DNA of 64,000 bases, taken from contig JAAYKY010000027.1 in NCBI GenBank assembly GCA_012522185.1, positions 1 to 64,000 of the forward strand, given 5' to 3'. A model generated the notes under the pieces. The model searched no databases, was not told where the DNA came from, and saw nothing but the letters and a program-made list of their open reading frames with translations. Positions 1 through 64,000 of the stretch are shown here, piece after piece. Positions within the stretch are counted from its first letter, which is position 1; each line of letters begins with the position of its first letter. The stretch comes from Flavobacteriaceae bacterium. GTDB taxonomy: Bacteria; Bacteroidota; Bacteroidia; Flavobacteriales; Weeksellaceae. The translations under genes were made by a program, and so were the position numbers.

Positions 1-996
1 AAAAAAGATTTTAATTGGCAAACCATCAAAAAAATCAATCCTTTTTTGGGTGGAATTTTAACTTTGGCGATTTCAGCTCCCTGGTTTTATTTGGTTCATA
101 AAGCCACAAACGGTGCATATACCGAAGGTTTTTTTCTTCAGCACAACATCCAAAGATTCAGCGGTGAAATGGAAGGCCACGGCGGATTGCCTTTTGTCAC
201 TTGGGCTTTTGTTTTATTGGGATTATTGCCTTTTTCCTTCTTTATCATTCAGGGATTTATTCAGGGTTGGAAGCAGAGAAAAACCAATGATTTTGTATTG
301 TTTTCATTCATAGTTTCAACGGTTTTTGTAGGATTTTTCAGCATTTCGATGACCAAACTTCCCAATTATCCGATGCCGTCTTATGCATTCATTGCCGTAC
401 TAATTGCTGTTTATTTCGATGGGATTATCAGGAAATCAATTCCTTTGAAAGGTTTTAAAATCAGTCTTTGGGTTTTGCTAGTTATCACGATTTTGATGCC
501 GATTGCGGGCTATATTGCATTGGCTTATGCCGAACCTCAACTTTACAGTACCAGATTTTCAAGCATTATGCTGGCGATTTTACCTTGTGGAACTTTGCTT
601 GCACTCTTTTATTTGTATCGGGGTAAACTCAAGGAAAGCATCATTGCAATTGGACTAAGTGCTATGTTTTTGACTTTGCAATTGTTTCAGTTTGTGTATC
701 CGGCGATTGTTTCCCAAAGTCCGGTTACACTTTCCAAAGGCATTATCAGTCAGGACTCGCCGACTATTTTGTACAAAGGTTACGACCCGGCATTTTTGTT
801 TAACTTCCAGCGAAGTTTTCCTTTTGCAGACAACAAAGAGCAGGTTTTAAATTTTGTAAAAGAAAATCCAGATGCTACGATTATTACCAAAGAAAAGTTT
901 TATGAGTCGGATTGGAATGAATTTCCATCGGAAGTTGTTTTAAAGCAAAAAGCCATTTTTGAAAATTATACAATTGTGATTTTTAAATTGAAATGA
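1..996 (+). CDS. ArnT/PMT-like glycosyltransferase family 39 protein, C-terminal part (5' end outside window)
   Basis: Frame open from base 1. Hydrophobic multi-TM protein; C-terminal soluble tail fits the GT39/ArnT-like family. Confidence 0.65.
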   Translation, partial: KKDFNWQTIKKINPFLGGILTLAISAPWFYLVHKATNGAYTEGFFLQHNIQRFSGEMEGHGGLPFVTWAFVLLGLLPFSFFIIQGFIQGWKQRKTNDFVLFSFIVSTVFVGFFSISMTKLPNYPMPSYAFIAVLIAVYFDGIIRKSIPLKGFKISLWVLLVITILMPIAGYIALAYAEPQLYSTRFSSIMLAILPCGTLLALFYLYRGKLKESIIAIGLSAMFLTLQLFQFVYPAIVSQSPVTLSKGIISQDSPTILYKGYDPAFLFNFQRSFPFADNKEQVLNFVKENPDATIITKEKFYESDWNEFPSEVVLKQKAIFENYTIVIFKLK

Positions 997-1036
997 GCTT
1001 TATTTTCGTAATTTTGTTTGAATTAAATAATCGTTT

Positions 1037-1285
1037 ATGGAAACAATTATTCATAAAGAAATAAAAGAAAAAATAAGTCAACTTCCTGATTTCCTGATGG
1101 AAGAATTTTCTGAATATATTGATTTTCATCTTTACAAAAAAGATAAAGATTGGTACGACTCTTTGGACTCGAACCAAAAGAAATCCATTGAGCAAGGTAT
1201 GCAAGACATTAAAGACGGAAAAACTTACACGCACGATTTCGTTATGGAAGAAATGTCTCAATATATCAAGTCCAAAAAGAAATGA
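1037..1285 (+). CDS. Antitoxin-like protein (DUF2281 / 'EQKKSIEQGMQDIKDGKTYTHDFVMEEM' type)
   Basis: 82 aa. C-terminal motif typical of antitoxins paired with RelE/ParE toxins; stop overlaps the ATG at 1282. Confidence 0.7.
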   Translation: METIIHKEIKEKISQLPDFLMEEFSEYIDFHLYKKDKDWYDSLDSNQKKSIEQGMQDIKDGKTYTHDFVMEEMSQYIKSKKK

Positions 1286-1380
1286 AAATTATTTGGTCCG
1301 CCACCGCAAAAAGAAACTTCGACTCTCATTCAATTTTTATAGTCACACTAACAGACAACCGATCTTCACACCCATTTAAA
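1282..1380 (+). pseudogene. Truncated RelE/ParE toxin remnant, in frame with downstream SDR
   Basis: Begins MKIIWSATAKRNFDS, a typical ParE/RelE N-terminus, in ATGA overlap with the antitoxin. Toxin-like sequence then ends and the frame runs into the SDR. Confidence 0.6.
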
Positions 1381-2178
1381 ATGAATAAAAAAGTAATCGT
1401 CATCACGGGTAGCTCTTCCGGAATCGGAGAAACCCTTGCCAATCATTTCGTCGATAAAGGACATACAGTTTATGGGCTTTCCCGTTCCAGAAAAGAAAAA
1501 GGTCGATTTCAACATATCGCCACCGATGTTACAAACAAAGAGAACGTTTTGCAATCGGTGCAACAAATCATCAACGAAGCCGGACGAATTGACGTGCTGA
1601 TCAACAATGCCGGAGTGGGAATGCTCGGTGCCATTGAAGACGTGACCAAAGAAGATTTCGACAAATTGATCAACGTCAATATTTATGGGGTAATTTATAT
1701 GATGCAGGCCGTTTTGCCACTAATGCGCGGACAAAAATCGGGGCATATTTTAAATGTCTCTTCCATCGCAAGTAACCACGGATTACCGTTTCGTGGCTAT
1801 TATTCGGCTTCCAAAAGTGCCATAGACCGGATTACCGAGTCGGTTCGTTTGGAAAATCAAAATACAGAAATTGAAATCACAACCGTAAACTTTGGCGACA
1901 TCAAAACGCCAATTGCCGAAAGCCGGATTCAAAGTACGGTTTCGCCTTTTTACAAAAAAAGTTATGAAAAACTGGTGCAAATCATCGACGAAGAAGTAGA
2001 TCAAGGATTAGCGCCTGAGAAATTAATCCCCATCATCGAAAGACTGATGAACAAGAAAAACCTGAAACCGCATTACAACATCGGGAAAGGAATTCAGAAA
2101 TTTTCGGTAACCCTGAAAAGAGTCATCGGACAAAGAATGTTTGAACGAATGCTGGCAAGGTATTCTAAATTGGAGTAA
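1381..2178 (+). CDS. SDR family oxidoreductase
   Basis: MNKKVIVITGSSSGIGE (TGxxxGIG), NNAG, YxxxK (YYSASK) motifs. Confidence 0.9.
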   Translation: MNKKVIVITGSSSGIGETLANHFVDKGHTVYGLSRSRKEKGRFQHIATDVTNKENVLQSVQQIINEAGRIDVLINNAGVGMLGAIEDVTKEDFDKLINVNIYGVIYMMQAVLPLMRGQKSGHILNVSSIASNHGLPFRGYYSASKSAIDRITESVRLENQNTEIEITTVNFGDIKTPIAESRIQSTVSPFYKKSYEKLVQIIDEEVDQGLAPEKLIPIIERLMNKKNLKPHYNIGKGIQKFSVTLKRVIGQRMFERMLARYSKLE

Positions 2179-2625
2179 ATGAACCTCACTTGGCACTATA
2201 AAGAATTTGACGAATTAAGTCCACGGGAACTTTACGATATTTTCCATCTCCGGATGATGGTTTTTGTGGTGGAACAAAATTGCGTTTACAACGAAGTGGA
2301 CGGAAAGGATGTGAAATGTTCGCATTTGTGGTGCGAAGCGGACGGGAAAATTCTCGCGTATTGCCGCATCGTTCCGCCGGGCGTTTCCTATGAAGAACCC
2401 TCTATCGGTCGCGTGGTCAGTCATCCTGAATTCCGACATTTAAAGCTCGGGCACAGCCTGATGAGAAATGCCATTCAAATTATCGAAAATCATTTCGAAA
2501 CCAATTCCATCAAAATCAGTGCGCAGTCGTATTTGAAAAATTTTTATGCTCAGTATGGATTTGTGCAGACATCAGAAGAATATTTGGAAGACAATCTACC
2601 GCATATGGAAATGAGCCGAACTTAG
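2179..2625 (+). CDS. GNAT family N-acetyltransferase, ElaA-like
   Basis: 148 aa with ElaA-like N-terminus (LYDIFHLRMMVFVVEQNCVYNEVDGKD). Confidence 0.85.
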   Translation: MNLTWHYKEFDELSPRELYDIFHLRMMVFVVEQNCVYNEVDGKDVKCSHLWCEADGKILAYCRIVPPGVSYEEPSIGRVVSHPEFRHLKLGHSLMRNAIQIIENHFETNSIKISAQSYLKNFYAQYGFVQTSEEYLEDNLPHMEMSRT

Positions 2626-2678
2626 AAATTCATCAGAAATAAAGATTTATGTAAATTTACAGAAGCAAAATCCTGCGT

Positions 2679-3263
2679 ATGAAATTTATCTCCATTCTTT
2701 TTTTATTTATCATTCTGATTTCTTGCGAAAGTAAAAATGTGGAAACATATCCCCTAAAATCGGAAGATGGATTTTTCCATGCGGTCATAGAAATTCCGGC
2801 CGGTACCAATGCCAAATACGAGTTCAATTCGGAAACTCTTATGTATGAAATCGATCAGCGCGACGGGGAAAATCGCATCATTCAGTACCTGCCCTATTTC
2901 GGCAACTATGGATTTATCCCTTCTACGCTCTCAGCAGAGACAAAAGGCGGCGATGGTGATCCGCTTGACATTTTTGTTTTGAGTGAAGCTATACCACAAG
3001 GCAGCTTTTTACCGGTCATTCCTATCGGGACGGTTCAACTAATTGATAACGGAGAACTGGATTATAAAATCATTGCCGTACCAGCAGATCAACAACTCAA
3101 CATTCTGAAGATCAAAACTTTGAACGAATTAAAATCCAAACATCCGAGCATCCTCCAAATCATAGAAGTTTGGCTGACAAATTATGATTCTGACGAATTG
3201 GAAATCGAAGGTTGGCTCGATGAATTCGAAACCGAGCAATATATTTTGGAAAATTCGCTTTGA
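2679..3263 (+). CDS. Inorganic pyrophosphatase family I with lipoprotein signal peptide
   Basis: Signal MKFISILFLFIILISC (lipobox) plus PPase signature DGDPLDIFV. Confidence 0.8.
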   Translation: MKFISILFLFIILISCESKNVETYPLKSEDGFFHAVIEIPAGTNAKYEFNSETLMYEIDQRDGENRIIQYLPYFGNYGFIPSTLSAETKGGDGDPLDIFVLSEAIPQGSFLPVIPIGTVQLIDNGELDYKIIAVPADQQLNILKIKTLNELKSKHPSILQIIEVWLTNYDSDELEIEGWLDEFETEQYILENSL

Positions 3264-3266
3264 GAA

Positions 3267-3650
3267 TTAATTTCTTTTCAAGAAGTAAAATAACAATAGA
3301 AACCATCCTACAATCATCAACAAACCACCAATTGGCGTGATGGGACCAAGCCATTTTAGGTTGATGCCCCAATGGTCAGCAAAGGAAAGTAAATAAATAC
3401 TAAATGAGAAAATAAAAGTTCCCAAAATGAGACACCAAGCCGCTCCTTTTTCCAATCCGGACTGGAAATTTAGAAACATCCCGATGGCGACCAAAAGAAG
3501 TGCATGATACATTTGATACTTCACACCGGTTTCAAAACTCATCAATTTTTCTGCTGGCAAAATCTTCTTGAAGGCATGCGCACCAAAAGCTCCCAAAATC
3601 ACAGAGGTTGCTCCATATAAAGTTCCTAAAATCAATACAATTTGTTTCAT
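3267..3650 (-). CDS. DUF423 family membrane protein
   Basis: 127 aa, 4 TM; LGAFGAHAF...TGVKYQMYHALLL pattern. Confidence 0.85.
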   Translation of the reverse strand: MKQIVLILGTLYGATSVILGAFGAHAFKKILPAEKLMSFETGVKYQMYHALLLVAIGMFLNFQSGLEKGAAWCLILGTFIFSFSIYLLSFADHWGINLKWLGPITPIGGLLMIVGWFLLLFYFLKRN

Positions 3651-3739
3651 CTGCTTCTATTTTTATTCCGAAATATAATGCGGTTTCAGGAAATATCACC
3701 TGATGATTATCACGCTTATTTAGATTTAATTTAATTAAA

Positions 3740-3747
3740 TATATTTG
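3740..3747 (+). promoter_or_regulatory. Candidate Bacteroidota -7 element (TATATTTG) upstream of feoA
   Basis: Matches TAnnTTTG, 25 bp before ATG 3772; no clear -33 TTG found. Confidence 0.4.
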
Positions 3748-3771
3748 CAAAACTACGACAAAGAAAACTTG

Positions 3772-4014
3772 ATGGAAAACAAGCAAACAATTTTTGACTT
3801 AAAGCCGGGAGATTCAGGACGAATTTCGGGCTTTTCTTCGGAAGAAATTCCCATGAAATTTTATGAATTGGGATTGATCCCTGGGTCATTTGTAACTTTA
3901 AAGAAAAGACTTCCTTTCGGTGGTCCGGTTTGCATTCAACTATTGGACTCTGCCAATCTCATTGCTCTAAGAAGCACAGAAGCTCGTTCCATTTTAATTG
4001 ACAAATTCTTATGA
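3772..4014 (+). CDS. feoA: Ferrous iron transport protein A
   Basis: SH3-like FeoA (MKFYELGLIPGSFVTLKKRLPFGGPVCIQL), ATGA overlap with feoB. ORF track starts at TTG 3745; ATG 3772 preferred. Confidence 0.9.
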   Translation: MENKQTIFDLKPGDSGRISGFSSEEIPMKFYELGLIPGSFVTLKKRLPFGGPVCIQLLDSANLIALRSTEARSILIDKFL

Positions 4015-6095
4015 ATCCAATGAAAATTGCCTTAGTCGGGAATCCGAACGTCGGGAAATCCACTTTATTTAATTTGCTAACTGGACTCAGACAAAAAATC
4101 GGAAATTATCCGGGAATGACTGTGGAGAAAAAGACGGGAAACTTTGTCCACAACGAAATCAAGTATGAGATTACAGATTTACCGGGAACTTATGGACTTT
4201 ATGCCAATTCCAAAGATGAACAAGTTGTAACCGACATTCTGACTGATCCCAATCATCCGCAGCATCCATCGCTTGCAGTAGTTGTAGCCGAGCCGGGAAA
4301 TTTAAAAAGATCTATTTTGCTCTTTCAGCAGGTTCGGGATTTGGGAATTCCAGGAGTTTTCGTGATTAATATGATAGACGAAACGGATAAACATGGAATC
4401 AAAATCGATGTCGAAAAATTAGAGAGCAAACTCAAAACCCCAATTGTTCAAACCGATGCCCGAAGCGGAAAAGGGATCAAGGAATTAAAAGAGGCTTTGG
4501 AGATGTCGATTTCTGAACAAGAAAAATCCTTTGTGACGCCTCGTGAATTCTCTCAAACTTTGGAGAAAATCAAAGAAATTTCTGGTTTAGAAAATGATTA
4601 TTTGAATTGGCAATATTTGAGTCAGAAGGAATTAAAGCATCTTACGGATGCTCAACGAAATGAAATAGACAGTTTAAAATCTGAACATAAAATCGTACCT
4701 CGACGACTTCAAGTCAAAGAGATTCTGAATCGTTACGAAACCATCGATGAAATTCTCGATCAAACGGTTTCACAAAGCAAACCAGAGAAAATTTCATTTA
4801 CCGAAAAATTGGATAAACTTCTTATTCATCCGGTTTTAGGTTATATCATTTTCTTTGGACTTTTACTTTTGATCTTTCAAGCTATTTTCACTTGGTCGGT
4901 TCCCTTTATGGACATGATCGAGGAAGGTTTCGCTTGGTTAGGTCAAAAAGCGGGAAGTAATTTGCCGGAAGGACCGATAAATGGATTGATCACGGATGGA
5001 ATTATTGCCGGAATTGGAGGAATTGTGATTTTCATTCCTCAAATTGTGATTTTATTCTTCTTCATTTCACTGATGGAAGAATCGGGCTATATGAGCCGTG
5101 TCGTGTACCTGATGGATCGTTGGCTCAAACCTTTTGGTTTAAGCGGAAAAAGCGCAGTGCCCTTGGTCTCTGGAGCTGCTTGTGCCATTCCGGCTGTGAT
5201 GTCTGCCCGAAATATTGAAAACAACAAAGAACGACTCATTACCATTCTCGTCACTCCTTTCATGACTTGCTCGGCACGATTGCCCATTTATGTGGTCATC
5301 ATCGCTTTGATCATCCCCGATGAGAGCCTATTTGGATTTAGTCTTCAAGCTCTTGCTTTATTGGGAATGTATTTATTGGGAATTTTAGGTGCATTGGGAA
5401 GTGCTTGGGTGTTAAAAAAAATAATCAAATCCAATTTCAAAAGTTATTTAGTACTTGAGCTTCCGACTTATAAAATGCCGGTTTGGCGAAATGTTTTGCT
5501 AACTGTTTGGGATAAATCCTCGGGATTCATCATTGGAGCAGGAAAAATTATTTTCGCTATTAGTATTATTCTATGGGTATTGGGAACTTTTGGTATGGGT
5601 GAAAGGTTTAAAAATGCAGAAGAAATTGTTCTCACCGAAAACCCGAATTTAACAGAAGAAGAATTTGAAAATGAAGTAACGGCTTATAAGCTCGAGCATT
5701 CATTTTTGGGTTATATGGGACGTGCCATCGAGCCGGCTATTGAGCCTTTGGGTTATGATTGGAAAATGGGAATTGGATTGATTTCCTCCTTTGCGGCAAG
5801 AGAAGTCTTCGTCGGAACCATGGCGACAATTTACTCCATGGGCGATACGGACGATGAGTTGACAATTCGTGAAAGAATGTCCAAGGAAATCAATTCAAAC
5901 ACTGGAAAACCTGCGTATAACTTGGCTTCCGGTCTATCGCTTTTGCTTTTTTATGCCTTTGCGATGCAATGTATGGCTACAATTGCCATTGTCAAAAGAG
6001 AAACGGATTCCTGGAAATGGACTTTCATACAATTCGCCTTCATGACAGGATTTGCCTATGTGGTTGCATTGATTGCGTATCAATTGTTGAAATAA
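4011..6095 (+). CDS. feoB: Ferrous iron transport protein B
   Basis: G1 GNPNVGKST, G3 DLPGTY, followed by gate-containing TM domain; 694 aa. Confidence 0.97.
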   Translation: MNPMKIALVGNPNVGKSTLFNLLTGLRQKIGNYPGMTVEKKTGNFVHNEIKYEITDLPGTYGLYANSKDEQVVTDILTDPNHPQHPSLAVVVAEPGNLKRSILLFQQVRDLGIPGVFVINMIDETDKHGIKIDVEKLESKLKTPIVQTDARSGKGIKELKEALEMSISEQEKSFVTPREFSQTLEKIKEISGLENDYLNWQYLSQKELKHLTDAQRNEIDSLKSEHKIVPRRLQVKEILNRYETIDEILDQTVSQSKPEKISFTEKLDKLLIHPVLGYIIFFGLLLLIFQAIFTWSVPFMDMIEEGFAWLGQKAGSNLPEGPINGLITDGIIAGIGGIVIFIPQIVILFFFISLMEESGYMSRVVYLMDRWLKPFGLSGKSAVPLVSGAACAIPAVMSARNIENNKERLITILVTPFMTCSARLPIYVVIIALIIPDESLFGFSLQALALLGMYLLGILGALGSAWVLKKIIKSNFKSYLVLELPTYKMPVWRNVLLTVWDKSSGFIIGAGKIIFAISIILWVLGTFGMGERFKNAEEIVLTENPNLTEEEFENEVTAYKLEHSFLGYMGRAIEPAIEPLGYDWKMGIGLISSFAAREVFVGTMATIYSMGDTDDELTIRERMSKEINSNTGKPAYNLASGLSLLLFYAFAMQCMATIAIVKRETDSWKWTFIQFAFMTGFAYVVALIAYQLLK

Positions 6096-6109
6096 CTTAA
6101 ATTTGCACT

Positions 6110-6274
6110 ATGTTTTACACCATCATTCAATATATATTCGTAGCTGTGGTATTTGTAATTGCCGTGGTTTATGTAATTAAAATGGCTAAAGACTCATTTG
6201 GCTCAAAAAAATCCTGTGCAAAAGGATGTGGATGCGAGGATACTTTTCCACCAAAAGAATCTACCAAAAACTAA
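6110..6274 (+). CDS. FeoB-associated Cys-rich membrane protein
   Basis: My translation: MFYTIIQYIFVAVVFVIAVVYVIKMAKDSFGSKKSCAKGCGCEDTFPPKESTKN*. One TM plus CxxxCxC, directly after feoB. Not in supplied ORF track. Confidence 0.85.
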   Translation: MFYTIIQYIFVAVVFVIAVVYVIKMAKDSFGSKKSCAKGCGCEDTFPPKESTKN

Positions 6275-6295
6275 TGATTTAAATTTATCAAATAA

Positions 6296-6324
6296 AAAAG
6301 GACGATTTTCTAAATCGTCCTTTT
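6296..6324. terminator. Bidirectional Rho-independent terminator
   Basis: Perfect 13-bp stem AAAAGGACGATTT-TCT-AAATCGTCCTTTT between convergent genes. Confidence 0.85.
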
Positions 6325-6345
6325 ACTTTGTATTATAAATTCGAA

Positions 6346-7260
6346 TTAAGGATTCTCAACCGGTACATTTATCTTTCCTTCCGTCACTTCAATTTCATCT
6401 GTGGTTTCTCCATTGTTAAACTTCGCAATCGTTCCGGTAAAGGTTCCGATTACTCTTCCATTTTCACCGTCTGTAATTGAGTTAATTTTAAGACTCACTG
6501 GCAAATAAGTATCTGTGACTGCATCATAATTTGAATAAATATCGTTGGGATTATTTGTAGTCCCCATGTTCACGCTCACCACCACCTCGTTTGCTTCGGT
6601 CAAAGTTCCCACAGCAAGTCCACCCGGAACGGAGAATATTAAAGTCTGATTTTGATTGACCCTTTCCCCTCTGATCACGGCTTCAATCTGTAGTCCGGCT
6701 GCATGCGCCTCACGGCTGAAGTCAAATAAATTTCCATTAAAATGCGCCGTAAAAATACGATCTCCCGCTTCGGTTGGAGTGAATTGAATTTCATAGAAAA
6801 CTCCATTGGTCAATTCACGAGTTTCACCCAAAGCCGCACTATAAACGGTTCCAGAAAAATTCCCACTCACCAAACCACTTGAATTATTCACTGAAGTTAT
6901 GGTCAGATTAAAAGGAAGAATTTCATTGGTAGCACTAAGGTTTGTAAATGTAACTCCGCCTAAATTCATTGCGATTCTCGCTCCTTGATCCTGTGTGAAA
7001 ACACCAACGGACAAAGCTTCTGGAATAGATATCGAAATGGTTTGATTGGCAGAACTCGCTCCGTTTATCTGGCTGTTTTGATCCGATGAATTTGCCGAGG
7101 TAGTGGAACTAAAATCCGTAAAAACCCCATCTATATCCACGGTATATATCCCCGATTCCAAAACATCCTGAAATTCATCACCAGGAGTAATCAGCTCGCT
7201 GTCTGAACAACTCCAGATGAAACCCATCAGCAAAATCGAGAGAAAAAAATATTTATTCAT
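6346..7260 (-). CDS. Hypothetical lipoprotein with two tandem homologous domains
   Basis: Signal MNKYFFLSILLMGFIWSC lipobox; repeated internal pattern. Confidence 0.75.
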   Translation of the reverse strand: MNKYFFLSILLMGFIWSCSDSELITPGDEFQDVLESGIYTVDIDGVFTDFSSTTSANSSDQNSQINGASSANQTISISIPEALSVGVFTQDQGARIAMNLGGVTFTNLSATNEILPFNLTITSVNNSSGLVSGNFSGTVYSAALGETRELTNGVFYEIQFTPTEAGDRIFTAHFNGNLFDFSREAHAAGLQIEAVIRGERVNQNQTLIFSVPGGLAVGTLTEANEVVVSVNMGTTNNPNDIYSNYDAVTDTYLPVSLKINSITDGENGRVIGTFTGTIAKFNNGETTDEIEVTEGKINVPVENP

Positions 7261-7331
7261 TTTTTTATTTTTGATAAAATTAGAGAAATAACTTCAATTA
7301 AAATCAACGCAAATTAGAAAAAAGTATTGTA

Positions 7332-8075
7332 TCAATAACTGCCTTCTCCAATCTTTCCTGAAACAATTTGCTTGGCCGATGAGGTTCCAATCCTTTTCAC
7401 GCCCAATTCAATCATTTTTTCGGCGTCTTCTTTTGTACGTACGCCACCCGAAGCTTTCACCGACAAAGAACCTGCATTTTTCATCATCAAACCGATGACA
7501 TGTTCTGTAGCGCCATTGGGTTCGTCATTGGGCGTTTCAAAAAAACCGGTGGAAGATTTCACAAATACATTTTCAGATGGATATTCTGCCAATTTATTTT
7601 CGACTATTTCTCGGATTAAATTCGTTAAACCTACTATTTCATCATCCGTCAATGCAGCCGTTTCGATGATCCATTTTACGATTTTTTCATTTTTGAGACA
7701 AATGCGCGAGCATGTTTCTATTTCTTCGGAAACCTTTTCATGATTTCCGTTTTTATAAGCACGATAATCCACCACAAAATCCAATTCATCTGCACCGTCG
7801 GCAATCGCTTTTTGAGCTTCTGTGATTTTGGCGTTCAACCCGCCATCACCTTCTGGGAAATCAATCACCGTCCCCAATTTCACATCTGATTTTAACTCAT
7901 CAATCAACATTCGAAGTGAACGAACATAATCCGGACGCACCATCACCGCAAAGTACTTACCCTCAACAGCTTCACGAGCCAATCGATGAACCTCCTCAAG
8001 CGTCTCAGAATCAGAAAAACCACTTTGTTTCGGGGTTTTCAAATAGGTCGAATCCAAATAATCTCCTATCCTCAT
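7332..8075 (-). CDS. deoC: Deoxyribose-phosphate aldolase
   Basis: DELDFVVDYRAYKNG, FVKSSTGF, VKASGGVRT motifs. Confidence 0.95.
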   Translation of the reverse strand: MRIGDYLDSTYLKTPKQSGFSDSETLEEVHRLAREAVEGKYFAVMVRPDYVRSLRMLIDELKSDVKLGTVIDFPEGDGGLNAKITEAQKAIADGADELDFVVDYRAYKNGNHEKVSEEIETCSRICLKNEKIVKWIIETAALTDDEIVGLTNLIREIVENKLAEYPSENVFVKSSTGFFETPNDEPNGATEHVIGLMMKNAGSLSVKASGGVRTKEDAEKMIELGVKRIGTSSAKQIVSGKIGEGSY

Positions 8076-8099
8076 TTTAATTTCATTTAGCCTGCAAAA

Positions 8100-9059
8100 T
8101 TAATAATTTAAAATGGCATAAACAGGAAAATGGTCACTATATCCACCCAAGTATTTTGTGCCAGCATAGGTTCGGAATGGTGAACCCTTGAACCTACGAT
8201 TCCAATCCTGAACCGAACGATCGTTGTAAATATGTGCTGAATCAAATTTCAATTTCGGATTACTTTCCCCTAAAAAAGATTGGGTAAACAAAATCTGATC
8301 AAACAAAATCCAACGACCTTCATGTTTTAAACTTCCAGTTTTATACATCATACCCATCATAGGATTATACAATTCTTCACCGTGAATTTCTTTATCAAAG
8401 GTCGTTTGTAGAATTTCAACTGCATCCGAATCGTTGGGATTTCCATTGAAATCCCCCATTACAACAATTTGAGCATCCGGATCAAATAAAAGAACTTCAT
8501 TGACGCGATTTCGAATTTCGCCCAAAAATTGATTTCGAAATTCACGATTCACATCCACATCTCTACGCGAAGGAAGATGAACTACAAAAACATGCAAAAC
8601 CTGATGTGAAAAGCTGATTTTAGAATAAAGAATATCACGCGAATAGTCCACCGAAGTAAAATCCGGTGGCTTGCGATAGATCAAACGAATGGGCTCTGAT
8701 TTGATTTCTTCGATAAATTCCTTTCGATAAAGCAAAGCATTGTCAATTCCTCTTTCATCGGGTGAGTCAAAATGAATAAAATCATAACCAAAATCTACCA
8801 AATGCTCAGAATTGATCAAATCTTTCAAAACCGTATCGTTTTCAATTTCAGCCAAACCGATGAACAATGGTGGCGCTCCGGTTTCCTTCATCCCGATTTC
8901 ACTGATAACACTGCTGATTTTCCAAACTTTGTTCTCGTATCGTTTTTGCGTCCATTTCCGACTTCCCTCGGGCGTATATTCGTTTTCGTATTTTTCAGGA
9001 TTATCAATCGTATCAAAAAAATTCTCGGTATTGTAAAAAGCTATCGCTGCAGAATTCAT
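8100..9059 (-). CDS. Endonuclease/exonuclease/phosphatase family protein
   Basis: FYNTENFFDT, GLAEIEN, VMGDFNGNP, YSDHFPV motifs. Confidence 0.9.
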   Translation of the reverse strand: MNSAAIAFYNTENFFDTIDNPEKYENEYTPEGSRKWTQKRYENKVWKISSVISEIGMKETGAPPLFIGLAEIENDTVLKDLINSEHLVDFGYDFIHFDSPDERGIDNALLYRKEFIEEIKSEPIRLIYRKPPDFTSVDYSRDILYSKISFSHQVLHVFVVHLPSRRDVDVNREFRNQFLGEIRNRVNEVLLFDPDAQIVVMGDFNGNPNDSDAVEILQTTFDKEIHGEELYNPMMGMMYKTGSLKHEGRWILFDQILFTQSFLGESNPKLKFDSAHIYNDRSVQDWNRRFKGSPFRTYAGTKYLGGYSDHFPVYAILNY

Positions 9060-9155
9060 AATCAGATATAAAAAATTTAAAAATAGAAAAAACCTTTTAG
9101 AAAATCAGGTTTCGTTTTCTTTCTTTACTTTTACATTCGAATTTTACTGCTGATT

Positions 9156-9761
9156 ATGGCCATTCAGTATATTTTTGAAATCCTTGGAACCGTAGTATTT
9201 GCTATATCGGGAGCTTTAGCTGCTGACCACAATTCGGGGAAAGATTGGTTTGGAGTAACTTTTGTTGGATTTATCACCGCGATCGGTGGCGGTAGTCTGC
9301 GCGATATGTTGTTGGGAAGCTATCCGCTCGTTTGGGTCAATGATGTAAATTTCATTTACGCCATCATCACCGGAATTCTGATTATGCGGTTTTCCTATAA
9401 TTCACTCGACAAATACCGAAGAGAATTATCGCTTTTTGATACCATGGGAATTGCACTTTTCACGGTTCTTGGAACAGAAAAAACCATCGAACTCGGCTTT
9501 CATCCGGTAATTGCGGCCATCATGGGCATGTTTTCTGCCGTGATGGGCGGTGTGATTCGCGATACACTCACCAACGAAACACCGGTAATTTTCCGAAAAG
9601 AAATTTATGCAACCGCCTGTCTGGCAGGAGCAATTTTGTTTTTGATTTTGTATAGTTTTGATGTACATAGAACCCTCAATTTCATCATTTCGGGGGCATT
9701 GATTATCACCATCCGATTGTTGGCGGTTTACTACAAATGGAGCATTCCAAAATTTAAATAA
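9156..9761 (+). CDS. TRIC cation channel family protein (UPF0126)
   Basis: 201 aa; GGGSLRDMLLG and MGGVIRDTL repeats. Confidence 0.9.
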   Translation: MAIQYIFEILGTVVFAISGALAADHNSGKDWFGVTFVGFITAIGGGSLRDMLLGSYPLVWVNDVNFIYAIITGILIMRFSYNSLDKYRRELSLFDTMGIALFTVLGTEKTIELGFHPVIAAIMGMFSAVMGGVIRDTLTNETPVIFRKEIYATACLAGAILFLILYSFDVHRTLNFIISGALIITIRLLAVYYKWSIPKFK

Positions 9762-9763
9762 TT

Positions 9764-10705
9764 ATGTTAAAGTTTCCCGATAAAAATATTTGGAGCGGAA
9801 GGCTGGACGACGAAGACGGCGAATTGGGGCTTCGATGGCACCAAGTAGTTAAAACAGGTATATTTTCTGAACTAAGTGCAAATTCTGACGAAAAAATCGC
9901 ATTGCTTGGATTTTGTTCTGACGAAGGAGTCCGAAGAAACAAAGGAAGAATCGGTGCCAAAGAGGCTCCCGATCAAATCCGAAAAGCATTGGCCAATCTT
10001 CCCTTTGACAAAGAAAAACAAAAAAAAATATTTGATTTTGGAGACATTTTATTGGAAAACGATGATTTGGAAGCCGCACGAAAACTTCAAATAGAATGCG
10101 TTTCCGACCTTTTAAAACACCATTATTTACCCATTGTTTTGGGTGGTGGACATGAAACGGCACTGGGGAATTATTTAGGTCTGACGCAAAAATTTGAAAA
10201 AATCGGAATTATCAATATCGATGCGCATTTTGATTTGCGAATTCCGGTGGAAAATAGCACATCAGGAACGCCCTTTTTTGAAATGGCGCATTTTTGTGCC
10301 GAAATCGGACGGGAATTTCATTATTTCACCATCGGAATTCAGGAAAATGGAAATACCCAAGCCTTGTTCAAAAGGGCAAATGAATTAAACACAGAAATCA
10401 TTCGCGCCGATGAAGTTCATATCGACCTAAATCATGTTTTACGTCGCATAGAAGATTTCGCAAAAGAATTTGACGCCATTTACCTAAGCCTGGATTTGGA
10501 TGTGCTGGACGGAGCTTTTGCGCCCGGCGTGAGCGCTCCTTCGGTCAATGGATTAACTCCCTTTCAGGTAAAATCCATCATTCAAAAAGTCGTTCAAACT
10601 AAAAAACTTAAATTATTTGATGTGGTCGAACTCAATCCCAACTTTGACCAGGACAATAGAACCGCTAAATTAGCCGCTCATTTTATTCAGGAAATAAATT
10701 TATGA
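9764..10705 (+). CDS. hutG: Formimidoylglutamase / arginase-ureohydrolase family
   Basis: GGGHE, NIDAHFDLR, SLDLDVLDGAFAPGVSAPS; N-terminal IWSGRLDDEDG typical of HutG. Confidence 0.88.
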   Translation: MLKFPDKNIWSGRLDDEDGELGLRWHQVVKTGIFSELSANSDEKIALLGFCSDEGVRRNKGRIGAKEAPDQIRKALANLPFDKEKQKKIFDFGDILLENDDLEAARKLQIECVSDLLKHHYLPIVLGGGHETALGNYLGLTQKFEKIGIINIDAHFDLRIPVENSTSGTPFFEMAHFCAEIGREFHYFTIGIQENGNTQALFKRANELNTEIIRADEVHIDLNHVLRRIEDFAKEFDAIYLSLDLDVLDGAFAPGVSAPSVNGLTPFQVKSIIQKVVQTKKLKLFDVVELNPNFDQDNRTAKLAAHFIQEINL

Positions 10706-11244
10706 TTAACCGAAAAATATTCTTTGTTTTCACTTTCGTATTCAGCTGTTTTCAGACTTTTAGCCAAGAAAGGTTTGAGATAAATTCTACCCTTTGGGAA
10801 TTTGAACTGCCCGAAAATTTCGTTCGGAATGACATTGTTGAAAGTTCTGAATTTGAAGGAGATTCGGCATTTTTTTTGGAAGTCTCCAAACCAAATTCGC
10901 CTGAAATGAATATCATGAGTGTCACGACTTATTCCAATTTCAATCTCAAATCCATGACGGCAGGCGTTTATGCAAATTCTTTGTTGAATTCCATGAAAAA
11001 CAACTTCCGAAATGAAAATCTGGAAGCCGATGTTTACCTTGACAAAATAGAAATTGATGGAGTTTCATTTTTTGTGATTCATTCCGATGTATTAGATCCC
11101 CACAATGAAGAGCGCTTTATGGCGAGTGTTTACATTGCTGAAATTGATGACAGAGAATTCAATCTTATGATCTTGTACGACAACGACGAAGACGGATTTG
11201 CACTGGAAAACACTTTATTGAACTCTAAATTTATCCAGCCATGA
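10702..11244 (+). CDS. Hypothetical exported protein
   Basis: N-terminal signal-like segment (KIFFVFTFVFSCFQTFSQ); 4-bp overlaps with both neighbours. Confidence 0.6.
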   Translation: MINRKIFFVFTFVFSCFQTFSQERFEINSTLWEFELPENFVRNDIVESSEFEGDSAFFLEVSKPNSPEMNIMSVTTYSNFNLKSMTAGVYANSLLNSMKNNFRNENLEADVYLDKIEIDGVSFFVIHSDVLDPHNEERFMASVYIAEIDDREFNLMILYDNDEDGFALENTLLNSKFIQP

Positions 11245-12209
11245 ATTTATACCCATTAAAATTCAGACCCATTGCACACTACCGAATTTGGGGTGGAAAC
11301 AAACTCAATCAGGCGGTTTCGGCGGAACTTCAAATGGATAATTTAGGCGAAATATGGAGCATTTCGGGGGTTGCGGAAAACATAAGCATCGTTGAAAACG
11401 GAGCATTGGCTGGAAAAAACTTACAGGAACTCATCGAAATTTATCAAGAAAAATTAGTCGGGAAAAAAGTTTGGAAAAAATTCGGAAATGAATTTCCATT
11501 GTTGATAAAATTCATCGATGCTGCCCAACCGCTTTCGGTTCAAGTTCATCCCAATGATGAAGAAGCCAAAAAACTACATAATTCCTTTGGGAAATCGGAA
11601 ATGTGGTACATCATGGAGGCCGAAAAAGATTCAGAATTAATAATCGGATTTAAAGAAGGAATTGGAAAATCGGATTACGAAAAGCATTTGAAAGCTGAAA
11701 CTTTGGAAGAAATCCTTGGAAAAACTCTGGTTGAGAAAGGCGATGCGGTTTACATTCCGGCAGGAAGAGTTCATGCCATCGGAGCGGGAATTGTATTGGC
11801 AGAAATCCAGCAGACTTCCGATGTGACTTATCGGATTTATGATTATAATCGGATTGACAAAGACGGTAAAAAAAGAGAACTCCACACCGATTTGGCCTTA
11901 CAAGCTATTGATTTCAATACGATTGAAGAAATCAAAACAAAATACGATTCAACTGACAACCAATTGAATGCATTAATCAAATCGCCTTATTTCACAACGG
12001 AAATTTTTACCGGAAACCAAGAAGTTTCCATCACAAAAAATGACGAAATGCGGATTTATATTTGTACCGAAGGAAGTTTTAAATTCCAAACACAAAACGG
12101 CGGAACCCAGTTGGATAAATACCAAAGTTTATTGATGCCCGCCAAAACTGATTCCTATAAAATCATTCCTGAAGAAAATTCTACGTTGATTGAAGTGAGG
12201 GTGCCGTGA
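11241..12209 (+). CDS. manA: Mannose-6-phosphate isomerase, class I
   Basis: LIKFIDAAQPLSVQVHPND, GKSEMWYI, YIPAGRVHAIGAGI motifs. Confidence 0.92.
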   Translation: MNLYPLKFRPIAHYRIWGGNKLNQAVSAELQMDNLGEIWSISGVAENISIVENGALAGKNLQELIEIYQEKLVGKKVWKKFGNEFPLLIKFIDAAQPLSVQVHPNDEEAKKLHNSFGKSEMWYIMEAEKDSELIIGFKEGIGKSDYEKHLKAETLEEILGKTLVEKGDAVYIPAGRVHAIGAGIVLAEIQQTSDVTYRIYDYNRIDKDGKKRELHTDLALQAIDFNTIEEIKTKYDSTDNQLNALIKSPYFTTEIFTGNQEVSITKNDEMRIYICTEGSFKFQTQNGGTQLDKYQSLLMPAKTDSYKIIPEENSTLIEVRVP

Positions 12210-12288
12210 AAGCATTTTCATAAATCAGAAAATTTCTTATTTCAAAAAAAAGTAAATATTCGTCAATTTTGATAATAAATAAGAGAAA

Positions 12289-12495
12289 ATGGATATAGCA
12301 GTTGAAAAAAAAGAAATTATCAAATGGATTAATTCCATTGATAACCCTGTTATTCTGGAGCAAATTAAAAATATCCAAAAAAGTGATACCGTTCCCTTTG
12401 ATTTTGAAAAAGAATGGGAAAATGGGATTACAATTGAAGAAGCAAGAAAAAAAACCTCTGAGTTTATAAAGTCTCTGCCTTGGGAAAAACAGTGA
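12289..12495 (+). CDS. Antitoxin-like protein
   Basis: 68 aa with FDFEKEWENGITIEEARKKTSEFI tail typical of Bacteroidota RelE/ParE-partner antitoxins; GTGA overlap with next gene. Confidence 0.65.
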   Translation: MDIAVEKKEIIKWINSIDNPVILEQIKNIQKSDTVPFDFEKEWENGITIEEARKKTSEFIKSLPWEKQ

Positions 12496-12802
12496 TACTA
12501 CAACAAAAGGTAAGGGAATGTTTAGAGAATCTCATTCAAATTTTATTTGAAAATGACTATTTCGGTTTTGAAGAATCTGCGCAAATCTATGTATCTAAAA
12601 TCTATGATTTCATCGAATTTGACATTATAAATTTTCCTTATAAAATTTTTCCTGAAAAACTTAAGCATTTAGGCACGAAATATGCTTTTTACAAAGCCAA
12701 TGAAAATACTACTTGGTATATTTTTTTGAAATAAATGACAACCGGATTCTGATTACTTATATCACAAATAATCACGCTCCGGAATTAAAATATCTGTTAT
12801 GA
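12492..12802 (+). pseudogene. RelE/ParE-like toxin with 1-nt frameshift at T7 tract
   Basis: Frame ends TTWYIFLK* at 12734. Adding one T at 12721-12727 gives ...TTWYIFFEINDNRILITYITNNHAPELKYLL* ending at 12802, a typical toxin C-terminus. Confidence 0.7.
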
Positions 12803-12849
12803 CAACATATAGAGACTTAAATTTAACCTTTTCACTATCAAATAATTCG

Positions 12850-12857
12850 TATCTTTG
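12850..12857 (+). promoter_or_regulatory. Candidate Bacteroidota -7 element (TATCTTTG) upstream of GHMP kinase
   Basis: Matches TAnnTTTG, 17 bp before ATG 12875; no clear TTG at -33. Confidence 0.45.
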
Positions 12858-12874
12858 TAACGCAAATTAAGCCA

Positions 12875-13789
12875 ATGAGAAACCCATTGTTCTACGCAAA
12901 AATCCTATTGTTTGGAGAATACGGTATCATCGAAGACTCCAAAGGATTGACCATTCCTTATAATTCTTACAAAGGAACTTTGACCTTCGACAAAAATTCC
13001 AAAGGCAAAATTTCCAACGAAAGCATCCGCAAATTCTCGGTTTATCTGGAAGAAAATTTTCAGGACGAATTTGATTTTACACAAATGAAATCCGACATTT
13101 CTGCCGGAATGCATTTCGACTCCACCATTCCTCAAGGATATGGCGTAGGAAGCTCCGGCGCTTTGGTAGCGGCGATTTATGAACGCTATGCGTTCAACAA
13201 AATCGATACGGAAGATGGAATCTCCAAAGAAATCATCGCGCAACTGAAAGAAACTTTCTCTAAAATGGAATCTTTCTTTCACGGTAAAAGTTCGGGTATT
13301 GATCCTTTGATTTGTTACCTCAACTTACCTTTGCTGATTAATTCCAAAACCGATATTTCCACTGTGGGAATTCCACAACAAAAAGAAGGAAAAGGCGCTA
13401 TTTTCTTGGTGAACTCAGGCGCACCCGGCGAAACGGCTCCCATGGTTCAGATTTTCTTTGAGAAACTGAAACAGGAAGGTTTCCGCAAAACATTGAAAGA
13501 AGAATTCATCAACTATAACAATGCCTGCATTGATGCTTTTGTGAAAGGCGATGTAAATCCTTTGTTCAGTAACCTGAAAAAACTTTCAACATGGGCCTTT
13601 TTGCACTTCAAACCTATGATTCCACAACGTTTATTAGACGCTTGGCAATACGGAATTCAAACCAATTCTTACTACCTGAAACTATGTGGCTCGGGAGGAG
13701 GAGGCTACATCCTAGGGTTTACAAAAAATTACGAAAAAGCAAAAGAACATTTAAAAGACTTTGATACCGAAGTAATTTACAAATTCTGA
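12875..13789 (+). CDS. GHMP kinase, mevalonate kinase-like
   Basis: PQGYGVGSSGALVAA (GHMP ATP-binding), HGKSSGIDP, KLCGSGGGGYILGF. Confidence 0.85.
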   Translation: MRNPLFYAKILLFGEYGIIEDSKGLTIPYNSYKGTLTFDKNSKGKISNESIRKFSVYLEENFQDEFDFTQMKSDISAGMHFDSTIPQGYGVGSSGALVAAIYERYAFNKIDTEDGISKEIIAQLKETFSKMESFFHGKSSGIDPLICYLNLPLLINSKTDISTVGIPQQKEGKGAIFLVNSGAPGETAPMVQIFFEKLKQEGFRKTLKEEFINYNNACIDAFVKGDVNPLFSNLKKLSTWAFLHFKPMIPQRLLDAWQYGIQTNSYYLKLCGSGGGGYILGFTKNYEKAKEHLKDFDTEVIYKF

Positions 13790-13793
13790 TTTT

Positions 13794-14060
13794 ATGGAAC
13801 AATTTACTTTTGAAGAAGATGACCTTTTTGGAGGATTTTATCTCTTCGACGAGGAAACAAAAATCGGAGAAGTCACCTTTCGCAAACACAGTCAAAATGC
13901 GATTTCCATCAACCACACCTATGTTTTAAAAGAATTCGAAGGTCGAGGTTACGGAAAAAAATTGGTGGACAAAGTCATTGAATACACCAAAGAAAATGAC
14001 CTCAAACTCTCGGCCAGTTGTTGGTTTGCCGAAAAGGTCATACAATCTTACTACCCATGA
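13794..14060 (+). CDS. GNAT family N-acetyltransferase (YjdJ-like)
   Basis: 88 aa; VLKEFEGRGYGKKLVDKVIEYTKENDLKLSASCWFAEK. Confidence 0.85.
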   Translation: MEQFTFEEDDLFGGFYLFDEETKIGEVTFRKHSQNAISINHTYVLKEFEGRGYGKKLVDKVIEYTKENDLKLSASCWFAEKVIQSYYP

Positions 14061-14965
14061 AAAATCTCAGCCTGAGGAAAATTTTCATAAAAACCTTGGC
14101 GCTTTTCACAGTCATCCGAGGCTACAATATTGCCATGCTCATTTTAGCGCAATACATGGCGAGTCTTTTTATCTTCAACGAAGGAAAAAATCACCTCGAA
14201 ATCCTACTCGACAAAAACCTGAACTTCATCATCATCGCATCGGCACTCAGTGCCGCCGCCGGCTACATTATCAATAATTTCTACGATTTAGAAAAAGACG
14301 CCATCAGCCGACCTTTGCAGAATTATATCGAAAGATTTGTCTCACAAAACTTTAAACTGAACGTTTACCTCGCACTCAATATTCTGGCACTCGGCATCGC
14401 CCTTTTGGTTTCTTGGCGAGTCGCCATTTTCTTTCTCGTCTATCAATTTATGGTTTGGTTCTATTCCCATAAAATAAATAAACTCGTCTGGCTCAACAAT
14501 TTGTATTCGGTCATACTGATGGTTTTTCCGTTCTTTGCCCTATTTCTTTATTATGAAAACTTTTCTACCATCATCTTTTTCCACGCCGGATTCCTTTTGC
14601 TCTTACTGCTCGTAACCGATATTTTAAAAGACCTGACCACCTCCACCGCCGACACCATTTACCATTACAGCACTTTACCCGTTATTTATGGCGAAAAAAA
14701 AACCAAACTAATCCTGACCCTTCTGATGATTCTTACCGCAGCTTGGTCGGTTTTTATGTGGACTGACAGCGGGACAGGCTATATGAAATATTTTTTCCTA
14801 TTCAGTGCCGGACTCAATTTATTACTCATTTTCCCGCTCTGGAAATCCCATTCCAAAACCACATACAAGATTCTACACCTGATTTTCAAACTTTTAATCG
14901 GATTTGGCATCTTCAACATGGTGTTCATTGACTTAAATCCCTTAAATTTGCAAAAAATTATCTAA
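14057..14965 (+). CDS. UbiA family prenyltransferase (geranylgeranylglycerol-phosphate geranylgeranyltransferase-like)
   Basis: Multi-TM; NNFYDLEKDAISRPLQ (NDxxDxxxD-like) and DILKDLTTSTAD. ATG at 14057 overlaps upstream stop; 14018 in ORF track is probably too early. Confidence 0.85.
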   Translation: MKNLSLRKIFIKTLALFTVIRGYNIAMLILAQYMASLFIFNEGKNHLEILLDKNLNFIIIASALSAAAGYIINNFYDLEKDAISRPLQNYIERFVSQNFKLNVYLALNILALGIALLVSWRVAIFFLVYQFMVWFYSHKINKLVWLNNLYSVILMVFPFFALFLYYENFSTIIFFHAGFLLLLLLVTDILKDLTTSTADTIYHYSTLPVIYGEKKTKLILTLLMILTAAWSVFMWTDSGTGYMKYFFLFSAGLNLLLIFPLWKSHSKTTYKILHLIFKLLIGFGIFNMVFIDLNPLNLQKII

Positions 14966-14984
14966 CCGAATTCGAGATTCGTTA

Positions 14985-15135
14985 ATTGGGCGTGCCCCCG
15001 TTGCGATTCTAAAATTCAGACAAAAATAAACTTGACCGCAACGGGGTCGGGCTCTCGGCACTCGCTTTTTTTGGTGCCTTCGGACGAACCTTTGGCAACA
15101 AAAAAGAGCTTAAACAAAGCCTCCATCCCTCACGC
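14985..15135 (-). repeat. Dispersed structured intergenic element, copy A (reverse orientation)
   Basis: Perfect 10-bp inverted repeat CCCCGTTGCG (14996-15005) / CGCAACGGGG (15037-15046) plus a second imperfect stem at about 15064-15109. Shares terminal words (GAGGGATGGAGG, AGCCCGACCCC, GGGGCACGCCCAA) with the 25366 element. Confidence 0.6.
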
Positions 15136-15197
15136 GAACACAAACAAAACCGGACATCATTTAAATCACAAAACCATGTCCCTTAATAAATAGTAAA

Positions 15198-16031
15198 ATG
15201 AAAAAAAGACAGGAAAGGCGTGATGCTTCCCCGAAAAGACCGGCGGGAAACTCAAAGCCTAATTTTAGAAATGCCGGCAAACCTTTCAAACCCCGTTTGA
15301 AAAAGGCACCCGTTGATGACGGAACCATTCGTCTCAACAAATACATCGCCAACGCAGGAATTTGTTCCCGACGCGAAGCCGATGAATTCATCCGAACAGG
15401 ACTGGCACAAGTAAACGGAAAAGTCGTAACCGAAATGGGCTACAAAGTACAACCCGGAGATATTGTGAAATTTGACGGCAAAGTCATCACAGCCGAAAAG
15501 AACGTCTACATACTTCTCAACAAACCCAAAGGATTTATCACTACAACACGCGACGAAAGAGACCGAAAAACCGTAATGGACTTGATTGCCAATGCAACCA
15601 CGGCAAGAGTCTTTCCGGTAGGACGACTTGACCGTGCGACCACCGGACTTTTATTGTTCACAAACGATGGTTATTTGACCAAAAAACTAACCCATCCAAG
15701 CCATTCGGTGAAAAAAATATACCACGTCAAGTTGAACAAAAAAGCTACGCATGCCGACTTGGATGAAATCAAAAAAGGCGTTCGCCTGATTCCCGAAGGA
15801 ATTGCCGTAGTGGACAATGTTTCTTTCATTGAAGGCAAACCAAAAGATGAAGTGGGAATCGAAATCCACATTGGCTGGAACCGTGTAGTGAGAAGAATTT
15901 TTGAAAAATTAGGATTTGAAATTGAATCACTGGATCGCGTTGCTTTTGGCGGACTCACCAAGAAAAATCTCAAACGCGGCGACTGGCGCAAATTAGATGA
16001 AAAAGAAGTTGCATTCTTGAAAATGCTTTAA
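15198..16031 (+). CDS. rRNA pseudouridine synthase, RsuA/RluB family
   Basis: S4 domain (RLNKYIANAGICSRREADEFI) and GRLDRATTGLLLFTNDG; basic N-terminal extension. Confidence 0.92.
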   Translation: MKKRQERRDASPKRPAGNSKPNFRNAGKPFKPRLKKAPVDDGTIRLNKYIANAGICSRREADEFIRTGLAQVNGKVVTEMGYKVQPGDIVKFDGKVITAEKNVYILLNKPKGFITTTRDERDRKTVMDLIANATTARVFPVGRLDRATTGLLLFTNDGYLTKKLTHPSHSVKKIYHVKLNKKATHADLDEIKKGVRLIPEGIAVVDNVSFIEGKPKDEVGIEIHIGWNRVVRRIFEKLGFEIESLDRVAFGGLTKKNLKRGDWRKLDEKEVAFLKML

Positions 16032-16038
16032 TAAAAAT

Positions 16039-16070
16039 ACCTTGTCAAGGTTTTCTAACCTTGACAAGGT
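16039..16070. repeat. Short palindromic intergenic repeat / bidirectional hairpin
   Basis: Perfect 12-bp arms ACCTTGTCAAGG-TTTTCTAA-CCTTGACAAGGT; each arm contains an 11-bp near-palindrome (CCTTG-T-CAAGG). Between convergent genes. Confidence 0.75.
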
Positions 16071-16088
16071 TACTAGAAACAAAGAAAC

Positions 16089-17969
16089 TTATTTCAATTG
16101 ATCAAAATTACGTTTGATAAAATCGGTCAATTCTTTTCCTTTCAATAAGTTTTGAGATAATTTCGCCAAATCAAGAGCCTGAACAATCAGTTCTTTCTTT
16201 TCCTCTTCCGGCTTAGAGAGGATTTCATGAGCTAAATCACTATTTGAATTTACAACTAAATTATACATTTCGGGAAAATTACCAGCCCCAAACATACCTC
16301 CACCCATTTGTTGCATTTCCTTCATTCTTCGCATGAATTCAGGCTGCGTAATGATAAAAGGCGCATCCGACATACTTAAATCCTCTAGCTGAATGGTATA
16401 TTTAGCTTTGTCAATGCTGGCTTCGATTTCTTTTTTCAAAGTTTCTTTTTCCTCTTCTGACATTCGAGCAAGAATCGGCTCGTCTTTCTTAATCAGATTA
16501 CTTATGTGATCGGCATCTACTCGTACAAAAGAAATTTTCTCTTTACTCATTTCGAGTTTTTGAATGAAATGCGGCGAAACCGGAGAGTCCAACAATAAAA
16601 CTTCATACCCCTTTTCTTTGGCTGAAGCTACATAAGAATCTTGTTGATCTTTATCAGTAGCATAGAGAATTATGAAATTTCCATCTTTATCGGTTTGATT
16701 TTCTTTTGCTTTCGACTCGAATTCATCCCAAGTATAAAATTGTCCATCTACATTGGGATAAAGCATAAACTTATCGGATTTCTCAGCAAATTTCTCTTCC
16801 GATACCACTCCGTATTCCAATACAATTTTGATATCGTTCCATTTCTTCTCAAATTCTGGACGGTCTTCTTTGAGCAAAGAATTCATCTTATCAGCAACTT
16901 TCCGAGTGATGTATTGGGAAATCTTTTTTACGGCACCATCGGCCTGAAGATAAGACCTGGAAACGTTCAAAGGAATATCCGGAGAGTCAATCACACCGCG
17001 AAGCAACATCAGAAAATCCGGCACAATTCCTTTTACTTCATCGGTCACAAAAACTTGATTTTGGTAAAGCTGAATTTTATCCTTATCGATATTTATATTG
17101 TTTCCAAGTCGCGGAAAAAACAAAATTCCCATCAAGCTAAAAGGGTAATCCACGTTTAAATGAATCCAAAATAATGGCTCTTCAAACTGGGTCGGATACA
17201 ATTCTCGATAGAAGTTTAAATAATCTTCTTTTTGGAGTTCACTCGGGTTTTTTGTCCATGCCGGATGTGTATTGTTGACAATGTTGTCAATTTCCACTTC
17301 CTCCGGTTTAGCATCTTCGGCTGCATCTTCGGCCAAAGGAAGAGTCTGTTTTCGAGTTCCAAATTTAATCGGAACTGGCATGAATTTATTGTACTTTTCC
17401 AATAATTCACGGATTCGATATTCCTCAAGAAACTCTTCTGAGTCCTCTGCAATATGAAGTATGATTTCTGTACCTCTGGTGGTTTTATCTACATTTTCAA
17501 GAGAAAACTCCGGACTTCCATCGCAAATCCATTTCACTGCCGGCTCATCTTTGAAGGATTTTGTAATGATTTCAACCTTCTTCGCCACCATGAATGCCGA
17601 ATAAAAACCCAGTCCAAAATGACCGATGATACCCGCATCCTTTGCCGAGTCTTTGTATTTATTCAAAAATTCTTCTGCCCCGGAAAAAGCGACTTGGTTT
17701 ATGTATTTTTCTACCTCTTCTGCAGTCATACCGATTCCCTGATCGATGATATGGAGGGTTTTATTGGTTTTATCGATTTTGATCTCGATCAGTGGATCTC
17801 CGTACTCAACTTTCGCCTCACCAATATTGATAAGATGTCGAAGCTTCAAAGTCGCATCGGTGGCATTTGACACCAATTCGCGTAAAAATATTTCGTGATC
17901 ACTGTATAAGAACTTTTTAATCAAGGGGAAAATATTTTCCACCGAAACATTGATACTACCTTTTGTCAT
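16089..17969 (-). CDS. htpG: Molecular chaperone HtpG (Hsp90)
   Basis: FLRELVSNATDATLKLRHL, DQGIGMT, GHFGLGFYSAFMV. Confidence 0.97.
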   Translation of the reverse strand: MTKGSINVSVENIFPLIKKFLYSDHEIFLRELVSNATDATLKLRHLINIGEAKVEYGDPLIEIKIDKTNKTLHIIDQGIGMTAEEVEKYINQVAFSGAEEFLNKYKDSAKDAGIIGHFGLGFYSAFMVAKKVEIITKSFKDEPAVKWICDGSPEFSLENVDKTTRGTEIILHIAEDSEEFLEEYRIRELLEKYNKFMPVPIKFGTRKQTLPLAEDAAEDAKPEEVEIDNIVNNTHPAWTKNPSELQKEDYLNFYRELYPTQFEEPLFWIHLNVDYPFSLMGILFFPRLGNNINIDKDKIQLYQNQVFVTDEVKGIVPDFLMLLRGVIDSPDIPLNVSRSYLQADGAVKKISQYITRKVADKMNSLLKEDRPEFEKKWNDIKIVLEYGVVSEEKFAEKSDKFMLYPNVDGQFYTWDEFESKAKENQTDKDGNFIILYATDKDQQDSYVASAKEKGYEVLLLDSPVSPHFIQKLEMSKEKISFVRVDADHISNLIKKDEPILARMSEEEKETLKKEIEASIDKAKYTIQLEDLSMSDAPFIITQPEFMRRMKEMQQMGGGMFGAGNFPEMYNLVVNSNSDLAHEILSKPEEEKKELIVQALDLAKLSQNLLKGKELTDFIKRNFDQLK

Positions 17970-18119
17970 TTTTAATTTTTTTCACTCAAATAGGCAAAAT
18001 AAATACCAGCCCAAGAATTGATGACAAAATGTCTTGTAATGTCTTGATAATTTAACCTCTGACGTAGATCAAATTATACTTTCTAAAAAATTATTGAACC
18101 ACGAAGAAAACCAAATGTA

Positions 18120-20924
18120 TCAATGCGCTTCCAGCCAATTTTGCCCAACCCCCATTTCCACTTCAAGTGGCACATTTAGATTCACGGCATTTTCCATCGT
18201 TTCTTTGATGATAGGTTTCAAAATATCCAATTCGGATTTGAGCACATCCAACACCAATTCGTCATGTACCTGAAGCAACATTTTGGATTGGAAATCCCTT
18301 TTCAGTATTTTCTGCAAACGGATCATCGCAATTTTGATGATATCCGCCGCAGTTCCCTGAATCGGCGCGTTGACCGCATTTCTTTCGGCATGACCGCGCA
18401 CGACTGCATTTCGGGAATTAATGTCCTTCAGGTACCTCCTTCTTCCCAAAATCGTTTCGACATAGCCTTGTTCTCGTGCCGTTTGAATTTGGTTTTCCAT
18501 GTATTTTTTCAAAACCGGATAGGTTTCGTAATAAGCATCAATTAAATCTTTGGATTCCGAACGGGAAAGTCCGGTTTGTTCACTCAATCCAAAGGCCGAA
18601 ACTCCATAAATAATCCCAAAATTCACGGTTTTTGCCTGACTTCTTTGTTCGCGCGTAACCTCGTCCAAAGCCACTTTAAAAACTCTTGCAGCAGTGGATT
18701 TATGAATGTCCTCTCCTCGATTGAAAGACTCCAACATTATCGGGTCTTTTGAAAGTTCTGCTATGATTCTCAATTCGATTTGCGAATAATCCGCCGAAAC
18801 CAAGACATGATTTTCATCGCGTGCTACAAAAGCCTTTCGGATTTCTCTTCCTTGTTCCGAACGAATCGGGATATTTTGCAAATTCGGATTTACCGAAGCC
18901 AAACGCCCCGTAGCCGCAACCGTTTGACTGAAAGTTGTATGAATTCTTCCGGTATCGGGACGAACTTCTTTCGGCAAAGCATCCACATAAGTGGATTTCA
19001 GTTTTTGCAATTGACGATAATCTAAGATATCAGAAATCACGGGATGTTTATCTTTCAGTTTTACCAAAACTTCCTCGCCGGTGGCGTATTGACCTGTTTT
19101 GGTTTTTTTGGCTTTGGAATCGATTTTCAGTTGATCAAATAGAACTTCACCCAATTGTTTAGGCGAATTTAAATTGAATTCAACTCCGCAAGAATCATAA
19201 ATTTTCTTTTCAATATTGAGAATTTCAGCCGTGATTTTTTCGGATTGCACCGCCAGAACTTCGGTATCCAAACGAATTCCTTCGATTTCCATTTCGGCTA
19301 AAACTTCCATCAATGGCATTTCGAGTTCTTCGAATAATTTCCCGGCATTGACTTCGGGCAATTGAGGTGCAAAAAAATGTTTCAACTGCAAAGTCACATC
19401 GGCATCTTCCACCGCATATTCTTTTTGTTTTTCTAGTTCTACCTGATCAAATTGCAATTGATTCTTTCCTTTTTTCCCGATTAATGTTTCGATCGGAACC
19501 GGTTTGTAGCGCAAATAAGTTTCGGACAAAACATCCATATTGTGACGCATATCGGGGTTTAAAAGATAATGCGCAATCATCGTATCAAATGACTTCCCGG
19601 ACGGTTGAATGCCGTATTTATGCAGAACTTTGTAATCATACTTCAGATTATGACCAATTTTCAATACCGATTCGGATTCAAAAAACGGACGGAATTCTTC
19701 GATGATCTCGCGGGCTTCATTAAAATCCGAGGAAACCGGAACATAATAGCCTTTTCCAGCTTCGAAACTGAAAGCAATTCCCACCAATTCAGCTGTCAGT
19801 GGATCAAGGCCTGTGGTTTCGGTATCAAAACAAACTTCGGGTTGTTGTAGTAATTTATCCAATAATAATTTTCGACCGATTTTACCTTCGGCCAATTGAT
19901 AAACGTGGTCGTAAGTTTCCTGTTCTTTGTAAAAAGCATCATTCATTTCTTCCCCAACCTCATTTCCTTCATCAAACAAAGAAGCCTGAACGGCAAGCTG
20001 GGAAACGGTTTTGGCTTTTTCGACAACTTCGGTTTCTAAATTGAAAGTCCGATAGAAATTCTCCAACATCTGACGGAATTCGAGTTCCATGAAAATTTCC
20101 TTTACTCGTTCTACATCCGGTTCGCACATTTCCAGTTCTTCTTCGTCAAATTCAACCGGCGCATCGATGATAATCGTAGCCAATTTTTTGGACAAAATAC
20201 CCAATTCGCGGTTGGCTTCGATGTTTTCTTTCAGTTTCCCTTTGAGTTCATGTGTATGATCGAGAAGATTTTCCAGTGTTCCATATTCTTTAAGGAATTT
20301 TTTGGCGGTTTTTTCTCCAACGCCTGGTAATCCCGGAATATTATCGACACTGTCGCCCATCATTCCCAGAAAATCAATCACCTGTATCGGGTCATCAACT
20401 CCAAATTTTTCTTTGACTTCGTCCACTCCCCAGATTTCGATTCCCTTTCCAAATGCAGGCGGACGATACATTTTGATATTGTCTGAAACCAATTGTGCAA
20501 AATCTTTATCGGGCGTGACCATATAGGTCGTATAACCTTCTTTTTCTGCTTTTTTCGCTAAAGTTCCGATTACATCGTCGGCCTCATAGCCTTCCGCATA
20601 AAGAACGGGAATACAAAGCGCTTTCAGGATGTCTTGAATAATAGGAACGGCAATTTTAATAGCTTCGGGCGTTTCGTCTCGGTTGGCTTTGTATTGTTCA
20701 TAATCCACCGTTCGCACGGTCGCCTGTCCGACATCGAAAACCACGGCAATGTGCGTAGGTTTTTCGCGTTTCAATACATCGAACAAGGAATTGGTAAATC
20801 CCATGATGGCTGATGTATTTAGGCCTTTGGAGTTGATTCTTGGATTTTTGATGAAGGCATAATAGCCACGAAAAATGAGCGCATAAGCGTCTAATAAAAA
20901 TAGTCTTTTGTCGTCTGAATTCAT
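18120..20924 (-). CDS. polA: DNA polymerase I
   Basis: 5' nuclease domain, CFDTETTGLDPL 3'-5' exo motif, VSADYSQIELR and LLQVHDELVLD polymerase motifs. Confidence 0.97.
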   Translation of the reverse strand: MNSDDKRLFLLDAYALIFRGYYAFIKNPRINSKGLNTSAIMGFTNSLFDVLKREKPTHIAVVFDVGQATVRTVDYEQYKANRDETPEAIKIAVPIIQDILKALCIPVLYAEGYEADDVIGTLAKKAEKEGYTTYMVTPDKDFAQLVSDNIKMYRPPAFGKGIEIWGVDEVKEKFGVDDPIQVIDFLGMMGDSVDNIPGLPGVGEKTAKKFLKEYGTLENLLDHTHELKGKLKENIEANRELGILSKKLATIIIDAPVEFDEEELEMCEPDVERVKEIFMELEFRQMLENFYRTFNLETEVVEKAKTVSQLAVQASLFDEGNEVGEEMNDAFYKEQETYDHVYQLAEGKIGRKLLLDKLLQQPEVCFDTETTGLDPLTAELVGIAFSFEAGKGYYVPVSSDFNEAREIIEEFRPFFESESVLKIGHNLKYDYKVLHKYGIQPSGKSFDTMIAHYLLNPDMRHNMDVLSETYLRYKPVPIETLIGKKGKNQLQFDQVELEKQKEYAVEDADVTLQLKHFFAPQLPEVNAGKLFEELEMPLMEVLAEMEIEGIRLDTEVLAVQSEKITAEILNIEKKIYDSCGVEFNLNSPKQLGEVLFDQLKIDSKAKKTKTGQYATGEEVLVKLKDKHPVISDILDYRQLQKLKSTYVDALPKEVRPDTGRIHTTFSQTVAATGRLASVNPNLQNIPIRSEQGREIRKAFVARDENHVLVSADYSQIELRIIAELSKDPIMLESFNRGEDIHKSTAARVFKVALDEVTREQRSQAKTVNFGIIYGVSAFGLSEQTGLSRSESKDLIDAYYETYPVLKKYMENQIQTAREQGYVETILGRRRYLKDINSRNAVVRGHAERNAVNAPIQGTAADIIKIAMIRLQKILKRDFQSKMLLQVHDELVLDVLKSELDILKPIIKETMENAVNLNVPLEVEMGVGQNWLEAH

Positions 20925-21144
20925 AGTTTGTAAAGGTAGGGAAATTTTAGTTTTGAGGTATTGCGAGTTGGAGGATTAGAGAGTTGGAGAATGAGTGTTT
21001 TTCACCACAAAGGACACTAAGTCTTTCACGAAGAAACACAAATAAGAATTTCCCCCTAATTTTGGGGATGGTGTTGTAGGTTTGAGTAATTTATTCTAAT
21101 CAAACAATCAATGATGTCAACTCAAAACGCATAAATCAAAACAC

Positions 21145-21483
21145 TCAAGACTCCGGTGCGAGTTCCACGACCAATCCTTCGATTTCTTCGGTAATCTGAA
21201 TCTGGCAACCCAAACGGCTGTTTTCTTTTACATGAAAAGCTTCGGAAAGCATGGCTTCTTCGTCGTCTTCCATGGGTGGTAATTCCACATCTTCCGACAA
21301 AATATAGCATTGACAAGAAGCGCACATGGCCATCCCGCCGCAAATTCCAATGGTTCCTTCCGGCGCAAGTTCATAAGCCCTTACCAATTCCATTATGTTC
21401 ATGGACATATCGGTAGGAGCGTCCACTTCGTGGGAAATTCCTTCACGGTCAATGATGGTTATTTTAACGTCAGACATATTCAA
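21145..21483 (-). CDS. 2Fe-2S adrenodoxin-type ferredoxin
   Basis: GICGGMAMCASCQCY...RLGCQI cysteine pattern; start may be internal Met at 21477. Confidence 0.9.
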   Translation of the reverse strand: MNMSDVKITIIDREGISHEVDAPTDMSMNIMELVRAYELAPEGTIGICGGMAMCASCQCYILSEDVELPPMEDDEEAMLSEAFHVKENSRLGCQIQITEEIEGLVVELAPES

Positions 21484-21492
21484 ACAATTAAA

Positions 21493-21996
21493 TTAAATCG
21501 CAGTAATGGTTCCTTTCATAGCAATCCAATGACCGGGAAATGTGCACACGAAAGTATATTCGCCAGCCTCTTTCAATGTAAATTTAATGGTCTCCGATTC
21601 GCCCGGTCCTAATAATTTGGTATGTGCAATGATATCAGTAATATAAAGATCAGAAATATAGTCGTTATCCTTCTCCCTCACGGAAGCATTCGCAAAAGCT
21701 TGAACATCTGCGTCTTTTTCCAAAATCACCACATTGTGCCCCATGGTTTCGATGGGCAAAACACCCACATTTGTAAAAGTCAGTGTAACTTCTTTGCCCG
21801 CTTCTACGGTAAATTCGGTTTTGTCGAATTTCATATCGTCGGTTCCTTTCAATTCCAGCACATTGGGCTCGGCTTGTTTTTCTTCGATTTGTGCTTCAGG
21901 TACTGTTGTGACTTCCTCTTGTTCCACTTTTTGGGTATCGGGACCACAGGAAATAACTCCAAATATAACGGCAAATGTAAGTGCGATTTTTTTCAT
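21493..21996 (-). CDS. Azurin/plastocyanin-like copper-binding lipoprotein
   Basis: MKKIALTFAVIFGVISC lipobox; METMGHNVV and CTFPGHWIAMKG copper ligands. Start moved to the Met at 21996. Confidence 0.88.
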   Translation of the reverse strand: MKKIALTFAVIFGVISCGPDTQKVEQEEVTTVPEAQIEEKQAEPNVLELKGTDDMKFDKTEFTVEAGKEVTLTFTNVGVLPIETMGHNVVILEKDADVQAFANASVREKDNDYISDLYITDIIAHTKLLGPGESETIKFTLKEAGEYTFVCTFPGHWIAMKGTITAI

Positions 21997-22091
21997 GTCT
22001 TTTGGTTTTCTATAAAGGTAAAAACCTATTCCGACTTGACAAATGATTGATGTCAATTTTGATTTCGAAATTGGATTTATTCAGGAGCAAT

Positions 22092-22739
22092 TTAAGGTAT
22101 ATCCAAATATTTATGTGTCTGAACCGAAACTTGCCATTTGGGGTTTTCTTTGACGTAATCGATGAGTTGGGGCGTCATTTTATCGCGTTTGCTCCATTCT
22201 ACCTGTAAATAAAGTTTGGCATTGGGATTAACGCCTTCGGCGTATTTTTCAGCAAATCGGAAATCATCCTTATTGAAAATGATGCATTTCAATTCGGAAG
22301 CGTTTTGAAGAACATCCGGTTGAACTTCCGCCAGCTTTTTTGGCGAAAGCGTAATCCAGTCCAGTTGTCCACTCAGGGAATAAGCACCGGAAGTTTCGAT
22401 GTGTATAGTTGCTCCGAATTCTTTGAGTTTAGAAGTCAGAAAATCAAGGTTCCACATCAGCGGTTCGCCACCTGTAATGACAATGGTTTTGGAATTTGAA
22501 GTAGCTTGTTTGGCCAATTCTTCCATATCGGTCAGCGGATGTTTTTCCGCATCCCAACTGTCTTTCACATCACACCAATGACAGCCCACATCGCAGCCGC
22601 CCAACCGAATGAAATAAGCCGCTTTACCGGCATGTGCGCCTTCTCCCTGTAGGGTATAGAAATGCTCCATTACCGGAAGAAGCCGACCTTCTTTCAGCAA
22701 TTCTGATTCTCTTTCTGTAATGGAATTCAGGGTAATCAT
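22092..22739 (-). CDS. queE: 7-carboxy-7-deazaguanine synthase
   Basis: LQGEGAHAGKAAYFIRLGGCDVGCHWCDVK radical-SAM cluster. Confidence 0.92.
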   Translation of the reverse strand: MITLNSITERESELLKEGRLLPVMEHFYTLQGEGAHAGKAAYFIRLGGCDVGCHWCDVKDSWDAEKHPLTDMEELAKQATSNSKTIVITGGEPLMWNLDFLTSKLKEFGATIHIETSGAYSLSGQLDWITLSPKKLAEVQPDVLQNASELKCIIFNKDDFRFAEKYAEGVNPNAKLYLQVEWSKRDKMTPQLIDYVKENPKWQVSVQTHKYLDIP

Positions 22740-23611
22740 TTTGTATTGTTCTTATACGCCAATAAGGTGTTTTTCAGCAACATCGCACGGGTCATCGGTC
22801 CCACTCCTCCGGGAACAGGTGTGATCCAAGAAGCTTTTTGTTTTACGTTTTCAAAGTCCACGTCGCCCACAAGCTTATATCCCTTTTCGGAATCGTCGTC
22901 CACACGGGTAATTCCAACGTCGATGACAACAGCACCTTCTTTGACCATATCGGCAGTTAAAAATCCGGGAACACCCAATGCTGTAATGACAATATCCGCA
23001 TGATTGGTATAATAAGATAAATTCTCAGTATTGCTATGCGTCAAGGTTACGGTACTGTTTCCGGGAAAATCCTTGCGCCCCATCAAAATGCTCATCGGCC
23101 TTCCCACGATTCGGCTTCTTCCGATGATTACTGCATGCTTTCCCCGAGTCGGGATATTGTACCGGTCAAGCATTTCCAGAATTCCGAACGGTGTGGCCGG
23201 TAGGAATGTACTCATATCAAGCGCCATTTTCCCGAAATTCGTCGGATGAAATCCGTCCACGTCTCGTTTAGGATTGATGGCTTCGATGATTTCTTCCTGA
23301 TCAATCTGCGCCGGAAGCGGAAGCTGAACAATAAATCCGTCAAGGTTTTCTTGGGTATTTAATTTTTGAATGACTTCCAATAATTCGGTTTGAGAAACGG
23401 TATTGGGCAATTTCACCAAAGAAGATTCAAATCCCACTTGCTGACAATCTTTGATTTTATTGTTGACATAAGTCTGACTTGCGCCGTCATTTCCAACCAA
23501 AACCGCTGCCAAATGAGGTTTGCGTTTTCCTTCTTTTACTGCAGCTTCCACTGCTTCTTTGATTTCTTGTTTAATTTCCTTTGCTAACTTGATTCCGTCC
23601 AGAATTTGCAT
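22736..23611 (-). CDS. folD: Methylenetetrahydrofolate dehydrogenase/cyclohydrolase
   Basis: GFIVQLPLP, VIGRSRIVGRPM, PVPGGVGPMTRAML. Start at MQILDG preferred over 23629. Confidence 0.95.
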   Translation of the reverse strand: MQILDGIKLAKEIKQEIKEAVEAAVKEGKRKPHLAAVLVGNDGASQTYVNNKIKDCQQVGFESSLVKLPNTVSQTELLEVIQKLNTQENLDGFIVQLPLPAQIDQEEIIEAINPKRDVDGFHPTNFGKMALDMSTFLPATPFGILEMLDRYNIPTRGKHAVIIGRSRIVGRPMSILMGRKDFPGNSTVTLTHSNTENLSYYTNHADIVITALGVPGFLTADMVKEGAVVIDVGITRVDDDSEKGYKLVGDVDFENVKQKASWITPVPGGVGPMTRAMLLKNTLLAYKNNTK

Positions 23612-23693
23612 GCCCAAAATTTTTTGCAAAGGTAAGGATTTGGTATTAGGTAGAGCGCATCGGTGAATGGGATTTTTAATCTATGAGTTAATC

Positions 23694-23726
23694 AGCCCTA
23701 ACAGGGTTTGAAACTCTGTTAGGGCT
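23694..23726. repeat. Short palindromic intergenic repeat
   Basis: AGCCCTAACAG GGTTTGAAACT CTGTTAGGGCT: 11 perfect bp per arm, extendable with one G-T wobble. Confidence 0.75.
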
Positions 23727-23766
23727 TGTAAATAGAACTACGAAGTTGGCAAAATTGGTTGCCGCG

Positions 23767-23839
23767 CTTATTTTATTTCGCTCACTAAAATAAGTACAGG
23801 TCATTGCGAGCACGAAGCAATCTTTTCGCACGCAATGAC
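23767..23839. repeat. Composite palindromic element ('TCATTGCGAG...GCAATGAC' type)
   Basis: Two adjacent 9-bp inverted repeats: CTTATTTTA/TAAAATAAG (23767-23775/23786-23794) and GTCATTGCG/CGCAATGAC (23810-23818/23831-23839). Confidence 0.65.
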
Positions 23840-23908
23840 AACGGAATTTTACAAAGTTTTAATAAACTCAAATTTTATCCGAACTTCGCCAAACGAATTT
23901 CGAACTAA

Positions 23909-25111
23909 ATGAGAAAAATTGCCATCATCGGCGGAGGTGCTGCCGGATTTTTCACTGCGGCCAATCTTGGAAAAGAACGGGGAAACCAAACGGTTTTGTT
24001 TGAGCAATCTTCAGCGCCTTTGCAGAAGGTCAGGGTTTCGGGTGGCGGAAGGTGCAATGTGACACACGCTTGTTTTGATCCGAAAGAATTGGTCGAATTT
24101 TATCCGCGCGGAAAAAAGGAATTACTGAGTGTTTTTCATAAATTTCAGCCAGGCGATACGATGGGATGGTTTGAAAGCCGAAAAGTTTCGCTGAAAATTG
24201 AGGACGACAACCGGATTTTCCCCATTTCCGATAATTCGATGAGCATCATTGAATGTCTGATGGCAGAAGCCAAAAAAAATCAGGTGGAAATTCGGCTCAA
24301 TGAAAACGTTCAGAAAATCACGCCTACAGAAAACGGTTTTCTGGTTCAATCCAAATCGGGTTCTTACGAATTTGAAAAGGTCATTTTCACACCGGGAAGT
24401 AGCGTGAAATCGATGGAAATTCTAAAGAATTTAGGACATAAGATTGTCAAACCCGTTCCTTCGCTTTTTACGTTCAACATCAAAGATCAACGACTGAAAG
24501 ATCTGATGGGAATAAGCTTTGAATGGGCGGAAATTTCGATTCCCGAATTGAAAATGGAGGCGGAAGGTCCGATGCTCATTACGCATTGGGGATTGAGCGG
24601 TCCGGGAATTCTGCGGCTTTCGGCCTGGGGTGCTCTGGAATTGCATAAATTGAATTATGAATTCGAAATCAAAATCAATTTCATTCAGAAAGACAAGAAT
24701 GAATGCCTAGATTTTCTAAATAAATTCAAATCGGAACATCCAAAAAAATCGGTTTATAAGATCAATCCTTTTTCGTTTCCGAAGCGTTTCTGGCATCGGA
24801 TTCTGGAAGTTTTAAAAGTTCCTGTGGATTTGAATTATTCAAATTTGAATAAAAATCAAATCATGCAAATTTCGATTGAACTGACCGAAGGGATTTACAA
24901 AGTCAAAGGGAAAAGTACTTTTAAGGATGAATTTGTAACGGCTGGCGGTGTGGATTTGCGTGAAATCAACTTCAAAACGATGGAAAGTAAGGTTTTGCCC
25001 AATTTCTATCTGGCCGGAGAAATTCTAAACATTGACGCGATTACAGGCGGATTTAACTTTCAGGCTTGCTGGAGTGAAGGGTTTTTGATTTCGGAAGCTT
25101 TGAAAGGTTAG
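23909..25111 (+). CDS. NAD(P)/FAD-dependent oxidoreductase, HI0933/BaiN-like
   Basis: IIGGGAAGFFTAANLG, VRVSGGGRCNVTHA, LAGEILNIDAITGGFNFQACWSEG. Confidence 0.92.
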   Translation: MRKIAIIGGGAAGFFTAANLGKERGNQTVLFEQSSAPLQKVRVSGGGRCNVTHACFDPKELVEFYPRGKKELLSVFHKFQPGDTMGWFESRKVSLKIEDDNRIFPISDNSMSIIECLMAEAKKNQVEIRLNENVQKITPTENGFLVQSKSGSYEFEKVIFTPGSSVKSMEILKNLGHKIVKPVPSLFTFNIKDQRLKDLMGISFEWAEISIPELKMEAEGPMLITHWGLSGPGILRLSAWGALELHKLNYEFEIKINFIQKDKNECLDFLNKFKSEHPKKSVYKINPFSFPKRFWHRILEVLKVPVDLNYSNLNKNQIMQISIELTEGIYKVKGKSTFKDEFVTAGGVDLREINFKTMESKVLPNFYLAGEILNIDAITGGFNFQACWSEGFLISEALKG

Positions 25112-25113
25112 AG

Positions 25114-25145
25114 GTTTCAGGTTTAAAGTTTCAGGTTTAAAGTTT
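25114..25145. repeat. Tandem repeat of 14-bp unit GTTTCAGGTTTAAA, about 2.3 copies
   Basis: Directly visible: GTTTCAGGTTTAAA GTTTCAGGTTTAAA GTTT. Confidence 0.8.
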
Positions 25146-25365
25146 TTCGGTACGGTCGGAGTTATTCATTTTAAATTTATAATGTGGAACTTTAAATAGC
25201 TAAAACCAATCCCGTCTTAATACTCTGCTTCAGCAGTCCGCCGGGGCGGATAATACTCAAGTCTTCATACTTTTTATAACCACAAAGGACACAAGGTTTT
25301 CACACTAAGGTCACAAAGAGATGTCTTAATACTTGATACTTCAATCTTAATACTTTTTAAATGCG

Positions 25366-25471
25366 CCAGGGATATGGAGGGCAGCGACCGTAGGGAGCTG
25401 GTCTCGGAGCCGAGACGGAACCCCGGAGCAGCCCGGCCGCCGTGCCCGAAAAGCACGGCGGGGCGCCCAAA
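25366..25471 (+). repeat. Dispersed structured intergenic element, copy B (forward orientation)
   Basis: GC-rich island in an AT-rich spacer: CAGGGATATGGAGG, hairpin GTCTCGG/CCGAGAC (25401-25416), AGCCCGG, hairpin CCGCCGTGC/GCACGGCGG (25437-25461), GGGGCGCCCAAA. Confidence 0.6.
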
Positions 25472-25576
25472 AATAATTGGAAAAGGACATAATAATTTAT
25501 TATGTATGCATAGTATTTCATTTTTATTTTCTACATTTGTTTACATATACTTAACATTTATAAATCTAATTAGTAC

Positions 25577-26806
25577 ATGAGAAGAGTTTATTTAATTGCG
25601 CTCTTGTTGGGATTGGGGACTTCTGCTTTTGCTGGAGGTTACCGTGTGTCTTTTCAAGGCGTCCGTCAGGCGTCAATGGGCTTAACAAGCGTAATGCACG
25701 CCCGTGATGCAAGTATTGCATTTTACAACCCTGCTGGGCTTGCCTTTGTGGAGAGCAAAGTGAGTATTGCAGCAGGTGGGTTTGGCATCATTAACAATGT
25801 GAAGTGGCAAAACACTAACACTTTGGAGTCGGCTGAGACAGATAGCCCATTGGGTACACCGATTTATTTCGCAGCGTCTTATCGACCTGTTGATGCGGTG
25901 ACGGTAGGTGTGAGTTTCACTACGCCGTTTGGGAGTACGGTCAAATGGCCGGAGAATTGGGCCGGAAAGGCAAACATCACAGAGATTTCGATGAAATCTT
26001 ATTTCATCCAACCAACTGTTGCGGTTAAATTTAATGAATGGTTCAGCGCAGGTGCTGGTTTTATCTATGCGATGGGTTCGGTGAATTTGCAAAGAACAAT
26101 GAGCGTGGGTGGGAACGACATCGGTTTGGAAATTGAGGATACTGATGCGCATGGTTTAGGGTTTAATGTCGGTGCTTATTTCCGTCCGACGGATCGTTTA
26201 AACATCGGATTGGCTTATCGTTCGGGGATTGACATGAAAGCGAATTATGGAGATGTGGTTTGGACAGATGTACCTACGGGACTTTCTACCACCATGCCTT
26301 TTTCGACCAATCAATTCAATGCGATGCTTCCTTTGGTTTCGGAATTCTTAGCCGGATTCTCTTATCAGGCATCTTCTAAATTAATGCTTGCCGCTGAGGT
26401 TTCGGTTCATGGTTGGGGTCGATATAGAAATCTGGACATCCAGTTAACTGATACCGATACAGGTGCTATTTATGATTCAAAAGCCAGAAAAAACTTTATC
26501 GACCGCGCGGTTTGGAAACTGGGTGGGGAATATCAAGCCACCGATATGTTGGCAATCCGTTTGGGTTATTATTTCGACGAATTTGTTTCTCCGGGCGAGT
26601 ATTGGTCACCCGAAACACCTGATACTTCCCGTCATTCCATCAACGGTGGTTTAGGACTAAGTTTTGGTGATTTCAATGTGGATGCTTTCGGTCAGTACAC
26701 CATGGGTGTTGAACGTTTTGTGAACAATCTGGAAACAGGATTTACAGGGGACGTTAACCTTTCGGCTGTATCCTTTGGCCTTGGACTTTCTTACAACTTT
26801 AACTAA
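25577..26806 (+). CDS. OmpP1/FadL/TodX family outer membrane transporter
   Basis: GGYRVSFQGVRQASMGLTSVMHARDASIAFYNPAGLAF N-terminus; beta-barrel, aromatic C-terminus (YNFN). Confidence 0.9.
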   Translation: MRRVYLIALLLGLGTSAFAGGYRVSFQGVRQASMGLTSVMHARDASIAFYNPAGLAFVESKVSIAAGGFGIINNVKWQNTNTLESAETDSPLGTPIYFAASYRPVDAVTVGVSFTTPFGSTVKWPENWAGKANITEISMKSYFIQPTVAVKFNEWFSAGAGFIYAMGSVNLQRTMSVGGNDIGLEIEDTDAHGLGFNVGAYFRPTDRLNIGLAYRSGIDMKANYGDVVWTDVPTGLSTTMPFSTNQFNAMLPLVSEFLAGFSYQASSKLMLAAEVSVHGWGRYRNLDIQLTDTDTGAIYDSKARKNFIDRAVWKLGGEYQATDMLAIRLGYYFDEFVSPGEYWSPETPDTSRHSINGGLGLSFGDFNVDAFGQYTMGVERFVNNLETGFTGDVNLSAVSFGLGLSYNFN

Positions 26807-26815
26807 AATCAGAAA

Positions 26816-28375
26816 ATGAAAAATTTATCAAAACTATTTATAGCGTCTTCTCTTGTTGTAATAGCAAGCTGTGAGCCTGATTTTGACAATCCGGTGGAGG
26901 ACTTTGTAGTTACTTCGGGCGATGCTGATTTCAGCAAATATGTCGCTCTTGGAAACTCACTTACATCCGGTTTTACGGACAATGCATTGTTTATAAGTGC
27001 ACAGGAAAACTCGTATCCGAATATGTTAGCAACCCAATTTGCAATGGCAGGTGGTGGAAGTTTCACTCAGCCATTGATGCCAGATGAAATCGGCGGATTT
27101 AGCGATTTGGGTGTAGCAGGGAGATTGACTTTGCAATTGATTAATGGTAGCCTTGCGCCGGTTCCGACACCTGCTCAATCTCCATTGACTCCTGCTTCGG
27201 GAAGCTCTTTTGGGAACATGGGTGTTCCGGGTGCTAAATCTTATCATTTGGTAGCTCCGGGATATGGCAATCCTGCTGGAATTGGCTCCACAGCCAATCC
27301 CTATTTTGTTCGCTTTGCTTCTTCGCCAAGCACTTCTGTTTTGGCAGATGCAGCAAGTCAACAACCTAGTTTTTTCACTCTTTGGATTGGGAACAATGAC
27401 GTTCTGTCTTATGCTACCGGCGGTGGAGTTGGGGTGAACCAAATGGCAGCCAATAATACTGACCCTACGACCTATGGCGGAAGTGATATTTCACATCCGG
27501 CCGTGGTAGCGGGTTCGATTCAGATGATTCTTGAAAAGTTGGTCAATGAAGGCGGTGCCAAAGGTGCCATTGCCAATATTCCAAGCATTACCGATATTCC
27601 TTTTTTTACCACAGTTCCTTATGCTCCTTTGAATCCGTCCAATCCTTCTTTCGGATCTATGATTCCTGCTTTGAATGCGCAGTTCGGGCAATTAAATGCG
27701 GTTTTTGATTATTTGGGTGCCTCCAACCGAAAAGTTGTATTCCATACAGATGCTGCCAGCCCGGTTGTCATTCAAGATGAAACCTTAGCGGATTTATCGA
27801 CTGCAATTCGTGATGTTTTGATGAGTCAAGGAATGGATGCAGGAACAGCTACGATTCTTGGGATGACCTACGGTCAGTCTCGTCAGGCGACGGAAGAAGA
27901 TTTATTGGTATTTACTTCTCAGACTATAATTGGTCAGGTAAATATGGATCGAGTGGCTCAATTGGTCGGGATGGGAGTTCCACAAGAACAAGCTGCCCAA
28001 TTATCGGTAAATGGAATTACGTATCCACTGCAAGATCAATGGGTATTGATACCAAGTGAGAAACAAGCTGTTATAGACGCAACAAATGCATACAATACCG
28101 CCATCGCACAGTTAGCTGATGATTATAATCTGGCATTGGTAAACGCAAATGGTGCAATGCAAAGTTTAAGTTCCGCATGGGGTATCACTTATTTTGGAAA
28201 CAACTATAACACAACTTTTGTGAGTGGAGGAGCGTTTTCATTGGATGCGGTTCACCTAACAGCCAAAGGCTATGCGATTGTAACCAATTATTTCGTTGAT
28301 GCGATTAATTCTAAATATCGATCAAATCTAAGAAAAGTTAATCCAAATAATTATCCCGGAGTTTTAATTCCTTAA
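26816..28375 (+). CDS. SGNH/GDSL hydrolase-type lipoprotein
   Basis: Lipobox VVIASC; ALGNSLTSGF block I; IGNNDVL; C-terminal DAVHLTAKGYAI. Confidence 0.85.
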   Translation: MKNLSKLFIASSLVVIASCEPDFDNPVEDFVVTSGDADFSKYVALGNSLTSGFTDNALFISAQENSYPNMLATQFAMAGGGSFTQPLMPDEIGGFSDLGVAGRLTLQLINGSLAPVPTPAQSPLTPASGSSFGNMGVPGAKSYHLVAPGYGNPAGIGSTANPYFVRFASSPSTSVLADAASQQPSFFTLWIGNNDVLSYATGGGVGVNQMAANNTDPTTYGGSDISHPAVVAGSIQMILEKLVNEGGAKGAIANIPSITDIPFFTTVPYAPLNPSNPSFGSMIPALNAQFGQLNAVFDYLGASNRKVVFHTDAASPVVIQDETLADLSTAIRDVLMSQGMDAGTATILGMTYGQSRQATEEDLLVFTSQTIIGQVNMDRVAQLVGMGVPQEQAAQLSVNGITYPLQDQWVLIPSEKQAVIDATNAYNTAIAQLADDYNLALVNANGAMQSLSSAWGITYFGNNYNTTFVSGGAFSLDAVHLTAKGYAIVTNYFVDAINSKYRSNLRKVNPNNYPGVLIP

Positions 28376-28395
28376 TTACTAAAGATTTATAGTTC

Positions 28396-28430
28396 AAAAA
28401 AACGTCTTCCTCATTGGAAGGCGTTTTTTT
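28396..28430 (+). terminator. Rho-independent terminator
   Basis: AAAAAACGTCTTCC-TCATT-GGAAGGCGTTTTTTT. Confidence 0.85.
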
Positions 28431-28458
28431 GTATCTTTAGCTAACCAACTTTCTCTGG

Positions 28459-30519
28459 ATGAAAAACCAGCCTTTCATCGGACCTTTGGCCGGGCTGATG
28501 CTCGGCATTCTATTCGCTGAAATTTCACCTTTTACTTCTTTAGCGAATGGAGTCCTACTTCTGTTTGCCTTTTTGTTTTTTATACTTCTGATTTATTTTC
28601 GAATTAAAAAATGGGATTTTCTCTGGATTTTTTGTGCTTTCACCTTGGGTGGCTGGCTTTATTCCACAGATTTCAACACTTACAAACCAATTCCTGAGTC
28701 GGTTCTCGATCAAGAAGTGAACTTAAAATTAGAAATTGAAGAAATTTATCGTCCTTCGGCTAAATTCAGAAAATACAAAGCAAAAATCATTGAAATCGAT
28801 TCTGCATTTGCAGATAATTACGTATTGCTTTATTGGCGAAAAGAAAATACTGAACTTTTCCCGCAAGATGAAGTTGAAATTAAGGCCAAAATAATTCCCA
28901 CCCAAAAACCATTAAATCCATATCAATTTGATTATGCAAAATGGTTAAAGCGACAAAAGATTCATTACACAGTTTTCTCTGACACGCTTTATAAGAAAAC
29001 CAAAGATGGAAATTCTGTTGCTTCCAAGACCTCGTCCTACAAACGTAATACACATCGCAAATTAATGGAAAAAGGATACACAAAATCTTCTGCAGATTTG
29101 ATTGGTGCTATGCTTTTGGGCGACCGAACGGAAATGGATCCCGACACGGAGGAGAACTACAGAAAAACCGGTGTTGTTCATATTCTTTCTATTTCAGGAT
29201 TGCATGTCATGATGGTTTATTCGATTTTCATGCTTGTTCTTTATCCTTTGATTTATTTAAGAAACGGTCGAATTCTTCGTATTCTTTTAAGCTTGATTCT
29301 CATTTGGAGTTTTGTGATTTTTGTAGGATTTCAACCTCCGGTTTTGCGTTCGGCAGTGATGATTTCGGTATATTATGTGACGGTGACCTTTCGGCGCAAG
29401 CCCAATATTTATCATACCTTAGCGGTTTCAGCTTTTGTTTTACTTTGGATCAATCCGAATTTCCTTTTTGATGTCGGGTTTCAGTTAAGCTTTTCGGCAG
29501 TATTTTTTATTGTCTATCTCCACCCGATTTACCAAAGAATTTTCCGCCCGAAAAAAAGGCTTATGCGAAATAGTATTGCTTTTATCGGGACAAGTATTTC
29601 GGCACAATTGGGGACTATGCCATTTACTGTTTTGTATTACAATCAAACATCGGGTTTGTTTTTGGCTGGAAATGTGGTGATGGTCATTGCCTCCTATTTT
29701 ATGATGGCCGGTGGGATGCTTGCATTGGTTTTATTGGAAATCAATTTTAATCCTGGGGGTTGGGTTTGGCTTTTCAATGGGATCATCGAGGGCTGTAATT
29801 CCTACATCCGATGGCTTTCTTCTTTTGACTCATTGGTTTTTGAAAACATTTCATTTAATCCACTGGAGTCATTTCTGGCTTTGCTCTTGATTATTTTGGT
29901 GGGAATTATTTGGAAGAAACCCAATTTCAAAGGTGCTTTGACTATATTATTGGTTTTGATCAGTTTTCAGGTTCAGCGCATCATTCATCAAAATCAATTG
30001 AGCAAAAAAAAGGAATTGATTGTTTTTCATCAGACAAGGAATTCGGTGATTGGTGTTCGAAATGGTCGGAATTTGGATGTCTTCGCAATGGATTTATCGG
30101 ATTCTTTGAATTTAACTAAATATTTGATTCGTCCATATGTTTTGAATGAGGGCATTCGGACTTATCAATTAAAAAGCTTGGAAAAGAAAATAGATTCTCC
30201 TTATTTCAAGTCTTCGAATTCTCTTTATTTTGAAAGGAATCATTTGGTTTGGCTTGCTGAAAATTGGGTAGATTTCTCTCTTGATTCTGACTTTTTACTT
30301 GTTCAAAACAATATTGATTTCGAACTGGAAGAAATTAACCCAGAAACTATTCTCATCCTTGACGGGAGCAACTATCCTAACCATTTAATGGATTTGGAAC
30401 TACCGATTTGGCGAACCCGTGAAAAGGGTGCTTTTATTTTTCCTATAAAAGATTCTCCAGAAGTTGAGCTTTCGGCATATAGCCTAAAAGCAGCCTCTCT
30501 AGACGCCCGTCGTGACTGA
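28459..30519 (+). CDS. comEC: ComEC/Rec2-family competence protein
   Basis: DUF4131-like N-terminus; GAMLLGDRTEMDPDTEENYRKTGVVHILSISGLHV competence domain. Confidence 0.92.
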   Translation: MKNQPFIGPLAGLMLGILFAEISPFTSLANGVLLLFAFLFFILLIYFRIKKWDFLWIFCAFTLGGWLYSTDFNTYKPIPESVLDQEVNLKLEIEEIYRPSAKFRKYKAKIIEIDSAFADNYVLLYWRKENTELFPQDEVEIKAKIIPTQKPLNPYQFDYAKWLKRQKIHYTVFSDTLYKKTKDGNSVASKTSSYKRNTHRKLMEKGYTKSSADLIGAMLLGDRTEMDPDTEENYRKTGVVHILSISGLHVMMVYSIFMLVLYPLIYLRNGRILRILLSLILIWSFVIFVGFQPPVLRSAVMISVYYVTVTFRRKPNIYHTLAVSAFVLLWINPNFLFDVGFQLSFSAVFFIVYLHPIYQRIFRPKKRLMRNSIAFIGTSISAQLGTMPFTVLYYNQTSGLFLAGNVVMVIASYFMMAGGMLALVLLEINFNPGGWVWLFNGIIEGCNSYIRWLSSFDSLVFENISFNPLESFLALLLIILVGIIWKKPNFKGALTILLVLISFQVQRIIHQNQLSKKKELIVFHQTRNSVIGVRNGRNLDVFAMDLSDSLNLTKYLIRPYVLNEGIRTYQLKSLEKKIDSPYFKSSNSLYFERNHLVWLAENWVDFSLDSDFLLVQNNIDFELEEINPETILILDGSNYPNHLMDLELPIWRTREKGAFIFPIKDSPEVELSAYSLKAASLDARRD

Positions 30520-30901
30520 TGACGGCATAAGCCGGATAAGACAGTTTGCCTCGAAGGGAAAAATAAGCGAAAGAATTGACGCCTCTTCCGCCCTGTTGCG
30601 GTCGAACGTATTTATACGTTTTTCCTCTGAATTTGACTTCTTCCCTGGATTCGGCGTCGAATTTAACCGGGATATAATTATCGTTTATATGTTGTACAAC
30701 TTCAGCTTCCTTGAAGGTTGATGCGTCCATTTTTTTGCACCAACCGCACCAGCTGGTGTAGAAATCGATGAAAAGGGGTTTGTCTGGATGTTTTTTCATT
30801 TCGGCTTCTGCTTGTTCTAAATTCAGCCAATGGATGTCTTGTGCTGATGCGGAAAGGTTCAGAGCTATAATTAAAAATACGCCAAAGATTTGTTTTTTCA
30901 T
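30443..30901 (-). CDS. Thioredoxin-family exported protein
   Basis: Signal MKKQIFGVFLIIALNLSASA; FYTSWCGWCKKMD active site. Start at 30901. Confidence 0.9.
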   Translation of the reverse strand: MKKQIFGVFLIIALNLSASAQDIHWLNLEQAEAEMKKHPDKPLFIDFYTSWCGWCKKMDASTFKEAEVVQHINDNYIPVKFDAESREEVKFRGKTYKYVRPQQGGRGVNSFAYFSLRGKLSYPAYAVISHDGRLERLLLGYMPKAQLLENLL

Positions 30902-30936
30902 TTTAAAACAATGATTTAGAACATCTAAATTACAAA

Positions 30937-32742
30937 TTATTTCACCCCGTGCATTAATTTTTTCATAACCGGACTCAACAACATTGCAATACATCCCATA
31001 ATGATTGGCACGATTGCAAATAATGCAAAAAACCATCCGATAGAGTGTTCTTCAGAAATTTTATCAATCATTCCTCCCATCGTTCCGGCGGATTTCTGCC
31101 CTACTGCAATTGCCAGGTACCAAACTCCGAACATAAAACCGATCATACGTGGTGGAACCAGTTTACTTACATAAGAAAGTCCAAGTGGCGACAGACATAA
31201 TTCTCCCATGGTATGGAAAAGATAAGCCAAAATAAGGAAAACGATACTCACTTTTGCCGTCATAGCTCCTTGTGGAATGTCCCAGGCACCAAATGCCAAA
31301 ATTCCAAATCCGATTCCCAATAAAATCAATCCGAAACCGTATTTCATTCCTGCACTTGGATTGTATTTACTTTCCCACCATTTGGAAAATAAAGGTGCCA
31401 GTGAAATGATGAAGAAAGAGTTTAGAATTGCAAACCAAGAAGCATCAATGGTATTTCCCGGCTCAGAGAATTTGTTGTACAATCTGAATAAAACAAAAAA
31501 CCAGATTCCGACAAAAGCAATTCCCAAAATGATATTGGACAAACTGATTTTCTTAAAGGTCTGACCAAATAATTTAAACAAAACCCAAGTAATGATAATC
31601 AAAGGTACAGTCGTAAGCAAGGCATCTACAATTTTAAAAATCATAGCCGAAGAACCTACCAATTCACGGTCGGTATAGCTGTCAGCAAAAATTGTCATAG
31701 AACCCAAAGACTGTTCAAATGCCATAAAGAAAAATACGGTAAACAGTCCACAGAAACAAACCGCGATGATTCGGTCACGGGTAATAGTGGAATATCTTGA
31801 AATTCTTGAAATCAATAAAAACAAAAATAAAACCAGCGCGACAAGCACTACAAAATTGGTTCCGCTCAAATCCCCTACTGTAAAGGGTAATAAGTTTATA
31901 TTCTCAATTTTCTCCAAAGGATCATTGAATAAATACAGCAATCCACCTACTGCGGAAAGTACAATTAATACATAATCAAATATTTTGAAAGGATTTCTTT
32001 TGTCCGTTGCATCATCGATTACGATGGCAGCTCCGGCCGGTTGAATTACTTCGTCTTTGGCGTCTTCAACAGAAACTTCGTCTGATGTAATTTTAACTTT
32101 GGAAGGCGGACCTCCGATGTCACCAAAAATCGGTTTGGCCAACCAGAATTGCAAACAACCCAGCATCATGAAAATACCAGCCAATCCGAATCCCCAAGAC
32201 CATCCGAAATTCTCTCCCAAATAACCACAAAGCATCATTCCAAAGAAAGCTCCGGCGTTTACACCCATATAGAAAATGGTATAAGCACCGTCTTTCTTCT
32301 CATTTTTCCCTTTGTACATGGTAGAAATAATGGAAGTAATATTGGGTTTGAAAAATCCGGTTCCGATTACCAAAAGCGCCAAACCAAGGTAAAAGAAAGG
32401 TTTGGTTTCAATCGCCATGGAGGCATGCCCCAACGTCATAATCACACAGCCAATGACAACTGCTATGCGATAACCGGTAAATTTATCGGCAATATAACCT
32501 CCGATCAAAGGAGTCAAATATAATAAAGAACCATACGTACCGATCAATGCCAGCGCATTTTCACGCGCCCAACCCCATCCGGGATTGTCATCCAGCATGG
32601 CGGCAGTTAAGAACAGAACTAATAAAACCCTCATTCCGTAGAAAGAAAATCTTTCCCACATTTCTGTAAAAAACAATACAAATAAGGTGGACGGATGTCC
32701 TAAAACCTGGGATTCAAAAATCGCGTCTTGCTGATTCTTCAT
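30937..32742 (-). CDS. POT family peptide MFS transporter
   Basis: GHPSTLFVLFFTEMWERFSFYGMRVLLVLFLT. Confidence 0.93.
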   Translation of the reverse strand: MKNQQDAIFESQVLGHPSTLFVLFFTEMWERFSFYGMRVLLVLFLTAAMLDDNPGWGWARENALALIGTYGSLLYLTPLIGGYIADKFTGYRIAVVIGCVIMTLGHASMAIETKPFFYLGLALLVIGTGFFKPNITSIISTMYKGKNEKKDGAYTIFYMGVNAGAFFGMMLCGYLGENFGWSWGFGLAGIFMMLGCLQFWLAKPIFGDIGGPPSKVKITSDEVSVEDAKDEVIQPAGAAIVIDDATDKRNPFKIFDYVLIVLSAVGGLLYLFNDPLEKIENINLLPFTVGDLSGTNFVVLVALVLFLFLLISRISRYSTITRDRIIAVCFCGLFTVFFFMAFEQSLGSMTIFADSYTDRELVGSSAMIFKIVDALLTTVPLIIITWVLFKLFGQTFKKISLSNIILGIAFVGIWFFVLFRLYNKFSEPGNTIDASWFAILNSFFIISLAPLFSKWWESKYNPSAGMKYGFGLILLGIGFGILAFGAWDIPQGAMTAKVSIVFLILAYLFHTMGELCLSPLGLSYVSKLVPPRMIGFMFGVWYLAIAVGQKSAGTMGGMIDKISEEHSIGWFFALFAIVPIIMGCIAMLLSPVMKKLMHGVK

Positions 32743-32790
32743 AATTTTAATTTTTCAAAAACCGAAAGTAAAAATATTTTTCCAATAAAG

Positions 32791-32818
32791 AAGCCCGTTT
32801 TGCAATTAAACGGGCTTT
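32791..32818 (-). terminator. Rho-independent terminator
   Basis: AAGCCCGTTT-TGCAATT-AAACGGGCTT downstream of the 32824-34494 gene on the minus strand. Confidence 0.75.
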
Positions 32819-32823
32819 CTGTA

Positions 32824-34494
32824 TCAAATTTTGTTGTTTTCAACACCTGATTCAATTTCTGCCAACCTTTTTTCTCTCGGTCGGATGATCAGCCTATCGT
32901 AAATTGTCAAAGTTAAAATCGAGAACAAACCGATTCCCACAATTACGTACCAAATTTTATTGGGATTATAGGTTTCCCAAAGCATATCGACCATCTGCCA
33001 GTGGTCCATACCAAGCTTTTGTTCGGCCAAAGTAAAATATTCATTTTTGGAAAACGCAAGCGGAACTTCGGAAACATCTATTCCTTTTTCATCCGAATAC
33101 TCCAAAAAAGAACTACGAATTTGCTCCCATTTTAAATCCTCTTCTTTTAATCCAAATTTCTCTTCAAAATCAGCCAAAGACATATTCAAAGCTTTGGAAC
33201 CTGCTGAAGAAAATTGCTCCGGCGTGACGACATCGGGCATTTCTATATTTCGTTTGCCCATTTCTTTTTGAAGCAAGGACAATTTGTCGGACCATGCTTG
33301 ATAAAGATTTCCGGAAATAAAACTCGTCACAAAATAACTTGCCGCAACCGGAAGAAAATAAGTTCCCTGGTAGAGTCCTTCTTTTCCTTTGGGCGTAATC
33401 AGCGCAATGAAAGAAGAAACCGTCGGACTTGACATCATTTCTCCAATCGCAAAAATCATGGTTCCAATGATGGTAAACCAGACATTTCCTGAATAGAAAG
33501 TCAAACCAATACCAATGGTTGCAATGACTGCGCCTCGAATTACGGCGCTGATGTGTCGCATTTTTGTAACGAAATAAGAAACAAAAACTTGGCAAAGTAC
33601 AATCATCAAAGCATCGATTTGTGTAAACATTTCCGGTTTAATTTGTCCGTCTAATGATAAAATCTTTCCTAAAAAAGGAATGTTTTCATTGAACCAAATG
33701 CTTATTGCAGACGAATCCACCCAATCATCAATGAAATTGGGAAGTGTATTGAACAATTGATTGAACATTGTCCAAAATCCGACCATCAACAATAATAAAA
33801 TCCCAAGACGAATGTCTTTCAGTGCAATGAAAATATTAACAACTGAATCTTTGATTGCATTTCCGATGGAATCTTTTGGTTTTTCAACTTTGGGTTCTTT
33901 GTAAAAAAACAAAAGAATCAAAAGATTGATGGTAATCACTACTGCTGCTTGTATAAATATAATTTTCCAACCCATGGAATTCCTAAGCGCTGACGAAAGG
34001 AAAGGACCAATGAATCCTCCGATATTTACCATCACATAAAAAATCCCAAATCCGAGTGTACCGGTGGTTTCGTCTGTATTTCGGGCAACAATCGCCGAAG
34101 CTACGGGTTTGAAAAATGCAGCCCCAATCGCCACCAATAAAAATACGATGTAAACCTGTGTATAAGTGCTTACTTCACCCAAGAAATAATATCCCGCAAT
34201 CAAAATGATATAGGAAATCGTGAGCGAAAGTTTATAACCAATCCGGTCGGCAATTACTCCAAAAAACAGTGGCAACAAATACAATATTGCCACTATATTT
34301 CCCATGATATTTCCTTTCTGAATATGGTCGAAACCAAGTCCTCCAGTGTCTGTTGAGCCTACGAGGTAAATACTGAAGAGTCCGTAAATCCCGTACCAAG
34401 CCCAACGCTCAAAGAGCTCCATCACGCTGGCTATCCAGAAATTTTTATTCAAAGACCCGATGGTCTGAACAAAAGTTCTTTTGTTTTCTGTCAT
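32824..34494 (-). CDS. POT/PTR-like MFS transporter
   Basis: FWIASVMELFERWAWYGIYGLFSIYLVG; 12+ TM. Confidence 0.85.
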   Translation of the reverse strand: MTENKRTFVQTIGSLNKNFWIASVMELFERWAWYGIYGLFSIYLVGSTDTGGLGFDHIQKGNIMGNIVAILYLLPLFFGVIADRIGYKLSLTISYIILIAGYYFLGEVSTYTQVYIVFLLVAIGAAFFKPVASAIVARNTDETTGTLGFGIFYVMVNIGGFIGPFLSSALRNSMGWKIIFIQAAVVITINLLILLFFYKEPKVEKPKDSIGNAIKDSVVNIFIALKDIRLGILLLLMVGFWTMFNQLFNTLPNFIDDWVDSSAISIWFNENIPFLGKILSLDGQIKPEMFTQIDALMIVLCQVFVSYFVTKMRHISAVIRGAVIATIGIGLTFYSGNVWFTIIGTMIFAIGEMMSSPTVSSFIALITPKGKEGLYQGTYFLPVAASYFVTSFISGNLYQAWSDKLSLLQKEMGKRNIEMPDVVTPEQFSSAGSKALNMSLADFEEKFGLKEEDLKWEQIRSSFLEYSDEKGIDVSEVPLAFSKNEYFTLAEQKLGMDHWQMVDMLWETYNPNKIWYVIVGIGLFSILTLTIYDRLIIRPREKRLAEIESGVENNKI

Positions 34495-34509
34495 TTCAAT
34501 TCAAATGAA

Positions 34510-36120
34510 TTATCGGATGCCGTGCATCATTTTCTTCAACATAGGAGTCAATAACAATAATATCAAAGCTGCTGTCCATGGAAGAGCTGCAAATAAACCG
34601 AAGAAGTGCATCATGGAATAAGTTTCACTGATATGGTCAATCAATCCTCCAATTCTCGATCCAATGATATTTGCAATCGCAGAAGAAGCAAACCATAATC
34701 CGAAAATCAATCCCACTAATTTCTTAGGTGACAATTTACTTACATAGGACAGTCCTACGGGAGATAAACAAAGTTCTCCCGTTGTATGGAAGAAGTATGC
34801 TGCAATCAACCAAATCATACTAACCGATGCCGTTGCGGCTCCTTGTGGTATATCTTTACTTCCATACGCCAAAACCACAAAACCAATTCCCAAAAGGAAA
34901 AGACCCATGGCAAATTTCACTGGACCTGATGGATTCCATACCTTTTCCCAAATCTTACTAAATACCGCTGCCAAGGTTATAATAAAGAATGAATTCAAAA
35001 TCTGGAACCAGGAAGCTACTACTTCTGTTTCCAAAGCCGTAAACTCTCTGATAATTTTCCAAAGTCCTAAATACCAAATTATAACGAAACTAATCGATGT
35101 TGCAATAATAGTTGCCGGATATCTTTTAAATAATTTCTTTGCTAAACCAAATAATACTGCTGTCACAATAATCAATGGAAATAATGTCAAGGCCGCATCT
35201 ACCCATTTAAACACAACAGCCGCATTGCCCTCCAAAACTCTTTGGGTATAATCCAAAGCAAAGATATTCATCGAGCCTCCCGCTTGTTCAAAAGACAACC
35301 AGAAAAATATACTAAAGAAAATCAAGACCCCAACAACAATTAAACGATCACGAATCACTTTTGGATTCTCTTCATCAACTTCTCCTTCTTTCACCTCTTT
35401 CTTTCCGCCAATCTCCTCGATTTCATCTTGTACTTCACCTTGTACGGCAAGTAATTTCGGGTCTAATCCAATTCGACCAAAATAAGTTCTTGCGAAATAG
35501 AACTGAAGCATTCCAAAGAACATAAATACACCAGCCAATCCAAATCCATAATGCCATCCTACTTTTTCACCAATGTATCCACAAAGCATCATTCCTAAAA
35601 ATGCTCCGGCATTAATACCCATATAAAAAATCGTATATCCCGCGTCTTTTTTAGATGAGTTATCAGGGTACAATTGACCCACCATTGTTGAGATATTTGG
35701 CTTAAACATACCGTTTCCTAAGATCATCAAACCTAATCCAATGAAAAAGAAGTTTTTATCAAATATTTCCAATGCCATGGAAGCATGTCCTAAAGTCATC
35801 ATCAAAGCACCAATCAAAATTGCTTTTCGATAACCCGTCAATTTATCGGCGATAATACCTCCCAAAATCGGAGTTAAATAAACAAAACCTGTGTACCATC
35901 CGTATAGGTTCATCGCTTCTTGTCTTGTCCATTCCCATCCACCTTCGGCTAACGTACTTACTAAGAATAAGGTTAAAAGCGCTCGCATACCATAGTAGCT
36001 GAAACGCTCCCACATTTCCGTAAAGAATAAGACAAGTAATCCGGCCGGGTGACCCATTACCATTTTATCATCTACCCCTTGTTTTTTTAAATGTGAGATT
36101 AGTTGTTGATCTCTTTCCAT
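34510..36120 (-). CDS. POT family peptide MFS transporter
   Basis: GHPAGLLVLFFTEMWERFSYYGMRALLTLFLV, closely resembling the 30937 gene product. Confidence 0.93.
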   Translation of the reverse strand: MERDQQLISHLKKQGVDDKMVMGHPAGLLVLFFTEMWERFSYYGMRALLTLFLVSTLAEGGWEWTRQEAMNLYGWYTGFVYLTPILGGIIADKLTGYRKAILIGALMMTLGHASMALEIFDKNFFFIGLGLMILGNGMFKPNISTMVGQLYPDNSSKKDAGYTIFYMGINAGAFLGMMLCGYIGEKVGWHYGFGLAGVFMFFGMLQFYFARTYFGRIGLDPKLLAVQGEVQDEIEEIGGKKEVKEGEVDEENPKVIRDRLIVVGVLIFFSIFFWLSFEQAGGSMNIFALDYTQRVLEGNAAVVFKWVDAALTLFPLIIVTAVLFGLAKKLFKRYPATIIATSISFVIIWYLGLWKIIREFTALETEVVASWFQILNSFFIITLAAVFSKIWEKVWNPSGPVKFAMGLFLLGIGFVVLAYGSKDIPQGAATASVSMIWLIAAYFFHTTGELCLSPVGLSYVSKLSPKKLVGLIFGLWFASSAIANIIGSRIGGLIDHISETYSMMHFFGLFAALPWTAALILLLLTPMLKKMMHGIR

Positions 36121-36144
36121 ATATATGTCAATTAATTAAAATTT

Positions 36145-38304
36145 TTAAAGATTTTCTAGAATATAATTAGTCATCAATGTATAAAGTTGAATTCGGGTTT
36201 TTCCTCCATAAATCCCGTGGTTTTTATCGGGATAAATCATCATATCAAATTGTTTGTTGGCTTCAATCAAGGCCGAAGCCAGATCCATCGCATTCTGAAC
36301 ATGCACATTGTCATCGGCCGTTCCATGAATCAGAAGAAATTTATTTCTCTCATCATCGAATTGCCCTGCATAAGTAATCGGCGAATTCCGGTCGTATCCA
36401 TTCGGATTTTCCTGCGGCGTACGCATAAACCTTTCGGTATAAACCGTGTCGTAATATCTCCAATTGGTAACCGGAGCTACCGCAATCGCCATTTTGAAAA
36501 CATCGCCTGCGCGGAAAATACAATTGCTCGACATATATCCGCCATAACTCCAACCCCAAATCCCAATTCGCGAAGCGTCTACATACTCATAAGTTGCCAA
36601 TAATCTAGCGGCAGCAATCTGGTCTTCTACTTCCATTTTCCCCAAATCCATATAGGTCTGCTTCTTGAAAGCCACACCTTTTCCACCGGTTCCGCGCCCA
36701 TCCACACAAACCACCAAATAGCCTTTCTGCGCCAACATAAAATACCATTGATCGTTCAAGCCATGCCAAGAATTGGTCACTTGTTGAGAGCCAGGTCCGC
36801 TGTACTGATACATCAAAACTGGATATTTTTTCTTTGGATCAAAATCTTTGGGTTTAATCATCCAGGCGTTCAAATCAGTTCCATTTACTTTGAGGGTAAA
36901 CAGTTCTTTGGTTCCGGCTCCGTCAGCCGAAAGTTGATTTGCCACACGTGAATTCTCGCGAAGGACGGCCAGTTCCTTTTTCTCATTTCCGCTTCGTAAA
37001 TAATAGGTTGTAGGCTGCTGAATCGAGGAATAGGAATTGATGAAATATTCAAATGTTTTGCTGAATTCAGCTGAATTCGTTCCTTTTTTATCAGTCAAGG
37101 CTGTTAAATTCTTTCCGTCCAAACCAATTTTATAAACCTGCTTTTCGGTGGAAACTCTTTTTCCGTCAAATGCATTGGATTGGAAATAAATCGTTTTGTC
37201 ATTTGGATTAAATCCATAAAAATCAGTCAGTTCCCAATCTCCTTTGGTAACTTGATTTTTAAGTTTTCCCGATTTTTCATAATAATAAATATGACGATTT
37301 CCATCACGGTCAGAAGCCCAAATAAAACTATTGTCATCCAAAAACTCAAGAATAAAATCGTCTGTATCAATCCATTTCGGATCTGTTTCAGAAAATAACT
37401 TATTAACTTTTAGCGAATTAACATCCACGAAATTCACATCGACTTTGTTTTGATGCCGATTGGAAGTTAAAACCGAAAGTGTATTTTTATCGTTTGTAAA
37501 TTTAATTTTGGGTATGTAATAATTTTCCACCGAAGAAAGATTAACCGCATCGGTTTTCCCCGATTTCAAATCATAAATATGTAAACTCACTTTTGAATTG
37601 TCTTCTCCGGCTTTCGGATATTTGAAACGCATTTCGTGCGGATAAAGACTATGTTCATAAACCGGAATGAAGAATTCGCGCACCTGAGACTCATCAAACT
37701 TCACAAAAGCCAGTGCTGAACCATCTGCATTCCAGTCAAAATGCCTTACAAAACCGAATTCTTCTTCATAAACCCAATCACAAATCCCATTGATGATTTC
37801 GTTTTTCTTTCCGTCTGTTGTGATTTGCGTCACCTTTCCGGAAGTTAAATCCTGATAATATAAATTGTTTTCAAACACAAATCCGACTTTGGTAGCGTCG
37901 GGCGAAAAAGTAGCTTCCTGAACGGGTTTCCCTTCGAAAATTGGTTTAAATGAATGAGAATTTAAGTCGTAAACCTGCCATTTTGCGGTGAAAGAGTGTC
38001 GATAAATCGGGTTAACTTCTGAGGCAAGAAGTAAGTATTTCTCGTCAGAACTGAAATAATATTCATCAAAATTCCCTTCAACAATAGCTATTCTGGAATC
38101 GGTTTTATTGACAAAAGAATTGTACGCATATTTATAGATTCCGGTTCCTTCGTTGATAGAATAATGAACGCCATCGTTCATAGAATTGATTCCGCGCAAG
38201 CCTTGGGCATAATACTTCCCACCCCAAATGGCCTCAAGACTTATATTCTGAGCACTGATAGTCAGCGCATTGAATACGCAAATCAGTAAAATAAAATTTC
38301 TCAT
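36145..38304 (-). CDS. S9 family peptidase (dipeptidyl peptidase IV-like)
   Basis: Signal peptide from Met at 38304; GWSYGG nucleophile; DDNVH; KNHGI. Confidence 0.93.
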   Translation of the reverse strand: MRNFILLICVFNALTISAQNISLEAIWGGKYYAQGLRGINSMNDGVHYSINEGTGIYKYAYNSFVNKTDSRIAIVEGNFDEYYFSSDEKYLLLASEVNPIYRHSFTAKWQVYDLNSHSFKPIFEGKPVQEATFSPDATKVGFVFENNLYYQDLTSGKVTQITTDGKKNEIINGICDWVYEEEFGFVRHFDWNADGSALAFVKFDESQVREFFIPVYEHSLYPHEMRFKYPKAGEDNSKVSLHIYDLKSGKTDAVNLSSVENYYIPKIKFTNDKNTLSVLTSNRHQNKVDVNFVDVNSLKVNKLFSETDPKWIDTDDFILEFLDDNSFIWASDRDGNRHIYYYEKSGKLKNQVTKGDWELTDFYGFNPNDKTIYFQSNAFDGKRVSTEKQVYKIGLDGKNLTALTDKKGTNSAEFSKTFEYFINSYSSIQQPTTYYLRSGNEKKELAVLRENSRVANQLSADGAGTKELFTLKVNGTDLNAWMIKPKDFDPKKKYPVLMYQYSGPGSQQVTNSWHGLNDQWYFMLAQKGYLVVCVDGRGTGGKGVAFKKQTYMDLGKMEVEDQIAAARLLATYEYVDASRIGIWGWSYGGYMSSNCIFRAGDVFKMAIAVAPVTNWRYYDTVYTERFMRTPQENPNGYDRNSPITYAGQFDDERNKFLLIHGTADDNVHVQNAMDLASALIEANKQFDMMIYPDKNHGIYGGKTRIQLYTLMTNYILENL

Positions 38305-38428
38305 CCTCTGTATTTCGCTTTTGAGCAAAATCAAAGATAGAAAAATTTGGGAAAGTTTGGATTTAATTTAACACAAGATACTATTCAAACAAATTATCAG
38401 TCAGAAGTTGTATAATTTTATAATGGAT

Positions 38429-39793
38429 TTAAATCTTTGTTTTTAATTCCTCAAATAACAACGACTCTTGTTTACCGCTTTCCATATTTTTCAATGTGAG
38501 TTTTCCTGAATTCAACTCTTCTTCGCCAATCATTACCACAAACTTTACCGATTTTTTATCGGCATACTGCATTTGTTTTTTCATTTTGGCAGCGTCCGGA
38601 TAAACTTCACAGCGAATTCCTTTCGTTCTGAGTTTCATGGCAAGTTCCATGGATTTATCGGCTTCTTTTTCTCCAAAATTAATGAACAATACATCGAGGG
38701 AATTCTCGATGGATTCCGGGAATAAATTCAATTCTTCCACAACCAGATAAATTCGGTCCAAACCAAAAGAAATCCCCACTCCGGACAATCCTTTCAATCC
38801 AAAAATCCCGGTCAGATCATCGTAACGACCTCCACCTCCGATAGAACCCAGTTGAACGCCTTTGGCTTTTACTTCCAGAATCGCTCCTGTATAATAATCC
38901 AAACCGCGCGCTAAAGTCAAGTTTAGAACCAATTCTGCCGATTTCAATCCTAATTTCTGAACTTTCTCAAACACAAATCGAAGCTCTTCAATGCCTTTCA
39001 TTCCGATTTCGGACGAACTTAAAATCGATTCCAAAGAAGTCAATTGGGATTGGAAATCTCCCGACATAGTGAACAATGGAGACAGAATTTGGATTGCATT
39101 TTCAGAAATTCCTTTTTCCCGCATTTCTTCTTTTACTTTTTCCTCCCCGATTTTATCGAGTTTGTCCAAAGCAACGGTGAAATCAATTAATTTATCAGAA
39201 ATATTGGCTACTTCGGCCAGTCCACTCAAGATTTTTCGGTTGTTAAAATGAATTTCAACTGGAACATTTAATTCCGAAAATACCGCATCATACAGAGAAA
39301 CCAATTCGACTTCTTGTAAAAGTGAATCACTTCCCACGACATCGGCATCGCACTGATAGAACTCGCGGAAACGGCCTTTCTGCGGGCGGTCGGCACGCCA
39401 AACCGGTTGCATCTGATAGCGCTTAAATGGTAAAGTAATTTCGTTCTGGTGCTGAACCACATAACGCGCAAAGGGAACCGTTAAATCATAACGAAGAGCT
39501 TTTTCTGAGATCTGTGAAATGAGTTTCTGACTGTTTTTTTCGGCTAATAATTTCTCATCAGCTTTGGCTAAATAATCCCCTGAATTCAGAATTTTAAAAA
39601 TCAAGCGATCACCTTCTTCCCCGTATTTCCCGGTCAGCGTGGACAGGTTTTCGAAGGAAGGTGTTTCAATGGGCGAATAACCAAAAAGCTGAAACTGATG
39701 ACGGATTTTGTCAAAAATATATTGTCTTTTGCTTACCTCCTCAGGTGAAAAATCACGGGTTCCTTTTGGGATTGATGGTTTCTGAATTGCCAT
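38429..39793 (-). CDS. hisS: Histidine--tRNA ligase
   Basis: [41 protein letters not shown]. Start at MAIQKP preferred. Confidence 0.95.
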
Positions 39794-39848
39794 TGAATCG
39801 GTTTTATTTAAAGTAAAATTACTTCGCAAAGATGATGATTTTCATTTA

Positions 39849-39888
39849 CAAAAAAAACCGCAAAGCTCATTCTAAGGGCTTCACGGTT
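39849..39888 (-). terminator. Probable terminator hairpin (imperfect)
   Basis: AAACCGCAAAGCTC...GGGCTTCACGGTTTT downstream of the endonuclease I gene. Confidence 0.5.
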
Positions 39889-39916
39889 TTAAATATTGAT
39901 TTGAAAAAATTCTATT

Positions 39917-40954
39917 TTATTGCAAGATTAGTTTTTTAGTTTCTTTGGTTTCGTCTGCATATTGAATCAGTAAAATATAGGCTCCACTTTTAATTTCTTC
40001 TAAATTAATTTTCGCTTCTGACTTATTTGGTTTTTCTCCTAGGACTTTCGAACCATCAACCGAAAAGACACTCAATGATTTTATAATTTTATTGGACTTG
40101 ACGATGAATCCGCCGTTCGAAGGATTGGGATACACCTGAGTGATGGCAAAAATCTCATCTTTGACAGACATTTGTGGCCAAGTATTTTCAGCTTCGGGAC
40201 CGCCCCAAATAAGCGTTGCTAAATAAGGATTATCGATAAAAGGGTTTCGATTTCCTTGCATAGTTTGCAGAACTTCATTTCGTACGAGTTCATACTCTGA
40301 GACCGGATCTTCCGCATTCCATTGAAGGAAAATATCAGGCATGTCTTCATGGAAATTATGCTCACCGATGCTCACTTGATTAGCTGTGCAGCGATTGCCA
40401 TACCTAAGGTGCATATACATCATCATTCGGGCTACGTCGCCTTTCCATTCGTCTCCGGGATAGAAAAAGCCTTGGGAAGTGATATGAGAATCTCCTTCTC
40501 CTTCTGCAAACTTGCGATTGGAACGGCTGTTATTCCAAGTATAATCCACCGCACGAATGGAATGCGCATCAGACCCTGGACCTTCGTTGCCAAAGGACGG
40601 ATTTCCCAATGACTTTGGAAAAACATGTTCACGCACCCATTTTCCACTGCATGAACTTGTATGACAACTTTCGTCTTTGCTTCGAGTTCGGTCGTTTACA
40701 TGATCGTTATCCGAGTCGTTGTAGCCATAAATCAAAAAAACTTTTGAAGGATCCTCCGGCACGAGATCTGCTAATTTGAGAGCATTCCATACTTCTGGGG
40801 TATAAATCAGTTCGTAAGTATGCGTTGCAATGACAAGGGCAGAAAGATCATTTTCTAAATCTTCACCGGTTTGACCGTAATCAAGTCCAGTGTAATAAGC
40901 TGGAACCTGAGCTATAAGACTCAGGGGAAGCAGAAGTAATAAAAGTCGAATCAT
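39917..40954 (-). CDS. Endonuclease I family secreted nuclease with T9SS type A C-terminal sorting domain
   Basis: REHVFPKSLG and HSIRAVD; C-terminus VYPNPSNGGFIVKS...GAYILLI...KKLILQ is T9SS-A-like. Confidence 0.9.
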   Translation of the reverse strand: MIRLLLLLLPLSLIAQVPAYYTGLDYGQTGEDLENDLSALVIATHTYELIYTPEVWNALKLADLVPEDPSKVFLIYGYNDSDNDHVNDRTRSKDESCHTSSCSGKWVREHVFPKSLGNPSFGNEGPGSDAHSIRAVDYTWNNSRSNRKFAEGEGDSHITSQGFFYPGDEWKGDVARMMMYMHLRYGNRCTANQVSIGEHNFHEDMPDIFLQWNAEDPVSEYELVRNEVLQTMQGNRNPFIDNPYLATLIWGGPEAENTWPQMSVKDEIFAITQVYPNPSNGGFIVKSNKIIKSLSVFSVDGSKVLGEKPNKSEAKINLEEIKSGAYILLIQYADETKETKKLILQ

Positions 40955-41014
40955 AAATTTAAAAACCTGCAATCTAAACTTATTAATTCGCTTAAATCTT
41001 AAATTAAAATTAAG

Positions 41015-41419
41015 TTATGAGGAAGTTTTCCATAGTTTAGAAAGGAGGAAGTAGGCGATGAGAGTTCCCGCTGCGTTTGCCAGCAGATCGAACCAATCAA
41101 AGGTTCTGCCTAAACCGGAAATATGTTGTAAAACTTCAATTCCAAGACCGATGAGAATTGAAATAAGTACGAGTCGGTATCGGTTTCGAATAAATTCAGA
41201 AAAGAAAAGAAGAAAGGTAAAAATGAAGAACAAAGTGGCATGCACCACTTTGTCTCCATTATCAAAAGATATTTTAGAAATCCAACCCTTTCCACCTGAG
41301 GAGATGGCCTCCATCGGCATAAGTGTTGCCAACAGTAAAAAAACTGTGTAAGCACCGAAAAGGAGTTTAGAATATAAGCTACCTTTTTTAGCCGGCAACC
41401 TCCTGATAACCTGCCGCAT
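41015..41419 (-). CDS. VanZ-like family protein
   Basis: [18 protein letters not shown]...[28 protein letters not shown]. Confidence 0.85.
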
Positions 41420-41768
41420 CTAATAAAGCATCATATTCAGAAGTATCCGACATTTCTACTTTGATGATCCAGCCTTCACCGTAGGGATCTGAATTAATCG
41501 TTTCGGGAGCTGAATTCAACTCTTCGTTGATTTCAATAATTTTACCGGAAACAGGAATAAACAAATCCGAAACAGTTTTTACGGCTTCGATGGATCCAAA
41601 AATTTCACCTTCTGAAATTTCATCTCCTTCCTGAACTGAGATATCGACATATACGATATCACCTAACTGATCTTGCGCAAAGTCGGTAATTCCGATGAAA
41701 GCTGTATTGCCATCTACTCTTACCCATTCATGGTCTTTGCTGTACTTTAATTCTTGTGGAACGTTCAT
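41388..41768 (-). CDS. gcvH: Glycine cleavage system H protein
   Basis: Lipoylation region [13 protein letters not shown]; 126 aa. Confidence 0.96.
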
Positions 41769-41792
41769 GCTATAATTTTTCTATAAATTTAA

Positions 41793-44700
41793 TTAATTTC
41801 CAAATGATATGGTTAAACTTAATCCTGCACGGATGGTTGAAATTGGATAAGCGGTTGAAATTTTGTATTCCGTCATCATTTGATCCCAGAAAAATCTTAA
41901 ATTAAAGTTTTTACTGAAATCATAATCCGCTGAGAACTGAATCGATAATAATTGCTGCCCTCCAGTGACTTGGGAATCGTTGTCGAGAATTCGTCTGATT
42001 CGAGTTTCGCTGTCGCGCAAACGTAAGTCAGCCCGGAAATTCAAATCACCAGTAAAGGTTTTATTTCTTCCCTGATAACGCATTCTGAATTTCAAATCAC
42101 GCATCACATAACCCATCCCGATTACGTATTCTGTTCCGTAATCTTCAGTCAATGTATAATTGCTCAGACTCATGGTCATCAATCGATCTCGATTGTATTG
42201 CGCCCTCAACTGCAAACTATTTCTAAACGTCATATCTACTCCAATCAAAGGTGAGAACGACTCAATCATATTGACTGTTCCATAAATATTTTTGGAATAG
42301 AAATTAGCGTCCATATCTCTTCCCATCGGATCCATAAAGTAATTCGGATTGGATTGAATTCCGTTTACGGTATAGGATGAAAGGTAATTATGTGATACTT
42401 CAAAAACTTCGAACCATCGCTTGATAAACGGTAGGTTGGTCAATCCCGAATAAGTAACCGACCAGTTAGGCAATGGGATTCTTCGGTTATGTCCCAGCGA
42501 AGTTTTATGAGGATTTCTTCCTTCTACAGCCGAAACAAAAGCCGGAACCAAAACGTCGTAATTCGAAAGACCAAATCCATCATAATATCCGTCTCCCAAG
42601 GGTGCCATTCCATTGGCCATCCCCAATCGTTCCGAAATCACCTGTGTATTGTCCAAGAATGTCTGATACAAAGCATCTGGACTCATAAATGCAGTCGAAA
42701 TCGAAATATTACTACTGTTCAGTGTTTCCTGTCGATCCAAATAGGTATTGATGTTTGGATTATCGTAGGTTTTGATATTGAATGCATGTTCTGAACTTCG
42801 GAAAGTTGTAGATCGTCTTGCATTCAAATCGATTCTCAAATTAGGGAAAGGTTCCACGATGGAAGAAGCAGTAAAGTTCGTCCCACGCGTAATCACATAA
42901 GGCTCGAGTAATTGATCGCTTCGGGTCACCCAATCATTTCCTGATTCGATGAATTTCCGTTTGATATCGAATTCAGTCCCATAAATAAATCCTGCATTCG
43001 GGCCACCGTCTTTTCCGAAACCAAAGAAATTAGGTTCAGCTAAGATTCCCGGAATCACCGCTCCGTTGGTTTGATTGTAATTGAATTGGAAACGTCGGAT
43101 GCTCGACACCACCATCCAAGCATAATCCTTTCCGCGGTATTTGGTTTTGTATTGATGCGATTTATTGATTCTACGCAAAGCGCGCATCGACATTCCATCA
43201 TAAGCTCTTCCCAAAGAGTCGATTTCTCGTTTTCTTCCACGTTTGATGGAGTCGAGTTGATTGTATCCCCTGAATTCTGTATAGAATTTGGTCATATCAA
43301 AATCTCCAATCATCGAGAAATTACTTGCATTTTGTGCGATATTCCCCAATCCTTCGTTTCGATAAACCGTAGAACGCGCTTGCCAGTTGTAATTATTAGT
43401 TACACCTAATTCAATATTTGCCCAACTCATATAAGGGAACAAATGAATAGGTGTTTTCCAGTTCAACTGAATTTGATGATCATAGTTCACCGGACGACCG
43501 ATTTTGAATAGATTATTCCAAATCAGAGCTTTGTCTGCATATTCAAAAGCTGCCCCATCGTTCAGAGTTCGTGTGGAAGAAGTATAATCCAGTCGCAGCG
43601 ACTTCGTTAAATCAAATCCGATGTTATATTGCCAAGAGAACAAGAAATTATTACTAAAGGCAACCGGGAAAAGATAAGAAGAAGTTCCACCAAAGAATTG
43701 GTTTAAATCACGGTATTGTCTTTCGGTATAGGTTCGGTCGATATCCGTACGGAATGAGAACCTCGTCGGCAGTGGATTTACGTTGAATTCTTTCAGGAAT
43801 TTTAAATATTTAGCTGACCTTGCCGTGTCCTGAACTGCTCTCCAGTCTTCCAAAGGACGAATGTATTTCGCCGGGAAACTATAGTTATAATTTAAAGTTG
43901 CTTTTACGTTTTTCGTCAAATTATACGCCGTATATACATCTCGATTGTACATATCTGCATACATAAACGACAAAGCAAAGTTAGAAACATCGTAGAACCT
44001 TGCCGGTTTATTGTTCGTTTTCACTTTACGAATATTGCTAAACGTAAAGGACTTTTGTTGTGCATACGTCCGTACGACATCTTTGAGTTCTTCTTTTCTC
44101 GGATCTTCATCAAACAAGACATCACTATCAAGAGGGTTGTATTTCGGATCTGCGAACTGTTCGCTCATCGTCAGGTTAAATGGAATTTCCAATCCCCATT
44201 TTTCAGGCAAGAATTTGTCTAATTTAATCTGTGCATTTAAAGCATAATCTTTATAGTCTTCTTGATTTCTCTGACTGGGTCCAAGATCGATGGCTCCAAA
44301 TCCTGCGGAACTGATGCTTCCCGAAAGCTGAACTTGCGCAAAGTCTCCCAAGGTAAACCCAAGACTCGCCATAGCAGCATAGCCTCCTTCATTATCAATC
44401 TCACTCAGACGAAGTTCGTTGACCCAAACCAAAACTTCCTTGTCAAACTTACTCGTAGAACGCAAACCAATCATCACCGAAGTCACTGCGCCCAGCGTGG
44501 GTCGTCCTTTAACATAAATGCTTTTCTGAGGATTATTTTCGTCAGGAACAAATACAAATCGCTCCAATGGATTTGCTGAAGCGTCTAAGTCTCTTGCCTT
44601 TTTTGCCTCTACGAAATAATCTGTTTGAATGTCGATAAAGTTCTCATCCGGCCAGATAGCATTTAAAGTCGTAGCAGACCTAGGAGTGTATTTTAATGGA

Positions 44701-47700
44701 ATTTCGTATTCGTAATAGTTATCGGTATAATCGCTACCCAGTCGGATGAATAATCGAGCTTCCTCATCCAAGGACTGATCGTTTACGTCCATCAAGTTTT
44801 CGGCATGGACAAACATTTCCATTCGCTTGTATCGTCTCAAATCCAGATTTGAACTTTTATACACTGCTTTCGTCGGACTGTCCGTAGTCAACTTGGCTTT
44901 CAAAAGCATCGAAGCCTCATTCTGACTTTGATAACCGGTAGTTCCTTGCATTTCTTCACGTCGTACACCCGGAGGCAACATATACGGAGGTTGATTGGTA
45001 GAGTTTTCTTCCAATGTCACTTGTCCGATTTCTAAATTACTCAAGAAATCATCGGCAGTTGTACCCTCTTCATGACCAGGGATACCCGGAGTTGGATAAA
45101 GTGTTTTCGGATATCTTCTCCAGTTACTTCTTACCAAATCCATCGTCGCAAACCTCAAAGTGGTCTCCTGATTAAATCCGCGCATCAAGACTCTCATGAA
45201 ACGAGCGGATGTTAAAACACTATTCGCAGCTGAAAGCTGATCGTCGGTTACCAAATCTGGAATACCGTCACCGTCAATGTCCACATCGAAATTATCCACC
45301 GGAATACGGAACTGGTACCAAGTAACCGATCCGCTCTGACCATTTGGAAGTTCAATATCGGTTACTTCTTTCGTTGAAACGATGTATCCATTTGTATTGT
45401 TCATCAGATCCGCCTGGCTCATTTTTACGGTGTACTGGTTGTACATCTCCGTTTGATCTAAATTATAGTCTAAGTTAATGTCCTCGGCATCCGGCTGCAT
45501 ACTGTACGCATGTAGCAAATCATCGGTAGAGTTATTACCTTGTGGCCCTTGGAAATATTTATATCGACCGGTAATGGATCCTGCATAATCGGATTGTGCC
45601 CATCGGTCATCTAAATAAAATACGTAGTTATCGGAGGCCGGATCATTTTCTCCGGTAATTGGGTTGATATTTGAAGTCCCATAAAGCGCAGCTTCCTCTG
45701 CATCGTTCAGACCATTGTATCCCAAATCCTGCTCTTTTCGAGCAGCTCCCTCGGTTTCATAGGCATAAATAATCGGATAATTATCCGGTTGTTTTCCCCA
45801 GTTGGTTTCAGTTACGGCTGCATCATTTCCGGAATGAGGCATTCCGTTTTCATACATCATTTCACCGTCTTTCAAAATATCTTCGGAAACGTTTCCTAAT
45901 TGAATTAAAAGCTCACCGCTTCCTCCCACGCCATCGGCATAAGGATCCATCATCCAGAATTCAAGGTATTCAATATTGGAGTCAATGAAATTCGAAACCG
46001 AAATCGGACGCATTGCTCCTCCCCAATTTTGTGTGTCCGTCGCATTAGGATTTACGTTATAAGGCCCAGTGTACTGCGGATAGAACGTCATATCAAATGT
46101 ACTGATGTAAGTAGCTGTTCCGGCCATCACATCTCTTTGGTCAAATAATTCACGAAGCTCAACCCTTCTCACGCGGTGTTGTGAAAGTTCCGCATCGCTG
46201 ATTCCAGAAGGTGCGTTTCCTCCAATTCCATAGAATCTCGGATCGATGCTGTACCAAGACATCAACTTCCTTCCATTTCCATAGGACAAATCATCGTGGT
46301 TGGCTCCATTCGGGAAGAAAGGGTGCGTATTTCCGTTCAAACCTGCGGGTTTTCCAGGCACACTCGCCATCTTCCAAGACCCCACGTCCATCAGACTGAT
46401 TCGGGATTGAGAATCTTCGAAATCATCAATGTAAGAATGACCACCGGCTGCACGGTTTTGTCCCGGCATCAAGTAAGCTCCTTCTGCACTAAAATTAATC
46501 TGGGAAACCTGATCGGTTTTAATCCCTGGGATTTTATTGGTAAGACGCGTCAAAAATTCAGACTCGCCTGTGTATTCGGTATGCAATCCAAAAATGGTAT
46601 TGCTCACGGGTTCCGACCCGAATTGAACTTTTTGAGTAATCGGTCGCTCCTGATAATTCACAAGCGTTCCTCCCACAAGGAAATTATCGGAGAATCGATG
46701 GTCCACATTCAATCCCATGAAACGCTTTTTCTGCATATTGAACATGGATTGATTTTCAAGACTGATGTTAATCGGAACGCCTGAATTCTTTAGTTGTTCA
46801 TTTATTATGGTTACTTGACCCAAAGCATAATCTACGGTATAGTCAATCCCTTCGGCGAGTTCCATTCCATTGGCAGTTACTTTTACAGACCCTTCCGGAA
46901 CATTAAATGCTCCCAAAGGAATTCCACCGCTCACTTCACCTTTGTAATGCCCTGAAAGGCTATAGCGTTGCGCCAACTTTTCGGCCATAAGCGTATTGGG
47001 CAATTGACGATAAAGCTCATTGAAAACATAAGGTGAATTCGGATTCCCTAAAACATCGGCAAGGTGTTCACCAAATGGCTCCACCGTTGTAAATATGATG
47101 GTTCCTTGCATAGAGTTGACCGTGACACCCGGAATGAAGTCAAACAATCCGTCTCCATAATTCCCGTTACCACTCATCTGTAAATTTCCGTTTAAATTCA
47201 AACGGTCCATATTCATCACTTGCAATAAGGTCTGATCTTGAACCGGCGTATTGGGAAGATAATTAATCACACCGGAAGAATTGGGACTATTGTCTTTGAA
47301 TTCGATGTTCATCATGAAATCCTCAGGCGACATACTGAGTGCGTTGATCGAATAAATATTTTTCATCATCAAATCCCACATCGGAGAACCGGTGTTCACA
47401 GTTGTATTGGGTTTGATTAATTTGGCAATCATAAGTTGATTTTGCTCATCGGACATTTCCCCTACTTTGTAAATCACACCCGGTGTGCTGTTTCGAGTAT
47501 ATTGGAAAGATACCGCCAAAAGATCTTCTCCGTCCACCAATGGTTGATTCAAAGAGATGTATCCTAAAGACGGATAAAAGGTATATTCGGATGGGTTTAA
47601 CTTCCTAACGTTTTCGTTTACAAGGTAGTGCTCTCCTTCTTGATAAACATCGCCCCCAAACGAGAATCCATTCATCATGGAACGTGCGGCGCTCGCCTGT

Positions 47701-48872
47701 CGGATTCCACTTCCCATTCCGGTTACTGTTCCATAAAGAGAACCACCTGTTCCATTATTAGGTGGGTTCGGCCCATTCTCCCCCAAATCTCGCAAAGCAA
47801 GAATACTTCGGCGTTGATCCTGATTGGCACCACCGTTATCAATTCTCCAAACTTCCATTCGGGTAATCACAATATCACTCGATATTTGGGGATAATTGGA
47901 CAAGGCTTCGTCGTAATGATCTCGGAAATAATGTCCTAAAAAGAAGTGACGGTTGTAATCGTACTCCTCGGCAAACACTTTAAATTCCGTCAAAACTCCT
48001 CCGCCCTGAACAGTAATATTCTTTGTTTCCGATCTTTGTTCCGAGAAAACCATGCTCACATCGGTTCGTCCAAAACGTAAATCTGTCCGGACTCCAAAGA
48101 GTGATTGAGCACCCGTAATCAAGGATGTATTGAGAGGCATGGAGATATTTCCGACTTCAATGTTTTGAATGATGTCGTCTTCGCCTCCCTCTTTCATATT
48201 TCTCCACTGAAGCTTCATTTCGTTTTCAAATCCAAAACCTGCTTGTGTATCGTAGTTCGCTCTTAATTGAAGATTCTCTCCTACTTTCCCCAAAACACTC
48301 ATCTGAATTCTTTGCTGAAGATCCACCGTCACGGTGTTTCGGTTTTGTGGAAGCAATTGAGGGTTATCAATTTTTTGAATAAACACCCCCAAATCAAGTT
48401 GAGCCGATCCTTGCGGAATCAGCTGAATTTCATTTCCTCCAAATATGCTTTCAAACGCACGGGATTTGATTCGCAAACTCGGAAGTATATTCCCTGTATC
48501 GCCCTCTTGATCACCAAAGGCATTGGATCGATACATCTGATCGTAAGCTTGGGATTTTTCGCGGTAATACGCATCAATTTCACGATTGAGAATGATGTCA
48601 AGATAGTCCTGACTCGATAAATAAATGGGTTCGCCCACGATGATATCACCGATTTTTGGCCATAAAACATATTGGTCACGGACAGGATCATAGATAATAT
48701 CATACTGGATTTGATTATCTAAATACAAACCACCGCTTTGGTTGTTAAATGGATAAACTAATGTATCTGATTCTTCCGGCTCCTGTGCATTTGCAATTCC
48801 GATAATTATTAACAAAAAAATTATCGGAAACAAGCTTCTCATCCTACTCATGTGTAAATAAAGCTGTTTCAA
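41793..48872 (-). CDS. sprA: Cell surface protein SprA (T9SS translocon / gliding)
   Basis: 2359-aa outer-membrane protein with SprA family content; gcvH-VanZ-sprA-ruvA-maeB order. True start is probably an internal Met near 48842-48851. Confidence 0.93.
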   Translation of the reverse strand: MKQLYLHMSRMRSLFPIIFLLIIIGIANAQEPEESDTLVYPFNNQSGGLYLDNQIQYDIIYDPVRDQYVLWPKIGDIIVGEPIYLSSQDYLDIILNREIDAYYREKSQAYDQMYRSNAFGDQEGDTGNILPSLRIKSRAFESIFGGNEIQLIPQGSAQLDLGVFIQKIDNPQLLPQNRNTVTVDLQQRIQMSVLGKVGENLQLRANYDTQAGFGFENEMKLQWRNMKEGGEDDIIQNIEVGNISMPLNTSLITGAQSLFGVRTDLRFGRTDVSMVFSEQRSETKNITVQGGGVLTEFKVFAEEYDYNRHFFLGHYFRDHYDEALSNYPQISSDIVITRMEVWRIDNGGANQDQRRSILALRDLGENGPNPPNNGTGGSLYGTVTGMGSGIRQASAARSMMNGFSFGGDVYQEGEHYLVNENVRKLNPSEYTFYPSLGYISLNQPLVDGEDLLAVSFQYTRNSTPGVIYKVGEMSDEQNQLMIAKLIKPNTTVNTGSPMWDLMMKNIYSINALSMSPEDFMMNIEFKDNSPNSSGVINYLPNTPVQDQTLLQVMNMDRLNLNGNLQMSGNGNYGDGLFDFIPGVTVNSMQGTIIFTTVEPFGEHLADVLGNPNSPYVFNELYRQLPNTLMAEKLAQRYSLSGHYKGEVSGGIPLGAFNVPEGSVKVTANGMELAEGIDYTVDYALGQVTIINEQLKNSGVPINISLENQSMFNMQKKRFMGLNVDHRFSDNFLVGGTLVNYQERPITQKVQFGSEPVSNTIFGLHTEYTGESEFLTRLTNKIPGIKTDQVSQINFSAEGAYLMPGQNRAAGGHSYIDDFEDSQSRISLMDVGSWKMASVPGKPAGLNGNTHPFFPNGANHDDLSYGNGRKLMSWYSIDPRFYGIGGNAPSGISDAELSQHRVRRVELRELFDQRDVMAGTATYISTFDMTFYPQYTGPYNVNPNATDTQNWGGAMRPISVSNFIDSNIEYLEFWMMDPYADGVGGSGELLIQLGNVSEDILKDGEMMYENGMPHSGNDAAVTETNWGKQPDNYPIIYAYETEGAARKEQDLGYNGLNDAEEAALYGTSNINPITGENDPASDNYVFYLDDRWAQSDYAGSITGRYKYFQGPQGNNSTDDLLHAYSMQPDAEDINLDYNLDQTEMYNQYTVKMSQADLMNNTNGYIVSTKEVTDIELPNGQSGSVTWYQFRIPVDNFDVDIDGDGIPDLVTDDQLSAANSVLTSARFMRVLMRGFNQETTLRFATMDLVRSNWRRYPKTLYPTPGIPGHEEGTTADDFLSNLEIGQVTLEENSTNQPPYMLPPGVRREEMQGTTGYQSQNEASMLLKAKLTTDSPTKAVYKSSNLDLRRYKRMEMFVHAENLMDVNDQSLDEEARLFIRLGSDYTDNYYEYEIPLKYTPRSATTLNAIWPDENFIDIQTDYFVEAKKARDLDASANPLERFVFVPDENNPQKSIYVKGRPTLGAVTSVMIGLRSTSKFDKEVLVWVNELRLSEIDNEGGYAAMASLGFTLGDFAQVQLSGSISSAGFGAIDLGPSQRNQEDYKDYALNAQIKLDKFLPEKWGLEIPFNLTMSEQFADPKYNPLDSDVLFDEDPRKEELKDVVRTYAQQKSFTFSNIRKVKTNNKPARFYDVSNFALSFMYADMYNRDVYTAYNLTKNVKATLNYNYSFPAKYIRPLEDWRAVQDTARSAKYLKFLKEFNVNPLPTRFSFRTDIDRTYTERQYRDLNQFFGGTSSYLFPVAFSNNFLFSWQYNIGFDLTKSLRLDYTSSTRTLNDGAAFEYADKALIWNNLFKIGRPVNYDHQIQLNWKTPIHLFPYMSWANIELGVTNNYNWQARSTVYRNEGLGNIAQNASNFSMIGDFDMTKFYTEFRGYNQLDSIKRGRKREIDSLGRAYDGMSMRALRRINKSHQYKTKYRGKDYAWMVVSSIRRFQFNYNQTNGAVIPGILAEPNFFGFGKDGGPNAGFIYGTEFDIKRKFIESGNDWVTRSDQLLEPYVITRGTNFTASSIVEPFPNLRIDLNARRSTTFRSSEHAFNIKTYDNPNINTYLDRQETLNSSNISISTAFMSPDALYQTFLDNTQVISERLGMANGMAPLGDGYYDGFGLSNYDVLVPAFVSAVEGRNPHKTSLGHNRRIPLPNWSVTYSGLTNLPFIKRWFEVFEVSHNYLSSYTVNGIQSNPNYFMDPMGRDMDANFYSKNIYGTVNMIESFSPLIGVDMTFRNSLQLRAQYNRDRLMTMSLSNYTLTEDYGTEYVIGMGYVMRDLKFRMRYQGRNKTFTGDLNFRADLRLRDSETRIRRILDNDSQVTGGQQLLSIQFSADYDFSKNFNLRFFWDQMMTEYKISTAYPISTIRAGLSLTISFGN

Positions 48873-48875
48873 AAA

Positions 48876-49460
48876 CTATATTCTTTTAAGTACCTCTTTA
48901 ACCAATACATCTGCCTGTGAATCAGGAAAGTCTTTAGAAACAATCTCCAATACTTTTTCAGCTGTTTTAGTTGGTATTCCGAGGACATCTAATGCTGATA
49001 ACGCTTCAAATTTAGATTTATTTTTAGAATTATCGGAATTAATGTTAAAATTAAAAATGTCCCCGTCTAATTTATCTTTCAAATCAATGATAATCCGTTG
49101 TGCTGTTTTAGCCCCAATGCCCTTTACAGTCTGTAATTTCTTCACGTCGGCCGTCTCAATCGCCTCTTTAATTTCCTCAATTTCAAGAGAAGAGATCATC
49201 ATCATGGCCGAAGCAGGACCAACGCCGTTCACTGAAATCAATTTCAAAAAGACTTCCCGCTCCTGTTTAGAGAAAAACCCATACAGAATATGGGCATCTG
49301 CACGTACAATCAGATGAGTGAAAATTTTAATATTTTCTTCTTTCTCGAATTTCGAATAAGAATTCAAACTGATGTTTACATGGTAACCTACTCCATTGCA
49401 TTCCACAATGGCATGCGTTGGGTATAATTCAGAAAGCTTTCCGTTTAGGTGTGTTATCAT
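48876..49460 (-). CDS. ruvA: Holliday junction branch migration protein RuvA
   Basis: Two HhH motifs (LISVNGVGPASAMMMI, LQTVKGIGAKTAQRIIIDLKDK). Confidence 0.96.
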   Translation of the reverse strand: MITHLNGKLSELYPTHAIVECNGVGYHVNISLNSYSKFEKEENIKIFTHLIVRADAHILYGFFSKQEREVFLKLISVNGVGPASAMMMISSLEIEEIKEAIETADVKKLQTVKGIGAKTAQRIIIDLKDKLDGDIFNFNINSDNSKNKSKFEALSALDVLGIPTKTAEKVLEIVSKDFPDSQADVLVKEVLKRI

Positions 49461-51733
49461 TTCATTCGTTGTTGAGCATCCAATACCGCAATCGTCGCCA
49501 AATTAACAATCTCCTCAATCGTAGAGCGCATTTGAAGAATATGAACCGGTTTGTTCATACCCATTAAAATAGGCCCAATCACTTGAGAGTTGTCAATTCC
49601 TCGTACGATTTTATACGATAAATTTCCGGAGGCTAAGTTAGGAAAAATCAGCACATTGGCACGCTTCCCATTTAACTTCGAAAAAGGAAAGGTTTTGGTG
49701 ATTAATTCTTCGTTCAGCGCAAAGTCCGGTTGGATCTCACCATCGACTACCATATCTGGATGCGACTTATGAAGAAGTGCAACCGCTTCGCTTACTTTTT
49801 TGGAAGTTTCGGTTCTCGCCGCAAAGTTCTCAAAAGAAAGCATCGCAACCCTTGGACGAATCCCAATTCCACGCACCACAATTTCTGTCATACGTGCAAT
49901 TTTGGCCAATTCTTTTGCTGTTGGATTGTCATTGATTGTGGTATCCGCAAAAAACAAAGGACCCTTTTTGGTCATTACCAACATCAGCCCTGCCACTTTT
50001 TTCACTCCGGGCGCTGGTCCGATTGTTTCCAAAACAGGTTTGAGTGAACTCGCATAACTGCGCGTACTACCTGTAAGAAAGGCATCGGCTTCTCCTGCTT
50101 CCACCATCATGGAACCAAAATAATCGCGATTGGTCAGAAAACGCTTGGCATTGTACAAAGTCATTCCTTTTCGCTGACGTTTCGCCCACAATCTTTCCGC
50201 CAAACGATTGACATGCTCCTCCGAATCAGGCGATTTCGGATCGATAATGGGAACATCCAATTGAATGTCAAATTCCTTTTTTAACTCTTCAACTTTTTCT
50301 TTATTTCCCAATAAAATTGGCCTCGCAATCCCCTCGTCATGAACGATTTGTGCAGCTTTCAATACATTATACTCGGCCGCATTGCTAAACACAAGAGTTT
50401 TAGGATCCTGTTTCGCACGGTTTTGAAGCATACGAATCAGCTTTTGATCACTGCTCAAACGGTTGAGTAACTCTTCCTCATATACGTTCCAATTATTAAT
50501 TGGCTTTTGAGCCACTCCAGAGTCCATTGCCGCTTTGGCTACCGCCATCGAAACTTTGGTAATCAAACGACCGTCAAATGGTTTAGGTATAATATAATCT
50601 CGTCCGAAACTTAAATTCCCTGTTTTATAGGCCATCTGCACAATTTCCGGCACAGGCTCTTTTGCCAATTCTGCCAAAGCCTGAACGGCTGCAAGCTTCA
50701 TTTCTTCATTGATTTTTGAAGCCTGAACATCCAAGGCTCCACGGAATATAAAGGGGAAACCTAAAACATTATTAACTTGATTGGGATAATCCGAGCGTCC
50801 AGTCGCCATAATCACATCTGAACGGGTTTCCAACGCCAAATCATATTTGATTTCAGGATTGGGGTTGGCCATGGCAAAAACAATCGGATTTTCATTCATC
50901 GACCGCAACATCTCTGGTGTAAGGACATCTGCTTTGGAAAGCCCGATGAAAACATCGGAACCCTTAATGGCTTCTTCCAAAGTATTTAAATCCGTATTTC
51001 GAACGAAAGGAATTTTCTCTTCGTTCAGTTGAGTTCGTTTATGATTGATGACCCCTTTGCTGTCACACATCAGGATTTTGTCCGGATCGGCGCCCAATGC
51101 TACGTATAATTTGGTACAAGCAATCGCGGCGGCTCCGGCGCCATTGACCACAAAATAAGCCTCTTCGATTTTTTTCCCGGCAAGCTCCAAAGCATTGATA
51201 AGCGCAGCTGCTGAAATGATTGCCGTGCCATGCTGATCGTCGTGCATCACCGGAATATCCAATTCTTCTTTTAATCTTTTCTCGATTTCAAATGCCTCAG
51301 GTGCTTTGATATCTTCGAGATTGATCCCACCAAAAGTCGGAGAAATTGCTTTGACAGCCTGAATGAATTTCTCAGGGTCTTTTTCATTGATTTCAATGTC
51401 AAACACATCAATGTCTGCAAAGATTTTAAACAAAAGCCCCTTTCCTTCCATCACAGGTTTGGAAGCCAAAGGTCCGATGTCACCAAGACCTAAAACCGCA
51501 GTTCCATTTGAAATGACAGCCACGAGATTTCCCTTGGCCGTATATCGATACGCATCATTTGGATTTTTCTCAATCGCAAGACAAGGCTCTGCTACTCCTG
51601 GCGAATAAGCAAGAGCAAGGTCACGCTGTGTGTCATGAGGTTTGGTCGGAACCACTTCAATTTTTCCTTTTCTTCCCGTTTCATGGTACCTTAGCGCATC
51701 CAATCGCAGTTTGTCGTCTTTTTCCGTTTTCAT
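49457..51733 (-). CDS. maeB: NADP-dependent malic enzyme with C-terminal phosphotransacetylase-like domain
   Basis: Malic enzyme motifs ([21 protein letters not shown]) plus PTA-like C-terminal half; ATGA overlap with ruvA. Confidence 0.94.
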
Positions 51734-51811
51734 CTTTCTCTCTTAACTAAACAAGAGTGCAAAGGTCGGAAATCGCCGACAAAAAATCTAACTTTCGGAA
51801 AAGGAATTCAT

Positions 51812-52300
51812 TTAAACCTCAAAGGAAACTGGCAAAAATGCACATTCCACTTCAAAAGGGATGGAATCATCTGAGCCCTCCGTAAAGTCCTGAACTTCTC
51901 CTTTCCATTTCAGGCAAAGGTTTCCTGAAGCATCTTTGAAAAAGCTTAAATGATTGGAATCCGCCTCGAAGTCCTCGTCCATAAAACTGACATTGGTATA
52001 AAAAACCTCCTCCATATCGCCATCTTCGTCTTCCTGCTCCACATAACATAGCGGAATTTCGATGGATTTCCCCACTAGTTCGGAAGGAGATGAAAAAGGA
52101 ACCGGAAAATCATCAACAGATAAAATCACTTGTGCAAAATCATTTTGCAAGGAATCAGCTTCCACATGGTCAAGTTCGTCGGTCGAATGAATTTCAATAA
52201 GTAATTGGTGTTCTTTCCCAGAGTAAACTACTTTGCAGAAACATTTTTCTATGTAGTACGTAAAGGTTTCTTCCGGATGGAAGAATTTGATTGTTTTCAT
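51812..52300 (-). CDS. Hypothetical acidic protein
   Basis: 162-aa ORF in a coding slot; no family recognised. Confidence 0.6.
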   Translation of the reverse strand: MKTIKFFHPEETFTYYIEKCFCKVVYSGKEHQLLIEIHSTDELDHVEADSLQNDFAQVILSVDDFPVPFSSPSELVGKSIEIPLCYVEQEDEDGDMEEVFYTNVSFMDEDFEADSNHLSFFKDASGNLCLKWKGEVQDFTEGSDDSIPFEVECAFLPVSFEV

Positions 52301-52486
52301 TAGTTGTTAAAAATCAAACTTTCAGCGAATATAAAAAGAGTTTGGAAATTTTCAAACGGAAATGTTTTTTGATGTGTTTTTTCTGATTGCCACTTGAGGT
52401 TTTTTATGGATTTGAAACTGAAAAACTTCTCCTCTCTATCACCTCACTCCCACACCCTTCGTTAATAGCGCGACAACGAGGCGACC

Positions 52487-52906
52487 CTAGTTCAATTGCT
52501 TTAAAAACTTGTTTGCACCCGTGTAGGTAACGTAACCTAATTTAATCAATTCCAAGTCTAAGGAGTTTGCGCTTTGGCAAGGAATATCGTTTACATTATC
52601 ATTGACTTCATCACATTCGTAAATAAGAGATCCATATATTTGGCTATTAGTTTGCTTGTCTATAAAGACATAAACCGTTTTCTTGTAAATTTTTTCTTTC
52701 ACATATTTTAATGCTTCATTTTTTTTTGTTTCGTTAGCACTGAGTTTGGTGTCGCTTAGAATTACACTATACTCTTTACCACTGTCATCCGTAACAATAT
52801 AATGATTTGCCTCTATAATTTCAATTACCACGGCTTTTAAAATACCATCCTTTGATTGACCATTAATAAGTAGTAATAACGCAAACATTTTTATCATATA
52901 AAACAT
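52487..52906 (-). CDS. Exported SNase-like (OB-fold) protein lacking canonical catalytic arginines
   Basis: AVVIEIIEANHYIV..., NEALKYVKEKIYKKTVYVFID...YGSLIYE...LDLELIKLGYV follows thermonuclease layout. Confidence 0.5.
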   Translation of the reverse strand: MFYMIKMFALLLLINGQSKDGILKAVVIEIIEANHYIVTDDSGKEYSVILSDTKLSANETKKNEALKYVKEKIYKKTVYVFIDKQTNSQIYGSLIYECDEVNDNVNDIPCQSANSLDLELIKLGYVTYTGANKFLKQLN

Positions 52907-53174
52907 AAATCAGTTTTTTTTAAACCCATTCACTTGATCTGAGCCATTTATTTTTCTTTATACTCACCCGCTACCGCAGGATAGCATCTTGTGGGTAAAA
53001 CTAATTGAATTTTCAATAAAATTTCCTATAACAATTAGATTATCCACCATAATCAACTTCGTTATTATAAAAATATTTCCAAGGTTTAAATTTAAGAAAT
53101 TTTAGATACCACAGGATATGCTGATGTTAATTCTGCAGCGGTGGTGGATCAAACATGAAGTAGCCCCAAACAAA

Positions 53175-53202
53175 AACAGCCTCCTTTTTAGGAAGCTGTT
53201 TA
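53175..53202 (-). terminator. Rho-independent terminator downstream of rpmA
   Basis: AACAGCCTCC-TTTTTA-GGAAGCTGTT (one mismatch), T-run on the minus strand. Confidence 0.75.
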
Positions 53203-53223
53203 TTAAATTATCAACTTAGAGAA

Positions 53224-53484
53224 TTACTCTGCAGTCGGCTGAATAGAAACGTAAGATCTGTTATTAGCTTTCTTACGAAAAACAACCGTCCCGTCAACAA
53301 GTGCAAACAAAGTGTGGTCTTTACCAATCCCCACTCCGTCACCCGGATGATGCTGTGTACCTCTTTGGCGAACTATGATATTTCCTGCAATTGCAGATTG
53401 CCCACCGAAGATCTTCACTCCCAATCTTTTGGAATGCGATTCACGACCGTTCTTGGAACTACCAACTCCTTTCTTATGTGCCAT
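53224..53484 (-). CDS. rpmA: 50S ribosomal protein L27
   Basis: [29 protein letters not shown]. Confidence 0.97.
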
Positions 53485-53509
53485 TTTAGTTTATTTTTCA
53501 GTTTATTAA

Positions 53510-54145
53510 TTAAGCAGTTTTCCCACCGTTAAGTTCGTCCTGCCAAGCTTTCAATTCATCAAATTTACCATCGGCAGCAAGCTCAGCTTGTTTTGCCCAT
53601 GTTTCAGGATCCAAATGCGCAAGGTTTTCTCCCGCTTCCAAAACCGCTTTGATTTCTTCAACCGATTTTTTGGCCAATTTTGCGAAAGTATCAATTCCTG
53701 CTGCTACCAAAGCTTCTGCCGCTTTCGGACCGATACCTTCAATCAATTTCAGGTCGTCTCCTTTTTTAGCCGCTTTTTTAGCAGGCGCTTTTTCTTCTTT
53801 TACTTCTTTGGTTTCTTTTTTGGTAGCTTTTGCTTTGCCACCACCAATCGAAACAATCTCAATCTTTGTGAACTGCTGACGGTGACCGTTTTTCTTTTTA
53901 TAACCTTTTCTTCTTTTCTTTTTGAAAACGATTACTTTGTCACCTTTTACGTGTTCAACGATTTTCGCTACAACGGAAACTCCGTCTATAACCGGGGCGC
54001 CAACCTGTACAGAACCATTGTCAGTAAGCAATACACGGTCGAAAGAAACTTCCGAACCTGCATCCCCTTGCAAACGGTTTACGTACAATTGCTGGTCTTG
54101 CTCAACTTTGTATTGAAGCCCTGCTATTTCTACAATTGCATACAT
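53510..54145 (-). CDS. rplU: 50S ribosomal protein L21 with C-terminal helix-hairpin-helix extension
   Basis: MYAIVEIAGLQYKVEQ...KKRRKGYKKKNGHRQQFT followed by KGDDLKLIEGIGPKAAEALVAAGIDTFAKLAKKS. Confidence 0.95.
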   Translation of the reverse strand: MYAIVEIAGLQYKVEQDQQLYVNRLQGDAGSEVSFDRVLLTDNGSVQVGAPVIDGVSVVAKIVEHVKGDKVIVFKKKRRKGYKKKNGHRQQFTKIEIVSIGGGKAKATKKETKEVKEEKAPAKKAAKKGDDLKLIEGIGPKAAEALVAAGIDTFAKLAKKSVEEIKAVLEAGENLAHLDPETWAKQAELAADGKFDELKAWQDELNGGKTA

Positions 54146-54545
54146 TAGTTATACTTTTTAATTAAATTTTCGGACGGCAAAGATAGAAATTTATCTTTTA
54201 TCCGCAATACTTTATTCTAATTATTTTATATTCTTTAGTCTCCTCTATTTTAAAGCTTTAGAATCGAGATTTAAAATCAGAAAACCTTGACAAAACCAAT
54301 CAAGATCACACTCATCCGAGATGTCCTCTGAAATTCCCTAAATAATTTCATTTAAAAAAACATACGAAAACGTTTGAAATGCTATAAAATCTTCAAAATT
54401 TCCCTCATTACGTTAATGAATTATTATAAATTCAAACTATTTAAAACGATTATAAATTAGAGATTTTAAATGAAAAACTTGAAATAAAACCCTGTTTGGC
54501 TTTTCTTACCATGAATAGTTCGTAAATTTACACGCTGATTTTTTA

Positions 54546-54920
54546 ATGAGAAAAATGGATACATCTTTTGATTATATTCCGATTTTGGTTCTTTTTATTT
54601 TGGCCGCCGGCTTTGTAGTCGGAACGATTATCGCCACGCATCTTTTAGGACCAAAAAGAGGTACAGATGAGAAACTGGACAACTTCGAAAGTGGAATTGA
54701 CCAAGTAGGAAACGCTCGAAAGCCCTTTGCCATTAAGTATTACCTCGTGGCAATTTTATTTGTTCTTTTTGACGTGGAAGTAATTTTCTTTTATCCCTAT
54801 GCGGTTAATTTCAAAGAATTGGGTTGGGAAGGTTTCGCAGCTGTTTCTACCTTCATCGGTTTATTTTTCATTATGTATCTTTATGTGAGAAAAAAAGGAG
54901 CTTTGGATTGGGAAAAATAA
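54546..54920 (+). CDS. nuoA: NADH-quinone oxidoreductase subunit A
   Basis: LLGPKRGTDEKLDNFESGI...FDVEVIFFYPYAV. Confidence 0.95.
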   Translation: MRKMDTSFDYIPILVLFILAAGFVVGTIIATHLLGPKRGTDEKLDNFESGIDQVGNARKPFAIKYYLVAILFVLFDVEVIFFYPYAVNFKELGWEGFAAVSTFIGLFFIMYLYVRKKGALDWEK

Positions 54921-54960
54921 TCCTGAGTTCTGAATGAAGTTAATTTTAAAAAGAAAGTTA

Positions 54961-55532
54961 TGATTCACAATAAAAGACCGGTAACACACAACACAAATGT
55001 GAAAGTAGTGGACATGCCGGAAGGATATCAGGGAGAGGGATTTATGGCGATGCAACTTTCCAAAGTGGTAGGTTTGGCTCGTAAGAATTCTATTTGGCCT
55101 TTGCCATTTGCCACGAGTTGTTGTGGTATCGAATTCATGGCAACCATGGGTTCTACCTATGATTTGTCGAGATTTGGTAGCGAACGTCTGGCCTTTACTC
55201 CCCGACAATGTGATTTATTGATGGTCATGGGAACCATCTCCAAGAAAATGGCTCCAGTTCTACGTCAGGTTTACATACAAATGGCCGAACCGCGCTGGGT
55301 AGTAGCGGTAGGCGCCTGTGCGAGCAGTGGAGGGATTTTCGATACCTATTCGGTGCTTCAAGGAATTGACCAAGTCATCCCGGTGGATGTCTATGTAGCG
55401 GGTTGCCCACCAAGACCAGAAGCCATCTTGGAAGGAGTACTAAGAGTACAGGAATTGGTTGAAAACGAAAGCATCAGAAGAAGGGACAGCGAAGAATATC
55501 AGGAATTATTGAGAAGCTACGGAATCTCATAA
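54961..55532 (+). CDS. nuoB: NADH-quinone oxidoreductase subunit B
   Basis: SIWPLPFATSCCGIE; VPVDVYVAGCPPRPEA. ORF track gives 54960; ATG is at 54960/54961. Confidence 0.95.
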
Positions 55533-55546
55533 GCGAAAAACGAAAT

Positions 55547-56080
55547 ATGTTGGATAATAAATTTGTTTTTGAAAAACTCAGAGAAAAATTCGGGGATGCC
55601 ATCATCGGATTTGAAGAAAACTTTGGACTCCTTGCGGTTCATGCCGATAAAGAGTTCAACCTGAAAATACTTCAATTTCTGTACGAAGAGGAAAGCCTCG
55701 GCTTTCGATTCATGACAGACCTTACCGCTATTCATTATCCCAATAACAAAGGAGAAGAATTGGTAGTTACTTATTTGCTTTACAATATGGAGAAAAACTT
55801 CCATGTTCGACTCAAATTTGCTCTTGACATCAATCAGCCTGACATCTATACCGCCTCTCAACTTCACCCAACTGCTAACTGGCAAGAACGCGAATGTTAC
55901 GACTTCTATGGAGTAAATTTCGTGGGACACCCCAATCTGATTCGGGTTCTAAACGTGGACGAAATGGATTATTTCCCTTTGAGAAAAGAGTTTCCGCTGG
56001 AAGACCAAACTCGCACCGATAAGGACGACGAAATGTTTGGAAGAGGTGGGAATTTTAATTACGGAAATTTTTCCGTTTAA
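55547..56080 (+). CDS. nuoC: NADH-quinone oxidoreductase subunit C
   Basis: NWQERECYDFYGVNFVGHPNLIRVL. Confidence 0.94.
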   Translation: MLDNKFVFEKLREKFGDAIIGFEENFGLLAVHADKEFNLKILQFLYEEESLGFRFMTDLTAIHYPNNKGEELVVTYLLYNMEKNFHVRLKFALDINQPDIYTASQLHPTANWQERECYDFYGVNFVGHPNLIRVLNVDEMDYFPLRKEFPLEDQTRTDKDDEMFGRGGNFNYGNFSV

Positions 56081-56091
56081 ATGAATGAGAT

Positions 56092-57315
56092 ATGGCAGAA
56101 TTAAAACAAAATATAGAAATACCAAAGGAAGGTAAAACCACCCAAACGATTAACTTGGGACCTACACACCCAGCTACACACGGTGTGTTCCAAAACATCT
56201 TGGAAATTGACGGTGAAAGAATCCTAAAAGCTACGCCTACCGTAGGCTATATTCATCGTGCCTTTGAAAAAATAGCCGAGAGAAGGCCTTTGTATCAAAT
56301 CACTCCCTTGACCGATCGACTCAATTATTGCTCAGCTCCTATCAACAATCTTGGCTGGCATATGACCGTCGAAAAATTCGTAGGAATTGATATTCCCAAA
56401 CGGGCGCAATACCTGAGAGTCATCATCATGGAACTTGCCCGAATTTCAGATCACATCATCTGTAATTCCATCATGGGAGTGGACACAGGTGCCTTTACAG
56501 GTTTCCTTTATATGATGCGCTATCGCGAATTAATCTATGAAATCTATGAAGAAATATGTGGAAGCCGACTCACTACAAACATTGGTAGAATTGGAGGCTT
56601 TGAAAGAGATTTCAGCGAAGTAGCTTGGACTAAAATCCATCGTTTCGTGGATGAATACCCCGACGTCCTAAAAGAATTCGAAAACCTATTCAAAAGAAAT
56701 CGAATCTTCATGGAAAGAACCCAAGGTGTTGGTGGAATCTCTAAAGAAAGAGCTTTGGCCTATGGATTTACAGGCCCTAACCTAAGAGCCGCAGGAGTCG
56801 ATTATGATTTAAGAATCCAAAAACCTTATTGTAGTTATGAGGAATTTGACTTCCAAATTCCGGTTGGGACTACCGGAGATTGCTACGATCGCTTCTTGGT
56901 GAGAAATGAGGAAATGTGGCAAAGCCTAAGCCTCATCAAACAAGCAATTCAGAAAATAAACGATTTGAAAGGAGAAGAAGCTACAAAATACCATGCCGAG
57001 GCTCCGGACTTTTACCTTCCACTGAAAAAAGACGTTTACACCAAAATGGAAGCCCTAATCTATCATTTCAAAATCATCATGGGCGAAGTAGATATTCCGG
57101 CGGGAGAAATATACAATGCAGTAGAAGGCGCAAATGGTGAATTAGGTTATTATTTTATCAGCGATGGAGGACGATCTCCTTACCGACTGCATTTCAGAAG
57201 ACCTTGTTTCATTTACTATCAGGCATACCCTGAATTAATTGAAGGTTCGATGTTAAGTGACGCCATTGTCACGATGAGTAGTTTGAATTTGATCGCAGGC
57301 GAATTGGACGCTTAG
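56092..57315 (+). CDS. nuoD: NADH-quinone oxidoreductase subunit D
   Basis: NLGPTHPATHGVF; VGYIHRAFEKIAE; C-terminal GELDA. Confidence 0.96.
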   Translation: MAELKQNIEIPKEGKTTQTINLGPTHPATHGVFQNILEIDGERILKATPTVGYIHRAFEKIAERRPLYQITPLTDRLNYCSAPINNLGWHMTVEKFVGIDIPKRAQYLRVIIMELARISDHIICNSIMGVDTGAFTGFLYMMRYRELIYEIYEEICGSRLTTNIGRIGGFERDFSEVAWTKIHRFVDEYPDVLKEFENLFKRNRIFMERTQGVGGISKERALAYGFTGPNLRAAGVDYDLRIQKPYCSYEEFDFQIPVGTTGDCYDRFLVRNEEMWQSLSLIKQAIQKINDLKGEEATKYHAEAPDFYLPLKKDVYTKMEALIYHFKIIMGEVDIPAGEIYNAVEGANGELGYYFISDGGRSPYRLHFRRPCFIYYQAYPELIEGSMLSDAIVTMSSLNLIAGELDA

Positions 57316-57413
57316 ATGAATGGTAAATTTGAATTAAGAATTTTAAATGAGTGAAAAGTTTATAATTAACTAAATAACAAGGTTAAACATTAAACTTTAG
57401 ATTTTAAACATAA

Positions 57414-57914
57414 ATGAAAATGACAACAGTTCAATTTTCGGAAGAAACATATAAAAAGATACAGGAAATTGTACAGCGTTATCCCGAGGGGAAGCAAAAA
57501 AGCGCTTTGATTCCTGTTTTGCATATCGTTCAAGCAGAGCATCAAGGTTGGCTCGATGTTCCGGTAATGGATCACGTGGCTGAAACCTTAGGTATTCTTC
57601 CCGTGGAAGTTTACGAAGTCGCAAGTTTTTATTCGATGTTTAATTTGACTCCCGTAGGCAAACACGTCCTATACGTATGTCAAACAGGACCGTGTATGTT
57701 ACTCGGGTCAGATAAAATCATGAACCATATCAAAGAAAAACTCAATATCGAAGAAGGAGAAACCACTTCGGACGGATTATTTACACTAAAACCCGCCGAG
57801 TGCTTAGGAGCTTGTGGCTATGGCCCCATGCTTCAATTGGGGGAAACCTATCGTGAAAACCTGACGATTGAAAAAGTAGACGAATTGTTGGAAGAATTGA
57901 AAAAGCTGGGGTGA
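57414..57914 (+). CDS. nuoE: NADH-quinone oxidoreductase subunit E
   Basis: VCQTGPCMLLGSD...ECLGACGYGPMLQLG 2Fe-2S pattern. Confidence 0.95.
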   Translation: MKMTTVQFSEETYKKIQEIVQRYPEGKQKSALIPVLHIVQAEHQGWLDVPVMDHVAETLGILPVEVYEVASFYSMFNLTPVGKHVLYVCQTGPCMLLGSDKIMNHIKEKLNIEEGETTSDGLFTLKPAECLGACGYGPMLQLGETYRENLTIEKVDELLEELKKLG

Positions 57915-58402
57915 TGATAAGATTATTTTCCATATTTTCTCTTTCCGTCTCACTTCTTTGTAGCTGTCAAAAAAGTTTGAATAATGCTGTGGAGACAAAT
58001 TTTATAAATGCCGATTTCAAAATTTTATATACAACAAATACGGCTTCAGAATTTACAAAATCATTCGAAGACCCTTTTGATAATTCCATCATATACGTAG
58101 ATACCGTAAATGTAATTTGTGATCAAAAAAATTTAAAAAAAATCTGGACAGATTTTAATAATGAGGGAATGCCTATGATAGGAATTGAGTTGGATGAGAA
58201 AGGCACACAAAAATTCAGTGAAGCATCTGAAATGAGCATGGGGAAGAAATTAGCGGTTGTCAATAATGATAGAATCATTATTGCACCTAAAATAACCGAG
58301 AAAGTTTCAAAAGGCATTATACAAATTTCCGGTCATTATACTTGGGAAGAAATAAAGAAATTAAAAAAAGAAATTATAAATAATAATCAAGCAACTAAAT
58401 AA
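57914..58402 (+). CDS. SecDF P1-head-subdomain-like lipoprotein in nuo operon
   Basis: Lipobox LLCSCQK; IGIELDEKGTQKFSEASEMSMGKKLAVVNNDRIIIAPKITEKVSKGIIQISGHYTWEEIKKL resembles the SecD first periplasmic domain. Tight overlaps with nuoE and nuoF. Confidence 0.7.
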   Translation: MIRLFSIFSLSVSLLCSCQKSLNNAVETNFINADFKILYTTNTASEFTKSFEDPFDNSIIYVDTVNVICDQKNLKKIWTDFNNEGMPMIGIELDEKGTQKFSEASEMSMGKKLAVVNNDRIIIAPKITEKVSKGIIQISGHYTWEEIKKLKKEIINNNQATK

Positions 58403-59760
58403 TGGGAGAAACAAGATTATTATTAAAACATGCAGATGTACCGGGTATTCGTCATTACGATGTCTATCGGGCACATGATGGATACAAATCAGCGGAAAAA
58501 GCTCTGGCTATGACCCAAGAGGAAATTCTGGAAGAGGTAAAAACCTCAGGACTTCGGGGACGTGGAGGTGCAGGCTTCCCAACGGGCATGAAATGGAGTT
58601 TCCTAGCCAAACCCGAAGGTGTTCCGCGTCATTTGGTGGTAAATGCCGACGAATCAGAACCCGGGACTTTCAAAGACCGATACCTGATGGAATTCATTCC
58701 GCATTTACTCATCGAGGGAATGCTGATTTCTTCTTTCTGCTTAGGAAGCAATACCTCCTATATTTACATCCGCGGAGAATTCGCATGGATTGCAGACATA
58801 TTGGAAGAAGCCATTGCCGAAGCCAAAGCCAATGGATGGCTTGGAAAAGACATCAAAGGAACTGGATTTGACTTAGAGATTTATGTACAACGCGGTGCCG
58901 GAGCCTATATCTGTGGTGAAGAAACGGCTTTGCTGGAATCCCTTGAAGGAAAAAGAGGAAACCCAAGAATCAAACCTCCCTTCCCAGCCGTAAAAGGACT
59001 TTGGGGACGACCAACGGTCGTAAATAATGTGGAATCCATAGCTGCGGTTGTTCCGATTATCGATATGACCGGAACCGAATATGCAAAAATCGGAGTCGGT
59101 CGATCAACTGGAACTAAATTGATTTCCGCTTGCGGAAACATCAATAAACCCGGTGTTTATGAAATCGATATGACACAAACCGTAGAGGAATTTATCTACT
59201 CCGACGAATTCTGTGGTGGAATTGCCAATGGGAAACGTTTGAAAGCATGTATTCCGGGTGGAAGTTCCGTTCCGATTTTACCCGCCAATTTATTATTGAC
59301 AACCGCCGAAGGCAAACCAAGATATATGAATTATGAATCCCTTGCCGAAGGTGGATTTGCTACCGGAACCATGATGGGATCAGGAGGATTTATTGTTTTG
59401 GACGAAGACCAAGACATCGTTTACCACACCTATACATTGGCAAGGTTTTACCGACACGAAAGCTGCGGACAATGTTCGCCTTGTCGTGAAGGAACCGGTT
59501 GGATGGAGAAAATTCTAAAAACAATTGATGAAGGAAAAGGAAAAATGTCCGACATCGATTTGCTTTGGGATATTCAGCGAAAGATTGAAGGAAACACGAT
59601 TTGTCCATTGGGCGATGCAGCCGCTTGGCCGGTTGCAGCAGCTATCCGACATTTCAGAGAGGAATTTGAATGGCACGTTCTCAACCCAGAAGAGTGCTTG
59701 ACAAGAAATTATGGATTGGGTAATTTTGCCGATCCCATTGAAATTAAAGAACAGGCCTAA
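58402..59760 (+). CDS. nuoF: NADH-quinone oxidoreductase subunit F
   Basis: GLRGRGGAGFPTGMKWSF; ESCGQCSPCREGT. Confidence 0.97.
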   Translation: MGETRLLLKHADVPGIRHYDVYRAHDGYKSAEKALAMTQEEILEEVKTSGLRGRGGAGFPTGMKWSFLAKPEGVPRHLVVNADESEPGTFKDRYLMEFIPHLLIEGMLISSFCLGSNTSYIYIRGEFAWIADILEEAIAEAKANGWLGKDIKGTGFDLEIYVQRGAGAYICGEETALLESLEGKRGNPRIKPPFPAVKGLWGRPTVVNNVESIAAVVPIIDMTGTEYAKIGVGRSTGTKLISACGNINKPGVYEIDMTQTVEEFIYSDEFCGGIANGKRLKACIPGGSSVPILPANLLLTTAEGKPRYMNYESLAEGGFATGTMMGSGGFIVLDEDQDIVYHTYTLARFYRHESCGQCSPCREGTGWMEKILKTIDEGKGKMSDIDLLWDIQRKIEGNTICPLGDAAAWPVAAAIRHFREEFEWHVLNPEECLTRNYGLGNFADPIEIKEQA

Positions 59761-59762
59761 TT

Positions 59763-60860
59763 ATGTCAGAAATACAAGAAACGCCGTTATTTACCGTAAC
59801 CATCGACGGACACACAATACAGGTGCCTGCAGGAACCACAATTCTTCAGGCCGCACGCCTACTCGGAAAAGAAGTGGCACCACCTGCTATGTGTTATTAC
59901 AGTAAACTCGATAATACCGGAGGAAACTGCCGAACCTGTATGGTGGAAGTAACCAAAGGAAGCGAAGCAGACCCACGGCCAATGCCCAAATTAATGGCTT
60001 CATGCCGAACTACAGTAATGGACGGAATGGTCGTAGGAAACAAAACTTCCGAACGTGCCATGGAAGCTCGCGAAGGTGTGGTCGAATTTTTACTGATCAA
60101 TCACCCACTTGACTGTCCCGTTTGTGATCAAGCCGGGGAATGTAAACTTCAAGACCTTAGCTACGAGCATGGAAAAGAAGAAACAAGATATGAATTTGAG
60201 CGAAGAACTTTTGAACCAGAAGACATAGGCGATAAAATTCAATTGCATATGAATCGCTGTATTCTATGCTATCGTTGTGTAAAATTGGCCGATCAAATTA
60301 CCGGTAAACGTGAACACGGTGTCATGTTTAGAGGAGATCATGCCGAAATCTCAACCTATCTGGGGAAATCTTTGGACAATGAATTCATTGGAAACGTGAT
60401 CGACGTTTGCCCCGTGGGTGCTTTGACCGATAAAACTTTCCGATTTAAAAATCGAGTATGGTTTTTAAAACCCGTGGATGCACACAGAGATTGTCCTACC
60501 TGTTCAGGTAAAGCCCAAGTTTGGTACCGTGGTGACGAAGTTTTCCGTGTGACTTCTCGCAAAAATGAATGGAACGAAGTCGAAGACTGGATTTGCAATA
60601 CATGTCGATACGATAAAAAAGAAACCTCTGACTGGACGATTGAACAACCATCGTTGATCGCAAAGGACTCCGTCATCCGACAAGGACACTATGCGGCAAA
60701 CATAGGAACCGTCAAACCCAATGAAACTTTCAAAAGAGTCATGAAAGGACGTGATCCTAAGCTTTTGCTCAACATCCATGATGTCAGCGAGGTAAATGAA
60801 GACAAAATTGATTTAAGTAAGATAAACAGACCTCCAACTAGTTTGGATTATAAAGAATAA
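59763..60860 (+). CDS. nuoG: NADH-quinone oxidoreductase subunit G, short form (Fe-S domains only)
   Basis: N-terminal 2Fe-2S fold (CYYSKLDNTGGNCRTCMVEV), CDQAGECKLQ, CILCYRCVKL; ends at 365 aa with no long molybdopterin-like region. Confidence 0.9.
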   Translation: MSEIQETPLFTVTIDGHTIQVPAGTTILQAARLLGKEVAPPAMCYYSKLDNTGGNCRTCMVEVTKGSEADPRPMPKLMASCRTTVMDGMVVGNKTSERAMEAREGVVEFLLINHPLDCPVCDQAGECKLQDLSYEHGKEETRYEFERRTFEPEDIGDKIQLHMNRCILCYRCVKLADQITGKREHGVMFRGDHAEISTYLGKSLDNEFIGNVIDVCPVGALTDKTFRFKNRVWFLKPVDAHRDCPTCSGKAQVWYRGDEVFRVTSRKNEWNEVEDWICNTCRYDKKETSDWTIEQPSLIAKDSVIRQGHYAANIGTVKPNETFKRVMKGRDPKLLLNIHDVSEVNEDKIDLSKINRPPTSLDYKE

Positions 60861-60881
60861 TTTGAATCATAATCCGCTTAT

Positions 60882-61961
60882 GTGGAAGAAATTTTAAATA
60901 GAATAAAACATATGAACCCGGATCTTTGGAGTTTAATTGGTGAAAAAGCAGCTTTGAGTGGAGCCATGATTGGCTTTGCCTTGGTAGTAGCTATGTATTC
61001 TACTTGGGCAGAACGAAAAGTTGCGGCTTATATTCAAGACAGACGCGGCCCTAACCGAGCAGGTTGGGGAGGTTTATTACAACCACTTGCCGACGGTGGG
61101 AAACTTTTCTTTAAAGAAGAAATTACGCCCCGTCACGCTGAAAAATTCCTGTTTATTCTCGGACCTACTTTGGCTATGATCCTTGCCTGTATGACGGGAG
61201 CGGTCATTCCATGGACCACGCCTTTTCAATGGGGAGACTCCGTCATTGTACCTCAAATTGCAGATATAAACGTAGGATTCCTCTATATCTTGGGAGTTCT
61301 AAGTTTAGGGGTTTATGGAATTATGTTGGGTTCATGGGCTTCCAATAATAAATGGTCGCTGATGGGAGGGCTGCGCGCAGCTTCTCAGATTATTTCCTAC
61401 GAATTACCCATGGGACTGGCCTTGATTGCTATTTTGATGATTAGCGGAACGCTTCGATTGGGTGGAATTGTGGAAGGACAAATGGACGGCTATTGGAACA
61501 TCATCCTACAACCCATCGGATTTATTATATTTCTGGTTTGTGCCTTTGCAGAAACCAACCGAACGCCATTTGACTTACCGGAAGCTGAAAACGAATTAAT
61601 CGGTGGATACCATTCGGAATATTCTTCCATGAAACTTGGTTTTTTCCTTTTTGCGGAATACATCAATATCTTTATCAGCTCCGTTTTGATTGCAACTCTC
61701 TATTTCGGAGGATATGACATCCCGTTCGTGAACGATGAAAAATTAACTGAGAGCTTGGGAATGAACACCATGGCAATTTTGCATTTCCTAAGTTTATTTG
61801 TAAAAGCTTGTTTCTTCATATTTGTATTTATGTGGGTAAGATGGACCATCCCAAGGTTCCGATACGACCAATTGATGAATTTGGGTTGGAAAACACTTCT
61901 GCCACTTGCATTGGTCAATATGTTGATTACAGGATTAATAATTTTATTATTAAATAATTAA
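60882..61961 (+). CDS. nuoH: NADH-quinone oxidoreductase subunit H
   Basis: AERKVAAYIQDRRGPNRAG; AETNRTPFDLPEAENEL. Confidence 0.96.
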   Translation: MEEILNRIKHMNPDLWSLIGEKAALSGAMIGFALVVAMYSTWAERKVAAYIQDRRGPNRAGWGGLLQPLADGGKLFFKEEITPRHAEKFLFILGPTLAMILACMTGAVIPWTTPFQWGDSVIVPQIADINVGFLYILGVLSLGVYGIMLGSWASNNKWSLMGGLRAASQIISYELPMGLALIAILMISGTLRLGGIVEGQMDGYWNIILQPIGFIIFLVCAFAETNRTPFDLPEAENELIGGYHSEYSSMKLGFFLFAEYINIFISSVLIATLYFGGYDIPFVNDEKLTESLGMNTMAILHFLSLFVKACFFIFVFMWVRWTIPRFRYDQLMNLGWKTLLPLALVNMLITGLIILLLNN

Positions 61962-61974
61962 AAAAATAAAGAAG

Positions 61975-62478
61975 ATGGAACTTCTTACAAACAGAGCTAA
62001 ACAAGTTGACAGGCGCCCGATGAATTTCTGGGAGCGAATTTATCTTGTAGCGATTTTTAAGGGTATGATGATTACCCTGAAGCATTTTTTCAGTAAAAAG
62101 GTAACGATTAATTACCCGGAAAAACAGCGTCCTTTCAGCCCGGTATTTCGTGGAGTTCATGTATTGAACCGCGATGAAGAAGGTCGGGAAAACTGTACCG
62201 CTTGTGGACTTTGTGCCCTTGCCTGCCCGGCAGAGGCTATTACAATGGAAGCCGCCGAACGTTTACCAGGAGAAGAACATCTTTACCGTGAAGAAAAATA
62301 TGCTGCCAAATATGAAATCAATATGCTTCGCTGTATTTTCTGTGGTTTTTGTGAAGAAGCCTGTCCAAAAGATGCAGTTTATCTTTCACAAACCGTTACA
62401 CCAGCGAGCTACCAAAGAAAAGATTTTATCTACGGCAAAGAAGATTTATTGATTCCACATCCTAAAAAATCAAATTAA
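61975..62478 (+). CDS. nuoI: NADH-quinone oxidoreductase subunit I
   Basis: Two CxxCxxCxxxCP clusters (CTACGLCALACPAEAI, CIFCGFCEEACPKDAV). Confidence 0.96.
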   Translation: MELLTNRAKQVDRRPMNFWERIYLVAIFKGMMITLKHFFSKKVTINYPEKQRPFSPVFRGVHVLNRDEEGRENCTACGLCALACPAEAITMEAAERLPGEEHLYREEKYAAKYEINMLRCIFCGFCEEACPKDAVYLSQTVTPASYQRKDFIYGKEDLLIPHPKKSN

Positions 62479-62481
62479 AGT

Positions 62482-63006
62482 ATGGGAACAGCTGAGATTT
62501 TATTTTTAATTCTAGCCGGATTAACGCTCTTGAGCGGCGTCCTAACGGTTACATCACGAAGACCGGTACATTCGATTTTATTTCTGATCATTACATTTTT
62601 CAGTATAAGTGCACATTATGTTTTACTCAATGCGCAGTTTCTTGCCGTCGTCAACATCATCGTTTACGGAGGAGCCATCATGGTTTTATTTCTCTTTGTC
62701 GTCATGTTGATGAATTTGAACAAGGAGGATAAAAACTTTAGCCGTCCCTTTATTATCTTATCGGGAACGATTGTTTCAGCCTTGTTTTTTGTGTTGACCG
62801 TAGGGATTTTCTGGCAATCTGACGTGAAAGAAAACAATCAGGCTTTGTTGGCCGAAGGTGAAATTGGATTAACAGAAAGTTTAGGCTCTGTTTTGTATTC
62901 CGATTATGTAATTCCTTTTGAGCTAGCGAGTATTCTCTTCATGGGAGCGATGATTGGCGCTGTACTTCTTTCGAAAAAAACGGAAGATTTGCATGTGAAA
63001 GATTAA
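62482..63006 (+). CDS. nuoJ: NADH-quinone oxidoreductase subunit J
   Basis: NIIVYGGAIMVLFLFVVMLMNL. Confidence 0.94.
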   Translation: MGTAEILFLILAGLTLLSGVLTVTSRRPVHSILFLIITFFSISAHYVLLNAQFLAVVNIIVYGGAIMVLFLFVVMLMNLNKEDKNFSRPFIILSGTIVSALFFVLTVGIFWQSDVKENNQALLAEGEIGLTESLGSVLYSDYVIPFELASILFMGAMIGAVLLSKKTEDLHVKD

Positions 63007-63075
63007 TGAATTTGAAACAATTAAAGAATTAAAATGCGTCAGATGAATTTTCATTTGACAAAATGAATAAAAAAT

Positions 63076-63402
63076 ATGATACCGATTAGTTACTATTTAT
63101 TTCTGTCTTTGGGTCTATTTTCAATCGGAATGATTGGAGTAATGATTCGCAGAAATATCATCATCATGCTGATGTGTGTGGAACTTATGCTCAACTCAGT
63201 AAATCTATTATTGGTAGCTTTTTCTAAAATGCACCAAGCAAAAAATTTGGGTACCGAAGCTGGAATTGACGGGCAGATGCTAGTGCTTTTCATCATGGTG
63301 GTAGCGGCAGCTGAAGTAGCAATAGGTCTTTCGATCATTATTCTGTTTTTTAGAAAAGTGTATAACGTGGATGTTCAATCCCTGAACCGATTAAAGTTTT
63401 AA
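63076..63402 (+). CDS. nuoK: NADH-quinone oxidoreductase subunit K
   Basis: MLMCVELMLNSVNLLLVAFS; AAAEVAIGLSIII. Confidence 0.95.
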   Translation: MIPISYYLFLSLGLFSIGMIGVMIRRNIIIMLMCVELMLNSVNLLLVAFSKMHQAKNLGTEAGIDGQMLVLFIMVVAAAEVAIGLSIIILFFRKVYNVDVQSLNRLKF

Positions 63403-63407
63403 AGTAT

Positions 63408-64000
63408 ATGGAAAAGTATATTTGGTTAATTCCTTTATTGCCGCTTTTAGGATTTTTCATCAATGGTCTGGGACGAAACGCCTTGTCGAAATCTTTGATT
63501 TCCATCATCGGATCCGGTGTGGTTTTCATCAGTTTTCTACTTTCGATATTGGTATTCCTAAATGTTCCCTCAGGAGAAGGTGCTCAACCCATGATTTTTA
63601 ATGCCTTTGATATATTAAATTTCCAAAGTATTCATATTCCATTCTCCTTTCAGATTGATGCTTTGACGAGTTTATTTTTGCTCATCATCACCGGTATCGG
63701 CTTTCTGATTCACGTATATAGTGCGGGATATATGTATGCAGACCAAGGATTTGGAAAGTTTTTTGCTTACCTGAACTTGTTCATTTTTTTCATGTTGATT
63801 CTTGTCATGGGAAGCAACTTCTTCATGATGTTTATCGGTTGGGAAGGCGTAGGATTGTGTTCATTCTTACTCATCGGATTCTGGTTCAAGAACCGTGATT
63901 ATGTAGGTGCAGCCAAGAAAGCTTTTATCATGAACCGAATTGGGGACGTTGGTTTTCTCTTGGCTATGTTCTGGATTTACAAAGAATTTGGGACGCTTCA
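63408..64000 (+). CDS. nuoL: NADH-quinone oxidoreductase subunit L, N-terminal part (runs off window)
   Basis: ATG at 63408: MEKYIWLIPLLPLLGFFINGLGRN...; GWEGVGLCSFLLIGFWF. Absent from ORF track because it has no stop in the window. Confidence 0.93.
   Translation, partial: MEKYIWLIPLLPLLGFFINGLGRNALSKSLISIIGSGVVFISFLLSILVFLNVPSGEGAQPMIFNAFDILNFQSIHIPFSFQIDALTSLFLLIITGIGFLIHVYSAGYMYADQGFGKFFAYLNLFIFFMLILVMGSNFFMMFIGWEGVGLCSFLLIGFWFKNRDYVGAAKKAFIMNRIGDVGFLLAMFWIYKEFGTL

Follow-up and report, generated by a model that had tools for sequence, protein, structure and literature searches.

The window, a stretch of 64,000 nucleotides from the genome of a Flavobacteriaceae bacterium (Moheibacter), contains a sharply GC-rich block between two genes, and the question it raises is what kind of element this block represents and how it came to be there. 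From their translations, we read the two genes as encoding an HI0933-like flavoprotein (ending at 25111) and a FadL-like outer membrane protein (starting at 25577). GC content at the block reaches 0.77 per 60 bases, compared with 39.5% for the window, and a 23-mer taken from it occurred 0 times in 100 shuffles. A sequence-only reading had placed a structured GC-rich element at 25366-25471, and our analysis bears this out. All of the words it named are present, namely CAGGGATATGGAGGGCAGCGACC (25367-25389), GTCTCGG (25401-25407), CCGAGAC (25410-25416), GGAGCAGCCCGG (25425-25436), CCGCCGTGC (25437-25445), GCACGGCGG (25453-25461), and GGGCGCCCAAA (25461-25471). The 5' end lies three bases earlier than first noted, at 25363, because the GCGCC found there pairs with GGCGC at 25462-25466.

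The element, referred to here as copy B, thus occupies 25363-25471 of the forward strand, starting with GCGCC and ending with GGCGCCCAAA at 25471. Its layout is that of a base stem, P1 (GCGCC at 25363-25367 paired with GGCGC at 25462-25466), that carries two arms, P2 and P3, and is followed by the tail CCCAAA, of which CCAAA (25467-25471) is conserved. The P2 core is marked by the words GGGAT..AG.../...GGANNAGCCC; its 5' side is GGGATATGGAGGG (25369-25381) and its 3' side is CCCGGAGCAGCCCG (25422-25435), which is kept in alignments A1-A3. Within this core, GGG at 25369-25371 pairs with CCC at 25432-25434, and GGG at 25379-25381 pairs with CCC at 25422-25424. P2 is capped by a distal hairpin, GTCTCGG-AG-CCGAGAC (25401-25416), and P3 is a hairpin of the form CCGCCGTGC-(7)-GCACGGCGG (25437-25461).

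To find relatives, we used R1, a covariance model built from 28 related copies. It recovered copy B (67.3 bits, E 6.7e-12) and also 14985-15135 on the reverse strand (20.2 bits, E 0.031 for the window), which is presumably the copy A that the sequence-only reading had mentioned and left unplaced. That reading had named failure of the two copies to co-align as its refutation, and they do align within one model. An E value of 0.031 is weak on its own and its calibration is rough; the full P1-P2-P3 architecture is present in copy A, which reads GCGTGAGGGAT...AGAGCCCG-P3-CACGCCCAAT, with a P1 of GCGTG/CACGC, a P3 of CCCCGTTGCG/CGCAACGGGG, and the tail CCCAAT. It lies antisense to both of its neighbours, a UbiA-like gene (ending at 14965) and an RluB-like pseudouridine synthase gene (starting at 15198), and had been missed by plain word searches for a second copy in the window. 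The closest genomic copy to copy B is on contig C10, with 84% identity across 78 bases. R1 copies number 2 in the window genome, 3 in G001, 23 in M. sediminis, and 2 in G024, while nothing was found at E≤0.001 in 36 of the 40 genomes searched.

Copy B folds more stably than its dinucleotide shuffles (z of -2.5 as DNA and -2.7 as RNA), and P1, the P2 distal hairpin, and P3 are common to the DNA and RNA folds. At the base of P2, the minimum-energy fold pairs GGGC (25379-25382) with GCCC (25431-25434), unlike the comparative pairing. Among 30 copies from Moheibacter and G024 aligned to R1, two-sided changes were seen in 7 of the 11 core pairs and in 34 cells, where 8.2 were expected; the covariation score was 0.338, compared with 0.106 when shuffled (0/500) and at most 0.094 when slid. 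This alignment leans to R1, and P1 pairing is also favoured by the model with which the M. sediminis copies were found. The P1 words in the alignment (GCGCC, GCGTC, GCACC, GCGAC, GCGGC, GTGCG, GCACG, and GCGTG) each occur with their own complement, and there are at least eight distinct P1 stems in M. sediminis, G001, and G024. In G102, a genome from the same family of bacteria, P1 lay outside the search criterion for copies, and an exact P1 complement is present in 23 of 23 copies with 10 different P1 words (shuffles averaged 6.6 and reached at most 12). The arms of P3 covary as well, with a mean stem of 6.1 versus 2.6 when halves are swapped. As pairing is kept while the letters change, structure, rather than sequence, is what is conserved in this element. 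This agrees with the earlier observation that arm sequences differ between copies with pairing retained, and it extends to a compensatory stem change at an orthologous site. There, one gene, of which 496 residues are shown, is followed in both G001 and M. sediminis by an element 10-13 bases past its stop codon, with flanks that are 80.6% identical. The two elements have a near-identical core, but one stem has changed from CAGC/GCTG to CGGC/GCCG and the distal hairpin has been swapped for another.

The nearest catalogued family is Flavo-1 RNA (Rfam RF01705), which was reported from Bacteroidetes (Weinberg et al. 2010, PMC2864571). Since 2010 it has stood in the catalogue as a candidate non-coding RNA with no known function, and a 2022 review places it among the more abundant sRNA families (PMC9029176). 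Comparing copy B directly with Rfam gave no hit. It falls below the gathering threshold of RF01705 (42 bits), with no match at E≤10, and none of 14 related loci matched at E≤1. The connection comes through sister elements in G102, which match Flavo-1 at 47.6 and 45.0 bits and share their end words with copy B. The core words GGGAT..AG and GGANAGCCC flank a hairpin arm in copy B, as seen in comparison with the Flavo-1 matches at L045, L047, L064, and L078, and the common core can be written GGGAT-N-G-N-AG ... GGANAGCCC; Flavo-1 is likewise dispersed and intergenic. Many Flavo-1 copies also have a P1 stem, a P3 hairpin, and a CCCAA tail, all of which fall outside the 76-position Rfam model. Unlike Flavo-1, copy B has a GC-rich P2 arm with extra branches, and its layout is also found outside Bacteroidota. 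Without a Flavo-1 match, the window type is therefore a sister variant, not a member by the RF01705 test. We conclude that the element is a Flavo-1-like variant whose host range is wider, and whose architecture is fuller, than previously recorded, a link that is new relative to the sequence-only reading, and that Rfam's Flavo-1 “sRNA” represents its AT-rich relatives. The number of Flavo-1 copies per genome ranges from 0 to more than 100, with more than 100 in some genomes and none in relatives. If the true form of Flavo-1 is the P1-P2-P3 DNA fold, the family would have to be reconsidered, its annotation in many Bacteroidota genomes would mislead, and one could look for the enzyme that recognises this fold.

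When 84,980 species genomes were scanned with a sequence pattern, this layout turned up in Bacteroidota, Spirochaetota, Fibrobacterota, and proteobacterial MAGs. The cross-phylum matches have a closed P1, and they carry P3 as well, which the pattern did not ask for; of the 93 matches, about half are chance occurrences in the coding DNA of GC-rich genomes and were excluded as evidence. With GCGCC fixed in the pattern, P1 covariation was assessed not in this set but in G102, M. sediminis, and G024. The unpaired or non-palindromic parts of the core, namely GGGAT..AG, GGANNAGCCC, the CCAAA tail, and the pyrimidine ahead of P1, are conserved between phyla. This pyrimidine is found 5' of P1 in 86 of 92 copies, and most copies have CC[A/T]A 3' of P1, so the ends of the element look fixed. 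Copy number is very uneven between related genomes. Plasmids gave no match to the element, and viral contigs gave none by a narrower pattern.

Family copies are scattered and intergenic, as the sequence-only reading had proposed for the element, and their base stem bears one or two hairpin arms. Their orientation relative to genes showed no significant bias among the copies in G013 and G102, and an early impression of a 3'-end preference, which came from mixed loci, was later not upheld. At the fadL locus, G000 and G001 carry elements at the same place with different arms, and in G003 and G004 the intergenic region is short and holds none. The spacer 5' of copy B (25112-25360) holds other degenerate repeats (TTTCAGGTTTAAAG, AACCACAAAGGACACAAGG...CACAAAG, and AATCTTAATACTTGATACTTC) that are missing from G003 and G004. 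About 10 of the 23 G102 copies have an extra palindrome, P0, 5' of P1 and often 0-6 bases away from it (L314, L317, L318, L322, L324, and L345). The clearest of these palindromes are perfect and span 19-25 bp. Each copy has a P0 sequence of its own; several P0 loops resemble GTTCGCTATCGAAC, and TTTAAACGC-like words recur just upstream. Dispersal, together with presence and absence among congeners, suggests that the element is or has been mobile. The sequence-only reading had offered selection on structure or transposition as explanations and a search for empty sites as a check. Conservation of structure stands, and the presence/absence pattern fits gain or loss; as for transposition, no clean empty site with precise ends, target duplication, or moving enzyme was found among the loci and genomes compared.

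Whether the fold is one of RNA or of DNA can be approached through the hairpin loops, which in RNA are typically GNRA or UNCG. Among perfect hairpins in 46 window-type copies, 21 of 35 triloops are GNA, whereas shuffles give 9%, flanking hairpins 11%, and the complementary strand 0 of 37. Mini-hairpins of the form cGNAg with a stem of at least 2 bp are almost confined to the forward strand in three sets (30 vs 1, 61 vs 1, and 16 vs 1). According to PMC4686876, which cites Hirao and Yoshizawa, DNA mini-hairpins with G-C stems and GNA or GNNA loops are extraordinarily stable. Flavo-1 matches in Flavobacterium psychrophilum lie in sense or antisense with no pattern, and many of them give no transcript (PMC9723704). 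Because of the one-strand cGNAg loops, the lack of a gene orientation preference, and this transcription pattern, we believe that the element folds as single-stranded DNA and probably acts as DNA rather than RNA. The loop argument suggests this, with such triloops being not impossible in RNA. Strand-specific cGNAg loops also provide a simple sequence test of DNA versus RNA folds in other orphan “RNA” families.

Our preferred reading, to which we assign a probability of roughly 0.55, is that the element is a dispersed, non-coding DNA repeat defined by its structure, read as folded single-stranded DNA and moved or copied in trans. It is most likely a non-autonomous element of a mobile type that is recognised in this folded form. 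Under this proposal, the strand reading GCGCCAGGGAT... would become single-stranded during lagging-strand replication, repair, or DNA uptake, and would then form hairpins whose GNA and GNNA loops are very stable. A postulated enzyme acting in trans would read the fold and move or copy the element, in a manner comparable to Y1 transposases, which handle IS200/IS605 ends and REP sequences. With only the shape being read, arm sequences would be free to drift or be rewritten as long as pairing holds. Some observations weigh against this reading: the P2 and P3 loops of copy B are not GNA triloops, its two strands are equally stable when folded as DNA, vertical conservation at one locus shows that copies can be old and static, and a bias between replication strands, which single-strand movement should produce, was present in G013 (Flavo-1 copies 75:31, about 1 of 2000 shuffles) but was not reproduced in G102 (83:62, not significant). 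The G013 bias flips near GC-skew breakpoints, and its direction roughly matches the sampled GC skew. More tentatively, the family may constitute a widespread and so far undescribed class of mobile elements without genes, which would span Bacteroidota, Spirochaetota, and other phyla, be recognised by a single-stranded DNA fold of GNA-capped hairpins, be moved in trans by an enzyme, and include Flavo-1 as its AT-rich branch.

The strong covariation and good RNA fold could also be those of a structured RNA, either a small RNA or a UTR element for stability or termination, as Rfam files Flavo-1. Under RNA parameters, the forward strand is indeed more stable than the reverse in 35 vs 10 and 19 vs 4 copies, and some copies lie in sense 5-35 bases past a stop codon. 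We nevertheless consider this unlikely, as orientation to genes and the transcription of Flavo-1 in F. psychrophilum are inconsistent, the loops are GNA or GNYA and not mainly GNRA/UNCG, and the G-U versus A-C asymmetry is mixed, with no one-strand G-U excess in both sets. Genomes with more than 100 copies beside relatives with none also argue against an RNA role, as does the location of copy B upstream of a pre-fadL segment that congeners conserve. Similarly improbable is a passive palindrome-rich repeat with no dedicated function, whose arms are perfected by template-switch correction during replication and whose copies are spread by rare recombination. Such a process would suit arms that are wholly different between copies yet perfectly paired, including the long, unique P0 beside some G102 copies, and the en bloc arm replacement at the orthologous site, but correction alone leaves the cross-phylum conservation of the core words, tail, and preceding pyrimidine unexplained. 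The perfect arms could still owe something to palindrome-correcting replication errors, besides selection.

Least probable among these alternatives, in our view, is that a RAYT (TnpA-REP) Y1 transposase mobilises the element as one of the REP type. REP sequences and REPtrons have a similar life style, being short, high-copy, intergenic hairpin elements with no gene of their own, and subclass 2.6 RAYTs in Bacteroidota reportedly have atypical secondary structures on their flanks (PMC6006769). However, our element has two arms on a base stem, no GTAG/CGTC tag system that could be shown, and no flanking RAYT. A Flavo-1 copy was nearby in 1 of 20 Y1 loci (RAYT locus L110), while the other RAYT loci lacked the element, and no cognate Y1 gene flanked by element copies was found in the Y1 loci examined, the whole-genome test being limited. 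Y1 genes are present in some hosts, but a PF01797 (Y1) match is absent from the copy-bearing genomes G004, G006, and G060. Subclass 2.6 RAYTs were rejected as the mover, as the inspected genes are flanked by different palindromes. A motif scan for GIY-YIG genes beside copies was negative.

The folded single-stranded element of our preferred reading can be compared with other known systems. If it is recognised as folded single-stranded DNA, it would work in the manner of IS200/IS605-type ends and derived palindrome-associated elements; it differs from them in having no transposase gene, no demonstrated target motif, and a replication-strand bias in one of two genomes. Integron attC sites also serve as recombination substrates in the form of folded single-stranded DNA; unlike them, the element has no GTTRRRY/RYYYAAC boxes in 25363-25471 by reading, no integrase, and no cassettes. 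By MITE criteria, its ends consist of the 5-bp P1 only, with no target-site duplication seen and no exact empty site to compare.

Several further palindromes and repeats were observed. The subclass-2.6-like RAYT genes at L092, L093, L094, L105, and L106 have palindromes on their flanks, among them CACGGATTGCAAATCCGCGCC and CACGAGCGAGACGCTCGCGC, which are likely their true REP partners. Sub-threshold matches to the Acido-Lenti-1 “RNA” adjoin Y1 transposase genes at L085 (1944-1988) and L088 (1343-1390), and this family may be a transposase-linked DNA hairpin too. Within the window, an intergenic, near-perfect 16-bp inverted repeat at 23694-23726, AGCCCTAACAGGGTTT, is probably a terminator.
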